NCBI GenBank assembly: GCA_963169805.1
Contig: CAUJDY010000118.1
Location: forward strand, 1 to 53,066
Direction: 5' to 3'
Source of the DNA: Bdellovibrionota bacterium
GTDB lineage: Bacteria; Bdellovibrionota; Bdellovibrionia; Bdellovibrionales; JAEYZS01
Length of the DNA stretch: 53,066 nucleotides
Shown here: one piece after another, positions 1-53,066 of the stretch
How the letters are laid out: each line of letters begins with the position of its first letter
Position numbering within the stretch: position 1 is the stretch's first letter
Notes under the pieces: model-generated
Database searches by the model: none
Told to the model about the DNA's origin: nothing
What the model saw: only the letters and a program-made list of their open reading frames with translations
Program-made: the position numbers and the translations under genes

Positions 1-1
1 G

Positions 2-499
2 TTTGATGCAATTGCAAGCTATAACTTCAACTCAAAAACATATTTTATAACGCCGGTCAAACTTGTGATGAGTTTAATTATGATTGCGTTTGTTATTATT
101 GAGTTTGTTCCTTTCTTCAAAATTATCAAACCTCACAAAGCTTATTTATTTTGGGGAGGTTTATTAAGTGGTTTTTTTGGAGGACTATCCGGACACCAAG
201 GTGCACTTCGAAGTATGTTCTTGGTACACGCAAATTTAAAAAAGGAAACGTTCATTGCAACTGGAATTTCAATCGCCTGTGTGGTTGACATTGTAAGACT
301 AATTGTTTACTCAGATACATTTTTTACACGGGATATTTTGAATCACTCAAAAATGATTTTACTTTCAGTTCTAGCAGCGTTTTTAGGAGCACTTTTAGGA
401 CACAACCTTTTAAAAAAAATCACGTTTGATTTTATACAAAAAATTGTGTCCATACTTTTGTTAATTCTTGCATTAGGAATAGGTACAGGATTCATTTAA
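2..499 (+). CDS. TauE/SafE-like sulfite exporter/permease family protein, 5'-truncated by window edge
   Basis: Listed ORF starts at 65 (GTG), but the frame is open back to base 2 (FDAIASYNFNSKTYFITPVKLV...). Hydrophobic, with GGLLSGFFGGLSGHQGALRS resembling TauE/SafE. Confidence 0.7.
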   Translation, partial: FDAIASYNFNSKTYFITPVKLVMSLIMIAFVIIEFVPFFKIIKPHKAYLFWGGLLSGFFGGLSGHQGALRSMFLVHANLKKETFIATGISIACVVDIVRLIVYSDTFFTRDILNHSKMILLSVLAAFLGALLGHNLLKKITFDFIQKIVSILLLILALGIGTGFI

Positions 500-540
500 T
501 TCTTTGCCACATTTTTATTTTACATATAAGCTAACTTTAT

Positions 541-1806
541 ATGAACAAAACACTCAAACTACTTTACTACAGCGTTTTTTTAGCATCACTTTCTGGGCTC
601 ATTTATTATGGGCACCACCTTCAGAATACTAAAACCCCAGGTTTAGAGATTTTAGAACAAGAGCCTGTTTCTGAGCTCTCTCTAGAGGAGGCATTTCCTT
701 ATGTCATCGAACCTCGCTCAACGCTCTCATCATCACTAACGGAGCTTGGAGTATCCCCCCAAGTCATTCAAGAAATTGTAACGGCAGCAAAGCCTATCGA
801 AAATTTAGCTCGGATTCGTCCAGGGATTCGCTTCCAAATTTTTAAAGATGAAACCTCAGAAATCCAAGGCATTGAGTTTAGATTTTCTGCAGTTGAAAGA
901 CTTTCTGTTAAGAAAATAAGTGGAACTTGGTCTGCGGATAAAATCAAAGAGCAGGTTGATATCCAAGTTGTCACATTCTCTGGAATTGTGAATATGAGTT
1001 TATGGGAATCTGCCTTAAATGCAAAAATGGACCCCAATTTAATTTCTGAGCTTGCAGACATTTTTGCATGGGAAGTCGATTTTGCCAGAGAAGTTCGAGT
1101 CAACGATCGCTGGAGGCTCACAGTTGAGCAGAAACTCGTTAAAGGTGAGCCGATCGGCTGGGGCTCTATATTAGCAGCTGAATACGAGAATGCAGGGACT
1201 TCTTATAAAGCTGTGCTTTTTAGAAATAACGGAGAGGAAATTGGCTACTTTACACCAGATGGCGCAAGTCTTCGAAAAATGTTTTTAAGAAGCCCTATTC
1301 GCTACGGGCGCATAACATCTCGCTTTAGCACCAGACGCTTTCACCCAATCCTAAAAATCAGACGCCCTCATCTGGGAGTAGATTATGGAGCACCGATTGG
1401 AACACCGATTCGAACGGTAGGAGATGGAACTGTTATATTTGCTAAATATAACGGTGGCGGTGGAAATGTAGTTCGCATCAGACACAACTCCATGTATGAA
1501 ACGGTTTATAAACATCTACATGGATTTGCAAAAGGCGTCAGATCTGGAACAAAAGTCAAGCAAGGGCAAATTATAGGTTATGTTGGCAATACAGGGCTCT
1601 CAACGGGGCCGCATTTGCATTTTGAATTTTATAATTCTGGTCGCTATGTAGATCCACTTACCAAGAAGTTTCCAACAGCAGAACCTGTCGCGCCACATCT
1701 TCTTACACAATTTAAAGCAGAAGCTGCAATTCTTCTTACGGGATTACCAGGCTGGGACAGTCTGCAAGCAGCTAATAAAACATCTTCAGATTCTTCTATG
1801 AATTAG
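541..1806 (+). CDS. M23-family peptidoglycan metalloendopeptidase with N-terminal signal/anchor
   Basis: C-terminal HPILKIRRPHLGVDYGAPIGTPIRTVGDGTV...GLSTGPHLHFEFYNSGRYVDP contains the M23 HxxxD and HLHFE motifs. Confidence 0.92.
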   Translation: MNKTLKLLYYSVFLASLSGLIYYGHHLQNTKTPGLEILEQEPVSELSLEEAFPYVIEPRSTLSSSLTELGVSPQVIQEIVTAAKPIENLARIRPGIRFQIFKDETSEIQGIEFRFSAVERLSVKKISGTWSADKIKEQVDIQVVTFSGIVNMSLWESALNAKMDPNLISELADIFAWEVDFAREVRVNDRWRLTVEQKLVKGEPIGWGSILAAEYENAGTSYKAVLFRNNGEEIGYFTPDGASLRKMFLRSPIRYGRITSRFSTRRFHPILKIRRPHLGVDYGAPIGTPIRTVGDGTVIFAKYNGGGGNVVRIRHNSMYETVYKHLHGFAKGVRSGTKVKQGQIIGYVGNTGLSTGPHLHFEFYNSGRYVDPLTKKFPTAEPVAPHLLTQFKAEAAILLTGLPGWDSLQAANKTSSDSSMN

Positions 1807-1809
1807 AAA

Positions 1810-1837
1810 ATAGAGCCTGTGATGAGTCAGGCTCTAT
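1810..1837. terminator. Hairpin between convergent genes (possible bidirectional terminator)
   Basis: ATAGAGCCTG-tgatgagt-CAGGCTCTAT, perfect 10 bp arms between the two stop codons. Confidence 0.7.
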
Positions 1838-1845
1838 GAGAGTTC

Positions 1846-3234
1846 TTAATAGAATTTAATTTTTTTACGAGCTCTAAACTCGATGTCTTCGAGAGTCTCC
1901 TCTTGAAATACATTTTTAAATTTCTGAGACTCTATTTCTGCAGCGGGAGCCTTCTCAAGCCACTTACTGACAAGAGCAACCACTTGAGACTTATCTGTAT
2001 TATTAAGTAAATTGAATTTTGCTCCATGATTCCCGCCAGCAACAACAAACTTATGAACTTGCTTTCCAGCTTCACTAACTGGAAACTCTCCTGCTGTCCA
2101 TGGATCAAACTCTCCATAAACAAAAATCACTTTATCTGCTTCATTTCTTACCCATTCCTCAACATCTAGCATAGCTGCATTTGAATAATTGTAAGACACG
2201 TTCTCTGGTGTGTACTGATCAATATCGTAATCATATTTACGATATTTTTCTAAATGTGCAGTAAACGTATCTGGGCTTCCTAACTGTGTTGCAGCCTGAA
2301 AATAATAAGATACAAATTTTTCTAACCCATCATCTGCATAGGAGGTTGCATCATTAACAGCTGTCATATATGAGAATTTCTCAATTATACTTCCATTCAC
2401 TGGTATCTTTGAGCATCCATAAAGCGTGTCTTTTGGATTACCGTACTGCCAAAATGCAAAAGATAATTCCATAACGGCATGCTCATAAGCTGCATCTGGT
2501 CCCCCTAATTTTTTGTAAACTCCTCCCAAGTGGGGTACAAGTTCATCTCTATGGATCAATAAATCTTTCTGCAAAGACTTAAGGTCTTCTCTACACTGGC
2601 TGTACTGATCGCTTCCAACAGATTCAATAAAAATATTATATCTCTGATCCCTAGTGCTAAATGAAAGTGGAGCCACATCCGCAATCGTAACGTCAATATC
2701 ATCTGGGTAAAATCTACGATGATAAATAGACGTCATCCCCCCCTTACTAGCCCCCGTATTCAGCCACTTAGCTTTATATATTTTTTTAAATACTGTTACT
2801 ATTCTGTGAAAATCTGCTGCCGACTGCTGAATATTCAGATACTTCCAATCTTTGCTGTCTGGCGTAGATGTGGAGAAAAATCGGTGCTCTACTTGAATTT
2901 GATTTGCACCAAATAAGCGTGTAATAGCAGCTTGAGAGATTCCAAAAATACTATAACCACTTGTTTGTAGCACCATTGGCTCCGCCTCATTTTTATGATG
3001 AAGAATAAGTTTTTGATAAAACTTTTCTCCCTCTCTTCCAAAATGATTTGTAGGTTGCTCAATTTGGATTTCAAAAACCTTTGCCCCCTGAAGCTCCGTA
3101 AGGTATTTCGACTGCACACCCTCAAGGCACTCTAGTTTTTCTTCAATTTTTGTAGCCCCCTCTAAACATGTCGTCTCATCTGCATAAGATGACACCGCCA
3201 AAGATATCATGATAAAAAGTATTAGTACTTTCAT
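1846..3234 (-). CDS. Secreted serine peptidase, S37 (PS-10)/S28-like
   Basis: Signal peptide MKVLILFIMISLAVSSYA; nucleophile-elbow-like GASKGGMTSIYHRRFYPDDIDVTIADVAP; late acidic and His residues (GEFDPWTAGE, GGNHGAK). Confidence 0.75.
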   Translation of the reverse strand: MKVLILFIMISLAVSSYADETTCLEGATKIEEKLECLEGVQSKYLTELQGAKVFEIQIEQPTNHFGREGEKFYQKLILHHKNEAEPMVLQTSGYSIFGISQAAITRLFGANQIQVEHRFFSTSTPDSKDWKYLNIQQSAADFHRIVTVFKKIYKAKWLNTGASKGGMTSIYHRRFYPDDIDVTIADVAPLSFSTRDQRYNIFIESVGSDQYSQCREDLKSLQKDLLIHRDELVPHLGGVYKKLGGPDAAYEHAVMELSFAFWQYGNPKDTLYGCSKIPVNGSIIEKFSYMTAVNDATSYADDGLEKFVSYYFQAATQLGSPDTFTAHLEKYRKYDYDIDQYTPENVSYNYSNAAMLDVEEWVRNEADKVIFVYGEFDPWTAGEFPVSEAGKQVHKFVVAGGNHGAKFNLLNNTDKSQVVALVSKWLEKAPAAEIESQKFKNVFQEETLEDIEFRARKKIKFY

Positions 3235-3327
3235 AGTCTCCCCTCCTAAACATACTGATTAAATGTAGACATAGTGGCAGTGTCATCAAAAACCTAAGAG
3301 CTGCATTATGTTATTTTTTGAATTGAT

Positions 3328-3885
3328 TTATGAAGACTTCATTCTATAGATCCAAATAAACGCAGGAGGAAAATTTCTTACTACGACTCCTTTATAATAG
3401 GCCTCAAATCCCTGATTTGCATGAAGATGAGTGGGGGATAAAAATGGTAAGTAGGTAAACTGAATCATAACCCCCGTAGGGGATAACACCTGTTTTGCAG
3501 ACTTAAAAACATTTTCAATTACATCATCAGGTAGATTTAAAAGGGGCAATGATGAAATTATAACGTCCACTTTCCCTCGCATACTCTCCGGTATTAATTC
3601 CGCAGCCTTCGTAACATCATCATTTATGACCCTTACATGGGGGACACGCTTAATGACCTTTTGAGCAAGCTCAGGATCTAACTCAAATGAGACGATGGTT
3701 TTGGGATCATAGCTGTGGGATAGAGCCTCTGTAATTGGCCCGGCACCCGCTCCAAACTCTAAAATAGCTTTTGCATCATGAGGTATATAGGATATGAGCT
3801 TAGCTGCAAGCTGAGGAGAAGAATCAATAACACTTCCATATTGGAATGGGTTTTTAAGCCATTTCTTAAACAGATTATTACTCAC
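3328..3885 (-). CDS. Class I SAM methyltransferase, phospholipid N-methyltransferase/KsgA-like
   Basis: ILEFGAGAGPITEAL...IVSFELDPELAQKV...VRVINDDVTKA SAM-binding motifs. Confidence 0.75.
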   Translation of the reverse strand: MSNNLFKKWLKNPFQYGSVIDSSPQLAAKLISYIPHDAKAILEFGAGAGPITEALSHSYDPKTIVSFELDPELAQKVIKRVPHVRVINDDVTKAAELIPESMRGKVDVIISSLPLLNLPDDVIENVFKSAKQVLSPTGVMIQFTYLPFLSPTHLHANQGFEAYYKGVVVRNFPPAFIWIYRMKSS

Positions 3886-3966
3886 TCAACAATTATACCG
3901 CAAACCTTATAAAAGTAGATGAAAATCCATTGACGTTCAGAAATCACAAGCGGATTCTTGGTCCCT

Positions 3967-4758
3967 ATGTCTATAGATATCACTTTATTTGGAGTTTCTA
4001 TCTTTGCAGGTACCGTGGGAGCGCTTCTAGGTCTAGGCGGTGGAGTTATTATTATTCCCACACTCACCCTTTATTATGGAATTGATATGAAGTATGCAAT
4101 TCCAGTGAGTCTTATCGCCACAGTTGCTACATCTCTTAATGGTACAGTAGCAAACTTCAAGAAAGATCTTGTAAATATCCGAGTGGCAACAGTCTTAGAA
4201 ACGGCAACAATAATTGGGGCCATTTATGGTTTTTTAATAGCAGGATTTATTGCTGTTAAGTTTCTTTATTACATTTTTGGGAGCTTTCTCATTTTGTCTG
4301 CATTTCTTATGCTACGAAAAAGAAAGAATACACTTGCAATTCAATCTGATCCAATAGCAAAAAAGCTACAACTTAATGCCGACTACGAAGTACAAAACGT
4401 TGCTTCTGGCTTTTTAATCATGTCTCTTTCGGGAGTTTTATCTGCACTCTTAGGGGTAGGCGGTGGAATTTTAAAAACAGTTGCAATGGATAGTATTATG
4501 AAAATACCCATCAAATCTTCATCCGCTACTTCAAATTTTATGATTGGAGTTACTTCTTCCACAAGCGCATTAGGATATCTGATTAAAGGCGATGTGGCCT
4601 ATTCACTTGTGCCCCCCATTGTATTAGGAATTACAATTGGATCACACCTCGGATCAAAACTTCTTCACATCATAAATCCAAATTTACTCAGACATATTTT
4701 TGTAATTGTGCTTATTTTAATTTCAATCCAAATGATACTGAAGGGAAGTAAATTATGA
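3967..4758 (+). CDS. TauE/SafE family permease
   Basis: Two related repeats (GTVGALLGLGGGVIIIPTL and GVLSALLGVGGGILKT) typical of TauE/SafE. ORF track starts at TTG 3958; ATG at 3967 is preferred. Confidence 0.9.
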   Translation: MSIDITLFGVSIFAGTVGALLGLGGGVIIIPTLTLYYGIDMKYAIPVSLIATVATSLNGTVANFKKDLVNIRVATVLETATIIGAIYGFLIAGFIAVKFLYYIFGSFLILSAFLMLRKRKNTLAIQSDPIAKKLQLNADYEVQNVASGFLIMSLSGVLSALLGVGGGILKTVAMDSIMKIPIKSSSATSNFMIGVTSSTSALGYLIKGDVAYSLVPPIVLGITIGSHLGSKLLHIINPNLLRHIFVIVLILISIQMILKGSKL

Positions 4759-5060
4759 GTCATTTTCTCATCAAAACTCTTCGTTATCTTCTTATTCTTA
4801 TACTTTTGCTTATCTTCTCTAATTACTTTTTCAACTACCAATCTCTTAAATTAGACAGATATATGATCTATTCCACAACTCAAGAACACCCCTCTCTGAT
4901 CTTGATTATTGGAATTTACTTACTTCTTATTCTCCCCTTTATAAGAATAATTTTTGTTTCTTGGTACTACTACCAAAGACAGGAGAGAGCTTTATTGGTC
5001 TTAAGTCTTTTTTGCCTGTTAGGTTTAGGAATTGGGCTAGCCATTGGTCGAATCCTTTAA
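4755..5060 (+). CDS. Small membrane protein, DUF1634-like
   Basis: Overlaps the upstream permease by ATGA; three predicted TM segments; DUF1634 genes are often paired with TauE/SafE genes. Confidence 0.7.
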   Translation: MSHFLIKTLRYLLILILLLIFSNYFFNYQSLKLDRYMIYSTTQEHPSLILIIGIYLLLILPFIRIIFVSWYYYQRQERALLVLSLFCLLGLGIGLAIGRIL

Positions 5061-5142
5061 CCTAGGATGCACGCTAAGCTAAATGTCAAAATGACAAGAA
5101 TTTTATTTGAAATGTTAAGACTAAATCATTCAAAATAAACAA

Positions 5143-5931
5143 ATGGAAAATCAACTACACAATTCAGAAAATTATTATACACACGAGGCGATCCTTTTCA
5201 AAAATAAAGAAGATAAGCTCAAGGCACTTGAGCTTTATGTTCAAAAATATGCAGTTCTTCATTATGAATTCGTTTTTGCAATACAAGCTAACGCATATGC
5301 GGACGCAGTTGAAAGATTTAAGCCTTATAAGAACGTGAGTATTTATAATGCGACAGATCTAGCTCAGTATTATGCAGTCCAGCCTGAGTTAATTAAAGAT
5401 GTCTTTAGTCGCCATGGAATTCCTGCTTTTGAAAAATCTTTTAGCATAAACAGAAATTTATTTGTCTATAGAGAACTCGCAGATGCTCTTATGAGCAAAG
5501 GCTTTATTAAGCAAGCATTAACATTGGAGTCTGTATGCTCTGAGTACTTAGTTACAAAAAATGCTTTTATGTTATGTGGATATAGCCAAGATAATTTTAT
5601 CTGCAAAGATTGGAAATCTCAGTTTGAAGCCGTTTGTAAGTTGCATACAAAAGTTCATACAACAGATGAAGATGAAGCTTGCATACAGTACGGCCATGCT
5701 AAACTTCTGCTAACACAGTTAAATTGCAAGTCTGATCCCAGTAAGTTTACAGAATCCTTAAACATTGAACTTAGAAACAACCTAGCATTAATACGTCTAG
5801 CTGCTCAGAGCATTGATGGAATTATTTCTAAGCCAAAACTTTCAGAGCATGAGAAAACACAACTTAAGAGACACTGTGGGCACATTAATATTGGGTTAGA
5901 AAGAATTATGGAAAAGCTTCAGAAGAGCTAA
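5143..5931 (+). CDS. Protein with MEDS/DcmR-like sensory domain
   Basis: HEAILFKNKEDKLKALELYVQKYAVLHYEFVFAIQA...NLFVYRELADALMSKGFIKQALTLESVCSEYLVTKNAFMLCGYS resembles the MEDS pattern (H..LFY..., FRVFGEMVDLLW..G....AL.LE.LWN.L......LLCAY). Confidence 0.55.
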   Translation: MENQLHNSENYYTHEAILFKNKEDKLKALELYVQKYAVLHYEFVFAIQANAYADAVERFKPYKNVSIYNATDLAQYYAVQPELIKDVFSRHGIPAFEKSFSINRNLFVYRELADALMSKGFIKQALTLESVCSEYLVTKNAFMLCGYSQDNFICKDWKSQFEAVCKLHTKVHTTDEDEACIQYGHAKLLLTQLNCKSDPSKFTESLNIELRNNLALIRLAAQSIDGIISKPKLSEHEKTQLKRHCGHINIGLERIMEKLQKS

Positions 5932-6803
5932 GCGCTGGTTTGTTTTCGAGCAGTGAGCCACAAACCCACGCACACTAAGCCCCCGCCAAGCATTTGAATG
6001 GGGAGTAGGTTTTCTCCTAAAAAAATCGTAGCTATAACAACGCCAAAAAAAGGCTCTGTCATGCTCAGAAGACTCGCATCAGAGGCTTTAATTTTTTGAA
6101 GACCCTGCAAGAAGAGTGTCATCGCCAATATAGAACAAACAAATGACATGACTCCAATAAATAAAAAATTGTTTTGTAGCAAAAATAGAGGACGGTCTAT
6201 ATCCCTAAAGTGCAGCAGACCTAAACTGAGTCCAGCACCAAGCTGCATGTAAAATGAAGTAGAAAGAGGATTCACGCCTTTTAGAATTTTTCCAGAAATT
6301 ATCACGTACAGGGCATAAAAAACGGCAGAACAAAATCCGTAAACTAAATAAATAGGTGAGGATGCGGACCATTCTCCCCAAACAAGACCTACCAAACCCA
6401 AAAGAGAAAGACCCAGAGCAAGCCATCCAGTTTTTGTTACTCTCTCTTGAAAAAATAAAATAGAAAATAAAGAAACAAAGAGCGGATATGTATAAAGCAG
6501 CAAAACTGTTAGTGAGGCTGAAACGCCCTGCAAAGCCATAAAATAACACGATGAGAAGAGTGCATACCCAAAAACTCCTAGTGCCAATGAATAAAGTATA
6601 TATTTTTTGGATAACTTAAGCAGACTTCGATCAAATATGAAATATCCAAGAAACATCATAACCGCAGCCATACTAAAACGCAGGCTCAAGAGCTCTCCTG
6701 GAGCAAAACCTCTTTCAAAGGCAGATTTTCCAAAAAAACCTAAAAATCCAAAGCAAATACCCGAGGCTATAACTTGAAGAGATCCAACAACTTTTTGATT
6801 CAT
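5928..6803 (-). CDS. EamA/DMT family transporter
   Basis: About 10 hydrophobic segments, two EamA-like repeats (SLLSMTEPFFGVVIATIFLGE). Confidence 0.9.
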   Translation of the reverse strand: MNQKVVGSLQVIASGICFGFLGFFGKSAFERGFAPGELLSLRFSMAAVMMFLGYFIFDRSLLKLSKKYILYSLALGVFGYALFSSCYFMALQGVSASLTVLLLYTYPLFVSLFSILFFQERVTKTGWLALGLSLLGLVGLVWGEWSASSPIYLVYGFCSAVFYALYVIISGKILKGVNPLSTSFYMQLGAGLSLGLLHFRDIDRPLFLLQNNFLFIGVMSFVCSILAMTLFLQGLQKIKASDASLLSMTEPFFGVVIATIFLGENLLPIQMLGGGLVCVGLWLTARKQTSA

Positions 6804-6816
6804 AAAGATGATAAAA

Positions 6817-6855
6817 AAATACCGCGCCTTCTTATTAAGATCAAGCGCGGTATTT
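6817..6855 (-). terminator. Intrinsic terminator of the 6878-7444 gene
   Basis: AAATACCGCGC/GCGCGGTATTT, perfect 11 bp stem, followed on the minus strand by a T tract. Confidence 0.85.
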
Positions 6856-6877
6856 CTAGTGATACTTACATTATAAA

Positions 6878-7444
6878 CTAGTTCTTTTTGTAAGATGTAA
6901 GTTCGATATTCACTGGACCCATTTGAGATTGAGTAACTGTTTTAATCATTCCAAAAACAGGAACTTCTTTTGGATTCGCCCATTGCTCAATTTCAGAATT
7001 ATCATCCAAGTTCTTAGCCTTCACATAGATTGCTTGGAATGTTCCAGCAGGTACTGTGACAGAGGATTCTTTAACTTCGATGATTTCTATGTTGTTCTCA
7101 CCAATCTCTTGGTTTTGGCCATTGCAAACCAAAGACTTTGTCTTACCCGTATTTGGATCTACAAGCATTTCGCAATTTTGCTTTCCTGCAAATCCTAAAT
7201 CCATATCTTGTCCAATCAATAGACCTTCTGAATCCACTCTTTTAACAGTCGTGATCATAGTGCCATTGATAAACCCACCGATATTGAGTTTATAGCTAGC
7301 TGTGTCACCAACTTTCCACTCTCTTGTGTCTGCTCCCGAAAAGCTAGAAGACATTTCTGAGTGAAGCAGTGTTGGTATGTTATTAATAGTTGTAGCTTGT
7401 GAAACTGAAAATGCAGCAACAAGCGCAAGTAATAGAACTTTCAT
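6878..7444 (-). CDS. Secreted protein of unknown function
   Basis: Signal peptide MKVLLLALVAAFSVSQA; strong SD (AAGGGGGAA) upstream; own terminator. Confidence 0.75.
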   Translation of the reverse strand: MKVLLLALVAAFSVSQATTINNIPTLLHSEMSSSFSGADTREWKVGDTASYKLNIGGFINGTMITTVKRVDSEGLLIGQDMDLGFAGKQNCEMLVDPNTGKTKSLVCNGQNQEIGENNIEIIEVKESSVTVPAGTFQAIYVKAKNLDDNSEIEQWANPKEVPVFGMIKTVTQSQMGPVNIELTSYKKN

Positions 7445-7678
7445 AAATTCCCCCTTAGTTCTTTTTTGTGTATCTAAATGATTTCATTCTTTGAATTTAA
7501 GTCAAACCTTAAATGGAGCCTTACTTGCACCAAATTATTAAGTTTTCTTAATTTCTGGGATCATTTTGCTACTTTAATGCGTTCTACACCTATTTATTTC
7601 TATCTGAGCAGTTGGTACAGCCGTTGCTTTAACAAGCTTTGGAGCAAATCCAAAAAATTAAAAATGAGGGGGATCATC

Positions 7679-8545
7679 ATGAAAAGACTTTTTACGCTCG
7701 GACTCTTGTCCGCTGCACTAAATGTGTATGCGAACACACCAGCATCAACAGTTGCATTGCCAACAGCAACAAATATCCAAACAGAAACCATAAAGGTTGA
7801 GGAGGCGTCTAAACCTAAAATCCTAGAAAACCTCATTATGGGTATGGATTCTGAAAACTACAAATCTGTTACAAGTCAAAATGATGTTTACAAGGGCGAT
7901 ATCGAATCCATTCAATACTTAAAATTAGGTTATAAAATTCAACCGACCCTCTCAGCTATGGTGGTTGGAACTTGGATTCAAAAGCTAGGCTACGAAGAGC
8001 AAGACAGCAGAACCACTCCATCTGATCTACAGCTTAGACTGACAAAATCAAAATTATTTAATATTGGAAAGATGTCCTTCACATCACAAAACAGAGCCTA
8101 CCTGCCTACAACATCTGGATCTAAAGGACGAGGACAGATTGCTCAACTGAGAACTTATTTAATAGGTATGATGCCACTCTCAACAAAGCTCGAACTTAGC
8201 GTCATCTCAAATCTAAGATATTTCGTATACGAAGAGGGAGATCGTAAAACAGGTGTTGCAGACTTTAGGTTCTACAATACTGCGGGTCTTAAATATAACT
8301 TCACAGATAAATTAGCAGCAGAAACAACTCTTGGCGTATTTAGTGCGCGCGTAGAAGGTGGAGAAACTGCATACTACCAAGATTATTCAACATCACTCTA
8401 CTATAAGATCAACAACCACATTTCTTTAAATGGAGGAATCCGTGCGACTGTTCTTGGTAAAGAGGGTAACATCGACAAAGATGGTCTTGAACTCTATAAC
8501 CACAATGCATCCGAATATTTCATGATTGCATCTCTAGCACTATAG
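7679..8545 (+). CDS. Secreted, probable outer-membrane beta-barrel protein
   Basis: ORF track starts at 7478, but ATG at 7679 follows GAGGGGGATC and begins a signal peptide MKRLFTLGLLSAALNVYA; later sequence has alternating beta-strand-like pattern. Confidence 0.7.
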   Translation: MKRLFTLGLLSAALNVYANTPASTVALPTATNIQTETIKVEEASKPKILENLIMGMDSENYKSVTSQNDVYKGDIESIQYLKLGYKIQPTLSAMVVGTWIQKLGYEEQDSRTTPSDLQLRLTKSKLFNIGKMSFTSQNRAYLPTTSGSKGRGQIAQLRTYLIGMMPLSTKLELSVISNLRYFVYEEGDRKTGVADFRFYNTAGLKYNFTDKLAAETTLGVFSARVEGGETAYYQDYSTSLYYKINNHISLNGGIRATVLGKEGNIDKDGLELYNHNASEYFMIASLAL

Positions 8546-8567
8546 AGCTGTTCAGATACCCACACAG

Positions 8568-8592
8568 GACGAAGGTCTATATGGCCTTCGTC
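8568..8592 (+). terminator. Probable intrinsic terminator
   Basis: GACGAAGG/CCTTCGTC stem followed by T-rich TCTTTC, 23 nt after the stop codon. Confidence 0.65.
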
Positions 8593-8656
8593 TCTTTCAA
8601 TACAATTTGTTAAGAAATCTTTTTCTGCTTCAATTAATTCCGTATAATTAGATCTC

Positions 8657-9178
8657 ATGAAACAAAAAACTCTAGGTACAGAGCGGCTCCTTCTTATCCC
8701 TTTCAGTAAAGCGGATCTTGTAGAGCTTCATAAGCTGAACTCAGATTCAGAAGTGATGAAGTATATTCGCGAACCTGAAAGAACAATGGATGTAACTCAT
8801 GTCAGTTTAGATAGAATGCTACTTCATGCCCAAAAGAATCCAGGCTTAGGTTTTTGGAAGATTACAACAAAAGAAGAGCACGATTTTGTAGGTTGGGTTG
8901 GGTTGTTTCCGTTAGATAACACACAAGATATTGAGTTGGGCTACAGACTTCACAAAAAGTTTTGGGGTAAGGGCTATGCTAAAGAGGCGGCACTAGCTGT
9001 TTTGGACGTACTTCAAAATGAAATGAAGATTTTTAGATGTTCTGCCATCACCCACCCAGACAATAAACAGTCACAAAGAGTGCTTGAAAAATTAGGATTT
9101 GCTCATATGGGCAAGGCTAATCACTATAATATTGAAGTTGAAAAATACATTATTGAGTTCCCAAAAACGTCACTATAA
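8657..9178 (+). CDS. GNAT (RimJ/RimL-type) N-acetyltransferase
   Basis: GTERLLLIPFSKADLVEL...LGYRLHKKFWGKGYAKEAALAVLDV...NKQSQRVLEKLGF. Confidence 0.9.
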   Translation: MKQKTLGTERLLLIPFSKADLVELHKLNSDSEVMKYIREPERTMDVTHVSLDRMLLHAQKNPGLGFWKITTKEEHDFVGWVGLFPLDNTQDIELGYRLHKKFWGKGYAKEAALAVLDVLQNEMKIFRCSAITHPDNKQSQRVLEKLGFAHMGKANHYNIEVEKYIIEFPKTSL

Positions 9179-9319
9179 ATCTTGTTAATAGCTTGAATTA
9201 GATCCTCTTTTAAGAGCCCTTAAATTACGTAGATAAAATACATGAATCACAATCTTACTTTATTTCATAAGTATGAAGATTTAATAATTCTAATGATTCA
9301 AAAGAAGAGGAGATATCTT

Positions 9320-9610
9320 ATGAAATTATTATTACTCGTTGTTTTAACTGCTAGTTCGGTTCAGGTTTATGCAGACTCCGCAGAAATGAGATCAAACTAT
9401 TACGTTAGAAAACAATATAAAGAAAGTCTTATGGAGAAAGTCGCAGATGCAGAAGACAAACTCCAGTCTATTTACGAAGAAATGGGCGTTTTGTGTTCTG
9501 AACAATCTGAATGTCAAAAGACAGATAAATATGCAAAGTTAGCAGCAGAAGCGGTAAAAGAGGAATACTACATTGCTCACACGAACAAAGTTCTTAATGG
9601 ATTGAGATAA
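9320..9610 (+). CDS. Small secreted protein of unknown function
   Basis: ATG at 9320 after AGAGGAGA SD; signal peptide MKLLLLVVLTASSVQVYA. The listed start at 9242 lacks this support. Confidence 0.65.
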   Translation: MKLLLLVVLTASSVQVYADSAEMRSNYYVRKQYKESLMEKVADAEDKLQSIYEEMGVLCSEQSECQKTDKYAKLAAEAVKEEYYIAHTNKVLNGLR

Positions 9611-9621
9611 TTCTGATGTCA

Positions 9622-10539
9622 TTACAGCGGGGATTCTCTAAAGATAAGAGAGTCCTTTGGTCTATAAAAACCCATGCCTTGGATACTGCGAAGCAGATCA
9701 TTTAAAGACTGAAGTTTTACGTACAACTCTTGATACAAGAATTTACATTCATGTGAATGTAAATTAGGTTTTGCAGCCATCAGAGTTTGCACATCGTAAA
9801 ACCACTGCTTCCTTAAATTTACATTTTCACCGTTACCTAACATTCTACCAATCTTTAACTCTATTTCGTTTACTTTTGCACTGAAGTTGTCCAAATTTGC
9901 TTCTCTACAAACCGGTCTATTTACAACACAGTTGAAGTACTTATAGCTACTATCAAGCGATAGTTTATATCCAAATCTAAATGACTCATCTTTTTGTACA
10001 GATCTTTTTTCAAAAGTTAAATAAGGAGTCATGAATGTCAGAGAGTGAAATGGCTGCTGGTATGCAAATGTCACAGCAATAGTTCCAACCTGTGGCACTT
10101 TAACTTCCTCGCAGTAATTTTCTAAAAAAAATAGCATTTCTGCACTACCCACATATCTTTTAACATCTAAATACCTTGAATATGCGAGAGTCGTACCATG
10201 ACAGTTAAGTGCATGTGTTAACTGTAAATCACCCACTTTGAAATTCCGACTTTTTAAACCATAATTCACCAAGTTTGAAATATCTAAATCTTTTGAATAA
10301 TCTATGCGAGATTCATCTATCGAAACTTCAGCCCAAATTTCGAATTCATTAACAATTTTCCTTTTTTCGCTGTGATTACTACCAATCAAAAACAGATGTG
10401 TATTTTGGTGCGATAATGCATACTCGGAATCACCCATGAAAAGCCTACTTAAACTCATAAACGCATTTCGGTTCACAACCAAATCTTCTGCCATAAGATG
10501 AGTTGATATGTGAATAAGTAAGATAAATAGTATTTTCAT
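9622..10539 (-). CDS. Secreted protein of unknown function
   Basis: Signal peptide MKILFILLIHISTHLMA; start codon abuts the stop of the upstream gene (TAAATG). Confidence 0.65.
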   Translation of the reverse strand: MKILFILLIHISTHLMAEDLVVNRNAFMSLSRLFMGDSEYALSHQNTHLFLIGSNHSEKRKIVNEFEIWAEVSIDESRIDYSKDLDISNLVNYGLKSRNFKVGDLQLTHALNCHGTTLAYSRYLDVKRYVGSAEMLFFLENYCEEVKVPQVGTIAVTFAYQQPFHSLTFMTPYLTFEKRSVQKDESFRFGYKLSLDSSYKYFNCVVNRPVCREANLDNFSAKVNEIELKIGRMLGNGENVNLRKQWFYDVQTLMAAKPNLHSHECKFLYQELYVKLQSLNDLLRSIQGMGFYRPKDSLIFRESPL

Positions 10540-11586
10540 TTATTTCTGCACTTTTATATTTATTTTTCTTCTATCAGATTCTTGTAGCGAATAATCACCT
10601 AGTGAATGCCCAAAAGTCTTAAGAACAGCCCATTTTTCTTTATACACCATTTTTGAAACCGCTACCATTCCAAGGGGCTGAGGCTTTCGACTCAAAAGCT
10701 CCTCTCTATTGATCTGGGATGGATTCTCTTTTTCTTGAGCAATAACCTTCTCAAGAGCATCTCTTCCATCTTCATCAAATTTACTTTTCAATACGCTTTC
10801 ATCCCACGTACTATCGACATAATCGCAAATATCAAAATCTCGAACTTGAATCAGCTTTCGATTTGCATTAGACCACACTACATATGGATTATCTGTAATC
10901 AAAATATTTTTGAAAAACTCCATCCCCTTGTAGTTCACGACTATATCTGACTCACTATAGACGCCTGTAAATTCAAGACCCATTATTTCATTTTCTGTTT
11001 CTTCCATTAAATCTTGAATCTCTTTATCCGATTTATTATTCATGTATTGGTTGTAGTACATTCTTCCATCATAAAAAAAATGCGTTAATTTATCCCCACC
11101 TATTCTCACTCCACACACATTCACAACAGGAGCCAAGACTGCCTCTGTAACAACGGAAAAATTTGATCTACCATATATTGAGTCCTGAGGAAGGTGGATA
11201 ATACGTTCGATTTTTGGCCACCCCTCACAGTTATTTACAGAAATACAGTGTTCAATATTGGAGATAGCTCTAAAATACGGATTTACTCCTTTAGCTCCAT
11301 AAGCCTCCTCCCAATAAGAAAAAAATCTTGATTCTACTGCAGCAGAAGATACTGAGTGGTGATGTGCGAGCGTATAGCGTATGGAATCTGTCGTTTGTTC
11401 AACAATTTTACGTATATTTGAATTCACATAGTCATTAATAACATCTTTGATGTCTTCCAGCTGAATATGAGAATATGTATAATTATCTACTTCTGTAGCA
11501 ATTGTAGCGTGAGGAACTAGAGCAAAAACCGTCATTAATGACAAAGGCTTGACTAGTTTTAGCAGCTTCAAAATAAACCTATTCAT
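10540..11586 (-). CDS. Secreted protein of unknown function
   Basis: Signal peptide region LLKLVKPLSLMTVFALVPHATIA; contains IGGDKLTHFFYDGRMYY. Confidence 0.65.
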   Translation of the reverse strand: MNRFILKLLKLVKPLSLMTVFALVPHATIATEVDNYTYSHIQLEDIKDVINDYVNSNIRKIVEQTTDSIRYTLAHHHSVSSAAVESRFFSYWEEAYGAKGVNPYFRAISNIEHCISVNNCEGWPKIERIIHLPQDSIYGRSNFSVVTEAVLAPVVNVCGVRIGGDKLTHFFYDGRMYYNQYMNNKSDKEIQDLMEETENEIMGLEFTGVYSESDIVVNYKGMEFFKNILITDNPYVVWSNANRKLIQVRDFDICDYVDSTWDESVLKSKFDEDGRDALEKVIAQEKENPSQINREELLSRKPQPLGMVAVSKMVYKEKWAVLKTFGHSLGDYSLQESDRRKINIKVQK

Positions 11587-11631
11587 TTTCAGTGTACCTC
11601 TTTGCTTTAATATGCGATATCTAAGCCAAGT

Positions 11632-12267
11632 ATGGTTAAAATTGCCTTTGAAAATCCTTATTTTATTGCTGTTGATAAGCCCTCGGAGTGGCTATCAGTT
11701 CCATCTCGAATGGGCGCAGCGGACTCTCGCAACACTTTGGGAACAATTTTGCAAAAACAACTAGGTCAACAAATCTATCCCATTCACAGATTGGATTTTG
11801 AAGTATCTGGACTTATGCTATTTGCTCTGACTCCTGACTCTCATAGGGATTCTCAAAAGTGGTTTGAAGATAAATCAATTCAAAAAATTTATCATGCACT
11901 AACCGAAAACCCACAAGATCAACATCTTCATCCACATCAAGAGTTTTTATGGCAGTCTAAAATTTTAAGAGGAAAAAAACGTGCTTACGAACATGAACTT
12001 GGAAAAGAGGCACTTACAAAAGCCAAGTTTATTGGAAGCGATAAACACCTACTGTGGCATCTTGAACCTCTTACTGGACGCTCTCATCAACTCCGATTTG
12101 AATTGTATAAGCGTGGATTTCCAATCCTTGGAGATGCACTTTATGGCGCCCAAACTGTATTCAGTTCTGGCATTGCCCTACGGGCCGTCAAACTTATTTT
12201 CCCAATCGAATTTCAAAAAAAATGGAGCCTTCCGGATAAAATCGAAGTAACCTCACTTCATGATTGA
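11632..12267 (+). CDS. RluA-family RNA pseudouridine synthase
   Basis: PIHRLDFEVSGLMLFA catalytic motif; LTGRSHQLRFEL; GDALYGA. Confidence 0.92.
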   Translation: MVKIAFENPYFIAVDKPSEWLSVPSRMGAADSRNTLGTILQKQLGQQIYPIHRLDFEVSGLMLFALTPDSHRDSQKWFEDKSIQKIYHALTENPQDQHLHPHQEFLWQSKILRGKKRAYEHELGKEALTKAKFIGSDKHLLWHLEPLTGRSHQLRFELYKRGFPILGDALYGAQTVFSSGIALRAVKLIFPIEFQKKWSLPDKIEVTSLHD

Positions 12268-13120
12268 AATGATAATTGAAGGCAGAAGCCGAGACCTAGG
12301 TGGTTTTGAAGTCAAACGAGTTCTACCGTTCGCAAAGAAAAAAACCATAGGAGCTTTTATTTTTTTAGATCAAATGGGTCCTGCAGAATTTTCTCCTGGA
12401 AATGGAATTGACGTACGCCCTCATCCTCATATCGGACTTTCTACTGTCACTTATCTATTTGAAGGCCGCATTGTACACAGAGATTCTCTAGGATATGTTC
12501 AAGAAATTCTACCCGGAGAGGTAAACTGGATGACAGCAGGAAGCGGAGTTGTTCACTCCGAGAGAACTGCGCCGGAAGACAGAGAAAATGGCTATTCACT
12601 CTATGGAATCCAAGTGTGGGTTGCGCTACCAAAAAAGTTCGAGACAGTTGAGCCTAGTTTTTTTCATCACAAATCGCATGAACTACCTGAATTTGAAAAG
12701 AATGGAGTAAAGCTCAAGCTCATATTAGGAAGCGCCTATGGCCATACATCTCCAGTGAAGACTTATTCAGATATGTTTTATCTTGACGTCCAAATGCAGG
12801 CTCAGCAAAAGCTCCTATGGCCAAAAACACAACATGAGTCAGGAATTTATGTTGTAGAAGGAGAGCTTCTGATTGATGGCCAAAAAGTATCTGCAGGGAA
12901 TCTGGCAGTTTTTAAATCCAATATGGATATTCAAATAGAGGCTAGCGCTTCCGTGAGAGCGATGATTTTGGGTGGAGAGCCACTAGATGGATCAAGAGAA
13001 ATCTTCTGGAACTTTGTAGCCAGCTCAAAAGAGAAAATTGAAGATGCTAAAGAGCGCTGGAAAGCGCAGTCTTTTCCAAAAATCAAAGGTGAAACTGAGT
13101 TTATCCCACTACCAGACTAA
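12260..13120 (+). CDS. Pirin family protein
   Basis: DLGGFEVKRVLPFAKKKTIGAFIFLDQMGP...RPHPHIGLSTVTYLFEG...GEVNWMTAGSGVVHSER. Confidence 0.95.
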   Translation: MIEMIIEGRSRDLGGFEVKRVLPFAKKKTIGAFIFLDQMGPAEFSPGNGIDVRPHPHIGLSTVTYLFEGRIVHRDSLGYVQEILPGEVNWMTAGSGVVHSERTAPEDRENGYSLYGIQVWVALPKKFETVEPSFFHHKSHELPEFEKNGVKLKLILGSAYGHTSPVKTYSDMFYLDVQMQAQQKLLWPKTQHESGIYVVEGELLIDGQKVSAGNLAVFKSNMDIQIEASASVRAMILGGEPLDGSREIFWNFVASSKEKIEDAKERWKAQSFPKIKGETEFIPLPD

Positions 13121-13134
13121 ATAAGGAGACGCAT

Positions 13135-13455
13135 ATGTCTTGGATAATTCTAATTCTAGCAGGAGCGTTTGAAGTTGTGTGGACCTATTATCTCAAGCTT
13201 TCAAACGGGTTTCAAAATACAAAGTTTTCAATTTACTTTCTCATCAGTCTTATTATGAGCATGGGCCTACTCTCACTTTCTCTCAAATCAATTCCAGTAG
13301 GAGTCGCCTATCCAATTTGGACAGGTATTGGAGCTGTCGGGTCTGTCCTCCTGGGTTTTCTCATCTTTAGAGAGCCTTTAACAACAATGAAGTTAGTTTT
13401 TACATCACTCATATTAATTGGAATCATTGGACTCAAGGTGTTTTCTATAGACTAA
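13135..13455 (+). CDS. SMR family small multidrug efflux protein (SugE/EmrE-like)
   Basis: ILAGAFEVVWTYYLK...SIPVGVAYPIWTGIGAVGSVLLG is typical of SMR proteins. Confidence 0.92.
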   Translation: MSWIILILAGAFEVVWTYYLKLSNGFQNTKFSIYFLISLIMSMGLLSLSLKSIPVGVAYPIWTGIGAVGSVLLGFLIFREPLTTMKLVFTSLILIGIIGLKVFSID

Positions 13456-13456
13456 G

Positions 13457-13576
13457 CATATACCGAAGATAATTTTAATCTGAGAGATGCTTTCCAAAGT
13501 CTCGAACAGTCCTCGCAGTATCTGCGGAACTCGCTTTGAAAAGTATCTCTCAGATTAAAATTATTTTCGGTATATG
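13457..13576. repeat. Long near-perfect inverted repeat between and overlapping convergent gene ends
   Basis: Arms 13457-13488 and 13545-13576 match 31/32 as inverted copies; pairing continues ~11 bp with one mismatch; apical CGCAG-tat-CTGCG. The right arm includes the final codons of the EamA gene. Confidence 0.9.
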
Positions 13577-14511
13577 AGAACGCAGTGAATTTTTTTAAAA
13601 AAAGATTTGATGCTTTTTTCAAATATGATCAAACCAACCCCGGTGATGACAATTAAAACAGAGTAAACAAGCTCTATGTTCCATGGCTCACCCAAAAACA
13701 ACACTCCAAATAAAATAGCAACAACAGGATTCATCAGCGCATAGGTCCCAGTAATTTCTGATGTTGTATTTTTAAGTAAAAAGAAAAACAACGTATAACC
13801 AACAACCGTACCAATTGCTGCTAAATAAATAATAGATAGAACACCCGAGACAGAAAGAATAATCTTAGAATTTGGCTCAAATAAAAATGCAAATACACTT
13901 AAAATAAGTCCACCAGAAATAACTTGAAGAAAAATATTCTGAAAGAACGGAAGCGGCTCTGCTTTCTTGAGAGGCTGCTTCGACCATAGCGTCGCAAAGG
14001 CCCATGTGAAAGTTGAAGCTATGAGTGCAATAAGAGCATGTGTCTCCTTTACATCAAAGCTCATACCAGGTTGAGAAGATACAGCCCAATAAAGTCCCAG
14101 AATACTCCCCACTAACCCTATCACAGATATAAAAGAAGGTGCTCGCTTATCAAATCCAATCCAGTTCATTAGCACCATCAAAACTGGAACCAGAGTGACA
14201 AGAAGGGCGGCAATTCCAGAACTTATCCCTTCTTCACCTGCGCACACAAGAGCATTACTGAACGTCAACAAGAACCCAACAGGAACTGCCTTTGCTAAAT
14301 GATATTTCGTAATTTTTTTCCAACCAGTAAACAAAGCAATTACACCAACCAGACAGCCTGCAAAAGTAAATCGTATAGCCGCCATCCAGTAGGGTGAAAA
14401 TGAATCTAGTCCGATTTTTATAGCAGTAAATGTAGTTCCCCAAATGAAGTAGAGTGTGAGTAGTGCAAAGATGACTCTTGTATTTAGACTTGCTGAGAGA
14501 ATTTTATCCAT
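13561..14511 (-). CDS. EamA/DMT family transporter
   Basis: TLYFIWGTTFTAIKIGLDSFSPYWMAAIRF and TYALMNPVVAILFGVLFLGE. Confidence 0.92.
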   Translation of the reverse strand: MDKILSASLNTRVIFALLTLYFIWGTTFTAIKIGLDSFSPYWMAAIRFTFAGCLVGVIALFTGWKKITKYHLAKAVPVGFLLTFSNALVCAGEEGISSGIAALLVTLVPVLMVLMNWIGFDKRAPSFISVIGLVGSILGLYWAVSSQPGMSFDVKETHALIALIASTFTWAFATLWSKQPLKKAEPLPFFQNIFLQVISGGLILSVFAFLFEPNSKIILSVSGVLSIIYLAAIGTVVGYTLFFFLLKNTTSEITGTYALMNPVVAILFGVLFLGEPWNIELVYSVLIVITGVGLIIFEKSIKSFFKKIHCVLIYRK

Positions 14512-14594
14512 TGAAAACCTGCTATAAAGAACTTCAACTTAAGATGTATATGAACTTAGCTGCCTTGATAACAATATAGCTCATTTTGAACTTG

Positions 14595-14635
14595 CATAAC
14601 AGATACAGAAAATGAGATAAATGACCATAACAGAT
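14595..14635 (+). promoter_or_regulatory. Candidate MocR-type operator: two direct repeats CATAACAGAT
   Basis: CATAACAGAT at 14595-14604 and 14626-14635, 31 bp start to start, between divergent EamA and MocR genes. Confidence 0.5.
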
Positions 14636-16055
14636 GAAATACCTCAAAGACGAACTCGCAGATCAAATCAAAAAAGACCTTGAGACAGGTGCAATTCGCT
14701 ACGGTGAAAAAATGCCGTCAGTTCGCAAACTTAGCCACCAGTTCAATGTAAGTATCTCCACAGTTTTGGAGGCCTATAAGTATTTAGAGGATATAGGATA
14801 CGTCTTAAGTCGTGAGCGCAGTGGATATTTTGCTAACCATTCCTTAACAGAGGAGTCTGTTTATGAGACCAAACTCAAAAATTCAGTTGTCTCCCATGTA
14901 AAAACTGCTGACTTAATATTAGACATCATTCAATCGCAGCAAGTTAAAGGAATTCGATCATTTGCTCTTGGAACACCTTTTCCTCATATTATGCCTTTTA
15001 AAAAAGTAAATAAAGAGATCAAACAGTATTTAAAACTTCACCCAGATCTGTCTGCCTATTATGTTTATTCCCCTGGAGACATCAAAGCACGTACGACTCT
15101 CTCAAAGTGGCTACGTCCAATTTTAGGTAATACTAACCCTAATCATATTTTGATGACCTCCGGTTGCTTAGAGGCAGTCCATATTTCATTAAGCGCTCTT
15201 ACAAAACCGGGAGATCAAATAGCTGTTGAATCACCAACGTACTTTGGAATTCTTCAAGCCATCAACAACTTAGGCCTAAAAGCCGTCGAAGTGCCTACGT
15301 GCTCTCAAGATGGTATTGAACCTCAAGATTTAGAAAAAGTTTTGAAAAATCATTCTATCAAAGTACTCGTCATTTCCTGTCACGCACAAAACCCATTTGG
15401 TCATCTTATGACTGATGAAAATAAAAGAAAAATTTTAGATCTTTGCGAAAAGCATAATGTTCAAATCATAGAAGATGATATTTACGGAGATCTCACCTTC
15501 ACAGAAAATCGCCCAACCCCACTCAAAGCTTTTGATAAAAAAGGTATTGTTACTTACTGCTCTTCTTTATCTAAATCTATCTCACCAGGCTTAAGAATTG
15601 GCTGGTGCGTACCACAAGGAAAAAACTTTGATGATTTTTTGAAAGTCAAAATTGCTATGAATTGGTCTTGCAACTCCATTGGGCAAGCTATACTACCTCA
15701 TCTTCTAGACAAGACAAATTTCCCCACATGGATTCATAATCAAAAAGAGTACTATAAAAAACAAGTGGGAGTTTATAGTTTCTTCCTGAAATCTCAACTG
15801 GGCGATAGGATAAAGATTAACAGACCGTCTGGCTCATACTTTTTGTGGTGCGAACTGAGTACAAAGATTAATACTGTGGAACTTTACCAAGAAGCCCTTA
15901 AATCTAAGATTACATTTTCACCAGGCCCTATGTTTTCGGCTTCGGGCGCATTTAAACATTGCTTTCGACTCAATTGTAGTGCGCCTCTTACTGGTGATAC
16001 AGAAAAAGCCCTACTTCGACTCTGCCAACTTATTCAAAAAATGGATCCTCGTTAG
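14634..16055 (+). CDS. MocR/PdxR-like regulator (GntR wHTH fused to aminotransferase fold)
   Basis: N-terminal GntR wHTH (AIRYGEKMPSVRKLSHQFNVSISTVLEAYKYLEDIGYV) plus PLP-Lys motif SSLSKSISPGLRIGW. Confidence 0.93.
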   Translation: MKYLKDELADQIKKDLETGAIRYGEKMPSVRKLSHQFNVSISTVLEAYKYLEDIGYVLSRERSGYFANHSLTEESVYETKLKNSVVSHVKTADLILDIIQSQQVKGIRSFALGTPFPHIMPFKKVNKEIKQYLKLHPDLSAYYVYSPGDIKARTTLSKWLRPILGNTNPNHILMTSGCLEAVHISLSALTKPGDQIAVESPTYFGILQAINNLGLKAVEVPTCSQDGIEPQDLEKVLKNHSIKVLVISCHAQNPFGHLMTDENKRKILDLCEKHNVQIIEDDIYGDLTFTENRPTPLKAFDKKGIVTYCSSLSKSISPGLRIGWCVPQGKNFDDFLKVKIAMNWSCNSIGQAILPHLLDKTNFPTWIHNQKEYYKKQVGVYSFFLKSQLGDRIKINRPSGSYFLWCELSTKINTVELYQEALKSKITFSPGPMFSASGAFKHCFRLNCSAPLTGDTEKALLRLCQLIQKMDPR

Positions 16056-16592
16056 GGGAACACGTTCCTGACTAAATCCACCGTGCTGATTAATAACAGC
16101 CAAGAGAACGTTTACAGTATCGATATTCATAATGTCTTGAGGATCGAGGTCATGAATGTCCACTTCTGTAAAATTAAGATCACATACATCACGATACTGC
16201 CTAGAATCTACATCATCTATAGCATCCTTGTAGGCAATAGGCGCCCCATGTGAACGACAAATAATAGGTCTTACTGGATATACTAAGCACTCCCCTCTCT
16301 CGCTTAAAAACTCGCAATATCCTTCCTTACCCTTATCCAGAGATAGCACTTCTTGATGACTCTGAATAAAGTTTTTGATTTGCAGCGCCTCAACTCCAGA
16401 GACAGTTAAATCTTTTTTACAACACGAGTAACATCCCTTCTGACATTGAAATTGATCTTTGTGTCTTCCATAAATATCTTGAAATTTATCATCGACTTTT
16501 TTTAAAAGCGCATTGTAGTTTTTTAGGGCGGCTTCCTGACTCATAAGAGATCCTTTGTGTTCATAAGCTACCTGAGATATAAGAAAGCCCAC
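16011..16592 (-). CDS. YkgJ-family cysteine cluster protein
   Basis: CQKGCYSCCKKDLTVSGVEA...YPVRPIICRSHGAP. Confidence 0.85.
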   Translation of the reverse strand: MGFLISQVAYEHKGSLMSQEAALKNYNALLKKVDDKFQDIYGRHKDQFQCQKGCYSCCKKDLTVSGVEALQIKNFIQSHQEVLSLDKGKEGYCEFLSERGECLVYPVRPIICRSHGAPIAYKDAIDDVDSRQYRDVCDLNFTEVDIHDLDPQDIMNIDTVNVLLAVINQHGGFSQERVPLTRIHFLNKLAESK

Positions 16593-16620
16593 CTAAAAGC
16601 AACAATGAAGGAAGAATAAA

Positions 16621-17199
16621 ATGGAAAGATGCCACTGGTGCGGAACAGACCCGATATACGTAAAATACCACGATGAAGAATGGGGAGTACCCGTATTTGA
16701 TGATCAAAAGCTGTTTGAATTTATAACCTTAGAAGGAGCTCAAGCTGGCTTAAGCTGGATCACTATCCTGAAACGTCGAGAGGGATACAGAAATGCATTT
16801 AAAAATTTTGATATTCAGTCTGTAGCACGCATGACAGATGCAGATGTAGAAAGACTCATGCAAGATCCAGGGATTATTCGTAACCGCGCAAAAATTAAAG
16901 CCGCTATTAGTAACGCTCAAAAGTTCATCCAAATTCAGGAAGATTTTGGTAGCTTTGCGCTCTTTCAGTGGCAATTTGTTGATGGCACTCCAATTAATGG
17001 AAAAATTAAATCCAAAAAAGACTTCAAAGCCACAACAAAAATTTCCGACTGGTTTTCGCATGAGCTCAAAAATTATGGCTTTAAGTTTGTAGGATCTACG
17101 GTTATTTACGCTCACATGCAGGCCTGTGGAATGGTGAATGACCACATTGCTCATTGCTTTAGACACAAAGAAGTCTTAGCGCTAGGAAATCAACTATGA
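16621..17199 (+). CDS. tag: DNA-3-methyladenine glycosylase I
   Basis: CHWCGTDPIYVKYHDEEWGVPVFDDQKLFEFITLEGAQAGLSWITIL; C-terminal HCFRH. Confidence 0.95.
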   Translation: MERCHWCGTDPIYVKYHDEEWGVPVFDDQKLFEFITLEGAQAGLSWITILKRREGYRNAFKNFDIQSVARMTDADVERLMQDPGIIRNRAKIKAAISNAQKFIQIQEDFGSFALFQWQFVDGTPINGKIKSKKDFKATTKISDWFSHELKNYGFKFVGSTVIYAHMQACGMVNDHIAHCFRHKEVLALGNQL

Positions 17200-17561
17200 C
17201 CAAACAGGTTTTAAAAATATCTGATTATGTTTTGTGGATTCACCTTGGAGTATCCGAAGAAGAGCGAATAAAACCTCAGCAAGTCAATTTGAATATAGAA
17301 ATCAATTTTTTAGAAAATCTTCCGGCATGCGAGACAGACGAAATTAAAAATACGGTTTGCTATGATGAGTTAACCACTCAAATTAGATTTTATGTTCAAG
17401 AAAAACAATTCAAAACCATAGAGTATTTAGCGAAGAAAATCTATGAGCTGACAAAACAAAAGATTATTCAAAAAAATCAAACATTGATTCACATTCACAA
17501 GGTTGCGCCTCCGATGCCGCACATTTTAGGTGGAACACATTTTATTTATGGAGATGCATAA
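17196..17561 (+). CDS. folB: Dihydroneopterin aldolase family (FolB-like)
   Basis: Overlaps the tag stop by ATGA; VLWIHLGVSEEERIKPQQVNLNIEI and TIEYLAKKIYE are FolB-like. Confidence 0.75.
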   Translation: MTKQVLKISDYVLWIHLGVSEEERIKPQQVNLNIEINFLENLPACETDEIKNTVCYDELTTQIRFYVQEKQFKTIEYLAKKIYELTKQKIIQKNQTLIHIHKVAPPMPHILGGTHFIYGDA

Positions 17562-17572
17562 CGCGGATCTAC

Positions 17573-17600
17573 ACCAAACGGTACGGCGTACCTTTTTGGT
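17573..17600. terminator. Hairpin terminator between convergent genes
   Basis: ACCAAAcGGTAC-ggc-GTACCTTTTTGGT, one bulged region, ends on the minus-strand stop codon. Confidence 0.6.
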
Positions 17601-18298
17601 TATTTATAAAAGCAAACTTCTACGTAATGAATGGAGGATGGAGTGAGCTCCCACTTCAACGCTATACTAGGCCTAGGCCATTTTTGCTCTAATACCAAGT
17701 GATCAAATATCGTCTGTGGAAAAGTGTATTTATCTGCAAGCGTTGTGATATTATCTTTAGGATCAATTATTATTTGATCTGGCATTTTATTTAAAACATC
17801 CTTCTTTTTAAATGATACTAAATCGTGAAAGCTTGCAACTCGCCTAGCTTGTAAAACACGACTGAGATCCTCTGACCATGCGACATAATTTTGGGTTTTA
17901 AAAAAATTTTTGTAATATATGGGTAACTGGCCAATCACATTAGCGAATATCACTTGGTCGGGGTTGTGAAGATCCAAAATATTTTGTGTTCGTTTAGAAT
18001 CAAGCCTTATTCCATCAAAACTAAATACATCTTCAATAAAATACTTTGGCTTATACTTTAATCCGTGAAATGCCCTAAACAAGACAGGTGCCATTGGATC
18101 TTTATCATAAATTATTATTTCATGAAACTGATCCAAAAATTTATTTGTTATGCAAGCACAGGCCGATCCGCCAAAAATAATTAATTTATTAGATGAAGCG
18201 ATATTCCTCAAAAGTGTTTTTTCTAAGTTCAAAATAAATGGCTGCCATAACTTTCGGTGTCTTAAGGATGTATAATGATAAATTAGATGACTTTGCAC
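17600..18298 (-). CDS. Possible Rossmann-fold/SAM-dependent methyltransferase-like protein
   Basis: ORF track starts at 18418, but that extension overlaps the holin-like gene; GTG at 18298 lies just after its stop. SNKLIIFGGSACACITNKFLDQFHEIIIYDKDP resembles a SAM-binding region. Confidence 0.55.
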   Translation of the reverse strand: MQSHLIYHYTSLRHRKLWQPFILNLEKTLLRNIASSNKLIIFGGSACACITNKFLDQFHEIIIYDKDPMAPVLFRAFHGLKYKPKYFIEDVFSFDGIRLDSKRTQNILDLHNPDQVIFANVIGQLPIYYKNFFKTQNYVAWSEDLSRVLQARRVASFHDLVSFKKKDVLNKMPDQIIIDPKDNITTLADKYTFPQTIFDHLVLEQKWPRPSIALKWELTPSSIHYVEVCFYK

Positions 18299-18300
18299 AG

Positions 18301-18684
18301 TTAAAAATTCAAACCAGTGAAGGTCAATCCCGCACTCATAGCAGGAATACCGAGTACTACATAGAACAAATAATTTACAATCGAGAGTACTATGGCTCCA
18401 AGGATTGCAGAAATCCAACCACTAATCTCAAAACCCGACAACAACCCAGCTGCCAATCTCAAAATAATCGCATTAATAACGAATGTAAAAAAACCTAGTG
18501 TTAAAAAATTTATGGGTATAGATAGAAATAAAAGAGCTGGGCGAATTAAAATGTTAAGAAGGCCTACTACCAAACTTGCAATCATAGCCGTGCCAAAACT
18601 ATTAATTCTAAAACCCGGAACCACGTACGCAACAATAACTAAAACTGCGCTTGATAAAAGCCATTGGCCCAATAACTGTAACAT
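18301..18684 (-). CDS. Four-TM phage holin family (superfamily IV)-like membrane protein
   Basis: GLLNILIRPALLFLSIPINFLTLGFFTFVINAIILRLAAGL is characteristic of this family. Confidence 0.88.
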   Translation of the reverse strand: MLQLLGQWLLSSAVLVIVAYVVPGFRINSFGTAMIASLVVGLLNILIRPALLFLSIPINFLTLGFFTFVINAIILRLAAGLLSGFEISGWISAILGAIVLSIVNYLFYVVLGIPAMSAGLTFTGLNF

Positions 18685-18767
18685 TCCTTACCTCTTTGTA
18701 AATGCGTATTTGATTCATTAAATGCAAAATTCGTTGAAGTTTCAACCAGAAAAGGTATTGTGCACGA

Positions 18768-19412
18768 ATGACTCATTTACTTGAAAAAGTGCAGCCGTAT
18801 AAACATGTTATCTGGGACTGGAATGGAACCCTCCTAAATGATACACATCACACAGTTGAAGCAATTTGTGCACTTCTTGAGAAAGACGGTCTTCCCCTAA
18901 TTGACGTCCCAAAGTATAAAGAAGTTTTTAAATTTCCAGTAAAAGACTACTACTGGGATTTAGGTTATGATCTCAACACCCACTCTTTTGAAGAGCTCTG
19001 CAAAAGGTTTATCAACGAGTACAACCATAGCAGGGCCAAAAAAGCTCAGCTTTTTGAGGGCGTTCATGATGTCTTGCCCGTAATTAAAAGCACCAAAAAG
19101 CAGTCCATTTTATCTGCAGCAGAACAAAACCATCTACATGATATTGTGAGGCACTTCGATATTCACCATCACTTTGACCATATATTTGGAATAGATAATC
19201 ACTATGCAGCCAGCAAAGTAGAACGCGGATTAGAACTTATGGAAGAGGCTAAAGTTTGTAAATCTGAAACCATCATGATTGGCGATACAGATCATGACTT
19301 TGAGGTAGCAGAAAAACTTGGCATTGAAATTCTACTCATAGCTGATGGTCACCAATCCTACGAAAGACTCAAGAAAATCCACACTAATGTTTTAGAGACA
19401 AGATTCCTCTAA
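18768..19412 (+). CDS. HAD family hydrolase (phosphoglycolate phosphatase-like)
   Basis: VIWDWNGTLLNDT (DxDGT-like), ILSAAEQ, IMIGDTDHDFEVAEKLGI. Confidence 0.88.
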   Translation: MTHLLEKVQPYKHVIWDWNGTLLNDTHHTVEAICALLEKDGLPLIDVPKYKEVFKFPVKDYYWDLGYDLNTHSFEELCKRFINEYNHSRAKKAQLFEGVHDVLPVIKSTKKQSILSAAEQNHLHDIVRHFDIHHHFDHIFGIDNHYAASKVERGLELMEEAKVCKSETIMIGDTDHDFEVAEKLGIEILLIADGHQSYERLKKIHTNVLETRFL

Positions 19413-19439
19413 CCATTGCCTTCATTTTTTGAAAACAAA

Positions 19440-20018
19440 TTAAGGTAATTTGCCTATAATTTCCCTTTTTAGTACCTCTAACAGCATTTTGAGAATTGCA
19501 GATACAATTGGATTTCCAGATTGATCAATCTTATCTTCAATCTTCTGAAATAACTGCTCCAGCAAATCTTTAATAGAGAAATTTATACTATTCAGACGAT
19601 CTTTTAGTTTTTGGATGACCTCAAGAGCTTTCTCTAAACGCTCAATCAATTTTTTATGAGAAGGATTTGCTGGATCAAGCTTTGATATCTGATCTTTAAT
19701 TTTAGCCTCAAAATCGTCCAACATTTTTTTAATATTATCAAAGTAGGATTTTAAATTTTTAACTAAGTCTTTTAATCCTCCCAATTTCATTTTAAGAGGA
19801 GATGTCATTGCAAGCTTTTGAATTTCACTCTCAATGTGAAGAGCTTCTAACTCTGCAGTCTCTATCTCTGCCTGTATCTTTTGAAACTCAGGAGAATCCG
19901 TTACCTCTAATCCACTTTCTGTATCTACAAGCTGCGGACTTAAGGATGAATAGTTTTTCCCACAAGCTACTGTTAGTAAAAACATCACAGATAAGATCAA
20001 ACGCAAGAGTTTGTTCAT
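19440..20018 (-). CDS. Coiled-coil-rich lipoprotein of unknown function
   Basis: ATG at 20018 begins MNKLLRLILSVMFLLTVACGKN (lipobox LTVAC); heptad-rich, charged helices. Confidence 0.7.
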   Translation of the reverse strand: MNKLLRLILSVMFLLTVACGKNYSSLSPQLVDTESGLEVTDSPEFQKIQAEIETAELEALHIESEIQKLAMTSPLKMKLGGLKDLVKNLKSYFDNIKKMLDDFEAKIKDQISKLDPANPSHKKLIERLEKALEVIQKLKDRLNSINFSIKDLLEQLFQKIEDKIDQSGNPIVSAILKMLLEVLKREIIGKLP

Positions 20019-20188
20019 AAAAACCTCGTAAACACTTATATTCATAAAATATACCAAGCCGTTCTCGGTTAATTGATATCTGAAGTAAAAAATGGATTAA
20101 ATTTTGTTTAGCCGTTTAACCCTGTCCTAATTTTCATCAGAAAAGAGTAATTTATTGAAGGTTTAATTGTCCTGATTTGAAACAAAAA

Positions 20189-21766
20189 CTAGAGAATTTG
20201 AAGTTCACTATCCCCTGTTGCTGCTTTTAATTCTAAAACAAACTTGGTATTTTGACTTTTATTGTCTAAGTATAAATCACCATGATTATGCTTTGCTAAG
20301 CTATGAGAAATACTCAGCCCAATTCCCATTCCCATGCCAACCGGCTTTGTAGTAAAAAAGGGCTGAAGAATTTTTGATTGTATATTGTGTGGTATGCCTT
20401 TTCCTGAATCGACAACCTGTATACGAATATTATCAGAAACAATATTAACAGAAATTCGAATCCATTTTTCAGGAAGATTCACAACAGCATCAAATGCATT
20501 CGTTAGAAGATTTGAAATAATCTGATTCACTTCAATTGGATTGCACTGAACCATAACTTCTGGAATAGAGTCAATTTTCAGTTCAACTCCTGCATTTTTT
20601 AGCTTCTCATTGTAGACATCAAGTACTTCTTGAAAAATAGACTCGAGCGTAACTTCTTCAAAAGTAAATTCATTGGCCTTGTAACTAAGTTTTTTGAGAC
20701 TTGATATAATTTTGGCAATTCTAAATATAATTTGATCCATTCTATCAAGATGCTGCAAAGAAGATTCCCGCACATCCACTCCAAGTTCTTTTCTTAAAAT
20801 ATGAATTTTTCCACTCAGTATTGCGAGAGGATTATTAATCTCATGGGCTATTCCACTGGCCATTTCTCCAAGAGCCATAAGTTTAGACGAGTTTGCAAGT
20901 AGAGTTGCCTGGCTCGTTATGATTTTTTGTCTATCGTGCGCCTCTCTCAAAAAGTAATAGAGCACGGACACTAACACTGCAATCAAAAATGAGAGTAAAA
21001 GGGCAAGCTTGTCGTCTAACAAGTTAAGCGTCGCAATTAAATCTTGTGTGGGCTCTACATGAATCCGAGTCTTTTTACCTTGCAGTAAGAAACTTTCATT
21101 ATGAGCAAAAGTTGCATCTCCTGGCTTTTGATCGGATTTGTACATCAGAGTATCGTCTTCAAAAATAGAGACTGCAAAGCGATCGTTTTCAATAATCCCT
21201 TTTAAAAAAGAGTAGGTATCAATTGTAAAGTAGTAGTAACCCTTGAAAGTGCCAGCTCTAAAGAGTGGAACAGCTAATCCATATCCATAAAAACCACTCT
21301 GTAATTTTTTATAGGATGTCGCGACCACTGTTTTTTCTTTCTTTATACGTTCAATAATTTCCCGAGAGATATGTTTATTGACCTCTTTGATAAAACTAGG
21401 ATCATTCGGAAAACGCCACCTCAGAACATTGTTTTCATCAACCCAGCCAGCCGTTCTAATTGAACTGTTTGATTCCACCGTATACTTAGCAAATTGCATC
21501 CATTCGCCATGAGTGACTTGCCGCTGGTATCTCCAATATCTTTCAAAATCATTCAAAACTTGCAACTTGAGAGCTGCCGCACTTGAGATCTTCTCGACTA
21601 AATACTTTGAGTAGATTTGTGATAATTTTAGAAGCTGACTGGATTCTGACTTTCGGATGATTCCACTCAAGAAAAATCCAACTAACATCAGAGATACAAA
21701 AATAGCCGCAGAAACACGCGCATGCTTATTTGAAAGATAATAGTTCAGACGTCTTCTATGTGGCAT
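20189..21766 (-). CDS. Membrane sensor histidine kinase with CHASE-like periplasmic region
   Basis: Two flanking TM segments; MALGEMASGIAHEINNPLAILSG H-box; NLLTNAFDAV N-box; VDSGKGIP G1; MGIGLSIS G2. Confidence 0.9.
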   Translation of the reverse strand: MPHRRRLNYYLSNKHARVSAAIFVSLMLVGFFLSGIIRKSESSQLLKLSQIYSKYLVEKISSAAALKLQVLNDFERYWRYQRQVTHGEWMQFAKYTVESNSSIRTAGWVDENNVLRWRFPNDPSFIKEVNKHISREIIERIKKEKTVVATSYKKLQSGFYGYGLAVPLFRAGTFKGYYYFTIDTYSFLKGIIENDRFAVSIFEDDTLMYKSDQKPGDATFAHNESFLLQGKKTRIHVEPTQDLIATLNLLDDKLALLLSFLIAVLVSVLYYFLREAHDRQKIITSQATLLANSSKLMALGEMASGIAHEINNPLAILSGKIHILRKELGVDVRESSLQHLDRMDQIIFRIAKIISSLKKLSYKANEFTFEEVTLESIFQEVLDVYNEKLKNAGVELKIDSIPEVMVQCNPIEVNQIISNLLTNAFDAVVNLPEKWIRISVNIVSDNIRIQVVDSGKGIPHNIQSKILQPFFTTKPVGMGMGIGLSISHSLAKHNHGDLYLDNKSQNTKFVLELKAATGDSELQIL

Positions 21767-21774
21767 CTACTTAT

Positions 21775-21861
21775 GATGCTACGAATAATACACCATTAAA
21801 AGCCCCCCCAGACTTATTCAAGACATAAATACGCTTGATCACCGGTGTATTTAGAAGCATC
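21775..21861. repeat. Imperfect inverted repeat in divergent promoter region
   Basis: GATGCT...AATACACC (21775-21794) and GGTGTATT...AGCATC (21844-21861) are inverted copies with a short mismatched interior. Confidence 0.55.
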
Positions 21862-21886
21862 CTAGAAATATTAAGGAATCATTAAG

Positions 21887-23425
21887 ATGCTAACAAAGCT
21901 ATGTAAAGATAAAAAACTTATTTGCGTGGCCGGCTTTTTAACGGTTTTTGTTTTTTTAAGCTGCCTCTTTACTTTGTATCGCTTCGCCGAAAGTCGAGCT
22001 TTAGAGCGCTATGACGATTTTGTTCAAGTACAGATTGCCAGACGACTTCAAGAAGTCATTTCATCGAGAGTTGCCTTCCTTACAACCCTCGCAAATTACT
22101 TTAAAACCAACGATATCGTAGATGAAAAAACATATGCTTTGCACGCTGCTAAATTCTCTGAACACCTTCCAGAATTCTATGCCATCAATTGGATAGATCC
22201 AGAAGGCGTAATTCGATGGGTCTATCCCGAGGAAAGAAACAAAGACGCCAAAGATAAAAACTTACTCAAAAGAGAAGAGCTCGCTACCTATTTGCTAAAA
22301 GCAAAGGAAGAAAGACAATACGTGCTATCTCATGTCGTCAAGTTGTACCAAGGGCCGCGTGGTTTTACATTTTATTACCCCATATTTCAGAATAAATTCA
22401 AAGGATGGCTCAACGGAGTTTTTACTTATGAAGACATACTAAGAGAATTTATTATTCAAAATGATTTTGATCAGTTTAATATTCTGATACAAGACTTAGA
22501 AACAAATTATTCAACGTTTGAGTTTGGAGAGGTCAATAAAAGCTCTGTTCAACCATTTGAATTTAACGTTCTCAACCAAAAATTTGCGATCTATATAGAA
22601 CCAAAAAAGAATTTTTTAGATTACTCACAGAATATAACAACAGTACTCATTTATTTATCCTCGCTTATAGTCTCTCTGATTCTAACCTACTTTATCTACA
22701 AAATATCGACGCAAAATGATCTTTTAGAGAGAATGAATGCAAAGCTTAGGCTTTCTAACTCAATTGTTGGGGTTTTAACTCATGATTTTTCAAATCAAAT
22801 CTTAATAGTAGAAAATAATATCAATAAACTGAGACTAAATCCTAATGATGAGTCCGTTCTGCAGAAGCTTTCAAAAATCCTAAAGAACCAGACAGATATT
22901 ATAAGAAAAGTAAATGAGCTGAGAAAAAAAGATTACGAACAAACTGATTTTAAACTAGCAAAGACAAATGTCATAGAACAAATTAAAGCATCCCTAGAGA
23001 CTTTCGAATCTAAAATTTTAGATAAAAAGATATTGGTAAATTTTAGATTCGACTCTACAGATTTATCTATTATGACAGATTCTATCTATTTTCAGAATAA
23101 CGTTTTGAATAATATTATTTCAAATGCAATAAAGTTTTCTCACGAAAAAGGAAAAATAGAAATTTATGCATTTAAAAACCTATCTAAAGTTGTTATTGAA
23201 GTTAGAGACTACGGAGTAGGAATTCCAAGAGATCGTTTAAAGCACATCAAAAGCTTCGAAAGAATAACAAGCACAAAAGGTACTCTTGGCGAAGAAGGCA
23301 CTGGTTTTGGATTTATGCAGGTTAAAACTTTTGTAGAAATTTTTGGTGGAACATTTGACATTCAATCTGGAACAGTTGAAGTGAGCCAAGGGACTCTTGC
23401 AATTTTAAGTTTTCCAATCGCATAA
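21887..23425 (+). CDS. Membrane sensor histidine kinase with CHASE-like domain
   Basis: FYAINWIDPEGVIRWVYPEE and YQGPRGFTFYYPIF (CHASE-like); LTHDFSNQ H-box; NNIISNAIKFSHEKG N-box; DYGVGIP; GTGFGFM. Confidence 0.88.
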   Translation: MLTKLCKDKKLICVAGFLTVFVFLSCLFTLYRFAESRALERYDDFVQVQIARRLQEVISSRVAFLTTLANYFKTNDIVDEKTYALHAAKFSEHLPEFYAINWIDPEGVIRWVYPEERNKDAKDKNLLKREELATYLLKAKEERQYVLSHVVKLYQGPRGFTFYYPIFQNKFKGWLNGVFTYEDILREFIIQNDFDQFNILIQDLETNYSTFEFGEVNKSSVQPFEFNVLNQKFAIYIEPKKNFLDYSQNITTVLIYLSSLIVSLILTYFIYKISTQNDLLERMNAKLRLSNSIVGVLTHDFSNQILIVENNINKLRLNPNDESVLQKLSKILKNQTDIIRKVNELRKKDYEQTDFKLAKTNVIEQIKASLETFESKILDKKILVNFRFDSTDLSIMTDSIYFQNNVLNNIISNAIKFSHEKGKIEIYAFKNLSKVVIEVRDYGVGIPRDRLKHIKSFERITSTKGTLGEEGTGFGFMQVKTFVEIFGGTFDIQSGTVEVSQGTLAILSFPIA

Positions 23426-23438
23426 GAAGCGTACAGAT

Positions 23439-23819
23439 CTACAGAGTAGGGCGTGCCTTAAAATCCTCAACAATTTTTTTTACAAGATCTTTTAGCTGAA
23501 AGGGTTTTGTAAATAAACCCATGGCACCCATCGCAACAGCATCCTCATGTTTAAGGTCAGGATAGCCACTAATAAAGTAAAATGGGGGAATTTTAATATC
23601 ACTTTTCTTAATATTCTTTAAAAACTCTTTACCGTCCATTATTGGCATGCGTATATCAGAAATAATAACATCAGTAGGAAATACTTTAAATATCTTAAGC
23701 GCTTGTGCGCCATTTTCTGCTTCCTGAACTATAAATTTATGATACTCAAATTCTGTTCGCAAAATATCTCTAATATCTTTTTCATCATCTACGACTAATA
23801 CACTCTGAACCATACTCAC
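23439..23819 (-). CDS. Stand-alone receiver-domain response regulator
   Basis: VLVVDDEKDIRDIL...DVIISDIRMPIMDGKEFL...KPFQLKDL; no output domain. Confidence 0.93.
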   Translation of the reverse strand: MSMVQSVLVVDDEKDIRDILRTEFEYHKFIVQEAENGAQALKIFKVFPTDVIISDIRMPIMDGKEFLKNIKKSDIKIPPFYFISGYPDLKHEDAVAMGAMGLFTKPFQLKDLVKKIVEDFKARPTL

Positions 23820-25279
23820 TTCCGCGAAAGTGGCAGTTGAATTACGAACGTTGTATTCTTCTGTGAGGGATCATAGAGAAGAACTCCTCCATGTTCACTT
23901 ATAATACGACGTGAAATACTCAAGCCAAGTCCGGTTCCTTTTCCTTGTTGTTTTGTTGTAAAGAAGGGCTCCAAAATTTTTGCCTGTATCTCTTTTGGCA
24001 CTCCAGATCCAGAATCAACAACACTCAAACGAATATTAGATGGCTGTACATCTACGCGAACTTCAATCCACTTCTTTTTTAAATTTTGAATTGCATCGAT
24101 ACTATTTGCAATCAAATTTACAATAACTTGTTCAATTTGCACCGGGCGACACTGTATCTGAATCTTATCGCTTATTTCGGGTAACCTAAACTCAATTTGA
24201 TTTGATTTGATTTTCAAAGACATCATATTTGAAACTTCGTTCATGATTTGAGATAGCCTTACATTTTCAAAGGGCTCCTTGTCAAATCTAGCAAGTGATT
24301 TAAGTCCTGCCACAATATTTGAAATACGGCTTGTAGTAGCAATAATTTTTTCTGCATTTTGCTTAATAAAATCCAGAGATACATCGCCTCTCTCGATCTG
24401 TAAAAGTATTCTTTCTGCATTTCCTTGTATGATCGCCAAGGGATTATTAATTTCATGAGCTATACCTGCAGAAATTTCTCCAAGGGTTGCTAACTGCGAG
24501 TTTGCAATCATTTTATCTAAATAAAATCGCAACTGGTCTTTCTTAATTTTATCCTGGGTTATATCTTTGAAAACTCCAAATAACTCCGAAACCTCACCCT
24601 TATTATTATAAATTGGATACCCCGTAGTGTGAACCCACTTGCTCTGATTATCTTTGCTTTTAAAGGGAAGCTCCACATCCCAAGGAGTACCACTTTTTAT
24701 GCCATCTTCCACGAGCTTAGAAATGGTCTTTTGAGCCTCACCCGGATAAAACTTAATTGCTTTTTTAACCGGAACAGTTTTAGTTACTGGCAATCCATAA
24801 ATTCTAAAGACCTCATCAGACCATGCCACACTGTTATCTTTAACATTAACAACCCACCACCCAATCTTTCCTATTTTCTGCATTTCTTTTTCAATTTGTG
24901 TATGTTTCATCTCCTGAGTAATGTTGCGGGCTGTGCAATAATACATATTACCCACTTTTTTTGCAGACCAATCCAGATAGGAAATTGTCCCATCTTTATG
25001 TACGTAGCGATTTACAAAATGATCAAGTCTCTTAGATTTTTTGTAGTACTTTTTTAAATCTATTGTCTTTTGACGATCTTCTGGGTGTATGTAATCAAGA
25101 CATTTCTTTCCTATAAGCTTTGAAACTTTAAAGCCTAATATCTTTTCCCACTCATCGTTTAAATAAACAAAGGTTCCTTGGTAATCTATAATTGTAAGTA
25201 GGTAATTACTAAGATCTACAAGTTTAAGGGGATCTATTTTTTGCTTTGAAACTTCATTTTTTCTAATAATTTTAACCAT
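23816..25279 (-). CDS. PAS-domain sensor histidine kinase
   Basis: Two PAS/PAC-like regions; LATLGEISAGIAHEINNPLAIIQGN H-box; NLIANSIDAIQNL; VDSGSGVP; GTGLGLSIS. Overlaps the RR start by 4 bp. Confidence 0.93.
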   Translation of the reverse strand: MVKIIRKNEVSKQKIDPLKLVDLSNYLLTIIDYQGTFVYLNDEWEKILGFKVSKLIGKKCLDYIHPEDRQKTIDLKKYYKKSKRLDHFVNRYVHKDGTISYLDWSAKKVGNMYYCTARNITQEMKHTQIEKEMQKIGKIGWWVVNVKDNSVAWSDEVFRIYGLPVTKTVPVKKAIKFYPGEAQKTISKLVEDGIKSGTPWDVELPFKSKDNQSKWVHTTGYPIYNNKGEVSELFGVFKDITQDKIKKDQLRFYLDKMIANSQLATLGEISAGIAHEINNPLAIIQGNAERILLQIERGDVSLDFIKQNAEKIIATTSRISNIVAGLKSLARFDKEPFENVRLSQIMNEVSNMMSLKIKSNQIEFRLPEISDKIQIQCRPVQIEQVIVNLIANSIDAIQNLKKKWIEVRVDVQPSNIRLSVVDSGSGVPKEIQAKILEPFFTTKQQGKGTGLGLSISRRIISEHGGVLLYDPSQKNTTFVIQLPLSRK

Positions 25280-25346
25280 AATACCCGTACCTTGATATTT
25301 GTGAAATGTACTATTCAGTTGATTAAGATACTGCTAGAAGAATACC

Positions 25347-26306
25347 ATGGCAAAGTCATTGATTCCTAAAACCGATCTGCGCAATATCTACTCTGAGATT
25401 GCCGGCGATCTTTCTAATATTTTCCTACTTTACAAAAAAGGAGACCTTAAGTCCTTTGAAGTTGCAGGACTCTATATTTTATTATTTTACTTTGCCTTCA
25501 GGCCTAAAAATTGGAAAGGTTCACAACTTTCAATAAGCCCATCAGCAACTCCTAGCATCTATCTTCAGGACATCATTCCAAGATTGTCGTTTATTTTGCA
25601 TGATCCCATTACACTGATAGATTTTTTTTCAACATATCGCCTCAAAAATGTTCCTGAATCTGCTCATAGAGCACTGGTTAAGTGGGCAGCCGGAGAATTC
25701 CCACTTATTTTGAAAACACATGTTCCAAACGCTTTACAGGTTTTAGATCTTCAAAAACAAAACCAACGAGTTGTCACCACAATTAAAGACCCACTTCTTT
25801 TGTGCGATTACATTCTTGGCGAAAGAGACCCAATGAGCTTTGTCATTCATGATCTGGTTCATGCAGATCATTTTTTTAAAGACCCAGAGGTAAGGAACGA
25901 ACAACTAGGGTTTTATATTAAAATGTCTAATGCCTATAACCGTGGTTGCTTTTGCAATTACTTAGAAGACTCCCAATTTCTTAAAGATTTCGAATACTTA
26001 ATTTCTGATATGAATTCCGTATCTCTACATCTTTTAATGAGTTTTAAAACAATTCTTATGCATGCTTTCTTAAGAAAAGCGGGTCTTCCAGAATCACACA
26101 AGATGAATCTTGAGTTAAAAGCACATTTTGAGTTTGAATTTCAAAAAATTTTAGTGGCATGGGAACTTCCAGAAAACATTTGGCCATCTTTTTTAAGACT
26201 AAATGAAGAGACATTTTGTCAAAAATTTGATGGAGCATTGATTTCTGAATATTTCAAAAAAATTCCCTGGAAAGAGTCACTTTCGTCAAACTTTAGACAA
26301 CTGTGA
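25347..26306 (+). CDS. Conserved-looking protein of unknown function
   Basis: Long ORF with ATG; contains FVIHDLVHADHFF; no family recognised. Confidence 0.65.
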   Translation: MAKSLIPKTDLRNIYSEIAGDLSNIFLLYKKGDLKSFEVAGLYILLFYFAFRPKNWKGSQLSISPSATPSIYLQDIIPRLSFILHDPITLIDFFSTYRLKNVPESAHRALVKWAAGEFPLILKTHVPNALQVLDLQKQNQRVVTTIKDPLLLCDYILGERDPMSFVIHDLVHADHFFKDPEVRNEQLGFYIKMSNAYNRGCFCNYLEDSQFLKDFEYLISDMNSVSLHLLMSFKTILMHAFLRKAGLPESHKMNLELKAHFEFEFQKILVAWELPENIWPSFLRLNEETFCQKFDGALISEYFKKIPWKESLSSNFRQL

Positions 26307-26408
26307 ATTTTTTTTATTTACCTCCAAAAGCATTGAATTTTAGTGCAAAAAACCCCACAAACAATGTTCTTTGCAAGAGCAAAACAACGATCGAGTTGAG
26401 GTGATGAG

Positions 26409-29400
26409 TTGTTAAAAAACGAAGTTCTGCGAGCAGAGCTTTTTAAGAGACAGTTTGCAAGGTATTTTAAATACCAAGTCTCTCTAAAAAACTGCTTTAG
26501 AATGATTGTGGTATCTATTTTAGTTCTACAAATTGGTGTAGCTCCAGCCCTTGCTCAACCTGATTTTAACAGAGATATTCCAAAGCCTCCAGATCCCGTT
26601 ACTGCAGTTCAATCTAATCCCGTTTACGAGGAATTTTATCAAGATACTGCAAATAGAGAATATGTCAGAAAGTTCATGGCTTTTGACGAAGCCTACAGAA
26701 ACAACACCCTCCCTCCCTCTGAATCAAATTACGATCCACACAGATTAGCAAACCAACGAGTTGAAATTATCCAAAAAGGCCAAATACAAGCCACCTACTC
26801 CCTTAATGACTACAGACTTGAACCAATTGAAGTAGGCCACTCAAGCTTACGAATACGATATTCAGTAGAAACAAGAGAGTTGCTTTTTGAGGGTGTTGTT
26901 GGCGCAAAATCTGACGGAACTTTGGGTGATGTCGTTGCTCGCCACATTATTCCTAACATCGACCTTGTATCTTACTCCAAAGATCTTGAAATGCTAACTT
27001 TCATTGATTCCAAAGGAAAATTGCACGCCATCGACATGGGTTTTGCAGTAGAACAATTATTCAAAAGCCCAATCCCTATTGTTACAAACCTCTGGTCTCC
27101 TGATGTGGAATTTTTCAATAAATATAAGCCTACAAGCTACCGACTTCAGTACCATGTTCGCGCTATTACTCCTTACAGCCCTGAGCAGTTGACAGAATTT
27201 TCGGTTATTCCTCAAAACTCTCGTGGCCAACCTTTATTTCAAGCTGGAGACGTTTATATTACTTTTCAGGACTCTAGCGGACAGGAAAGAGTTCTTGGAT
27301 TATTCTCTCGAGAAATTATCCATGAAAGATTTAAACACTCTGCTACCGTGTTGTTAGCACAGGCTAGCCTTGTAAAACCCAAAAAAGAATTCTTAGAGTT
27401 TTTAGCCTTGAAACTCACAGGAGCAGAACCTGCCCCTGAACTCCTTGAGATGAACCCCCTCTTACGAAATTATTTGTCCAACCTCGATCTTTCTCAACTG
27501 CAAACACTTAAGCATCGAGCCGAGGCAAATGAGACTGCTCAGCAGCGCTCCTACGATCAATACACATTAGACGAATTGGCTCAAGATGCCCAACGTCTCA
27601 ATGAGGAGTTTGAAAAAGCAAAGGCTGCGGCTTCAGATAAAGCCACACAGCATGAAGTAGCGCTCAGAGATATTTATCAAAACTTTATCGAGCAAGAGCC
27701 TCGCCAAAATCCTTTTCCTCCAAAAGAAACTGTGATGAGCAAAATGCTCAAGCGAACTGATACGGAATCTTTTCGTAGAATTGCAGCAATTACGGCTGCA
27801 GGCATTGGAGTGAGCTACTTAGCCTTTCCTTTTCTTTACGATCTAGGTTTGAGTGGAATGGAAATTCACGCAATGAACTGGATTTACGAGAATATGTACA
27901 CCGATGTTATGAAGGGTATGTACAAGTTCACTCTCGTTAAAAGTATTTTCTCCCTTTTGTTAATGGCCCCTTTTATTATTTACAGCTGTGTTTTTATTCA
28001 ATCTATGCTTAAAGTTCTTAATAAGCATGTTGAGCATAAAGACACTTGGTGGGCCCACAAAATCAAAGACGTTTTCAAAAACTGGAATGGACTCACAAAA
28101 TGGGAATTCATGGGAAGCATTGGCTTAAGACAAGTTTTCTTGCTCTCTTATCCTCCCATTGCAGCTCTCTTTAAATACATCTTCCAGCAACGAGCTTTTC
28201 TAACGGCCGTCGAAAATGGTATTAATCCATTTAAGCTCGTAAAGCCGGAATCTCCGCTTGGTAAGCTTCTTGAAATCCAAAAACCAGAACGAATGGGCTT
28301 GATGAGTTTTACAATGCCTCAAGGCGGATCTCCGTCTGCTAGGGAAGCTCTTGAAAAAATGAATGAAACAATTAAGAGAAAGCATGATAGAAAAATTGAA
28401 ATTCAGTCTGCCGTACTCAATCAAAAACGACGTGTTCAACAATTTGCTACAAATCTAGCTACGATTATTGTCGCAGAAAAATATAAAGTTGACCCAGCAT
28501 CTCTTGTGATGCTCATGAGCGAAGAGATCAAGATAGACCAACTTGTCGAAATCCATCGAAATCCCGCTACCTTTAGAGAGTGGAGAGTTTTGACAGAAGA
28601 TATCTCTAAGAGCCTAGTCAGCCAGAATTCTGCTATATTATTACAGCAAGATTTTGAGGAATTAAAGAGACCTGAGTACCGATCTGAGTTTGCAGAATAC
28701 GCAAGACTTGCAACAGAAAAAGCTCAGCAATTAAGAGCACGGTCATCGCTTACAAATACACTTAAGTTTTTATATATAGGGTCAATTGATGTAGGCGCAC
28801 ATATTGTAAACAATCTTCCCTTTGTGAATTTAGGTAGAGAGAAACTCAGTCATCTTAAAAGCCTCTACGTTAATCGCTTTATTGCAGAACAGGGAAAACG
28901 GGAGTTTTGGACTGATTATCCAGTAAGTGTACTACTTTATGGATTAGTGGGTGGGAGAGCAAACAAAAGCGACTCTGCCAATCTCTCAGCAGGAACAACA
29001 ATGCATATTGGAGATACCGAAGAAAGACTTCCAATGCTGTATTTTTGGACAAATCCCATGCACTACTACGATATGGTTTATACGCTGATTGCAGGTCTCT
29101 TTACCTCTTTTGCAAGAATGGTTTTAGTTTTCCAAGAAAAACAAAAAAGTCGCCCTGAACTTTCTTATCTACCGAAGCAATACATATCTTTGAAATCTGA
29201 CGAAAGAAAGCAAGGAGTGTTAACTGCTTTTTGGGATTGGACACGAGGAGTAGCCGACTTAGAGAAATCCGATTTGGGAGGAGTGTTTGTTCAGTCCTAT
29301 CTCAATCGTGTTGTAACCATGCAAGCCGGTCTTGTTCTTACTACAATTTTAAGACTCTTAATTGTACCCGTGGGCCCAGAAGTTTCATTTCTTCAAAATC

Positions 29401-30266
29401 TCTATATGGCGGGCGCGGGATTCTTTTTATATATGTTTTGGGCGCAATGGCAGTATGGCTACATTGACGATATTGTCAGACAAGGTAACATTTTATTCTT
29501 TAAAAAACACAATGAACTCAATCGCAGGCATGATGAAGCTAAGCTCAAACTTCAAAGGGGCTTAAGTGAACAAGATCGACAGTTCTCTCAACAGTTGATT
29601 CGAGAAGGATATAGCGAGCTTCTTTCTCTTTACGAACTACAAAACAAGAAAATCCTGAATCTTATTGTTCAATCCTATAAAAATGAGGTTCAAAATAGCA
29701 GACATGCGCTCCAAATGATGAATCAGTCAATTATTGAACTCCCAAAAGATCTCTCTGCACAAGAAAAAAACTATTATGGACTTATACTTGAGGCCACATT
29801 AGCACTAAGAGAAAGTGATGCTGATAGATTTAATAGAGCAACAGCTGCACTCAAACAAGCCTTAATTGAGAATCAAAATTTAGATCCTTTAGAAGTTGAA
29901 AAATTGAATGCAAGATCAATTCTTGCACTTTCATTGTCTAATCCAGCTGTTTATACACAGGAAAATAAGCTTTTTTTCTGGGTCACTCAAGTCAGCTCCC
30001 TTATATGGGGAACATACCTCTCGATTGATTTATCTATTATGATTTTCAACCCTGAAAAATTGGCCCCAGCCTCAGTAGCTTACACGGCCTTGCTTTCTGC
30101 CTCTTTTATTCCGCTCGTACTTATACTCGCAGGAGGTAGATCATGGAAGTACTACAAAAGTATTTTCAGAAGAGTTGGAGCTGCTCTATCTACAAAATCT
30201 CGCAACATTTCAACATACATCGCACCCAACTCCCCCCTTACAAGTTGCCAAAAATTCTTCCAATAA
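26409..30266 (+). CDS. Very large (1285 aa) multi-TM protein of unknown function
   Basis: Uninterrupted ORF with TTG start after GAGGTG SD; N-terminal hydrophobic segment MIVVSILVLQIGVAPALAQ; several later TM clusters and charged helical regions. Confidence 0.8.
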   Translation: MLKNEVLRAELFKRQFARYFKYQVSLKNCFRMIVVSILVLQIGVAPALAQPDFNRDIPKPPDPVTAVQSNPVYEEFYQDTANREYVRKFMAFDEAYRNNTLPPSESNYDPHRLANQRVEIIQKGQIQATYSLNDYRLEPIEVGHSSLRIRYSVETRELLFEGVVGAKSDGTLGDVVARHIIPNIDLVSYSKDLEMLTFIDSKGKLHAIDMGFAVEQLFKSPIPIVTNLWSPDVEFFNKYKPTSYRLQYHVRAITPYSPEQLTEFSVIPQNSRGQPLFQAGDVYITFQDSSGQERVLGLFSREIIHERFKHSATVLLAQASLVKPKKEFLEFLALKLTGAEPAPELLEMNPLLRNYLSNLDLSQLQTLKHRAEANETAQQRSYDQYTLDELAQDAQRLNEEFEKAKAAASDKATQHEVALRDIYQNFIEQEPRQNPFPPKETVMSKMLKRTDTESFRRIAAITAAGIGVSYLAFPFLYDLGLSGMEIHAMNWIYENMYTDVMKGMYKFTLVKSIFSLLLMAPFIIYSCVFIQSMLKVLNKHVEHKDTWWAHKIKDVFKNWNGLTKWEFMGSIGLRQVFLLSYPPIAALFKYIFQQRAFLTAVENGINPFKLVKPESPLGKLLEIQKPERMGLMSFTMPQGGSPSAREALEKMNETIKRKHDRKIEIQSAVLNQKRRVQQFATNLATIIVAEKYKVDPASLVMLMSEEIKIDQLVEIHRNPATFREWRVLTEDISKSLVSQNSAILLQQDFEELKRPEYRSEFAEYARLATEKAQQLRARSSLTNTLKFLYIGSIDVGAHIVNNLPFVNLGREKLSHLKSLYVNRFIAEQGKREFWTDYPVSVLLYGLVGGRANKSDSANLSAGTTMHIGDTEERLPMLYFWTNPMHYYDMVYTLIAGLFTSFARMVLVFQEKQKSRPELSYLPKQYISLKSDERKQGVLTAFWDWTRGVADLEKSDLGGVFVQSYLNRVVTMQAGLVLTTILRLLIVPVGPEVSFLQNLYMAGAGFFLYMFWAQWQYGYIDDIVRQGNILFFKKHNELNRRHDEAKLKLQRGLSEQDRQFSQQLIREGYSELLSLYELQNKKILNLIVQSYKNEVQNSRHALQMMNQSIIELPKDLSAQEKNYYGLILEATLALRESDADRFNRATAALKQALIENQNLDPLEVEKLNARSILALSLSNPAVYTQENKLFFWVTQVSSLIWGTYLSIDLSIMIFNPEKLAPASVAYTALLSASFIPLVLILAGGRSWKYYKSIFRRVGAALSTKSRNISTYIAPNSPLTSCQKFFQ

Positions 30267-30377
30267 GACATCTACTGTATTTGAATCATATTGAGACACT
30301 TTTTTAACAGTCAAAGACTAAGGTCTAGGTATCTAAAAACCGATGAGTTTCTATATGATTCATTATAGGAGGATCGA

Positions 30378-30674
30378 ATGTATAGCAACGAAGACATCCT
30401 GGGAGTTCTAAGTTTAGTAAAGGAGACCCCAGAAGGAAATCTTGTAAAAATGCTGAGGGACAAAGATATGACAGAAGTACATGTCCGCCTTCTTATTAAA
30501 CTGGCTAAGAACTCAAAAGACGAAGACTTCATAAAGTCGTTCAATGACGAAGTTGTTCCTAATATCAAAATGAGCAATGCTGAACATAGCATCAAAGAAA
30601 AATTCTGGGTTGTGTGCAAAAAGAAGCTTTCTAGCATGGGCCTCTTAAGCCTTGGAGTAAAAGCCGCAGCATAA
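30378..30674 (+). CDS. Small protein of unknown function (98 aa)
   Basis: ATG with strong TAGGAGGATCG SD; own downstream terminator. Confidence 0.65.
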   Translation: MYSNEDILGVLSLVKETPEGNLVKMLRDKDMTEVHVRLLIKLAKNSKDEDFIKSFNDEVVPNIKMSNAEHSIKEKFWVVCKKKLSSMGLLSLGVKAAA

Positions 30675-30715
30675 CTTGCTAACAAACAATCTAGTTGAAT
30701 ATTATTTAGAGTTTG

Positions 30716-30754
30716 AATAGCCTCAGGATCCATATGACTGAGGCTATTTTTTTT
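30716..30754 (+). terminator. Intrinsic terminator overlapping the next gene's start codon
   Basis: AATAGCCTCAG-gatccATATGa-CTGAGGCTATT, 11 bp perfect stem, then an 8-T tract; ATG at 30734-30736 lies in the loop. Confidence 0.85.
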
Positions 30755-31228
30755 GAACTAAAATCTAAAAAAATTAAATCATTTCTGATCAACTTTATTC
30801 TTATTTATGGGTTATTTTTTTTTGATTTCCCAAATCAAACTCATTTGCCAAAAGCCATAGAATTAATTGATACAGCTTTATCAGTCATTTTTGGCATCCC
30901 ACTCACCTTTCAATTTTTCCTTATTTTTTATCGGAGTGAAATTCATATCGACAAAGATTCTTTTTCTGAAACTATCACTTTTTGCCAACATAAAATCCCT
31001 AGATCTGAAATTCTAGGATACAGATTTATTAAACTTTTATGGACTAGATATCTTATTTTGGATCTCAGAGACCCTCAGTCTTACCTTAACAGCCTACCTT
31101 CCTGGAAGCGTGCTCTTAGTTGGTATGACTATAAGCAAATTAAAAGCCCTATTAAAATCCCTATAGGTCGACTCGACAAATCCATCAATGAGATCTATGA
31201 TTCGATTAAGAAAGTACATGGTATATGA
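30734..31228 (+). CDS. Membrane protein of unknown function, possibly PH-like
   Basis: Two TM segments then soluble domain; overlaps murI by ATGA. Confidence 0.6.
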   Translation: MTEAIFFELKSKKIKSFLINFILIYGLFFFDFPNQTHLPKAIELIDTALSVIFGIPLTFQFFLIFYRSEIHIDKDSFSETITFCQHKIPRSEILGYRFIKLLWTRYLILDLRDPQSYLNSLPSWKRALSWYDYKQIKSPIKIPIGRLDKSINEIYDSIKKVHGI

Positions 31229-32028
31229 GAATCGGAATATTTGATTCAGGGATTGGTGGACTTACGGTTCTTAAAGAGCTCATGACTCAATTCCCTTCTA
31301 ATGAATATTTTTATTTGGGAGATACTGCTAATGTACCTTATGGAACAAAGAGTACAGAACAAATAAAAACTCTTTCCACTTCAGCAACTCAGTATTTTAA
31401 AGATCTCAAAATAGACTTACTTGTGGTTGCTTGCAATACAGCTTCATCTCTAGCTTTATCAGAAATTAAGAGTGTCATTCATCCTGTGCCTGTTATCGGT
31501 GTGGTTGAACCTGGTATTGAAGCTGTTCTTGAGGAACTATCTGTAAAACAATTTGACCCAGAAATTCGGATTCTCATACTTGGCACAAAAGCAACAGTCA
31601 GAAGCGGAATCTATGGAGTCGAGCTGCGCAAGCGCTTGAGTTTTAATACAATTTCAGAGCAGAATTGTGCCTTAGCAGTTCCTCTCATCGAAGAAGGATG
31701 GATTCAAAACCCTGTAATGGAGTTAGTGCTCAAAGAGTATGTTGCCCCTTACGTTGCAGACAAAAAACCGGGCATTGCACTTTTAGCCTGCACTCACTAC
31801 CCATGGGCACAACAGTGTTTTCAGAATACACTCCCAGGTTGGAGCATCGTAAACTCAGCAAAAGCAATAGCACGTTCCATTGAGGAACAATTTCCCCAGA
31901 TTAAATCGAATGTCTCTCAACAAAATAATTTAAGAATTCATCTTAAGTGGACAGATCCAAAATCTGTTTCAGAGTTTGCTATTAATGACTTCAAAGGTAG
32001 CTTTGGGATTGATCTCACTCTTACTTAA
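31225..32028 (+). CDS. murI: Glutamate racemase
   Basis: IGIFDSGIGGLTVLKEL...YLGDTANVPYGTKS...VVACNTASSLAL...LLACTHYPW. Confidence 0.96.
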   Translation: MRIGIFDSGIGGLTVLKELMTQFPSNEYFYLGDTANVPYGTKSTEQIKTLSTSATQYFKDLKIDLLVVACNTASSLALSEIKSVIHPVPVIGVVEPGIEAVLEELSVKQFDPEIRILILGTKATVRSGIYGVELRKRLSFNTISEQNCALAVPLIEEGWIQNPVMELVLKEYVAPYVADKKPGIALLACTHYPWAQQCFQNTLPGWSIVNSAKAIARSIEEQFPQIKSNVSQQNNLRIHLKWTDPKSVSEFAINDFKGSFGIDLTLT

Positions 32029-32031
32029 AGT

Positions 32032-32069
32032 AGCTCAGTACTTACAACAATCAAGTAACTTACTGGGCT
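32032..32069. terminator. Hairpin between convergent genes, overlapping the minus-strand stop codon
   Basis: AGCTCAGTA-c-TTAC / GTAA-ct-TACTGGGCT pairing with one G-U and small bulge; loop of about 9 nt. Confidence 0.5.
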
Positions 32070-32698
32070 TTGTATGTCCAACTTAGACGAATCGTTCTAT
32101 TCTCTCTATAGTTAGGTTTTAATGTCATAATAAGGCTATTCTTTGGATCAAGTCGCTCTTCAGCACAGGCGACTCCTGTAAACTGAAACCACCCACCCCG
32201 ATCTCTTTGAATATACTGGTTAGAAAAACTAAAGCTCAATGATACTTCTTTTTGAGTCTTTACTTCTTTTACGGTTCCAGCCCATGCACTGTCATTACCC
32301 GACTGCACACTATCTGAGTTTAATTCAATATCAAAGCATGTTTTTTTTGAGACAAGTTCCTGTGAATTTTTCTGAAACATATACTGTGCAGCCTGTTCAA
32401 TTTGTTCTGGAGTGGACTGATTTTTCTTTCCATCATCTTTTGCCCAAGCTTCACTTACCACCTTAAGATAAGGCGAAGTAATGAGTAGTACGCGCACAGT
32501 ATCTGTCGAACTATAGTAGCCACGAGTTAAGTGTCTTTTATATGAATTTTGATTTTTTTCCTTTGGCTCACCGTCAATAAAACTGGCATTTACAAACCCT
32601 GTGCTCCCTGTTTGTGGAAGAGTAGATTCTGTGAAGCTGCCACTCATACATGAAGTTAATGACATAAGTAAAACTATGCTGATTACATTTTTTATCAT
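32060..32698 (-). CDS. Lipoprotein of unknown function
   Basis: MIKNVISIVLLMSLTSCMSG lipobox. Confidence 0.7.
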   Translation of the reverse strand: MIKNVISIVLLMSLTSCMSGSFTESTLPQTGSTGFVNASFIDGEPKEKNQNSYKRHLTRGYYSSTDTVRVLLITSPYLKVVSEAWAKDDGKKNQSTPEQIEQAAQYMFQKNSQELVSKKTCFDIELNSDSVQSGNDSAWAGTVKEVKTQKEVSLSFSFSNQYIQRDRGGWFQFTGVACAEERLDPKNSLIMTLKPNYRENRTIRLSWTYKAQ

Positions 32699-32767
32699 TT
32701 AATTATTAAATATAAAACAAAGTACTTACGCAACGAGAATTCGATTGTTAGGACAATTTGACTCTAA

Positions 32768-33361
32768 TTAAATCCACTCGTAGTTGAAGCTGATAGATAC
32801 ACGCTCAGAACTTGCAGGATTAGGAGGCACTTCATGCCTGACCCAGCTTTCAAAGAGAACCAAACTGCCAGGCTCAGGATTGAAATGATAATAGTAATTA
32901 TCTTTTTTACGGGGAGGCGCACTCATCAAGAAACCCATCTTAGTATCTTCTATTTTGAGGGAGCTTGCCCCCTTTGGAACCTTCACATAGTAAGTTCCGC
33001 TTATGACAGAAAGTGGATGTATGTGGAGCGGGTGGTAGGTGTTTTGGGGCATGATATTCATCCAGCATGTTGTCATCTGAATGGACCGACCTTTTAGATC
33101 ATAATCTAAGCCCTTCAGATATTTGCGGACATGCACATCTATTTTTTGATTAAGCTCCTGAAAAGTAGGCGAGATTTTATGAAGATTTGTAATTGAGTTG
33201 TAGGAAGTGTAGCCACCACGATAATTCTCTTTTGACCACTTTTGTCCCTCAATATCCTCATCTTGATAGATAAGAATCTCCTTGTATAGCTCTCTATTTA
33301 GCTTTTGAGACTGGGTTAATGAGCCCTCGTATATTAATGTGGGAAATAATTTTCTAATCAT
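32768..33361 (-). CDS. Putative 2OG-Fe(II) oxygenase (TIGR02466-like)
   Basis: LFPTLIYEGSL; HPLHIHPLSVISGTYYVKVP; PGSLVLFESWVRHEVPPN...RVSISFNYEW. Confidence 0.8.
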   Translation of the reverse strand: MIRKLFPTLIYEGSLTQSQKLNRELYKEILIYQDEDIEGQKWSKENYRGGYTSYNSITNLHKISPTFQELNQKIDVHVRKYLKGLDYDLKGRSIQMTTCWMNIMPQNTYHPLHIHPLSVISGTYYVKVPKGASSLKIEDTKMGFLMSAPPRKKDNYYYHFNPEPGSLVLFESWVRHEVPPNPASSERVSISFNYEWI

Positions 33362-33439
33362 CTAACAACTCTCGTTTTTTTGGAGTTTATAGTACACAGC
33401 TGTGAACAAAAAGAATATATTCTTAGAACCGGAGGAAAA

Positions 33440-34486
33440 ATGAAATTATTTCTAGGTCTTATATTTGCTTTACTTATTACCAGCTGCCAAACTTCAAAGA
33501 CTTCTCAAAACCCACTCTTAACTCAGCCTATTCAGTGCCAGTTTGTGCGCGCTGCTTTTGATATTGGATCTGGAGAAACAAAACTTAAGGTTGCAAAGGT
33601 TGATGCCTGTAAAACAAAAATTGAAGTTGTACTTTTGGAGTCTAAAAGAGACGTGAATTACAAAGGGGATCTACAAAAATCAAAAAACAATACGTTCTCA
33701 GATGCTGTGTTAGCAGAAGGGAAAAAGGCTTTAAAAGAACTTAAAGACGAAGCACTTGTACACAAGCCGTCTGAATTTACTTCTGTTGCAACAGCTGCAT
33801 TTCGAGATGCTAAAAATGCAAAATCTTATGTGGAATCTCTAAATCGTGAGCTGGGTCTTAAAATCCAAATTATTACACAACAAGAAGAAGGTATTCTAGG
33901 GTTCTATGCAGCACGTAGCAAGGCGACAGATTTGAATCCAGAAAAATCTGTTGTTTGGGATATTGGAGGCGGAAGCCAACAATTAATTTTACAAGTTGAA
34001 CCTAAGGGCCGTAAGCAATTTTTGGTTTATGAAGGAAAGGTAGCCTCTACATCTTTTAAAAAGCACATTGTAGAAAAAATTCAGAAAAGATCTGGCGATA
34101 CTCCGAATCCTATTAAAGAAAACCAGGTTCAATCTGCACTCGCTTATGCAAAAGATATTGCAACACGAACTGTAAAAAAAGAAATCAAAACTGCAATTGC
34201 AAACGACTACAAGGTCTATGGGATTGGAGGAGTCCACAATTACAGTATAAAAGGGCAATTGCAAACGGAAGCAAACTACAGCTCTACGGATTTAGATAAA
34301 ATTATTCAAGCGCGACAAAACAAAACGGATGAAGAACTAGGAAATGGGAGTCACGTAAGCACAGATACAACGAATCCAATTCTTGTGAAAGGATTCGTGG
34401 ATGCTTTAGGAATTAAGGAAGTAACTGTTCTTAAAGTAAATCTTGCGGATGGACTGTTAATAAACCACAAGTATTGGACTCCTTAG
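33440..34486 (+). CDS. Ppx/GppA-like phosphatase with lipoprotein signal
   Basis: ATG at 33440 after GGAGG; MKLFLGLIFALLITSCQTSK lipobox; AAFDIGSGETKLKVAKV, ATAAFRDAKNAKSYVE, EEGILGFYAA, VVWDIGGGSQQL. Confidence 0.8.
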   Translation: MKLFLGLIFALLITSCQTSKTSQNPLLTQPIQCQFVRAAFDIGSGETKLKVAKVDACKTKIEVVLLESKRDVNYKGDLQKSKNNTFSDAVLAEGKKALKELKDEALVHKPSEFTSVATAAFRDAKNAKSYVESLNRELGLKIQIITQQEEGILGFYAARSKATDLNPEKSVVWDIGGGSQQLILQVEPKGRKQFLVYEGKVASTSFKKHIVEKIQKRSGDTPNPIKENQVQSALAYAKDIATRTVKKEIKTAIANDYKVYGIGGVHNYSIKGQLQTEANYSSTDLDKIIQARQNKTDEELGNGSHVSTDTTNPILVKGFVDALGIKEVTVLKVNLADGLLINHKYWTP

Positions 34487-34496
34487 GATTGCATGC

Positions 34497-35321
34497 GTGA
34501 AAAAACCCAGTCTTGAATCAAACAAAATTGAAGAATTGTGGCTGGGTCAATCTACAGATCTCCTTAAGGAACTTCATATTCTGACACGAGATGGGAAGCT
34601 GAATCAGGATTCCAGACGAAAGCTCAAGCAAGTTTACCATCTTTGCCAACTTATCGAGCCCTACTTAGAGAATTTATTTAAGAAAAATCCTAATCCTACC
34701 ATTGTAGACATTGGCTGTGGAAAATCTTATCTAGGTTTTATGCTCTATGATTTATTCTTACGACATAAAGACAGTGGTCAGATAATTGGAATCGAAATAC
34801 GCGAAGACCTTCAGAAAAAATCTCAACAATTGGCTCAAAAATCTGGATTCCAGAGAATGAGTTTTTTAGTTCAGAATACTCAGGAGATGAAACTCCCCGT
34901 GAAACCTGATTTCGTTTGCGCACTACACGCATGCGATACTGCAACAGATGACGCTATTCTGCAGGCTATTGAAGCGGAAGCCCAAGTTATTGCAGTGGTC
35001 CCATGTTGCCAGGCAGAGGTTTCTCGACTGTTAGAGCAAATCGAAAAAAATAGCCTTTGGGAATACCCTATCCACAGACGTGAATTTGGGAGCCATCTAA
35101 CAAATGTCATCCGATGCCTGGTCTTAAAATCTCTCGGATATCAAGTCACAGTTACAGAGCTTGTTGGGTGGGAGCACTCTCTTAAAAATGAAATTATTTT
35201 GGCAGAAAAGACCCATTCAGAGAACAAAATTGCCCAACAGAGACTACAACAACTTCTGACCCAAATTCCCATCAAACCCAAACTCATCCAAAAGGTACCA
35301 GGTCGCTTTTCCGAATTATGA
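34497..35321 (+). CDS. Class I SAM methyltransferase, METTL25/TRM13-like
   Basis: GTG start; TIVDIGCGKSYLGFMLYDLFL...IIGIEIREDL...FVCALHACDTATDDAI...VVPCCQAE. Confidence 0.75.
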   Translation: MKKPSLESNKIEELWLGQSTDLLKELHILTRDGKLNQDSRRKLKQVYHLCQLIEPYLENLFKKNPNPTIVDIGCGKSYLGFMLYDLFLRHKDSGQIIGIEIREDLQKKSQQLAQKSGFQRMSFLVQNTQEMKLPVKPDFVCALHACDTATDDAILQAIEAEAQVIAVVPCCQAEVSRLLEQIEKNSLWEYPIHRREFGSHLTNVIRCLVLKSLGYQVTVTELVGWEHSLKNEIILAEKTHSENKIAQQRLQQLLTQIPIKPKLIQKVPGRFSEL

Positions 35322-35436
35322 GGGTTATTTTACATTTGAGCTGTAAGAATTTCTTGTTATATAATTTCAAGAAATTCTTACAGCTCAAATCAAAATTAGA
35401 CTGGGAGATTCGGAAAAGCGACCTGGTACCTTTTGG
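35288..35436. repeat. Nested perfect inverted repeat covering the 3' end of the methyltransferase gene
   Basis: Outer arms 35288-35316/35408-35436 (29/29); inner arms 35334-35356/35368-35390 (23/23); loop 35357-35367; equal 17-nt spacers on each side. Confidence 0.93.
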
Positions 35437-35564
35437 GGGACGTTTTTGAGCCTACCGTTTACAATTTATTCAGATAAAGGAGCCTAGAATCAAATAGTTA
35501 GCTTACCTGCAGGCATCTGGTTTGCTTTTAGAATAGTGGCCCCACGTGAGGGTAAAGGATCGAT

Positions 35565-37259
35565 ATGAAATTCTTAGTGTTGAAGCTGAAAAAAACCTCT
35601 CAAATTGCACTCTCACTATCGCTTGCCTTAAGCATACTTTTTTTGGTGTCTTGCGGCCCTCAAGCAAACAAACTACAACTCGATGACCAAGAAGCTGCTA
35701 TCAAAGCAACAGGAAAGTTACAGGGGGAAGCTGTGAGGATAGATAACAGACCCATTCGACTTCCAGAAGACCCGTCCCAAGATCCAAACCAACCCAGCCA
35801 ACCTCGGCAAACTCCAGCGGCAGAAATTGAAATCAATTTTGTAGATTATAAAAACGTGGAAATTGAAGCTAACTTTGACACGGATATTATTCGGGTCAAT
35901 TTTGATGTCGTGTTTTCATTTTTACCAAACCAACCCAAACAGTCCGTGGTTCTTGAAGGTCAAATTGAAGATGAAGGCCCCAATCGTGGCTTCGCAAATT
36001 TAAAACCTATTACCACTCACAAACCTGATGGTACCTCAGTTACGCCACCCATCGTTGGTAAAGCACGTTGCATTGAAAACTGCGACAGAATGGTTTTAGA
36101 CATCATAACTAAAGATCAATCTGGAAAAATAAAATCAGAGCAGTTTGAGGTCACAACTGCAACTCGAGTGCAAGATGGCAAAACAACACAAATCGATATA
36201 AATACAGAGAATACATCTCAAGAAGTTTCTTTAAGCACAGAAGAATCTGATGAAGAACCAAAAAAAGATGATTTAACTGAAAATGAAATAGAAATTAATT
36301 TTGATGATGCTGGTACGAATAGCGTTCCTGGTGCCTACGCACAACCTACAATGACTCAAGAATCAATTGCACCACTTGTACAATCTCTTGTTGAATATGG
36401 AATTAGTTTGGTCAGCACTAAAGATCAGGAAAAAGCAAAAGAATCTCTCTCTCAAACACCGCCGCCATCTCGTGGTGATGATGTTGTTATTGTAGACGAT
36501 CCAAAAACGACATCAGATGAATTGTTCCCTATACAACTAGGATTCGGATATGAGGGTAAGGCAATTCAGTTTTACTATTCATACTGTGAAATACCAATAA
36601 ACAATGGCCATACTGCAATTGAACCTGCAAGTGCCGACAAAAAGAAAAATAAGTGTATTGTTAGCAAAAGAAAAATATTCAACGGCGCTATTGACAAAGC
36701 TTCAGAACTACTCCCGGAATCCCCTGGTGTCGCGTCTGTACAAAGAGAAGATTCTCGCTATTACGGCAGCGGCTTACTTGTAAAGTATCTACAAGAAGCA
36801 GGAAAAAAATATGATCAGAAATTCCCAAAGAGTTTTTTTAGAATCAACGATACTTCTCAACAATTTGGCGGACCAATTTGGAGCTTAATTAATAAAGGTC
36901 GATTAGCTCATGCCTCACACCAAAACGGATTAGAAGCCGACATTTTACTAGCAGTAAAAAATAAAAGATTTGATACAGAAAAAAACTGGGAATTAGTCAA
37001 AATTTTAATCGAGCTGGGATATGTTCATATTATTTACGTGGACAAACAAAGAATTCAGGAGTTTTGTAATTTAGCTCGAAAAATTAAACATGATGATGGA
37101 AAGTCTGATTTCGAAAAACACTACGATACCCTCAGACGCTTACAACACTGGGATGGGCACAAGACGCATCTTCACTTAAGACTCAAGTGTACTCCTCATA
37201 ATCCAAGCTGCAGACAAGACAGAGTCGATCCTATCCTTTCAAAACCGCAATGTAAGTAA
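35565..37259 (+). CDS. Lipoprotein with C-terminal MepA-like (M74) penicillin-insensitive murein endopeptidase domain
   Basis: Lipobox LVSCGPQ; IWSLINKGRLAHASHQNGLEADILL and HWDGHKTHLHLRLKCTPHNPSC. Confidence 0.85.
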   Translation: MKFLVLKLKKTSQIALSLSLALSILFLVSCGPQANKLQLDDQEAAIKATGKLQGEAVRIDNRPIRLPEDPSQDPNQPSQPRQTPAAEIEINFVDYKNVEIEANFDTDIIRVNFDVVFSFLPNQPKQSVVLEGQIEDEGPNRGFANLKPITTHKPDGTSVTPPIVGKARCIENCDRMVLDIITKDQSGKIKSEQFEVTTATRVQDGKTTQIDINTENTSQEVSLSTEESDEEPKKDDLTENEIEINFDDAGTNSVPGAYAQPTMTQESIAPLVQSLVEYGISLVSTKDQEKAKESLSQTPPPSRGDDVVIVDDPKTTSDELFPIQLGFGYEGKAIQFYYSYCEIPINNGHTAIEPASADKKKNKCIVSKRKIFNGAIDKASELLPESPGVASVQREDSRYYGSGLLVKYLQEAGKKYDQKFPKSFFRINDTSQQFGGPIWSLINKGRLAHASHQNGLEADILLAVKNKRFDTEKNWELVKILIELGYVHIIYVDKQRIQEFCNLARKIKHDDGKSDFEKHYDTLRRLQHWDGHKTHLHLRLKCTPHNPSCRQDRVDPILSKPQCK

Positions 37260-37280
37260 AAGGCACAATACCTTTTACTT
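37254..37280. terminator. Hairpin terminator overlapping both convergent stop codons
   Basis: AAGTAAAAGG-cacaata-CCTTTTACTT, perfect 10 bp; plus-strand TAA 37257-37259 and minus-strand stop 37275-37277 both lie in the arms. Confidence 0.75.
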
Positions 37281-37574
37281 TTTTACGACTTTTTCTTCTT
37301 TCAATACAAATTTAGCAAAAAAGAAAACAACAAGGGCAACAATTATAAAATCAACAAGCGTTCCCAAGGCTTTTCCATATAATATTCCATTATAGCTGAG
37401 CTTTCTAATGTCATCGATATTTGCAGCTTGCAGAGCAGGTTGAAAAATAAGCGGCATCAAAACATCATTCACAACAGAAGACACCAACTCATTCACTTTT
37501 CCACCAATAACGACAGCAATTGCTAATCCGATAACTCCATATGCTTTTAAAAATTCAGAAAATTCTTTTAACAT
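37275..37574 (-). CDS. mscL: Large-conductance mechanosensitive channel
   Basis: MLKEFSEFLKAYGVIGLAIAVVIGGKVNELVSSVVNDVLMPL...VDFIIVALVVFFFAK. Confidence 0.92.
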   Translation of the reverse strand: MLKEFSEFLKAYGVIGLAIAVVIGGKVNELVSSVVNDVLMPLIFQPALQAANIDDIRKLSYNGILYGKALGTLVDFIIVALVVFFFAKFVLKEEKVVKK

Positions 37575-37634
37575 ATAAACCTCTTTTTAATTTTCCTAAA
37601 TAAAATCAAAAGAGTGACATATTGGCAACGGATA

Positions 37635-38768
37635 TTATCTTTTTTGAAAGTTAGCTAAAAGTTCAATATGAGGCGTCTGTGGAAATTGATCTACAGGCTG
37701 CACATCACGCAGCTCAAAACCAAATTCTACTATTTTTTTACTGTCTCTTGAGAACGAGCTTAAATCGCATGAAATATACAGAATTCTTTGGATATTTGGG
37801 TGTTTTTTCAAAAATGCATCAATCAACTCAAATCCATCCCGAGGTGGATCTAAAAATAATAAAGTGGCATCTTTCGTATACCTTAAAAACTGAGACCAAT
37901 TTTTTTCAGAAAATAGATTGCATGAAATCGCCTTAACTCCAGACAGCTGCTTCTGCTCCAAAGTTGCTACTGCCTTATCATTTCCTTCAATTGCGACAAC
38001 TGATCCATCTTTATTATGAGACAGTATTTCTGTAAAATTCCCAGTACCGCAAAAAAGCTCAATAGCAGAAGACGAATTACTAATGCCACTTAACATCAAT
38101 GACACCCAGTCTTTCATAAATTGATTTTGGATATCATTAGCTTGCTTAAATGGTCTTGATTTATTGATGTCTCGATCAGGATCTATCTCAAAATCACTAT
38201 CTAAATCAAAAAAACTAAGTTCCTTAGTTTTTTTCCACTTGGTATTTGGCAGTAGCGCTCTCACCTTTTGCAACTGACTACTAATTTTTGAATTCATTAC
38301 TAGACAAGATAGAATATCAACTAACTGATGTGTCCCGGCTGCCAGATATCCCAATTTGTTTCCATCTGTTTTTACCTGAGCTCGATTTCTATAGTGGAAT
38401 TGATCAGATGATGCTTGAATGTGTTGAATTCTTGTATGCTCAGTCACTACCCCTGCTCTTTTGAGAGTTTTAACAACTAAGTCCTGCTTAACGTCGAGTT
38501 GTGCTTTGTAGTTTACAAACAACCACGGACACCCCCCACAGCTATTATTATCTATTCCGTAGTGCAAGCACGAAACTTTTGCTCTTTGAGCAGAGGGTTT
38601 AACGAGTTCTACGAGAGTTGCAAATCCATAGCGTTTCTCTTCACTATCAATGCGGAAAAGACCTTCATCTCCTATCCATACACCACGAATAAAGTAAACC
38701 TTCCCATTAGGATGATCTACTACGCCTAACCCTTTTAATGTGATATCTCGCACGGTAGCCTGAAACAT
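37635..38768 (-). CDS. TrmA/RlmD-family RNA (uracil-5-)methyltransferase
   Basis: TRAM-like N terminus; GGCPW cysteine region; IELFCGTGNFTEIL; LFLDPPRDG; RILYISCDLSSFSRD. Confidence 0.9.
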   Translation of the reverse strand: MFQATVRDITLKGLGVVDHPNGKVYFIRGVWIGDEGLFRIDSEEKRYGFATLVELVKPSAQRAKVSCLHYGIDNNSCGGCPWLFVNYKAQLDVKQDLVVKTLKRAGVVTEHTRIQHIQASSDQFHYRNRAQVKTDGNKLGYLAAGTHQLVDILSCLVMNSKISSQLQKVRALLPNTKWKKTKELSFFDLDSDFEIDPDRDINKSRPFKQANDIQNQFMKDWVSLMLSGISNSSSAIELFCGTGNFTEILSHNKDGSVVAIEGNDKAVATLEQKQLSGVKAISCNLFSEKNWSQFLRYTKDATLLFLDPPRDGFELIDAFLKKHPNIQRILYISCDLSSFSRDSKKIVEFGFELRDVQPVDQFPQTPHIELLANFQKR

Positions 38769-38808
38769 CCTTCACTGATACTTGAAAGATTCCAAGCAAT
38801 CTAGTGAT

Positions 38809-40311
38809 TTAGTATCGTCCACCAGATTTTTCACGGTAAAGCTTAGAATTTGCCTCGCCTCTACTAGGCTGAGGAACGCACGCACACTGGGTGCTAGGCC
38901 GCTTACCTTCGCAATTTATATTTCTCGCAATATTTGAATTTTGTCTAAAACAAATTGGAGCAAAATATCCATCACAAACCTTGGCATTCTGTAGTGCCGA
39001 AATTTCATTTGTTTGAGGATCATACGTTGGTACAGCTAATTTTTCTGCGCAGAAAAAATTTCTTTTTATCAACTGCGACTCAACTGCATCTCTGCAATTT
39101 TCATATGTACTTTGATAAATACCATCAATCGGATGCTGCGATATGTTTTTATCTGATTTTAATGAGTTTTCACCGCAATAGTATTTTGAATAATGAGATC
39201 TCAAATACTCCTGTCTTCTGCTGACCAGACGACCCACGCACTGTCTTTGTTTTATGAGAGACAGAATTTCTTTATTTTCAGATGTTTGATTCATCAAGCA
39301 CGACATACTTATGCCATTTGCGGTCACACACCCGTTTACATTGTTAGATTTAGCTGCAATTTGATTATTGATCTCACCAATAAGCGCTCCAAAATATCTC
39401 AAATCGCTTTCTACCATTGAGCTTGTTATTTGTTCATAAAATCCCAAACCTTTTTCTGCGGCTTTATCATCATCTAAACCTGCAGTTTGAGTGGCCTTTT
39501 TATAATCTTCTAACAACGACTCATAGCCGCGAATGCCGTTTGGAAATTTGTCTTTTGCATCCTCCACATAATTCTCTGCAAAATGCTCCATTTCCTTTAA
39601 GTACCCAGGAAACACTTCCATTTCCGCCCACTTGTAATATCCAGCATCTGTCGTCCGAGTTGGGTTATCTTTGAAGTCACTCATTTTTTCTAATTCATAG
39701 CCGTCTAACTCGCAATATCGTGAGTCACTAAACCATCCCTCATCAGTTACTTCTTCTAGGCTTCTTGGAATATAGCGATCTGGCTTTGAATACCACCAGC
39801 TTGTAAAGTAGGTGTATGCAGCTGTAACAGCAAAACTCTCTTGCTCCATAGACTGAGCAAAAGCTTCCTCAAATAACAGACCAACCTTTGCTTTCTTTGG
39901 TCTCATGAGGGATACCAACGAGTTATAATTAGCTGCCAAGCTTTTTTTAGAATCCGCTACATACTCTTTTCCATTAATCCAAACTCGGTTGCTGTCATTT
40001 AAATCTAATTTAAACTTGATAGAATCGCTTTTATTCTTGATGTAAAGAGTGTCTCCAATTAAATCCACTTTTGGCAGGGTCTTTACTTTTAAACTCTTAA
40101 ACTGTTGAGCTAAGAATCTTGCATCTTCACCCTTATAAAGCACTGTGAATGTCCTTGCGTACAGTTCTGGATTTGATGCCAATTTATTTTGTAGCTTCAC
40201 AATACGCTTAACCTTTGCAAGCGAAACTTTCTGAGCTGCGGAAATAGCTTCAGATGAGATTAGAATAGATAAAATAAAAAGAGATATAAAAAGAAAATTG
40301 AATGTTTTCAT
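38809..40311 (-). CDS. Large secreted protein of unknown function
   Basis: ATG at 40311 begins MKTFNFLFISLFILSILISSEAISAA; Cys-rich C terminus. Confidence 0.7.
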   Translation of the reverse strand: MKTFNFLFISLFILSILISSEAISAAQKVSLAKVKRIVKLQNKLASNPELYARTFTVLYKGEDARFLAQQFKSLKVKTLPKVDLIGDTLYIKNKSDSIKFKLDLNDSNRVWINGKEYVADSKKSLAANYNSLVSLMRPKKAKVGLLFEEAFAQSMEQESFAVTAAYTYFTSWWYSKPDRYIPRSLEEVTDEGWFSDSRYCELDGYELEKMSDFKDNPTRTTDAGYYKWAEMEVFPGYLKEMEHFAENYVEDAKDKFPNGIRGYESLLEDYKKATQTAGLDDDKAAEKGLGFYEQITSSMVESDLRYFGALIGEINNQIAAKSNNVNGCVTANGISMSCLMNQTSENKEILSLIKQRQCVGRLVSRRQEYLRSHYSKYYCGENSLKSDKNISQHPIDGIYQSTYENCRDAVESQLIKRNFFCAEKLAVPTYDPQTNEISALQNAKVCDGYFAPICFRQNSNIARNINCEGKRPSTQCACVPQPSRGEANSKLYREKSGGRY

Positions 40312-40335
40312 AGATATAGTATCACCCACTTTTAC

Positions 40336-40439
40336 TCCATACAAAAGTGTCTAAACCCTTTACAAGCATGGGAATTTTGCATTTTTAGACTATTGTATGG
40401 AAGTTCATATTTAAATCGAATATACGTATGCCATACAAA
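40336..40439. promoter_or_regulatory. Candidate operator region: three CCATACAA motifs
   Basis: TCCATACAA 40336-40344, inverted TTGTATGGA 40393-40401, direct CCATACAAA 40431-40439; internal TCTAAA/TTTAGA pair; lies between divergent genes. Confidence 0.4.
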
Positions 40440-40465
40440 CTTTAGTCGATATGGGTGGATGTACT

Positions 40466-40885
40466 ATGAAGAGCCTTATTTTTTCATGCGCTATAATTTT
40501 AATGGCAACGGGCGTTGCCTTTGCCGATGAACGCCCTCTTGCTCCAGAGCATTTTTCCTATGAAAACTGCATGTCCTCTTTCAATACCGATGATCCAGAT
40601 TTACAAAAAGATCCCAATGAAGTTAGATCCATTTGCAATAAAATGCTTATGAGTGAAGTTGTAATTGTATCAAAGGTTATACGTGAAGCAGTAAACAGCA
40701 GTGACCAACGCATTTGTGACAATCAACAAGATTTGTCTTTACACCTGACAGAGTTATTTCAATACCTTGCTCAGATGACAAGAAGTGCACTCAGCTCAAA
40801 CGGCATAACAGATGACCAACTCAATATTTCTGTAGACTACACCAGACACGCTCTGAATAGTTTGGCAGATTTTTGTAAAGAGTGA
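40466..40885 (+). CDS. Small secreted protein of unknown function
   Basis: ATG at 40466; signal peptide MKSLIFSCAIILMATGVAFA; stop overlaps the next GTG start. Confidence 0.65.
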   Translation: MKSLIFSCAIILMATGVAFADERPLAPEHFSYENCMSSFNTDDPDLQKDPNEVRSICNKMLMSEVVIVSKVIREAVNSSDQRICDNQQDLSLHLTELFQYLAQMTRSALSSNGITDDQLNISVDYTRHALNSLADFCKE

Positions 40886-42798
40886 AAACCCTTCTCATAA
40901 TCCCTCCCCTGACCCAACTCAATACGCCGTACCCATCAACGGCGTACCTGAAGTCATTTTTGAATACAAATCAATTTGAATCCACACAAAAAGACCTTGG
41001 ATTAGACCTTATTTTAAAACTCTTCTCACCGCAGGGGTTAGAAGACATTCGCTCTTGCATCTTAAAATCAAAATCTAAAAGAACAGATTCGATTGTATTT
41101 TTTTTGGAAGCTTTTGATGATTACAAGCAAACTATTTTGCCAGTTATTAATTTTCTTCAGGGCAACGATCTCTCTTTAGCAGTTCGTATTGCTACGAGAA
41201 AACTAGTTCCAGAAGGTCCTAGATTTTTACATCTACAAGAGCATGCTCAAATCCTTGATCTCTTTGGAACGATGGGAACTCAAGATCAAGCCAAACATAT
41301 AGCAAGCCTCTACTTAGATGATCTTGCTGATGTCATTAGGGAAGGTGTTGACTCAAAATTTGAATTTTCTAAGTACGGTGAAAAACTAGCTTCATCACAA
41401 AACAGCTACGATACAATCTATAATCAGCTTCATGCTACACCAGGTTTGATAGAAACATATTTATTTGAAATTATAGATGATTATATGAAGTACGCTCCTG
41501 ATGTTGTTGGATGGACATTACCTTTTCCAGGGAATGTGTATGGGGCTCTTGTGTGTTCTCAGTATATCAAAACAAAGTATCCTCATACAAAAACTGTCAT
41601 CGGCGGGGGATATGTCAACACGGAACTCCGAGAATTGAGCGACCCTCGCTTATTTGAAATTATCGACTATGCAATCTTTGATGACGGAGAGAAACCTTTT
41701 TTAAACCTTCTCAATTTTTTAGACGAACGGGTAAAAGAAAAAGATTTGCTGCGTACTGCTTACCTTAAAAATGATGCAGTTTTAAAATCAAATTTCAATT
41801 CTCCAGATATTGGCTTTAAGGATATTCCAGCCCCCTCCTATGAGGGTTTAGATTTTAAAAGATACCTCTCTATGCTAGAGATGCCAAATCCTATGCACAG
41901 AATGTGGTCAGATTTTAAGTGGAACAAGTTAATCCTTGCTCATGGATGCTACTGGAAAAAATGTACTTTCTGTGACACTAGCCTTGATTATATTCAAAGA
42001 TTTGAGCCTCAAAAAGCGGAGACTATTTTAAACTACATGAAAGATATCCGTGCAAAAACAGGGTCTTCCGGATTTCATTTTGTTGATGAAGCAGCTCCTC
42101 CTGCACTCCTAAAATCACTTTCACAAAAAATTATTGAAACAAGAGAAATCTTTTCTTGGTGGGGCAATATCAGATTTGATCCATTTTTTAATCAAGATGT
42201 GACTCAGTTAATGGCCGATGCAGGTTGTGTGGCAGTTACTGGCGGACTAGAAGTGGCTTCTCCCCGTCTTTTGAAACTCATTAATAAAGGTGTCTCTTTA
42301 GAAAACGTTGCGCGAGTTGCAAAGTCTTTCAAAAACGCAGGCGTTTATGTTCATGCTTATCTGATGTATGGATTTCCCACTCAAACTGAACTTGAAACAA
42401 TAAATAGCCTTGAAGTTGTTAGACAGCTCTTCAAAAACCAGTGCCTTGACTCTGCATACTGGCATCGTTTTGTAGCTACCGTACACTCGCCTGTAGGAAA
42501 AAATCCCAGCGAATTTCAAATACAAATTCAAAAACCAAACACCACAGATCGTTTCTTTGCTATTAATGAAATACCTTTTTATGATCCACTTGAGGTAGAT
42601 CACGATTTCTTAGGAGTTGGATTAAGAAAAGCACTTTATAACTATATGCATGGAATTGGTCTAGACGAAGACGTTCGAGTTTGGTTTGAAGATGTTGTAC
42701 CAAAAACAACTTTACCTAAAAATTATATTGCTAAGATTTTGGCTGAAGATACAAGTTATCCCTTGAACGAGTCACATCTTCATAAGAATGAAGCCTGA
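40882..42798 (+). CDS. B12-binding-domain radical SAM protein
   Basis: Rossmann/B12-like N terminus (PDVVGWTLPF...TVIGGGYVNTEL); LILAHGCYWKKCTFCDTSLDY; GGLEVASPRLLKLINKGVSLENV; VYVHAYLMYGFPTQTELE. Confidence 0.9.
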   Translation: MKTLLIIPPLTQLNTPYPSTAYLKSFLNTNQFESTQKDLGLDLILKLFSPQGLEDIRSCILKSKSKRTDSIVFFLEAFDDYKQTILPVINFLQGNDLSLAVRIATRKLVPEGPRFLHLQEHAQILDLFGTMGTQDQAKHIASLYLDDLADVIREGVDSKFEFSKYGEKLASSQNSYDTIYNQLHATPGLIETYLFEIIDDYMKYAPDVVGWTLPFPGNVYGALVCSQYIKTKYPHTKTVIGGGYVNTELRELSDPRLFEIIDYAIFDDGEKPFLNLLNFLDERVKEKDLLRTAYLKNDAVLKSNFNSPDIGFKDIPAPSYEGLDFKRYLSMLEMPNPMHRMWSDFKWNKLILAHGCYWKKCTFCDTSLDYIQRFEPQKAETILNYMKDIRAKTGSSGFHFVDEAAPPALLKSLSQKIIETREIFSWWGNIRFDPFFNQDVTQLMADAGCVAVTGGLEVASPRLLKLINKGVSLENVARVAKSFKNAGVYVHAYLMYGFPTQTELETINSLEVVRQLFKNQCLDSAYWHRFVATVHSPVGKNPSEFQIQIQKPNTTDRFFAINEIPFYDPLEVDHDFLGVGLRKALYNYMHGIGLDEDVRVWFEDVVPKTTLPKNYIAKILAEDTSYPLNESHLHKNEA

Positions 42799-43393
42799 AA
42801 CATTCAACACCTTGACTCTCAATTGGATAAAATAAATGATCTTTAGAGCTTTTTCTTAAGCTAGAAAATAGCTTTGCCCCCGCTTCTTTTTGGAAGCCAA
42901 TAATACCCCAGGCTACAGAGGAGTCATAGCTTTGGACTGTCCGTGGCTTTTCTGAAATCAAATAGCGTTCATCTTTTTTAGACAACACTCCCCACTCCTG
43001 CGGTTGAGCAATATCAAATACGCCAAAAACTAAATTGGAATAAGAAAGTCTCGTCTGAATTTGCAACAAAATATCTTCCGGTTTGAATCGCGAATCAGGC
43101 AAAATTAAGATATTTTTTGGGCCCCAATAATCTTGTGATAGCTCAACTGAATGAGTCCATTCCTCTGATTTATCAATAAGACATGTCTCTATATTTCGAG
43201 ATACTAAAAACTCATTTAAATCGATTTTATCTTTTCTTGAAATAACAATAGGCTTAAGTTCGTACTTTTTACATAAATTTAAACACCACTGGATCAGCGG
43301 AAAGCTGTCATCTTTGTAATAAAGCAGCTCTTTAGATTTAGGTGTCCCTACACGCTTGCCAAAGCCTGCTGCAGGAATTATGACATGAGTCAT
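42731..43393 (-). CDS. NTP_transferase-type nucleotidyltransferase
   Basis: THVIIPAAGFGKRVGTPKSKELLYYKD nucleotide-binding signature; NILILPDSRF. ORF track start is 43408; ATG at 43393 gives the minimal start. Confidence 0.82.
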   Translation of the reverse strand: MTHVIIPAAGFGKRVGTPKSKELLYYKDDSFPLIQWCLNLCKKYELKPIVISRKDKIDLNEFLVSRNIETCLIDKSEEWTHSVELSQDYWGPKNILILPDSRFKPEDILLQIQTRLSYSNLVFGVFDIAQPQEWGVLSKKDERYLISEKPRTVQSYDSSVAWGIIGFQKEAGAKLFSSLRKSSKDHLFYPIESQGVECFRLHSYEDVTRSRDNLYLQPKS

Positions 43394-44204
43394 GAATGTT
43401 GGTGCCATTGTTTTGAGTTACAATCATCCTGAGTTGACTGCAAGAACTTTAAATTCTGTCCTTAATTTTTTCCAAAATGTCACACTTGTACACAATGGTT
43501 CTGATAAAAAGCATGTCAAAACTCTCCACGATTTATTTCCAAATGTGAAGCATCTAGTTTTAAGCGAAAATAGAGGATTTTCAGGGGGAGCAAATGCGGG
43601 GCTTAGATTTATTTTTGAACAATTTGAGTGGGCCTTTTTTATTACGAACGACTGTGAAATAAAATCAGTCGGAGAATTACCTACAGTACCTTGTCTTGTT
43701 TCTCCTAAAATTTTGATTCGAAAAACAGAGAAAATTGATTCTCTAGGTGGATTATTTGACCCAGTAGCTGCAAAACTCAAGCATTGTAGGTCTGAACAAG
43801 AATTCAATAATTCTAAACTTTTAAAGTATGCTCCTGGAACATGCTTTCTATTACACCGAGATATTTTTAAAGCTACAACTGGATTTGACGAAAAACTGGG
43901 AACTTATTGGGAAGATGTCGATTTCTCGGTACGCGCCCTGAAATCTGGGTTTCCGGTTCAACTTGATGTAAATTGGCAGATTCAGCATGCCATGGGAAAG
44001 ACCTGTAGACACCTTAGCCTCTATACAATTTATTATTACAATCGAAATAAAAAAATTATTTCTAGCAAATATACTCCGCTGTGGAAGAAACCCATTTTAT
44101 ATAAAAACTTGGCAGTTCAAAATGTTAAAACTGCCGGAAAGCTTTTGATGCAAGAGAGATGGGAAGATGTTAAAACACTTATTCACGCTTGGTCGGATGA
44201 TTAG
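43392..44204 (+). CDS. Family 2 (GT-A) glycosyltransferase
   Basis: MNVGAIVLSYNHPELTARTLNSVLNFF; NRGFSGGANAGLRF; GFDEKLGTYWEDVDFSVRALKSGF. Confidence 0.93.
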   Translation: MNVGAIVLSYNHPELTARTLNSVLNFFQNVTLVHNGSDKKHVKTLHDLFPNVKHLVLSENRGFSGGANAGLRFIFEQFEWAFFITNDCEIKSVGELPTVPCLVSPKILIRKTEKIDSLGGLFDPVAAKLKHCRSEQEFNNSKLLKYAPGTCFLLHRDIFKATTGFDEKLGTYWEDVDFSVRALKSGFPVQLDVNWQIQHAMGKTCRHLSLYTIYYYNRNKKIISSKYTPLWKKPILYKNLAVQNVKTAGKLLMQERWEDVKTLIHAWSDD

Positions 44205-44635
44205 TCTTTCTTTTTAGAACAGGCTATAATTGCCTTAACAATTTTTGGCATATTGTCTCTGTAGTCATTTTCAAAACAGGATATCCAAGTTTTAAATAAC
44301 TCTTCTTTCTTTTCATTTTTTTGAATGGATTCAATGTACTTATCCATGTAGTAACCACATGACTTCGCCCCCAAAGAAAGCTGAGTCTTTTCTGAAAGAA
44401 ATGCAGAGCCAAAGCGAGTTATCAGTTCACTTTCAAAAGTTTTTTTATAGAAATACTTTTCTCTCTCTTCATCTGAAAGCGGAGTCATTTTTTCATTTAC
44501 GGCTTTTGCAATATCTACTAAGAGCATATCTAACTTTGTGGATTTACAATTTTTGACTTCGGACTCAAAAGATTTTAAATCTGCTGCAACACAATTTCCT
44601 ATAAATACAAAAAATATTAAAATTAAAGTTTTCAT
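44201..44635 (-). CDS. Small secreted protein of unknown function
   Basis: Signal peptide MKTLILIFFVFIGNCVAA. Confidence 0.65.
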   Translation of the reverse strand: MKTLILIFFVFIGNCVAADLKSFESEVKNCKSTKLDMLLVDIAKAVNEKMTPLSDEEREKYFYKKTFESELITRFGSAFLSEKTQLSLGAKSCGYYMDKYIESIQKNEKKEELFKTWISCFENDYRDNMPKIVKAIIACSKKKD

Positions 44636-44636
44636 T

Positions 44637-46223
44637 TTAGTTCTCCAAACTTCTCATACAGTTTCTAATTCTCTTCATATGAGAGGCAACCTCTCCACGA
44701 GCACCACCATTTTCCGCTATCATATTATTTTGCCAAGTATAAGCGCCAGTACCTGCTGTTATAGTGCCTTCAATTGCACCGGGCCCGCGATTGTAGGCTC
44801 CCGCTATAAATACCATATACTCTCTTGCTGCATCCACTTTTAAGCTCGCTGTTTTCAATCTTGCTGATTCATCTGCAGATAGAGATCTTATTTTTTGAGC
44901 ATTTAATAGCTGTTTTCTAATAGCAAGATTTTGTTCATATACGGCTGGGTTTGCATTTCGATTTTCATAATTATTTCCATAAGAATCCATGATGTGTCTT
45001 AAGTATAAACCTTTTGCAGCAATCGCAAGATCAGGCTCACAGCGACTATCACATTTTCCTTCATACTGAATTTTTTTATCATTCAAACTTGCATCAATTC
45101 TGATATCATCTTTTTGAGGGGCATCTTTTCCGAATTTTCTAAAATATGCAGTCCAACCGGTTTGATAACTTCTACGTGGATCTTCTAAAATTCGCCCTAC
45201 AACATCTGGCAATGTTCTATCAACAAACTGCCCCAGCCCAATTGCACCTGTATCACTGGAGGCTTTAGGATCCCAATCAAAAGTATCTACAACATTCACA
45301 GTTCTTTTCTTACCCTTGTAAACAATTGTTTTTGTGATAGGATTTCCATTCTTATCATAGCGAAATGTTTGATTCCTACTTTCTTGCTGCATCAAACATA
45401 AAAGTAAATTTTTATGAACTCCAAAGTTGTTTTGAGACTCATCAACATACTTTTTATATTCCATATAACGATTAAAACTACATGTAGGATCAGAAGCAGT
45501 CCGACTATTATTAAAGAAATAGAGATCGGGGTTAGCATTTGGAATCGAAAAATTTGATTTGCACTCAAAAGTAGGATTTTCTGCGGCACCAAGAGGCCTA
45601 GCGGGCTGAGCAGCTGCCGCTGCTCTAGCAATATCGCTGGCCGAATTTGCTACTTGCTGGACGGGCTTGGGAGCTGTTGGTTGCGGAGGTCTGGCCAAAC
45701 AATCCGTACATGCTTCTGTTTTTGTAACCGCAGGAGGAGGCGTTTGAGGAGCCGGTGCTGCCGCAGGCTTTTCCGGAGCTTCAGGAGGTTTTTCTCTAAC
45801 AACCTGAACTCTACCGTTTTTATTAATAACTCTAAAATTACATTGAGCTAAATCATCGGGGGTTGGGCACTCAGGAAGACCTGCTATATACTCATTATTT
45901 ACCGTATAGCCTGTTGTTAAAAATTTACCTTTTTGAAGCTGACAAACCTCTATGCTGAGAGACTTAGACTTGTCTGATGTAGGAAGTTGGATATTTCTAA
46001 AGTCAGAGCACGTAACGATGCTGTCTTTAAGTAAGCAGTTTGGAGATCCACTTTCGCATTCGTCTTGACGAACTCCATACTCATTTACAAAATAGCCGGC
46101 ATTACGATCGAGTTTGATTCTAAGATTCTTACACCCAACTTTGCTAAGAGTTGAATCTAAGCAGTTTTGATTTGCTAAAGCAGAGCTATCCAACATTCCA
46201 ATAATTATCAACAGTTGCAACAT
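44637..46223 (-). CDS. Secreted protein with SLT/lysozyme-like transglycosylase domain and Pro/Ala-rich linker
   Basis: LLLCLMQQESRNQTF; SSDTGAIGLGQF; FIAGAYNRGPGAIEG; linker PEAPEKPAAAPAPQTPPPAV. Confidence 0.75.
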   Translation of the reverse strand: MLQLLIIIGMLDSSALANQNCLDSTLSKVGCKNLRIKLDRNAGYFVNEYGVRQDECESGSPNCLLKDSIVTCSDFRNIQLPTSDKSKSLSIEVCQLQKGKFLTTGYTVNNEYIAGLPECPTPDDLAQCNFRVINKNGRVQVVREKPPEAPEKPAAAPAPQTPPPAVTKTEACTDCLARPPQPTAPKPVQQVANSASDIARAAAAAQPARPLGAAENPTFECKSNFSIPNANPDLYFFNNSRTASDPTCSFNRYMEYKKYVDESQNNFGVHKNLLLCLMQQESRNQTFRYDKNGNPITKTIVYKGKKRTVNVVDTFDWDPKASSDTGAIGLGQFVDRTLPDVVGRILEDPRRSYQTGWTAYFRKFGKDAPQKDDIRIDASLNDKKIQYEGKCDSRCEPDLAIAAKGLYLRHIMDSYGNNYENRNANPAVYEQNLAIRKQLLNAQKIRSLSADESARLKTASLKVDAAREYMVFIAGAYNRGPGAIEGTITAGTGAYTWQNNMIAENGGARGEVASHMKRIRNCMRSLEN

Positions 46224-46250
46224 ATGAATAACTATCGGAATTTCTTAAAA

Positions 46251-48284
46251 TTATATAAGCCCGTCTCTTCTTAAAAGCGCAGCAGGGTCTGGCTCTCTTC
46301 CGCGAAACTTTTTGTATAGTTCCATTGGGTGCTCAGTCCCGCCTTTGGACAAGATAAACTGTCTAAATTTACCCGAAACTTCCGGGTTAAATAGACCTTT
46401 TTCTTTGAAATACTCAAATGCATCTGCATCCAAGACTTCAGCCCATTTATAGGAATAGTATCCGGCGGAGTATCCTCCACCAAAGATATGGGAAAAGCTT
46501 GTCGAATTTGTTGCTCCAGGTACTGGATCGAAAAGTCTAGTTCTTTCTGTTGCGTCGAGTTCAAATTTCTCAACATCGAGATCCTCAACTTTATCCAAAG
46601 TGTACCAACTCATATCTAGCATTCCAAAATTTAGTTGGCGCATATTAAAATAGCCAGATTGAAATTTACTTACCTCTTTAATTTTTTGGATCATACTTTC
46701 TGGAATTTTTTCTTTTGTTTTATAGTGAAAAGCAAAAAGATCTAACACTTCTTTTTCTACCAAGAAATTTTCCATGAATTGTGATGGAAGCTCCACAAAG
46801 TCCCAGTACACGTTTGTTCCTGCAAGAGATTTATAGGTACAATTTGAAAGCAACCCATGAAGCGAATGTCCAAATTCGTGAAATAAAGTTTTAACTTCAT
46901 CAAATGTCAAAAGCGATGGAGCCTCTTTTGTCGGTTTTGTAAAGTTGCACACAATACTCACATGGGGAATATCCATTATTCCTTGAGAGTTTAGTCCCTG
47001 CTTTACATAATCCGTCATCCAAGCTCCAGCTTTTTTGGTCGCTCTAGGAAAAAAATCGCAATAAAAAAGACCTATTCTATTTTGTGTTTTTTGATCTAAG
47101 ACCTCATATACTTTTACATCAGGATGATAAACTGGAACCTCTGTATTCAATTTAAAATCCAATTGATATAAGCGAGACGAAACCTTAAATACACCATCGA
47201 CTACTTGTTCTAGCGGAAAATATGGTCTTAATTCTTCTTCATCAAAATCAAACTTTTGCTTCTGCAAAAGCTCTGTATAATAACCAAAATCCCATGGTTT
47301 TATGTCACTAAGCTGATCCAGTTTTTTTGCCAGATCTTTAACTTCTTGCAAATCCTTTTCTGCTGCTTTTTTGGATGCGGCCAATAATTTTTCTAAAAAC
47401 TGCCACACATTTTTTGGATTTTGTGCCATACGCTCTTCTAAAACATAATCGGCATACGTCTTATAGCCCAAAATTTGTGAACGTTTAATTTTAAGGCTCA
47501 CAATATTTTTTAGAACTTCTGTATTATCAAATGCATCTTTATGACACTTCTTCATGAAAGCGTCCCAAAGTTTTTGTCTTAAATCTCTCTTCTTTGAGTA
47601 CTTCATTAATGGCATAAAACTAGGGGCTTGTAGATTAAATAACCATGAATTCTGATGCCCTTTTGCTGCGGCTTCCTCTTGAGCTGCTGTCCGCGCAGAA
47701 TCTGGCAAACCCTCTAAATCTTTTTCATCTGTTAGAATCATTTCAAAAGCATTTGTCGCTTTTAAAATATTATCATTAAATTTAGGACCCAGCTGAGACA
47801 GTTCTTCATCAATTTTTCTGAGTTCTTTCTTTTTATCTTCAGATAAATTAGCACCATTTCTTGTGAAGGCTTTGTATGTATTCTCAAGAAGTTTCAATTG
47901 CTCTGGCTTCAAGTTGAGGCGATCTTTTTGTTCGTAAACAACTTTTACTTTTTCAAACAGCTTAGGATCTAAAAAAATATCGCTACTGAAATTAGAACAT
48001 ATAGCAGATACCTCTGGCGCAAGCTTAGAGTGTTCCGGAGAAGCCTCCGCACTATGAAGATTAAAATAGACAGTAGAAACCTCATCCATCAAATCAGATA
48101 CATGCTCCAATGCAAATATCGTATTCTCAAAATTAGGATTTTGATTCGATTTTATTTTTTCAAGATTTTTTTGTCCCTCTATAACACCTTGCTTGAGCGC
48201 CGGAATATAATGATCTAATTGTATTAAATGAAAAGGAACAGAGTTAAGAGGACCTCTTTTTTTGTCTATAAATGGATTACTCAT
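46251..48284 (-). CDS. M3-family oligopeptidase (oligopeptidase A-like)
   Basis: TLFHEFGHSLHGLLSN zinc motif; FVELPSQFMENF; FGGGYSAGYYSYKWAEVLDADAF. Confidence 0.94.
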   Translation of the reverse strand: MSNPFIDKKRGPLNSVPFHLIQLDHYIPALKQGVIEGQKNLEKIKSNQNPNFENTIFALEHVSDLMDEVSTVYFNLHSAEASPEHSKLAPEVSAICSNFSSDIFLDPKLFEKVKVVYEQKDRLNLKPEQLKLLENTYKAFTRNGANLSEDKKKELRKIDEELSQLGPKFNDNILKATNAFEMILTDEKDLEGLPDSARTAAQEEAAAKGHQNSWLFNLQAPSFMPLMKYSKKRDLRQKLWDAFMKKCHKDAFDNTEVLKNIVSLKIKRSQILGYKTYADYVLEERMAQNPKNVWQFLEKLLAASKKAAEKDLQEVKDLAKKLDQLSDIKPWDFGYYTELLQKQKFDFDEEELRPYFPLEQVVDGVFKVSSRLYQLDFKLNTEVPVYHPDVKVYEVLDQKTQNRIGLFYCDFFPRATKKAGAWMTDYVKQGLNSQGIMDIPHVSIVCNFTKPTKEAPSLLTFDEVKTLFHEFGHSLHGLLSNCTYKSLAGTNVYWDFVELPSQFMENFLVEKEVLDLFAFHYKTKEKIPESMIQKIKEVSKFQSGYFNMRQLNFGMLDMSWYTLDKVEDLDVEKFELDATERTRLFDPVPGATNSTSFSHIFGGGYSAGYYSYKWAEVLDADAFEYFKEKGLFNPEVSGKFRQFILSKGGTEHPMELYKKFRGREPDPAALLRRDGLI

Positions 48285-48790
48285 TTATTTGTCTCCAAAA
48301 TTTTTAAAATATCCTGAGCTTGCTCTTTTGTAGATGCGGAACGATCCATCCATAAAACTTTTCCTTCTTTAATCAAAAAAGCTTGTCTTTTTGCTAGTCC
48401 CAAAAATAAATCTACACCGAATGCATTTATGACTGCCTTGTCTGCGTCTGCTATTAATGTAAATGGAAGTTTTTGTGATTTTTTAAAATTAGCTTGGTCT
48501 TCTACGTTATCCACACTAACCCCAATAACTTCCACACCCTTATCCTTGAGAACTTGGTAAGAATCTCTCAATGAACAAGCTTGGGCTGTACACCCAGGTG
48601 TATTTGCTTTTGGATAAAAGAAAATAACTACATATTTATTTTTTTTATAAATATCACTTAAATTGATAGTTGCTCCTGCATCTGTTTTGCCGGATGCTAC
48701 TGGCGCCATATCTCCCACTTCAATTTTGTCTTTTGCTAATAACTCTGATTGAACTAATAATAAGCTAAGGCATACTAATATTTTTAACAT
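48281..48790 (-). CDS. Bcp/PrxQ-type peroxiredoxin with predicted signal peptide
   Basis: ATG at 48790: MLKILVCLSLLLVQSELLA; VVIFFYPKANTPGCTAQACSLRDSY. Confidence 0.88.
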   Translation of the reverse strand: MLKILVCLSLLLVQSELLAKDKIEVGDMAPVASGKTDAGATINLSDIYKKNKYVVIFFYPKANTPGCTAQACSLRDSYQVLKDKGVEVIGVSVDNVEDQANFKKSQKLPFTLIADADKAVINAFGVDLFLGLAKRQAFLIKEGKVLWMDRSASTKEQAQDILKILETNK

Positions 48791-48814
48791 ACAAACTCCT
48801 ATGGGTAACATTTT

Positions 48815-49150
48815 ATGATAAAGACAATTTCATTGCTACTGATTTCAAATATCTTTATGACCTTTGCGTGGTATGGACATTTAAAAAATCTTAAGGAAAA
48901 GCCTCTTTATATCGCAATTGCTGTGAGCTGGTTCATCGCCTTATTTGAATATATCTTTCAAGTGCCAGCCAATCGAATTGGCTTCAGTCATTTTACATTA
49001 CCCCAACTAAAGATAATTCAGGAAGTCATCACTATGGTCGTGTTTGCAGTATTCTCAATTGCTTATATGAACACACCCTTAACAAAGAACTTTATTTGGG
49101 CTTCTCTATGCTTAGTAGGCGCCATCTATTTTATTTTTAAGGATATGTAG
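48815..49150 (+). CDS. DUF486 family membrane protein
   Basis: IFMTFAWYGHLK...FEYIFQVPANRIG...FTLPQLKIIQEVI is typical of DUF486. Confidence 0.88.
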   Translation: MIKTISLLLISNIFMTFAWYGHLKNLKEKPLYIAIAVSWFIALFEYIFQVPANRIGFSHFTLPQLKIIQEVITMVVFAVFSIAYMNTPLTKNFIWASLCLVGAIYFIFKDM

Positions 49151-49245
49151 ACGCCTTTATTAGAAAATGCAGGATCTGATTTCCGAAAGCCTTTTTCTAA
49201 GAACTCTGCTGTATTCAATTTCATGATATGGCTTATCTTGCCATA

Positions 49246-49268
49246 AAAATGGTCGGCTGCTGCCAACC
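49246..49268 (-). terminator. Intrinsic terminator of the ABC exporter gene
   Basis: Minus strand GGTTGGC-agca-GCCGACC then ATTTTTA; 7 bp stem with one G-U. Confidence 0.7.
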
Positions 49269-49278
49269 TACAAGCGTT

Positions 49279-51081
49279 CTAATGAACTGTCTCTTCAGAT
49301 TCCGGTAAAAAGCCTCCAGCCTGCATATTCCATAGCTTTGCATAATGGCCTTGTGATTTTAGCAAACTTTCATGGGATCCATCTTCTACAATTTTTCCTT
49401 CATTAAAAACCAAAATACGATCCAAATGAGAAATTGTAGATAATCTGTGAGCAATCACAATGACAGTTCTATTCTCAATCAGCTTCTTAAGGCTTGATTG
49501 AATTTTCTTTTCCGTCATAGAGTCTAAAGAAGATGTCGCTTCATCCATAAGTAGAATGGGAGCATTTTTAAGAAATGCACGCGCAATTGCTATTCTCTGT
49601 CTCTGTCCGCCAGATAACTTAATACCTCTTTCACCTACCATGGAATTATATTTTTCAGGTTTATCTTCAATAAATTCATGGGCAAAAGCCATTTGAGCCG
49701 CTTGAATAACTTCAGCGTCACTTGCCTCAGGTCTTCCGTAGCGAATATTCTCCATTAATGTTCTGTGAAATAAAAGAGGCTCTTGTGGAATCATGCTGAT
49801 ATAGGAACGAAGAGAATCTTGTTTTACAGACTTAATTGATTGACCGTCTATTAGTATATCACCTGTGGTAACATCAAAAAATCTCATGATAAGGTTTAGA
49901 AACGTCGATTTTCCTGATCCAGAAAACCCCACTAATCCAACTTTTTCTCCAGCACGAATTGTAACACTCAAATTCTCAAAAACTTTTTTTCCTTCTGCAT
50001 ACTCAAATGTCACATCTTTAAAAGTAATCTCGCCTTTTTGAACATTCATGTTTGAAGCTTGATCTATATCCAAAATCTCATGGGGTTTTATAATAATTTG
50101 CACTCCCTCGGAGATATTTCCAATATACTCAAAAAATTCTAGGAATCGTCGGGATAGATTTCTAGCATCCGATATAATAAAAATAGATAGTGAGGTTGCC
50201 ATGGAAAATGCACCCACACTTATTTCCTTCATAAACAGTAGTTTCAGTGCATATACAAAAACAAAAATCTGTAGCGTGAGAGTGGACGAAAATTGAAACC
50301 ATCTCATTTTTTCCATAAACCAGAATGTCCGACGTGCAGTATCCACTTCAAAATCAAGATACTGCTTCAAATGGTCTCTTTCGAAAGAAAGCTGAGTAAA
50401 TAATTTTGAATTGAGAATATTTGTAACAGCATCTACGATTTTTCCCGTCACTGTACTTCTAGCCTCGGCAAAGTTCTTTGCGTAGTTCTTGCACCTTAAA
50501 GCTAAAAGGTAAGATACCAAGATATAAAACAATATCCATCCCGCTAAAAAATATCCTAAGCCTGCATGCACTCCCATTAATAGCCAAAACGAAAAACCAA
50601 AGGTTACAATTGTAGGCCAAAAATCAAACATTAAGGTCCACAGAGAGTGATTCACAGACATGGAAACTTCAGAAATTCGATTCGCAAGAGAACCCGAAAA
50701 GTGGGAAGTAAAATACCTCTGAGAGTGATACTGCAAGTAGTGGTATAATTGGTGACGAACTTTTCTACGCAAAGACGGACCAACCATAACCAAAATTGAT
50801 CCGCTTGCTCTGCTAAAAATCAGAATTCCCACGCTGATATAGACAAAAAATAAAATAGGGTCCTTAAATTGATCAAAAAATGAATCCCCTAATGCAAAAT
50901 TAGATTTTTCTGCAGTCTCAATAAAACTACGAATAGCTTTGGGAATCATAATTTGGCAGGCGGCCTGACCAAATTCTAAAATAAACATTCCCATCAGAGG
51001 GATTTTGTAGAGTTTAAGAAAATGAAGTACAAAAGCGAGAGGGGAACTAGGCAACTGAGGAGCATCTTTGGCAATCTTCAT
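49279..51081 (-). CDS. MsbA-like ABC transporter (fused permease/ATPase)
   Basis: VGLVGFSGSGKSTFLNLI Walker A; LSGGQRQRIAIARAFLKNAPILLMDEATSSLD. ATG at 51081 is a likelier start than 51120. Confidence 0.94.
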   Translation of the reverse strand: MKIAKDAPQLPSSPLAFVLHFLKLYKIPLMGMFILEFGQAACQIMIPKAIRSFIETAEKSNFALGDSFFDQFKDPILFFVYISVGILIFSRASGSILVMVGPSLRRKVRHQLYHYLQYHSQRYFTSHFSGSLANRISEVSMSVNHSLWTLMFDFWPTIVTFGFSFWLLMGVHAGLGYFLAGWILFYILVSYLLALRCKNYAKNFAEARSTVTGKIVDAVTNILNSKLFTQLSFERDHLKQYLDFEVDTARRTFWFMEKMRWFQFSSTLTLQIFVFVYALKLLFMKEISVGAFSMATSLSIFIISDARNLSRRFLEFFEYIGNISEGVQIIIKPHEILDIDQASNMNVQKGEITFKDVTFEYAEGKKVFENLSVTIRAGEKVGLVGFSGSGKSTFLNLIMRFFDVTTGDILIDGQSIKSVKQDSLRSYISMIPQEPLLFHRTLMENIRYGRPEASDAEVIQAAQMAFAHEFIEDKPEKYNSMVGERGIKLSGGQRQRIAIARAFLKNAPILLMDEATSSLDSMTEKKIQSSLKKLIENRTVIVIAHRLSTISHLDRILVFNEGKIVEDGSHESLLKSQGHYAKLWNMQAGGFLPESEETVH

Positions 51082-51129
51082 AGATCGCCAAAGAATGCTA
51101 CGAAATGATATTAAAATCAACTGATCCGC

Positions 51130-51720
51130 TTAGTATTTTACACCACATCCATACGGTTTTGACTGGGCCATCTTAATTTTCTCACCCTTAAGAGAAGCCG
51201 TTAAGGCATCTGTGACATAGTTTGTAGAAGTTGCAATATCTTTTGAGTCTGAAGAATCGTTACTATCGATTGCTCCATTGTATACCAAAACACCCTCTGG
51301 GTTAATGACATACATGTGAGGCGTTACCTTCGCACTATAAGCTTTTCCGGCCGCACCTGATTCATCAAGTAGAATTGCAGTTGCCGCCATACCCAGCTCT
51401 TTGTACTTGGCTTTTGCTTGCTCAGCTGTCAAATGCCCCTGCTTGCCTTTTGCTGAGGAGATGATACTAAGCCAAACCACATTCTTTCCTGTATATTCCT
51501 TCTGTAGTTTTTGCATGTTCCCAACGCTGTAATGCTTCTTTACAAACGGGCACTCATGGTTAAACCACTCTAGCACGACATACTTACCTTTAAAATCTGC
51601 CAACTTGTGAGCCTTTCCGTTATGATCAACCAAAGAAAATTCCGGGGCTTTTTCTCCAACTTTTGCAGCAAACACACTGACAGATAAAATAGTTACTAAA
51701 AATAAACTCAACAGCCTCAT
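51130..51720 (-). CDS. Secreted redoxin-domain (AhpC/TSA-like) protein
   Basis: Signal peptide MRLLSLFLVTILSVSVFA; VVLEWFNHECPFVKKHYSVGNMQ; C-terminal PYGCGVKY. Confidence 0.88.
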   Translation of the reverse strand: MRLLSLFLVTILSVSVFAAKVGEKAPEFSLVDHNGKAHKLADFKGKYVVLEWFNHECPFVKKHYSVGNMQKLQKEYTGKNVVWLSIISSAKGKQGHLTAEQAKAKYKELGMAATAILLDESGAAGKAYSAKVTPHMYVINPEGVLVYNGAIDSNDSSDSKDIATSTNYVTDALTASLKGEKIKMAQSKPYGCGVKY

Positions 51721-51788
51721 CTCACATACTCCTTATTAGTTAGTTCGCATATATTTTAATTGAATTATATCCTCTGACATATCCAAAT

Positions 51789-53066
51789 CTATTTTATAGA
51801 TTGAAGAATTATATCGGCACTCAATATCTCAGGCAAAAGAATTTGCTGTCCCTTCTCATCGTAGTACACATAAACAGGAACACTATTTCGTCCCAATTTC
51901 TTAAGTGCTTCCGTAATGATAGGATCTTGATTCGTCCAATCTGCAGTTATGAGTTTTATATTTCTCTCGTTAAAATAACTTAACATTTTATCTGTTCTTA
52001 AGACGAGCTTCTTGTTTACCTGGCAGGTCAGGCACCATGCAGCCGTGAAATCTATAAAGACTTTTTGTTTTTGATTTAGATAGGACTCTAACTTCTCAGG
52101 CTGGTAGACCTCCCACTGTCCAATTGCTGATTGCGCAGACGGTGACTGAAGAAGGACATAGCGATACGTATATAAAAGTGAAAATATTCCTATTAGAATC
52201 AAAGCAACTGTTTTTACTTTTGTATCCTTGAATTTCCAAGCATCTCGAACCCAAAAAAGGAATAATACAAAAACGAAAAACACAAGAATAGCAACAACAG
52301 CATCAATTGAAGTTTGAAAACTCAGGACCCAAAGAAGCCAAATCACTGTTAACACCATAGGAAAAGCTAAAAACTGTTTTAAGTTTTTCATCCATGCCCC
52401 AGGCTTTGGAAGCTTTCTTAACAACGGAGGGAAGTAGCATAAAATCAAATACGGAAAGGCCAAACCAAGACCAATCGATAAATAAACCGATAATGCAACT
52501 AAAGGAGGCATTGTGAGTGTGATTCCTAATGCCGTTCCCATAAATGGCGCTGTACATGGAGTTGCCACAATAACAGCAAGCACACCGGTAAACAGAGTTC
52601 CTAACAAACTTTTCTTATTTGCTAATGAACCTCCTAAATTGACAAATGCTCCGTCTATATCAAAAGTCCCGTATAAATTTAAAGCCATGAAATAAAACAA
52701 AATAGCCATAGAGAGAACAAAACCCGGGGACTGTAGCTGAAATCCCCAGCCCAAATTTTTTCCGAGGGACTGAAGAATCAAAAGCATTCCACTTAATATA
52801 AGGAAGCTTATAAGAACACCCAATGTATACGTCCAACCATGCATTCGTATCGCCTTAGGATTGTCTTTTGTTAACTCAATCAAGCTTAATATTTTGATTG
52901 AAATCACAGGAAACACACAAGGCATGAGGTTTAAAATAAGTCCGCCCAAAAAAGCAAAAATAAGAGCCCCTATCAAATCTTTCTTTTGAGGCATCATCAT
53001 TTTTCTTTGAGGTCGTAATTCGTAGTAAGTATCCTTCTGATCTTTAGAAAGATTAATTAAACCCGA
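51789..53066 (-). CDS. DsbD-like thiol:disulfide interchange protein, 5'-truncated by window edge
   Basis: GLILNLMPCVFPVISIK; ATPCTAPFMGTALG; FIDFTAAWCLTCQVNK. The frame stays open upstream of the listed Met to the window end (SGLINLSKDQKDTYYELRPQRK-MMMPQ). Confidence 0.88.
   Translation of the reverse strand, partial: SGLINLSKDQKDTYYELRPQRKMMMPQKKDLIGALIFAFLGGLILNLMPCVFPVISIKILSLIELTKDNPKAIRMHGWTYTLGVLISFLILSGMLLILQSLGKNLGWGFQLQSPGFVLSMAILFYFMALNLYGTFDIDGAFVNLGGSLANKKSLLGTLFTGVLAVIVATPCTAPFMGTALGITLTMPPLVALSVYLSIGLGLAFPYLILCYFPPLLRKLPKPGAWMKNLKQFLAFPMVLTVIWLLWVLSFQTSIDAVVAILVFFVFVLFLFWVRDAWKFKDTKVKTVALILIGIFSLLYTYRYVLLQSPSAQSAIGQWEVYQPEKLESYLNQKQKVFIDFTAAWCLTCQVNKKLVLRTDKMLSYFNERNIKLITADWTNQDPIITEALKKLGRNSVPVYVYYDEKGQQILLPEILSADIILQSIK

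Follow-up and report, generated by a model that had tools for sequence, protein, structure and literature searches.

The 3' end of a methyltransferase gene (34497 to 35321, forward strand; PF13679, Methyltransf_32, E = 1.2e-44) runs into a long nested palindrome in the window, that is, the whole analysed stretch of 53,066 nucleotides, and the question is what this palindrome is and how it came to lie there. Its geometry was as originally described: the outer arms (35288 to 35316 and 35408 to 35436) were 29 nt long and 100% complementary, the inner arms (35334 to 35356 and 35368 to 35390) were perfect over 23 nt, and the spacers between them (35317 to 35333 and 35391 to 35407) both measured 17 nt, which makes the two palindromes concentric. 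The inner arms were part of a longer match of 31 nt (35326 to 35356 and 35368 to 35398; 90%), and the outer arms include the flanking CC and GG, so that the element proper (AAAAGGTACC...GGTACCTTTT, no strand assigned) spans 35290 to 35434. It consists of two terminal inverted repeats (TIRs) of ~67 nt in head-to-head orientation, separated by an 11-nt loop (35357 to 35367, no strand assigned). The left TIR (35290 to 35356, forward strand) starts with an outer part, GGTACCAGGTCGCTTTTCCGAAT, that is nearly invariant among copies, and continues ..GGGTTATTTT..ATTTGAGCTGTAAGAATTTCTTG; the right TIR (35368 to 35434, reverse strand) is its inverted copy. The proposed folding of the transcript into a rod of stems was borne out by a predicted RNA fold of -90.2 kcal/mol, against -28.3 +/- 3.6 in dinucleotide shuffles (z = -17), with 0 of 200 shuffles folding as well; the palindrome is not due to chance. 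A terminator scan of the palindrome yielded no terminator-like (intrinsic) site, in agreement with the original remark that a clear T tract is missing, although the right arm contains TTTT and a TTTTT lies at 35443 to 35447. An RNA-family search with the palindrome gave matches below the gathering score only, mostly look-alikes of microRNA precursors, as the palindrome is a long hairpin.

Perfect arms, and an outer arm that overlaps codons, are what a single duplication of the methyltransferase 3' end by template switching would leave. However, when the 191-bp region was compared with the window's own genome (G000; 2.38 Mb in 159 contigs), the palindrome recurred, with 41 matches at about 20 places beside unrelated genes, and methyltransferase homologues were without the tail. 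This genome-wide family refutes a product of template switching or one-off rearrangement, to which we assign next to no probability. The 24-mer GGTACCAGGTCGCTTTTCCGAATT, searched with at most 3 mismatches, gave 26 matches versus 0 for a control pattern read backwards. A sister subfamily (GGTACCTGGTYAC...) brought additional copies, making a total of about 25 sites for both subfamilies, counted in a fragmented assembly (159 contigs) in which several copies lie near contig ends.

Compact copies of ~145 bp resembling that in the window were found on contigs C50, C64, C19, C63, and C72. Longer copies of 430 bp (C89), 458 bp (C8), and 918 bp (C144) retained the ends and not the compact hairpin. Among copies the outer ~24 nt were nearly invariant, while the interior and the inner arms varied from copy to copy. 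No transposase relics were found inside the 430- and 458-bp copies. Solitary single arms were present at six loci (L015, L016, L017, L019, L021, and L022), where no second arm lay within the fetched stretch; their outer end faced the stop or 3' end of the neighbouring gene where such a gene was present. Single-arm copies are unexpected for a simple two-ended mobile unit and count against the explanation that we prefer below. Homogenisation between the arms of a copy was significant when both subfamilies were pooled, but within subfamilies it was so in the CTGG subfamily only (P = 0.01 over 24 nt; 0.07 over 36 nt), and we do not claim it.

The 918-bp copy (G000:C144:758-1675) contained a single gene, encoding a 221-amino-acid Y1_Tnp protein (PF01797, above the cut-off) and bounded by the same arms of ~50 nt as in the palindrome family (TIRs of 57 nt, 96.5%). 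The protein matched Escherichia coli TnpA-REP (4er8; E = 2.6e-4), and the alignment covered the HxH motif as well as a tyrosine within the stretch KYVYRNP. By its HUH motif, its catalytic-tyrosine region, and its similarity to TnpA-REP, it classifies as a transposase of the RAYT type (TnpA-REP, Y1/HUH). Seven further Y1_Tnp matches were present in G000, of which four were RAYT paralogues with TIRs of their own of 31 to 50 nt. The combination of TIRs, palindrome, and small size also resembles a miniature element (MITE) of a DDE-type insertion sequence; yet the gene inside the full-length TIR pair encodes a Y1/HUH and not a DDE enzyme, and no direct target duplications were seen at the element ends when the flanks were read by eye, which leaves this origin very improbable. 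Two adjacent RAYT-like genes lay between short GTGCCTGGCACC repeats on C51 (L102 / L040, L042). The window itself carried a hairpin, CCAAACGGTACGGCGTACCTTTTTGG, at 17562 to 17598 between the stop codons of two convergent open reading frames (ORFs), matching the TIR hairpin of another RAYT of G000 (C135), and a REP-like hairpin, AAAAGGCACAATACCTTTT, at 37260 to 37274 in the gap between convergent M74 peptidase and MscL-like genes, resembling the TIR hairpin AAAAAGGTAACAATTACCTTTTT of the RAYT on C85.

The palindrome family was not found in the other genomes searched, and an exact GTDB-wide scan, which may omit the host's own records, returned only 2 single matches in unrelated bacteria. Such absence from relatives is expected, since REP families turn over fast. 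RAYT homologues were present in 44 of 60 genomes across the order, and TIRs were detectable at 25 of the 29 RAYT loci fetched from other genomes. In the relatives, no empty counterpart was found for the window copy, which weighs against its being mobile. At the C72 copy, a convergent gene pair (...PNFSF*/...LLAF*) was occupied by the element in G000 and element-free in G004 and G006, with the same two proteins, corresponding C termini, and a stop-to-stop gap of 32 nt and 5 nt, respectively; C72 is a filled site with empty counterparts, as expected of a mobile element. Likewise, rsmI ended in ...FILLLY* at the C144 element of G000 and in ...FILLVY* without an element in G002; in these cases, the ones open to checking, the genes have their expected ends. 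The interval between kdsD and polA held the 458-bp copy in G000; in G002 it held a RAYT element that had another TIR and lay directly against the polA stop, and the two may either share a common origin or be separate insertions at this position. (The names kdsD, polA, rsmI, GNAT, and RND were given by eye; Pfam matches underlie the rsmI-type TP_methylase and DUF2063.) Next to this G002 RAYT (L158, 1383 to 2671), an acetyltransferase-like ORF read into the TIR (KKGTP*). In genus g15, seven RAYT loci (L116, L118, L120, L121, L123, L124, and L126) had the same conserved surroundings, each following immediately on a GC-rich hairpin that carries a T run, and the ORFs flanking L118 on either side have flagellin-like ends by eye; together this suggests a single inherited locus.

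Given the dispersed family, a cognate transposase gene between the same TIRs, and an empty site for another copy, the palindrome is very probably a non-autonomous mobile repeat of the RAYT/TIRYT type (~145 bp, a REPIN-like dimer of TIRs) mobilised in trans, in line with the option of a small mobile or MITE-like element in the original prediction. The Correia/NEMIS repeats of Neisseria are MITEs of ~100 to 155 bp with TIRs and palindromic transcripts, and, compared by description only, the window element resembles them in size class, TIRs, and palindromic transcripts. RAYT-like genes flanked by long TIRs (TIRtrons), with TIR families occurring as singles and dimers, have been described, as have REPs that lie between convergent genes at 20 bp or less from each of the two 3' ends, and GTAG REPs that provide TAG stops from their own ends (Di Nocera et al. 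2013, PMC3733652). The present family shares with TIRtrons a RAYT-like Y1 gene between long, in some cases self-complementary, TIRs, the dispersal of TIR repeats singly and as dimers, and REPs near gene 3' ends (PMC3733652). By its sequence features it counts among them, with Y1 genes bounded by long TIRs at C144 and in the four paralogues, and with dispersed TIRs. It differs from them in TIR sequence, having no GGGGWSAS motif and reading GGGGTTAT there, and in that most junctions between element and gene are TAA and not TAG (PMC3733652). As in the REPINs or BIMEs mobilised by RAYT (Bertels & Rainey 2011, PMC3116915), an inverted pair of hairpin-bearing repeats forms one long hairpin and a cognate RAYT resides in the same genome, so that the element is a REPIN in the wide sense; however, its ~67-nt arms are longer than typical REPs, and there are tens of copies, not hundreds. 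GTAG or GTGG, the classical REP/REPIN signature, was not seen at the foot of the arms when these were read by eye, and the lack of the GTAG guide counts against the preferred explanation. Rickettsia palindromic elements (discussed in PMC3733652) likewise join reading frames, whereas the present elements lie at gene ends, add a short tail, and have a cognate transposase. The kind of element is already known (TIRtron-like) and the sequence family is new; the part worth pursuing is its base-precise association with stop codons.

We assessed this association at 43 element ends from 27 contig sites, sister subfamily included. A stop was scored as abutting when an ORF of at least 90 amino acids ran towards the element and ended in the last 15 nt before GGTACC; ORFs still open at the boundary of the retrieved sequence were also scored, with length counted from that boundary. 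An inward-facing stop abutted 25 of 43 element ends, compared to 0.9% of random points (275 kb of the same genome) and 2.6% of insertions simulated at all CTAG sites. Inward stops at both ends were found in 6 of 16 two-ended copies, versus 0.08% (random points) and 0.4% (CTAG sites). TAA, positioned precisely at -3 or -5 from GGTACC, was the commonest abutting stop, and a T preceded the A run at 31 of 43 ends (as part of CT at 16 of 43). Convergent gene pairs in G000, called by a simple longest-ORF rule, had a median gap of 11.5 nt, and 4 of 46 overlapped by 4 nt. As such pairs are tight at baseline, selection against gene disruption, combined with a (C)T junction, can explain the placement. 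A bolder reading, in which the transposase family effectively targets places where the stop codons of convergent genes overlap (YT^AR, for example CTAG) throughout the bacterial order, is tentative and on the doubtful side; if it were true, the ends would rebuild both stops (TAA...TTA) and provide a built-in safe harbour at gene ends.

The strong concentration of copies at gene 3' ends and in the gaps of convergent pairs, the very stable fold, and the symmetry given by A-tract and T-tract ends would also fit a functional RNA, either a terminator or a 3' hairpin acting in mRNA stability or RNase III processing, that spread by its usefulness, with mobility being secondary. Yet no intrinsic terminator was detected, the conserved part is the outer ~24 nt, as recognition by a transposase predicts, with inner arms free to vary, a transposase gene lies between TIRs of this family, and the 430-, 458-, and 918-bp copies keep the ends without the compact hairpin. 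Since much of the placement is in addition explained by selection against insertion inside genes, we consider this origin unlikely; for a mobile repeat, a role in RNase III processing or mRNA stability would be secondary.

The original prediction had the palindrome incorporating the last codons of the methyltransferase gene. The overlap is real; the relation is the reverse, in that the element overlies the 3' end of the gene and contributes its final ~10 codons. The protein ends in ...QKVPGRFSEL, and its tail (Q-KVPGRFSEL-stop, 35289 to 35321, forward strand) comprises a Q codon spanning the boundary, a remainder read from the element, and a TGA at 35319 to 35321, just inside the outer arm. 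The CAA codon (35289 to 35291, forward strand) lies at -5 from GGTACC, where gene-adjacent copies with AAAA ends usually have TAA, and is a candidate lost stop: it is in frame with the methyltransferase, and a single T-to-C change (TAA to CAA) would give the present read-through tail. The flanks of the window copy read CC|AAAA...TTTT|GG, and the usual (C)T|A junction is absent on both sides, which counts against the mobile reading. The tail may have arisen by stop loss, TAA to CAA at -5, and insertion into CC^GG with replacement of a native end, ...LIRGRF*, is an equally good alternative. Homologues in relatives had variable tails soon after a matching KL(F/L/I) stretch, none with the element tail, and therefore the tail is probably not ancestral, as judged from these C termini, which pointed to no fixed original end. 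Comparable tails read from an element were found in an RND-transporter-like protein (by eye) at C63, ending in ...KKVPGHF*, and in the acetyltransferase-like ORF of G002 (...LKKGTP*).

For a mobile repeat, we infer the following course. The C144 transposase, a Y1/HUH enzyme of single-stranded DNA, would mobilise TIR dimers in trans, recognising the near-invariant outer ~24 nt in single-stranded form with a small hairpin (AAAAG..CTTTT) inside, and would insert the element directly after a (C)T dinucleotide, with no duplication of the target; the cleavage site is deduced likewise, and TnpA-REP enzymes cleave at CT (PMC8266576). When the element enters just after the T of a stop codon, its leading A's would restore TAA, and this would allow copies to survive at the 3' ends of genes, above all between convergent genes with overlapping or nearly touching stops. 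In the window copy the stop position reads CAA, and translation would continue ~10 codons into the element, to TGA.

What was an odd palindrome can thereby be tested as an element for which a transposase is named, and the RAYT/TIR elements of G000 prove to be positioned on stop codons to the exact base. If this positioning stems from target choice in addition to selection, it would explain how repeats spread in a genome that is 90% coding without breaking genes, and how genes gain short tails encoded by the element.
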